10,000 nt of DNA, from positions 1 to 10,000 of the forward strand of contig JAIWOH010000055.1 in NCBI GenBank assembly GCA_020216985.1. The letters run 5' to 3'. The position numbers were made by a program, and so were the translations under genes. Numbering within the stretch: the first letter of the stretch is position 1; each line of letters begins with the position of its first letter. The notes beneath the pieces were generated by a model. That model was given only the letters and a program-made list of their open reading frames with translations, had not been told where the DNA came from and made no database searches. Below are positions 1-10,000 of the stretch, one piece after another. Source of the DNA: Nitrospira sp. GTDB taxonomy: Bacteria > Nitrospirota > Nitrospiria > Nitrospirales > Nitrospiraceae.

Positions 1-264
1 GCGGAGCGAGCGATTGAACTGCGGTATATCCAACCGGGGAAACCGGACCAGAATGCCTTCATCGAACGGTTCAATCGGATGTATCGTCCCGAAGTGCTGA
101 ATGCTTATGTGTTCGAGTCGTTGGAGTAGGTCCGGGAGATCAGCGAAGACTGGTTGCAGAGTTACAATGAAGAACGGCCCCATGACGCGTTGGCGGGCCT
201 GCCGCCCGCCATGTATCGGGCCCGACTTGAAGCCAGAAGTTCTCCTTTGGAAGTGTCTCCTTGA
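1..264 (+). pseudogene. IS3-family transposase (OrfB), C-terminal fragment with in-frame stop
   Basis: Frame 1 reads from the window edge to TGA at 262-264. It contains [18 protein letters not shown] and then YNEERPHDALAGLPP, the hallmark end of the IS3-family DDE integrase core. The Glu in FIERFN is the expected third catalytic acidic residue. The earlier Asp residues lie outside the window. A TAG at 127-129 interrupts the frame in the stretch VFESLE-stop-VREIS, where family members usually have Gln (CAG), so one C-to-T change explains it. The last 45 codons remain readable after this stop. The copy is therefore probably inactive, or read through at low level. Family assignment is strong from these motifs; the IS subgroup cannot be decided from this fragment. 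Confidence 0.85.
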
Positions 265-284
265 CGGGGGAGCTTACGCTATCA
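262..284. mobile_element. Probable right end of the IS3-type element and junction with the helicase gene
   Basis: The transposase stop (262-264) is followed by a short G-rich stretch ending around 276. On the minus strand the methylase/helicase protein is recognisable up to NTLIA (codon at 279-277) and then meets TAA at 276-274. Relatives continue there with a His and the Walker A motif. The protein match ends exactly where the IS end is expected, so I place the insertion boundary near 276/277. The terminal inverted repeat cannot be checked because the left end of the element is outside the window, and no target duplication can be seen. Confidence 0.6.
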
Positions 285-3200
285 GAGTATTCCCATTGAT
301 CAAGGCACGCCACACAACGTTTTTCTGATGTTGGCGTAAAGTAATCTCCGGATTGGATCCTTGAAGTTCCAAGTGACTTCCGTCAAAGGTCGGCTTACGA
401 AAATTCCGGCGTGTTTCGTTGTACAGCTGTGTCAATTCGCTTTTTCTGGTCTCATCGCTCCAAAGCCATTCAACGAATTTCTCCTGCAACCGGGCTTGCT
501 TCTCTCGTGCAGCAATGGTCTTCTGTTTATCCATGATCCGACTTCCATCTGTGGTCTTCGTGTATATGGTTGGAAGTCGCGAATCCATTGCGTCGATGAT
601 TAAATCGATCGCAGGATAGTCTGGCGTGCCATAGACATTGAGATTCTTTGCGTTTCGGTCGAGTCCGGCTTGTTTCTGAATAACAATGTCATAGGCGCCG
701 ACTGTGGCATTGTATGATACATTTACATAATAGAGCCGGATGTCGAATATCTCAGAGATAAATTTCGCATACGTGGTCGTTGGAATCCAGTCCACACCAA
801 GCTTGACCGCGATTTGATCATGGGGAATATCCGGCGGAATGACTGCCTGCAATGCCTCTACATTCCGTTTGAACAACGGATCGATTTCCGCAGCGCTTTT
901 GGCCAATTTCAGCTTCATCCGCACATCCCCTGACAGGTATTTCTCTGCTACAACCCATTCACCTGACGGGTCTTGAAAGACAAGTCCGTACAACTCTGTT
1001 TTCAGCTCATCCTGTGAGCGCCCAGTCACTTGTTCAATGCGTGCCCAGTCGATAGTGCCTCGCTCATTTAGGACGAACAGGAGCGCGTCCTTGGCCGTTT
1101 CTATTTTGGGGGTTCCCCGTCTAGGCTTGACAACACGCTCTGTGAAGATGTCGGCTTTTTGTGCGGTATTACTTTTGGGGTCATAGCGTTTTTCAAGGGC
1201 CTGGACATTGGCATATTCAGGATCCCCTCGCAGTATTGATTTATTCGCGCGACTGTTGACCGGGCCGAATTTCTTGACAAACTGATCGTACCGCTTGTTC
1301 AGCTCTCGTATCGCTGCTGCAACATCATTGTCTGGTGCATTTTCCAGCTGCGTATGGAGAACTTCACGAATCTGGTTGCGTAAACCGATCAGGCCTTTAG
1401 CCCGTTCAAGATTGGATTGCGAAATATCTGGTACAGGGACAAGCTCGCCACCATGTTTCACATGCAGCCCTGAATCACGCAGAACATACGAGCCTTCCAA
1501 AATATCGTTTTCCGCAGGCAATGCGTCCAGCAATCCTTGTGTAGTAACACTGGTCGGCTTCAGCCTTGGCCGAAGGACCCCGGCCGGCATCCGGCGGAAT
1601 GCGTCATCGATCGCGGGCCCCATGTCGCGTCCATCCGGCTCGACAGTCAATTCGTTCGCTCGATACATCGAGCCGCTCATCGACAGGCGGCCAAGGACCT
1701 GCTCGGGATGGCGTAAATAGTATTCGTTGATGCTGACCGGTTTATTATCGATCTGCGTTGAGGTGGATGATTCCCAGGTTTCACCGCTCGCAGGGATTCC
1801 TTCCTCGCGGCGCTGAAGCACGATGATGTCGGTGACCACTTCCGTATTGGCAATCTCTTTGAATTGTGTCCGCGGTAGGCGAATGGCGCCAATAAGATTG
1901 GCATGATTCGCTAAGTACGCTCGCACCTTCGTGTCCTGCTTGTCCATGGTGTACCGCGAGGTGATGAAAACAACCAGCCCACCAGGCCGAACTTGCGTCA
2001 ACGCTTTCGCGAAGAAGTAATCGTGCAAGGACATATTCATGCGGCTTAATTCTTTGTTGTGCGGATCAAACACGCGCACATCGGCAAACGGCACATTCCC
2101 GACAGCAACATCGAAGAACGAGTCTGGGATCACGACTTTCTGATATTCGCTGTTTTGCACAGATGCATGCGGGTACAGTAATTTCGCAATGCGTGCGCTA
2201 AGACTGTCTTTTTCAATGGCCACACGTTGCGAACGGTTGGTAATTGCCGGAGGCATCGCACCAAGAAAATGGCCGATACCGGCTGCAGGTTCTAATAGGC
2301 GGCCACCAGTAAATCCAAGATGTTCGAGTCCTCGATAGATGGCATGAATGGTTTTGGGATCAGTATAGTGTGCGTTCGGCGTTGAGGCTCGTGCATCATT
2401 GTATTCCTGCTCCGTCAATAGCTTTCGCAAGATTTCTCTTTCTTTCGACCACAATCGATCATACACTTGCGGCAAACCACCCCATCCGGTATAACGAGCT
2501 AGGATTTTTTGTTCCTCTGGCGTTGCCAACCGACCTTCGTGTTCAATCGTTTTGAGCAGTTTAATGGCCTCGACGTTGGCAGAGAATTTCGCTTTCTGTC
2601 CGCTTGGAATTTCAAAGTCTTCTCCAAGCACAAAGTCTTGTCCGCGAAGCAGATGGTCCTCAGCGATACTTTCTACCGTCTCCTCTCCTCTCCCAGTATC
2701 GGCATGTCCTCCTCTGTCGGCGGATAAATCAGATCCCGTATCATCTCCATCGCTTCGTGCGGCGCCAACCCTTGGTGTTCGAGGGTGGTTAGCGTCTCGT
2801 CCGCCTGTTGTTGCAGGTCTCGTACGTGTTTCTCTAGAAGTCCCTGGCTCTTGAGATACTGGTACATCTTGGGCCTGTTCCTCTGAAGATGGTCGTGTAT
2901 CTTCCATCCGAGTGCGTTGAAGCTCATTTGGCACCTCCTGTGGTGATGGAGGTTCCAGATCGGCTACCCGATTTTTGAGTTCCTGGACCTCATCAGCCAA
3001 CGCTTGTAGCTGTGACAATTCGGCAGGTGGCTCTAAGGCCGGTGGCGGCGGCGCTGGAGCCGCTTCCTCAGTCAATGGAACCGGCTTGGCAGGCCTCTCA
3101 GCAGGCGGCTGCTGTTCTTCCCTTCCTCGAACCTCATGCGGCGGCGCCTCTAGTTGCGGAATAGTCGTGACCGGCGTAGATGGTTCGGCTGGACGAGGCG

Positions 3201-5709
3201 GTTGCGCAGGCGGCTGATTCGGAAGCGGTTGTTCGGCTTGTGTCGGTCTGGTATAGGGAATCGGTCGTTTCTGGATTGCTGCTTGCGTTTCGCTTCTGGT
3301 TTCCGGCAGTGTTATGCCCGTCAATCGTTCAAAGATGTCTCGCGAAGTCTTGTTTGGCAGATCGAGGACGTCGTTATAGCCACGGCCAAGCAAGACGTCC
3401 AAAAGATTTCTGGCATTCAGTAAGCGAATCGATTCACTGAATTCTTCAGGCGGATATAAATCGGCGATTTCTTGGATGCGCTGGCCATAGTCCGATACCA
3501 ATCGACCGGATTGCAAATATTCACGCACTGCATAAGGATCGAAATATGGCTGTTGCTCATGCTCAGGAATGTCCGGTGCATATTGGGGATCGCCAGGTTT
3601 GGGCCATGAATAAAATCGAGGATCTTTTTCGTATTTCGCGAGCTCACGATTCCGTTCCGACATAAAGGACGAATCTGGCTCACTGAGTATCGCCATTTCT
3701 TCGTCCGTTAGGTCCTTGACCGGCTTATCAAGGGGAATGCCTTTATACGTTTCCCTAGAAAGCGGGGGTGGCGCCTGCGTTGCCGGCTGAACAATCTCTG
3801 GCGTAACTGCCTCTGTCCGTTCGGCCTCCACGTCTTCGGCAAGCGATGACATGGCTAATTGCGGAGGCGCAGGAATTCCTGGTGCTTCCACCAGGCCAGG
3901 AGGAAGTTCGCGTGACGGCTCGGATAAGGCTTCATCTTCAATGACTTCTTCCCTCACTTGCGTGATAGGTGGGGGCGAAGTCGGCGGTGACAACGCTGGA
4001 GGCTCCACTGTCATCACTGGAGCAGGCTCAGCCAATATCTGAGGCTGGGTTGGAGGTTCTTGGACGGGAATCGGTTCCGGCTCAATTGGCGCAACAAGCG
4101 GGCCTGCTCGCTCTTCAGCTGGCTGTTCGATTATCGGCGCAGACGGTGGAATAGGTGTTGGTTCAATTGGCGCTGGCAATGCCAGCTGTGGACGTGGCGG
4201 CAGAGGTTCCGCTGCGGTCGGCTCAATCCGACGCTTGTATAAACGCGGCGGGCCCGTCTGAATATCGAACGCCGAGGGGAATTGCTCCGCCATTTTCTGG
4301 ATTTCTCGATTGATCCGGTCCCCGATTTTGGGAGGCCGTTCCTTGATCGGCGGAGGTACGGGGCCAAGATCGGGGGGAAGCGGCGATGGCGGAGACACTG
4401 CCGCCTCCCTTGACTCTTTCGCCTTCTGCTCGCGCTCCCTATCTTCTTCAGGGATGGCCACTTTTGCTGGGCCTGTGGCGATGCTTTTTGCTGCCACCAT
4501 GGTTTCGGGAGCGCTGAGTAATCCAGATGCAACGACGGTTTCCGGCAACCCTTCCGCAACATCGCGAGTCGGCTGATATGTCGATTTGGCGAGGATGTTC
4601 TGTGTCAATTGGTCGGAGACATCGACTCCGATTGCGCGCATGGCTTGCATATAGTTGCGTTTCAGCGACTGCCAAAGCTGCTGGCGTCGCTCCCATGCGC
4701 GCTGCACCATGGGATCGTGCGCAATCCGTGCATTGAGGGCGTCAAGGTCCGCCACCACGGTGGCCGGTGTGTAGCCAAACGGCAATGGCCGTCCGCTATC
4801 GGCTTCCTGTTTGAGATCGGCCAACAGCGCCTTCCATTCCAGGAGATCGTATTGTTCGGGAGACAATGGGGAAAGAAGCTCCGTGATTTCCCGCAGAACA
4901 TGATCGGCTGCGATTCCCTTGGCTTTTTGGAGACGCAACAAATCCGTGCGAAGCGGAGAGAATTGCGGAGTATCCGGCAAGTGCTCGAACTCTCGCGTCG
5001 CCAAGCGCCATATCCGTCCAATAAATTCCTGCAGCCTCTGCTTGAGGGGTTCCGGGCGAATCCCGCGCTTGGCGGCCTTGACACGCCGATCGACTTCGGG
5101 ATCGGAGGATGAAAACAATCCGTCTGATCGTCTCCCGCTCGGCAGGCCTTCCGGTTCAGACTCTAGCTCGGCTCGATCTGCGGCGGCACGTTCCGCTCGG
5201 TAGAGTCGGGCTTCGGCAAGATAGGCGGGTGGGGGATCTCGCTGTTGGAATCCCGGCTCGGCAGTGTCGGCGCGACGGCCTCGAACGGTGGAGGCGTCTT
5301 CCATTGTGGGAGTCTCTGCTCGATTGCTGCCTGGTACAAGATCCGGGGGTCCAAGCCGTCCGCCTGTGCCTTCTCCAGCCACATCCGGACGGTCTCCGGC
5401 TCCACGGTCTGCTGCATACATGCGGCTAGTTTCGAGAGGTACGCTCGTTCCTTCTCGCCAAAACGGCGTGAGCGCGTCGAGGTCTCTGACAACGATGGAA
5501 TAGACATGTTCCGCTCCTTGCGTCAGTGCGCGTCTAAGCCCGTTGAGGATCGTCTTGAACAATTCCGGGCCGATCGCATTATAATTCGCCGACAGCTGGC
5601 GTTCAAAGGGAACGCTCTGTTCGTCAGGGAAGTTTGTGCTCCTGGAAGTAATCGTACAGTTGCCGGTACGTGACGCCCGGTTCGACCAGAGCATAACAGA
5701 GGTCGCCAT
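274..5709 (-). CDS. Giant polyvalent-type protein: N6-methylase domain plus truncated SNF2 helicase
   Basis: This minus-strand frame stays open for 1,811 codons. About 4470-5160 encodes a helical region. Proline-rich linkers lie at about 3765-4440 and 3020-3290, with a compact conserved-looking segment between them. A short coiled coil lies near 2955-3030. An adenine-methylase-like domain occupies about 1550-2680, and a C-terminal region leads to LRQHQKNVVWRALINGNTLIA-like sequence at 340-277, which precedes Walker A in SNF2 helicases. This architecture is known from polyvalent proteins of phages and conjugative elements (compare DarB of phage P1), thought to protect incoming DNA in the recipient. 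The helicase is cut off by the IS end. The start is uncertain: the first 29 codons overlap the pchF fragment out of frame and are spurious. Candidate starts are ATG 5304, or ATG 5507 if one base is missing near 5165. It may be several genes in one phase. Confidence 0.75.
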   Translation of the reverse strand: MATSVMLWSNRASRTGNCTITSRSTNFPDEQSVPFERQLSANYNAIGPELFKTILNGLRRALTQGAEHVYSIVVRDLDALTPFWREGTSVPLETSRMYAADRGAGDRPDVAGEGTGGRLGPPDLVPGSNRAETPTMEDASTVRGRRADTAEPGFQQRDPPPAYLAEARLYRAERAAADRAELESEPEGLPSGRRSDGLFSSSDPEVDRRVKAAKRGIRPEPLKQRLQEFIGRIWRLATREFEHLPDTPQFSPLRTDLLRLQKAKGIAADHVLREITELLSPLSPEQYDLLEWKALLADLKQEADSGRPLPFGYTPATVVADLDALNARIAHDPMVQRAWERRQQLWQSLKRNYMQAMRAIGVDVSDQLTQNILAKSTYQPTRDVAEGLPETVVASGLLSAPETMVAAKSIATGPAKVAIPEEDREREQKAKESREAAVSPPSPLPPDLGPVPPPIKERPPKIGDRINREIQKMAEQFPSAFDIQTGPPRLYKRRIEPTAAEPLPPRPQLALPAPIEPTPIPPSAPIIEQPAEERAGPLVAPIEPEPIPVQEPPTQPQILAEPAPVMTVEPPALSPPTSPPPITQVREEVIEDEALSEPSRELPPGLVEAPGIPAPPQLAMSSLAEDVEAERTEAVTPEIVQPATQAPPPLSRETYKGIPLDKPVKDLTDEEMAILSEPDSSFMSERNRELAKYEKDPRFYSWPKPGDPQYAPDIPEHEQQPYFDPYAVREYLQSGRLVSDYGQRIQEIADLYPPEEFSESIRLLNARNLLDVLLGRGYNDVLDLPNKTSRDIFERLTGITLPETRSETQAAIQKRPIPYTRPTQAEQPLPNQPPAQPPRPAEPSTPVTTIPQLEAPPHEVRGREEQQPPAERPAKPVPLTEEAAPAPPPPALEPPAELSQLQALADEVQELKNRVADLEPPSPQEVPNELQRTRMEDTRPSSEEQAQDVPVSQEPGTSRETRTRPATTGGRDANHPRTPRVGAARSDGDDTGSDLSADRGGHADTGRGEETVESIAEDHLLRGQDFVLGEDFEIPSGQKAKFSANVEAIKLLKTIEHEGRLATPEEQKILARYTGWGGLPQVYDRLWSKEREILRKLLTEQEYNDARASTPNAHYTDPKTIHAIYRGLEHLGFTGGRLLEPAAGIGHFLGAMPPAITNRSQRVAIEKDSLSARIAKLLYPHASVQNSEYQKVVIPDSFFDVAVGNVPFADVRVFDPHNKELSRMNMSLHDYFFAKALTQVRPGGLVVFITSRYTMDKQDTKVRAYLANHANLIGAIRLPRTQFKEIANTEVVTDIIVLQRREEGIPASGETWESSTSTQIDNKPVSINEYYLRHPEQVLGRLSMSGSMYRANELTVEPDGRDMGPAIDDAFRRMPAGVLRPRLKPTSVTTQGLLDALPAENDILEGSYVLRDSGLHVKHGGELVPVPDISQSNLERAKGLIGLRNQIREVLHTQLENAPDNDVAAAIRELNKRYDQFVKKFGPVNSRANKSILRGDPEYANVQALEKRYDPKSNTAQKADIFTERVVKPRRGTPKIETAKDALLFVLNERGTIDWARIEQVTGRSQDELKTELYGLVFQDPSGEWVVAEKYLSGDVRMKLKLAKSAAEIDPLFKRNVEALQAVIPPDIPHDQIAVKLGVDWIPTTTYAKFISEIFDIRLYYVNVSYNATVGAYDIVIQKQAGLDRNAKNLNVYGTPDYPAIDLIIDAMDSRLPTIYTKTTDGSRIMDKQKTIAAREKQARLQEKFVEWLWSDETRKSELTQLYNETRRNFRKPTFDGSHLELQGSNPEITLRQHQKNVVWRALINGNTLIA
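1550..2680 (-). other. N6-adenine methyltransferase-like domain within the giant ORF
   Basis: The order is a helical lead (EEQKILARYTGWGG near 2480-2520), AHYTDP near 2365-2380, the SAM-binding motif I LLEPAAGIGHFLG at about 2262-2303, the motif IV position GNVPFADV at about 2080-2106, then LHDYFFAKAL and VRPGGLVVFITSRYTMDKQ. These match the methylase module of large helicase-fusion proteins of plasmids, ICEs and phages. The catalytic tetrapeptide is NVPF rather than the canonical (N/D)PP(Y/F), a form I associate with this fused family. Whether it methylates DNA is not shown by the sequence. The domain appears intact. Confidence 0.8.
2673..2927 (-). CDS. Small mobile-element protein nested in the giant frame (84 aa)
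   Basis: ATG at 2927 follows a strong ribosome binding site (AGGAGG, six bases before the start). The frame encodes a coherent helical protein with RPKMYQYLKSQGLLEKH, a central heptad-rich helix, HEAMEMIRDLIYPP and EEDMPILGEE. I recognise this layout (PxMYxxLxxxGxL, then a xEAxEMxR helix and an acidic end) as a small protein of unknown function often found beside large methylase/helicase genes of mobile elements. Codon third positions are GC-rich, as for a real gene. In the same stretch the giant frame gives low-complexity Arg/Asp/Gly/Thr sequence that looks like linker or shadow. A TGA in the third phase at 2926-2924 overlaps the start as ATGA, which would suit the end of an upstream gene. 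The stop is TAG at 2675-2673. Confidence 0.7.
   Translation of the reverse strand: MSFNALGWKIHDHLQRNRPKMYQYLKSQGLLEKHVRDLQQQADETLTTLEHQGLAPHEAMEMIRDLIYPPTEEDMPILGEERRR
3020..4440 (-). other. Proline-rich, probably disordered linkers flanking a compact segment
   Basis: The giant frame encodes dense Pro/Glu/Ala/Gln sequence at about 3765-4440 (PPPIKERPPK, APIEPTPIPPSAP, EPEPIPVQEPPTQP) and again at about 3020-3290 (QPPAQPPRPAEP, APAPPPPALEPP). Between them, at about 3295-3765, lies a segment of normal composition with Trp, Tyr and Phe (DPRFYSWPKPGDPQYAPDIP), likely a small folded region of unknown function. Such linkers are typical of multi-domain polyvalent proteins. Internal Pro-rich near-repeats are degenerate; no exact tandem array is visible. 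Confidence 0.65.
5163..5507 (-). CDS. Unknown 114-aa protein, or true N-terminus of the giant protein
   Basis: ATG at 5507 has an excellent ribosome binding site, AAGGAG at 5519-5514, six bases upstream. The product starts MSIPSLSETSTRS, continues with amphipathic helices (GEKERAYLSKLAACMQQT, VRMWLEKAQADG, RILYQAAIEQRLPQW) and ends in a proline-rich tail before TAG at 5165-5163. Third codon positions are strongly G/C. The overlapping giant frame here is Gly/Arg-rich and looks like a shadow. If a single base is missing near 5165, this frame continues smoothly into the giant frame, giving a 1,744-residue protein that starts here. Alternatively it is an independent small gene overlapping the next one. 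I do not recognise a family. Confidence 0.6.
   Translation of the reverse strand: MSIPSLSETSTRSRRFGEKERAYLSKLAACMQQTVEPETVRMWLEKAQADGLDPRILYQAAIEQRLPQWKTPPPFEAVAPTLPSRDSNSEIPHPPILPKPDSTERNVPPQIEPS
5508..5625 (-). other. Possible C-terminal remnant of a further upstream mobile-element gene
   Basis: Between the pchF breakpoint and the start of the 114-aa ORF, the phase of the giant frame reads as plausible protein: PFERQLSANYNAIGPELF, then KTILNGLRRALTQGAEHV. The other two phases contain stops or look like shadow sequence. No start precedes it on the mobile side of the junction, so it is probably the interior or end of a gene whose beginning was lost. No stop separates it from the giant frame. 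Function unknown. Confidence 0.35.
5618..5632. other. Breakpoint between pchF and mobile-element DNA
   Basis: Reading pchF on the minus strand, family-like sequence continues to YRQLYDYFQEHKLP and then stops at TGA (5626-5624). Homologues go on with several hundred more residues. The sequence beyond has no flavoprotein character and belongs to the giant-ORF block. I see no transposase or inverted repeat at this edge. It could be a recombination scar, the far end of a larger insertion, or an assembly join. Confidence 0.6.
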
Positions 5710-6063
5710 CCACCTCCAAAATACGGTTCATGCGATGCAGATCAAGCACGACTTGCCGCGCTCGGCCGGTGCGGCCGAGCCGTACCCGAGATTCTTGCCG
5801 GTCGAGATCGTCCAGAGCGGCACCTTGTGCTTGTTGCAAATTTTCAAGATGCCTTGAATCTGCTCCACGGTCGTCGCCATGATCGCGGCGGAGGGCGTGT
5901 GATTCGCCTCCGGCACGGGCATCATGACCTTGATATAGGGCGCAAGCTGTTCGGCGCTCACGAGTACATTGGGCTCGCTCAAGACACGGCGAAACTCCTT
6001 CACGGCGGCGTCAAACGCTTTTTCGGACACGCCCTTCGGCAGGGCGATGTATTTGCTGGCCAT
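5624..6063 (-). pseudogene. pchF: p-Cresol methylhydroxylase flavoprotein subunit, truncated and frameshifted
   Basis: The start at 6063 is set by GGGAGG six bases upstream. The first frame encodes the FAD-binding N-terminal domain of the vanillyl-alcohol oxidase / 4-cresol dehydrogenase family, including the FAD pyrophosphate loop STGKNLGYGSAAP at residues 87-99. Near 5753-5760 the homology moves to another phase (QVVLDLHRMNRILEVDG, CYALVEPGVTYRQLYDY), consistent with one missing C in GGCCAA. It ends after HKLP, giving about 146 of roughly 520 residues, without the substrate domain or the tyrosine that binds FAD covalently. The product cannot be an active enzyme. PCMH normally oxidises p-cresol to p-hydroxybenzaldehyde via the alcohol in the periplasm, with a cytochrome c partner. 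It lies 17 bases downstream of the pchX-like gene. Confidence 0.85.
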
Positions 6064-6080
6064 TTGGGTCCTCCCAGGCT

Positions 6081-6958
6081 CTAGATATCCATGACGAAGG
6101 AAGCAAACCTTTCCGCCGGTTGCATCCGACCACCATTGCGCGATTCATGCAAGAACGCCCGGGCGACGCAGGTTTCGCTGATAGCTTTCACGCCGATTGC
6201 CGAAGCCGTGACGGCGTACCCCACCGACTCCACCCACGTTCGCCCTTGCCACGCGACGGCGTCGCAACGGCAAGATTCCCGAGGAATGGCCGCCCATTCC
6301 TCCGTGATTTCCCAATCCAGCAGGCGGCATGCTTCTTGGAGTGAAAGCCCCGACGCATGCACATGTCCGCGCTGACACCGCCGACGCGGTAGGAGGAGAA
6401 TCTGGGGGCGGTCCAGCCGCTCACGGCATGTTCGTCAGGAGGCGCCTGGAGAAAAGTTTCCATAATCACGAACTCGTCCTCGGCTTGACGAAGCTGCGAC
6501 GCCAGGAATCCCCCCATGCCGTAGGCCGGCCCCGTCGTCACCCAGTCATGCCGCAACCGGCAAGCGTGGCCCGTCGAACAGACATGCGTGTCCATCGACA
6601 ACAGCCGGGCCCCTGCAGTCCGTGCCAGTTCCAGAAACACCACTGCGGCAGCATCGTCCATCACGGCGATCATCCGCGCCCCTCGGGTCTGATCCAACAG
6701 AGTGACCATCCGGTCCATCTCCGTCAGCAGACCGCAGTGCAGCGCGACGGTCTTTAAGCCGTCGAATCCCTTGCCGTCGCAGGCCGCCCGTGCGCCGTTC
6801 GCGAAACCCGCGTCGGCATCGGTGCCACCGAGCAGCAACACGCACCGGTCGGGCCGGCGCGGAGGCGGGGCCACGAACGCCCATGCCGGAACCCCCAGAG
6901 CCAGGAGAGTCCCGCTCGCCAACATCCCCTTCATCAAGCTGCGGCGATCAATCTCCAT
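6081..6958 (-). pseudogene. pchX: Tat-exported protein in the pchX position, single-base frameshift
   Basis: ATG at 6958 follows AAGGAGG nine bases upstream; that site overlaps the stop region of pchC, so the genes are coupled. The N-terminus (MEIDRRSLMKG, a hydrophobic stretch, then AWA near residue 27) is a twin-arginine signal peptide. The frame is good to GGVSADM and then loses sense. Sense resumes in another phase from VHASGLSLQEACRLLDWE to FASFVMDI and TAG at 6081. One missing base near 6362-6368 joins them into 292 residues. The uncorrected frame ends at 6188 with an unrelated Arg/Gly-rich tail. The gene sits between pchC- and pchF-like genes, the place of pchX in the Pseudomonas putida pchACXF clusters. 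The gene name is by position; I have not compared sequences. Function unknown, perhaps maturation of the exported flavoprotein. Confidence 0.7.
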
Positions 6959-6972
6959 CGAGTGCGCCCTCC

Positions 6973-7305
6973 TTATTTGTTGACCTCTGCTTTCGACACA
7001 TACTCGGCGAGCTGTTCCAATGATCGGTCATCGATCTCGGAAGGGCGAAAGGCCGGCATTGCCCGACTACCGTTTCGCACGATCAAGCGGATATATAAGG
7101 GATCAAGTTCACGGCCACGAAGTATCGGCCCGACCGAGGTTTCATGACACAACGCACAGATCTTCGTATAGACCTCAGCTCCATCTTTCCAGTTAAATCC
7201 TGCCTGAGGTGTCTCTTTCTGGTCGGCGCCTAGCGCGCCTGTATGGTTTCCCATTACGATGAGTGTTGACACGAGAACCACGAATTTCATCCGTCCTGCC
7301 GTCAT
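6973..7305 (-). CDS. pchC: p-Cresol methylhydroxylase cytochrome c subunit
   Basis: This is a 110-residue class I cytochrome c, apparently intact. ATG at 7305 is chosen over an in-frame upstream ATG (7380) because GAGGAGG lies five bases before it and because it starts directly into a signal peptide (KFVVLVSTLIVMG, probable cleavage after GALGA, about residue 26). The haem site is C50-A-L-C53-H54 and the likely axial methionine is M83 in RAMPAF. The run HETSVGPILRGRELDPLYI and then IVRNGSRAMPAF closely resembles the PCMH cytochrome subunit, which takes electrons from FAD of PchF and passes them to periplasmic carriers. It is followed after 14 bases by the Tat-signal gene. With pchF destroyed downstream, its partner is missing from this locus. 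Confidence 0.85.
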   Translation of the reverse strand: MTAGRMKFVVLVSTLIVMGNHTGALGADQKETPQAGFNWKDGAEVYTKICALCHETSVGPILRGRELDPLYIRLIVRNGSRAMPAFRPSEIDDRSLEQLAEYVSKAEVNK

Positions 7306-7412
7306 GAGAACCTCCTCGTTCAACCTCTCGTCTGTAGACCGCTTTCCCCACGAGCCGCACCGACGCCTCTCCAATGCCATCTTGCAGCGCGTTCGCCGAT
7401 ACTCCTTGTCGC

Positions 7413-7984
7413 TCAGACCTTCGCCTTCTTGAGTCTTCTCGTCCAGTCGGCAAGGGCCTGGAGCAGTTCTCGGACCTTTTCAGCCATTTTTTCATCTTTC
7501 AAATTTCCGTCCGTATCGAACTTTTGGTCCGCGTTGGCAATCATCACTTCCGGCTGGTTCAGCGGGAACATATTGAGAAAAACAAACATTTGACGCAGGT
7601 GATACTGCGCACGGGCGGTACCGAGCATTCCAACCGAGGCGCCCATGATACCCACCGGTTTCCCATCCCAGGCGCTTTCGCCATAGGGACGCGAGGCCCA
7701 GTCGATCGCATTCTTCAACACGCCGGGAACGGAGTAGTTGTACTCCGGCGTCACGACCAAAATCGCGTCCGCCGAGGAAATCACCGACTTGAACTGCCGC
7801 ACGGCGGATGGTGGCTCTCGCTCATGATCCTGATTGAAAAGCGGGATACCAGCCAAATCGAACGCCTCAAGCGCGTGATACCGGCAGGAACAAGTTTGGC
7901 TGCAGCCTGCAGCGCCGCTCGGTTATAGGACTGTTTTCGAAGGCTGCCCGCAATCCCCAATATTTTGACTTCGTCGGCCATCAT
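7413..7984 (-). pseudogene. NADPH-dependent FMN reductase family flavoprotein, frameshifted
   Basis: Two phases together encode a complete flavodoxin-like reductase. The first (ATG 7984 or 7981; GGAGG is better spaced to 7981) gives VKILGIAGSLRKQSYNRAAL, with the FMN phosphate loop GSLRxxSxN. It fails after KLVPAGITR near 7868-7877. The second picks up at EAFDLAGIPLFNQD and carries TPEYNYSVPGVLKNAIDW, the family's flavin-contact motif, to TGA at 7413. Adding one base joins them into 190 residues, the normal family length, so this was one gene. Such enzymes reduce FMN or quinones with NADPH in the cytosol. The second half could start at an internal ATG (7856) but would lack the FMN loop. The lesion may be real or a base-calling error. 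Confidence 0.8.
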
Positions 7985-8043
7985 ACTCCTCCGTACAGAT
8001 TAGAGATGCGCTTGGACGCAGGCATCCGCACGTCCGTTCCGCG

Positions 8044-8409
8044 CTATTTCCTGAGCGTCAGCACGTAAGCCACCACATCTTGGATCTCAGCTTCATTGAG
8101 CTGTTTTTTCCAAGCCATCATGGCGGTCTTCGGTTTTCCGTTTTCGATGATGTCCTGCAATTCATCGGAGGATTTCTTCTTGCTTTCTGCGCTCGAAAAA
8201 TCTCCGGCGGGAGGCTTCAATGCTTTCCCGATCGGCCCGTCGCCTTTGCCCTCCGGCCCGTGACAGGTCACACATTTGGATTGATAGATGGATTTTCCCT
8301 TGTCGGCATCGCCTGCGGCAGTGAAAACTTCCTATGCCGTCAAACACCACGCTGATACTGCACAAACGCAGCTGAGCACGAACCTCACTCGAAGGATATG
8401 TCGCATCAT
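8044..8409 (-). pseudogene. Class I cytochrome c with amber stop in the signal peptide
   Basis: ATGATG at 8409-8404 follows AGGAAGAG. The frame reads a signal peptide (MMRHILRVRFVLSCVCAVSA), then TAG at 8334-8332 as codon 26, and continues in the same phase as EVFTAAGDADKGKSIYQSK into a normal mature cytochrome. The haem motif is C46-V-T-C49-H50, GPEGKGDGP follows, and M97 or M98 is the likely axial ligand. It ends DVVAYVLTLRK at 8044. Only the stop breaks the frame; CAG (Gln) or TAC/TAT (Tyr) would repair it by one substitution. A restart at GTG near the haem site would give a product without a signal peptide, so no haem could be attached. It is probably a periplasmic electron carrier of the operon when intact. 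Confidence 0.8.
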
Positions 8410-8419
8410 GCCCTCTTCC

Positions 8420-8560
8420 TTACGCTGTTGATTGACCGTTCCATACAAATTTGAATGGTGCCGATGCGATATCCTCAGGTCGTTCGTTGATATCAGCTTT
8501 CATCTTCTTCCACCACTTCACAAACTTGCCTTTCTTTGCTTTCATGAATTGCCAACACAT
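8420..8560 (-). CDS. Small hypothetical ORF just upstream of the cytochrome c gene (46 aa or 27 aa)
   Basis: The frame from ATG 8560 encodes 46 residues. An internal ATG at 8503 would give the 27-residue MKADINERPEDIASAPFKF plus WNGQSTA. The stop TAA (8422-8420) overlaps the ribosome binding site of the cytochrome c gene, as in a coupled operon. ATG 8503 overlaps the TGA (8495-8493) of the preceding small ORF. No strong ribosome site precedes either start, so it may depend on coupling, or be the C-terminal half of a single small gene with the preceding ORF after an indel near the A-rich stretch around 8535-8545. I recognise no family. Confidence 0.35.
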   Translation of the reverse strand: MCWQFMKAKKGKFVKWWKKMKADINERPEDIASAPFKFVWNGQSTA

Positions 8561-8642
8561 TGTCCCGCACTGGCATTACTAGATTCTTCAGGACCGACGT
8601 GAGCACCTTTGGCTGCTTTCCTATCGTGATAGGTTTCTTCCT
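8493..8642 (-). pseudogene. Small ORF with AGG in place of the start codon (49 codons)
   Basis: Seven bases after the VOC gene's stop lies AAGGAGG (8656-8650). Seven bases further, where a start codon belongs, is AGG (8642-8640), followed by AAG AAA and an open frame: KKPITIGKQPKVLTSVLKNL, then VMPVRDNVLAIHESKER and an acidic end at TGA 8493. The perfect ribosome site and spacing suggest that ATG mutated to AGG. The next possible start is GTG at codon 13, without a ribosome site. A basic N-terminus followed by a Val/Leu-rich segment is visible. No family recognised. It may form one roughly 73-residue protein with the following small ORF. Confidence 0.4.
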
Positions 8643-8663
8643 GAACTATCCTCCTTAATAAAG

Positions 8664-9110
8664 TTACAAGTGTAATGATTTGATCGGCGACAGGACCGCC
8701 GCCGGATTGTCTTTCCACAACGATTCGTCCGCGTCCACGTAGAGTTCAATTTCATTTCCGTCGGGATCACGAAGATAAAGGCTCTGGCTGACCGTATGGT
8801 CGCTCATTCCATCGATGGGTATCCCGGCCGCCTCAAGCTCGTTCTTGGCCGCGCGCAACTCAGCCAGACTGTCGCCGACCTTGATGCCGATATGGTACAG
8901 ACCGCGGCGGCGGCCGGCCGGCGGGCCCGGCGCATCACCGACCTGGATCAGCAGCAATTCATGGTGCGTGCGCCCGGACGTGAGCGCCGCCGCCAGGCCA
9001 TTGAAGATCCGGCCCACTTCCTTGAAGCCCAGCAGATCACGATAAAAGGCCAACGACCGTTCGAGATCTTTTACATAGAACACGACATGACCGAGATAGT
9101 GCGCTTTCAT
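8664..9110 (-). CDS. VOC-superfamily (glyoxalase/extradiol dioxygenase fold) metalloenzyme
   Basis: This intact 148-residue single-module VOC protein has two beta-alpha-beta-beta-beta units. The first is YLGHVVFYVKDLERSLAFYR, DLLGF. The second includes GLYHIGIKVGDSLAEL and the end motif LRDPDGNEIELYVD. Predicted metal ligands are H8, H73 and E122, placed as in extradiol dioxygenases and glyoxalases. The SLYLRDPDGNEIELY end resembles CatE-like catechol 2,3-dioxygenase family proteins, but the single-domain length leaves the reaction open: ring cleavage, glutathione-linked isomerisation or resistance are all possible. It lies 87 bases downstream of the dsbA-like gene and directly upstream of the small ORFs. 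Its presence with p-cresol genes is suggestive of aromatic catabolism but not proof. Confidence 0.8.
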   Translation of the reverse strand: MKAHYLGHVVFYVKDLERSLAFYRDLLGFKEVGRIFNGLAAALTSGRTHHELLLIQVGDAPGPPAGRRRGLYHIGIKVGDSLAELRAAKNELEAAGIPIDGMSDHTVSQSLYLRDPDGNEIELYVDADESLWKDNPAAVLSPIKSLHL

Positions 9111-9117
9111 CGAGCGT

Positions 9118-9139
9118 GCCGCCTCGTTATTCGAGCGGC
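9118..9139 (-). promoter_or_regulatory. Hairpin over the weak ribosome binding site of the VOC gene
   Basis: Bases 9118-9121 pair with 9136-9139, and 9123-9126 with 9132-9135, leaving one bulged base and a five-base loop (8 bp). On the minus strand the only Shine-Dalgarno-like bases (GAGG) of the VOC gene are inside the stem, about 8 bases before ATG 9110. It could limit translation. There is no U-run, so I do not call it a terminator. Confidence 0.3.
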
Positions 9140-9197
9140 CTCCCCATCATCAATCGTCAATCATAAAGGCCCGTTTCACTCAACTCGCCCCGCAGGC

Positions 9198-9866
9198 TCA
9201 ACGTGCCTGCCTCGACACAGCCCCCATTCCTTGTTTGTCGGCCGCGGCAATAGCGGTCCGCAAGACATCCGCCGGCTGCGCCCCGGTCAGCATAGATGCC
9301 CCGTTGAAGACAAAGCAAGGAACTGCTCGGATGCCCAACCTGCGACCGACCGTTTCTTCTCGCCTCACCTCATCCACGCCTCTGTCACCAGTGAGAAAGG
9401 TCTCGACGTCGTTTCGGTCGAGCCCCGCCCGACCGGCCGCTTCGACTAGTGTCTCTCGGCGGCCGATGTGCCGACCCTCTACGAAATAACAGCGAAACAA
9501 TTCCTCCACGACGGCACCCTGCGTGCCGAACCGGTCGGCATACCAAATGAGCCGATGGGCGGCCAGCGTATTCGGCGTGACCGTGATCCTGTCGAACGCA
9601 AATGCGAGCCCGTCCTCCGCTGCCCTCACCTGTTCTTCCAGGTGGCGATAGGCCTCGTGGCTCCCGAACTTGGCTTCGAGATACGCCGTCCGGTCCATCC
9701 CATCCAGCGGCATCCCCGGATTCAATTGAAAGGGACGCCAGACGACCTTGATCGCCATTTCACCCGGCAGGTGATGCAACGCCCGCTCCAATCGCCGTTT
9801 CCCCACATAGCACCAGGGACAGATCACATCGGAATAAACCTCGATCAGGACCAGATCCTGCGTCAC
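9198..9866 (-). CDS. DsbA-family oxidoreductase of the FrnE type
   Basis: This is an intact 222-residue thioredoxin-fold protein. The active site C16-P-W-C19 follows a first strand (VLIEVYSDVICPWCY), a helical insertion spans about residues 60-170, and the cis-proline loop is GIRAVPCFVFNGASMLTGAQP with P183. This is the FrnE / 2-hydroxychromene-2-carboxylate isomerase-like DsbA subgroup. There is no signal peptide, so it is probably cytosolic. An additional Cys (C184) directly after the cis-proline, where most relatives have Phe or Thr, is unusual. The start is GTG at 9866, and its first bases overlap the stop of the pirin gene (GTGA), so translation is coupled. A role in thiol or oxidative-stress handling is likely but not proven here. 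Confidence 0.85.
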   Translation of the reverse strand: MTQDLVLIEVYSDVICPWCYVGKRRLERALHHLPGEMAIKVVWRPFQLNPGMPLDGMDRTAYLEAKFGSHEAYRHLEEQVRAAEDGLAFAFDRITVTPNTLAAHRLIWYADRFGTQGAVVEELFRCYFVEGRHIGRRETLVEAAGRAGLDRNDVETFLTGDRGVDEVRREETVGRRLGIRAVPCFVFNGASMLTGAQPADVLRTAIAAADKQGMGAVSRQAR

Positions 9867-10000
9867 GACAGATGCCCCATTTTGCCTGTCTGATAATCGC
9901 TGACAGCCTGCGCTAACTCGGCCTTCGTGTTCATGACGAAAGGCCCGTAGCGGGCGATGGGCTCTTCAATCGGTTGGCCGCTCATGACCAGAATCCGACT
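9863..10000 (-). CDS. Pirin-like protein, C-terminal 45 residues
   Basis: The gene enters from beyond the window edge and ends at TGA 9865-9863. The visible part includes ILVMSGQPIEEPIARYGPFV, then MNTKAEL and DYQTGKMG, matching the end of pirin-family cupins (YhhW-like), where a GxPIxEPxxxYGPFVMNT run is characteristic. Pirins are cupin-fold proteins, some with quercetin dioxygenase activity. The metal-binding N-terminal cupin is outside the window. Its stop overlaps the GTG start of the DsbA-like gene by four bases, so it is the visible upstream member of the operon. The start and promoter are not in the window. Confidence 0.8.
   Translation of the reverse strand, partial: SRILVMSGQPIEEPIARYGPFVMNTKAELAQAVSDYQTGKMGHLS

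Follow-up and report, generated by a model that had tools for sequence, protein, structure and literature searches.

The phage lysis genes Rz and Rz1 form a nested out-of-frame pair, in which a short gene with a start of its own lies inside another gene. The arrangement that we describe here resembles them in that a short gene is found within another one, in a different frame and with its own start, and it differs in that Rz and Rz1 are both small lysis proteins, whereas here the outer gene is a giant of the antirestriction type and the overlap extends to plasmids. The inner gene is close to TnpV (PF14198), a small protein whose profile it matches and whose genes lie beside or inside DarB-type genes in plasmids; it departs from TnpV in that the copy studied here scores below the curated cut-off of the family, and we found no description of a TnpV nested in DarB. 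The outer gene belongs to the DarB-like polyvalent proteins, giant proteins with methylase and SNF2 helicase regions that are encoded by phages and conjugative elements (Iyer et al. 2017, PMC5512222). The DarB protein of phage P1 forms part of the virion and guards DNA against restriction (PMC5512222), and gp69 of phage JC1 was detected in the virion by mass spectrometry (PMC9144972). The passages on DarB-like proteins in Iyer et al. (PMC5512222) describe no out-of-frame gene within them and make no mention of TnpV or of an overlap, and a search of the open-access literature for TnpV together with DarB returned nothing. The original prediction for this locus had supposed that dual coding would be new for the DarB-like family; no earlier report was found among the papers listed by searches of the open-access literature, which leaves out most subscription journals.

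The window, by which we mean the whole stretch of 10,000 nucleotides of Nitrospira DNA that was analyzed, carries on its minus strand a giant open frame (274..5709, 1811 aa) that represents part of a DarB-like polyvalent gene, carried by a phage-like element within a Nitrospira genome. Its residues 908–1811 match phrog_10089 (DarB-like antirestriction, E 4.6e-251), and the frame aligns at 52% identity over 898 positions with a 4072-aa protein of the genome G056 (contig C222); the same giant-protein match was found in one IMG/VR viral contig and in one Nitrospira MAG contig, both of 40,118 bp. The adenine methylase region of DarB-like proteins is present in the window, as seen from the phrog_10089 match and from a match to Eco57I (PF07669, E 4.6e-5) whose score of 24 bits lies just under the cut-off of 25.3. 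The SNF2 helicase region is absent from the window copy, truncated at 274, and the G056 relative carries it (PF00176). Matches to the DarB core occur in 7 of 79 genomes of the genus and are strong only in the own genome and in G056; used as a single sequence, the core found no relative among the genome contigs and one (L007) among the viral contigs. As a side observation, residues 194–370 of the giant frame (4600..5130, minus strand) form a domain 58% identical to residues 3057–3233 of the G056 giant protein, which stands before the methylase in the window and behind the helicase in G056 (the giant of L009), so that the order of the domains has been shuffled.

The giant gene is truncated at both ends, the gene proper running only from about 5625 to 274. 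On one side, a transposase fragment (rve_3; 1..261, plus strand), in two pieces around an in-frame stop, adjoins and truncates it; this fragment (window 1–274) cuts off the DarB gene near the start of the helicase. On the other side, the element meets, near 5625, a truncated FAD-binding gene (5625..6063, minus strand) that is read in two frames, positions 1–41 and 41–85 of the FAD_binding_4 profile being matched in different frames. The first 75–85 bases of the giant frame (5709 to about 5625–5633) fall within this FAD-binding gene and are probably open by chance, and the junction itself may be an integration scar or an assembly join. Further along, the frame at 6958–6188, with a weak TAT-signal match, and the overlapping frame at 6362–6081 may be one gene with a frame break (region 6081–6958).

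Two small ORFs are nested in this giant frame on the same strand: ORF-A (5507–5163, 114 aa) and ORF-B (2927–2673, 84 aa). Both exist as first described, with the Shine–Dalgarno sequences AAGGAG (5514..5519, minus strand) and AGGAGG (2934..2939, minus strand), respectively, six bases before their ATGs, and with third positions that are indeed GC-rich (0.78 for ORF-A, 0.69 for ORF-B). No stop interrupts the giant frame within either ORF, and each ORF begins at the second base of a giant codon, which puts the two in one phase. Three readings had been offered for this layout, namely separate genes overprinted on the giant frame, several genes joined by chance openness, and one-base errors that hide real stops, with a preference for the errors. 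The first of these is supported, strongly for ORF-B and moderately for ORF-A, and the other two find no support for ORF-B. In our best explanation, ORF-B is very probably a real TnpV-like gene that has been engulfed by the giant DarB-like frame and would be initiated internally, and ORF-A would be a second such gene, with less evidence.

ORF-B matches TnpV (PF14198) at E 1.7e-5, with 25.2 bits, below the curated cut-off of 27, and 31 of the 42 members of the ORF-B alignment (A4) match this profile at E 0.05 or better. Its homologues include five metagenomic proteins of 88–128 aa (58–85% identity) and a copy in G056 (51% identity) that sits at the corresponding position of the giant frame, shares the phase, and has a GGAGG of its own. 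One relative, P0002, has a C-terminal tail in common with the G056 copy, which is expected if P0002, known as protein only, also overlaps the start region of a DarB gene. NCBIfam gave no match for five proteins. A profile search of solved structures returned three designed proteins and three RNF31 chains, which were not used. With the single ORF-B sequence as query, a scan of viral contigs recovered no relative; alignments or relatives worked better as queries. Within the host's own group the gene is rare, with 4 carriers among 146 relatives and 4 among 395 genomes of the phylum, both counts including the own genome, and copies situated outside DarB genes, in G017 (beside a homologue of ORF-A) and in G025, are frame-broken.

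Among phages, the overlap proved to be widespread. A tblastn search with the G056 copy matched 10 phage records, every match falling within the giant gene, and a search with the copy of phage PEp14 (E limit 0.1) matched 21 records of 12 phages. When 13 loci were checked singly (11 phages, the window, and G056), the phase of ORF-B was identical in all of them, and in all but PBC5, thus in 12, the giant frame reached upstream of ORF-B for 2.2 kb or more. A scan of viral contigs with 18 aligned proteins yielded 54 loci, partly the same phages, and the combined scan of 73 sources gave an ORF-B match in 68 and none in five control phages. All 66 ORF-B loci with a DarB match (some of them one phage twice) show the same phase and a giant frame open through ORF-B, and the check on homologues of the region 2600–3000 thus finds both the small ORF and the open giant frame conserved. 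The two loci with no DarB match are both among the 54 viral contigs: L070 stops shortly past ORF-B, its giant-phase frame still open at the contig edge, and in L059 this frame begins 22 nt ahead of ORF-B and terminates at 8704 with no DarB in it. A profile made from 43 ORF-B proteins matched three of the five controls more weakly, out of frame and at positions giving the same phase (USP_18, E 8.7e-5; JC1, 0.0025; BcepIL02, 0.014, this last below the inclusion threshold), and detected no ORF-B in phages 8P and Y7. No ORF-B was found in P1 darB or in Methylovorus at E below 0.05. A very weak match to the ORF-B profile (E 0.06), in the same phase, lies in the methylase gene of a Methylovorus plasmid (L118 5609–5917).

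This recurrence bears directly on the initially favored reading, according to which base errors or frameshift mutations in the contig hide stops and three ordinary separate genes are present. It is true that frame breaks do occur in this contig, the FAD gene beside the element being read in two frames, and that PBC5 displays another frame arrangement upstream of ORF-B. However, overlap, phase, and open frame recur in 66 of 66 loci, including records titled complete genomes with one giant CDS, which refutes base errors for ORF-B and gives no support to chance joining; moreover, the giant-frame similarity between the window and G056 continues through ORF-B, partly owing to the conservation of ORF-B itself. 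We therefore give next to no credence to hidden stops. Another possibility is that ORF-B alone is coding and that the giant frame is open there by chance, between two same-frame genes on either side. Such an arrangement would fit the lower conservation of the giant-frame protein in the overlap (63% identity over 17 pairs, compared with 78% in its flanks and with 79% for ORF-B over 13 pairs), as well as the separate TnpV and DarB genes of Acaryochloris. Within the window alone, the openness of the giant frame is only suggestive, its chance probability over ORF-B being 0.21 by codon permutation, 0.073 with the own codon usage, and 0.003 with DarB codon usage (over ORF-A, 0.055, 0.023, and 0.002, respectively), and it is the comparative evidence that decides. 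In a non-redundant set of 38 loci below 90% identity, window included, drawn from 65 recounted loci after the weak L007 was dropped, the giant frame is open across ORF-B in all 38, always in phase with DarB, against a chance expectation of 3.2 (own codon usage) or 1.6 (DarB codon usage), and the third frame is open in none; as these loci share descent and are not independent trials, products of probabilities overstate the case. In the synonymous-constraint check, the silent sites of the giant frame are nearly frozen inside the overlap, with 71 differences at 1095 sites (6.5%) versus 6620 at 16620 (39.8%) in the flanks. The rate is lower inside the overlap in 17 of 17 pairs, these being the pairs that passed the filter (failing pairs uncounted), three of which come close to duplicating others. 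Between close phages the signal loses strength, a value as low as that of LASTA versus SopranoGao being reached in 16% of other windows and that of PEp14 versus Stean in 1.5%; between the window and G056, silent differences number 6/27 within the overlap as against 251/415 beyond it, and the 143 flank windows go no lower than 0.45. Silent change is also reduced in the ORF-B frame, to 270/990 or 27% (13 pairs), below the 40% of the flanks, by which the giant frame seems to exert a constraint as well, although codon make-up differs and the reduction is slight between the window and G056 (19/37 vs 251/415). Both frames of this nested out-of-frame overlap are conserved and constrained in relatives, and we consider it extremely improbable that the giant frame is open at ORF-B by chance alone.

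Ribosomal frameshifting from the giant frame could also reach ORF-B, which would then be an alternative C-terminus and not a separate protein. In this regard, PBC5 deserves attention, as no more than 268 nt of its giant frame are open ahead of ORF-B, into which an upstream frame of 2.2k aa runs instead; in addition, phrog_938, which is as long as orf33 of PBC5 (2185 aa), matches 37 of 42 ORF-B proteins, the location of the match near its end being seen for the ORF-B of the window only. (The frames of PBC5, a Sinorhizobium phage, lie at 2716–9309 of L045, and phrog_938 is labelled 'endolysin'.) Yet a Shine–Dalgarno sequence and a start are present in 38 of 38 loci: an SD-like word of four or more bases precedes every ORF-B start, picked by position and not by its SD, compared with 257 of the 3428 other same-phase ATGs in those giant frames, and the start codon is ATG in 35 loci and GTG in 3. 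Furthermore, 18 of the 38 loci show a stop in the ORF-B frame no more than 60 nt ahead of the start, and in six it lies 6 nt upstream; TnpV genes also exist outside DarB frames (L106, L111). Frameshifting thus appears very improbable to us, and an engulfed gene with a start of its own remains the preferred reading. At the level of sequence comparison, our results show a conserved ORF-B, start, phase, and open giant frame, together with a double constraint.

With regard to the origin of the overlap, of eight loci from plasmids or faecal phages, six (L107–L109 and L112–L114, but not L106 and L111) have TnpV itself nested in an open DarB frame, always in the same phase; a ninth locus, on plasmid L110, stands outside this count, its DarB gene beginning at the start of the record. 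In the five of the six nested genes that were scanned (L107–L109, L112, and L113), TnpV was matched over its full length, and the cut-off of 27 bits is passed by L106–L109, L112, L113, and the Acaryochloris locus L111. On plasmid pREC3 of Acaryochloris, the genes for TnpV and the DarB-type protein lie side by side as separate units that overlap by 8 bases. A TnpV-like gene next to or inside a DarB-type gene is what we see in phages and plasmids alike, an observation of this study and not a published definition of TnpV, and the link of ORF-B to the plasmids rests on the TnpV profile. The gene tables of Monoglobus and Cohnella (Bacillota) plasmids include TnpV but omit the DarB-type gene, the PLSDB gene table being incomplete. 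Within the overlap, ORF-B is the better conserved frame, and we infer that the TnpV-like gene probably came first and was later traversed by the growing giant frame; the frame-broken Nitrospira copies outside DarB (G017, G025) and P0002, whose tblastn search against plasmids gave no match, speak against a simple origin story. As for annotation, of 12 phages whose records were read at ORF-B, 10 have one giant CDS and no small gene over ORF-B, and the other two records are those of PBC5, with its upstream CDS running into ORF-B, and Itty13, with CDSs on the opposite strand. In Itty13 (L041 4905–16163), three large CDSs are annotated on the strand opposite the DarB frame.

ORF-A (5163..5507, minus strand) comprises a conserved core of about 80 aa and a tail of about 30 aa that is absent from five aligned relatives. 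Its relatives are few: Nitrospira and related genera have copies that lack a giant gene, and one viral contig, L119, carries a further copy; the single-sequence scan of viral contigs gave no relative, the alignment used as query found only the L119 contig again, and the L119 ORF-A had no match in phages. In L119, ORF-A has AGGAGG and an ATG and lies, in the same phase, within a 2870-aa frame that bears the polyvalent domains LPD1 and LPD38, the chance openness of that frame over ORF-A being 0.05–0.13. The stretch of the window's giant frame before and across ORF-A (5275..5610, minus strand) is similar to about residues 1840–1951 of this L119 protein (27% identity, E 1e-6 in a single comparison; tblastn E 1.4e-9), with the restrictions that the first residues of both alignments are unreliable, since they lie in the FAD part further upstream, that the similarity within ORF-A partly reflects ORF-A itself, and that its upstream part is short and weak. 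The idea that a single missing base near 5165 joins ORF-A to the giant frame is not favored: the five aligned relatives stop about 30 codons earlier, which makes ORF-A look unlike an N-terminal part of the giant protein. Similarity of the giant frame to another polyvalent protein also sets in, weakly, upstream of ORF-A. The proposed check on homologues of the ORF-A region gave a divided outcome, with same-phase nesting in one other contig (L119) but no nesting in G017, G354, and G387. Altogether, ORF-A is clearly nested in two of seven loci (the window and L119), and G041 and G037, in which giant-frame similarity is kept around ORF-A, look like remnants; two weaker G041 matches (one of them L129) and one in G034 (L126) stand outside this count. 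A giant frame open over ORF-A by chance had been envisaged, the frames around the G041 and G037 copies being open too, and this view was reversed by L119 and by the giant-frame similarity. An identical ORF-A protein (P0006) is listed for two contigs, of which the longer measures 109,629 bases. On evidence thinner than that for ORF-B, we regard it as moderately likely that ORF-A is a second engulfed gene.

In the engulfed-gene reading, the giant frame would pass through ORF-B in another phase, as a linker, and ribosomes would initiate internally at the Shine–Dalgarno sequence and ATG of ORF-B on the mRNA of the giant gene, its translation being predicted from sequence features. Given that DarB-type genes of both phages and plasmids have TnpV-like genes in front of them or within them, the product of ORF-B might be a small helper of the DarB-type methylase–helicase, for example a partner in folding, packaging, or activity, a role that we propose tentatively and hold to be less likely than not. 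More broadly, one may speculate that giant polyvalent genes grow by engulfing small neighbors, in one fixed phase, as linker code that is still separately translated, in which case ORF-A and ORF-B would be two products of the same process and the engulfed TnpV-like protein would be a dedicated DarB partner made in step with it; this wider scenario is tentative, and we consider it doubtful.

The ORF-B type of gene spans phages of Proteobacteria, a cyanobacterium, and Nitrospira, and reaches to plasmids of Bacillota, and in annotation it is either missed or masks the outer gene. If confirmed, the overlap would represent an existing gene engulfed by a longer frame, and not a gene newly born within an older one; it would also point to a possible partner of DarB-type antirestriction proteins.
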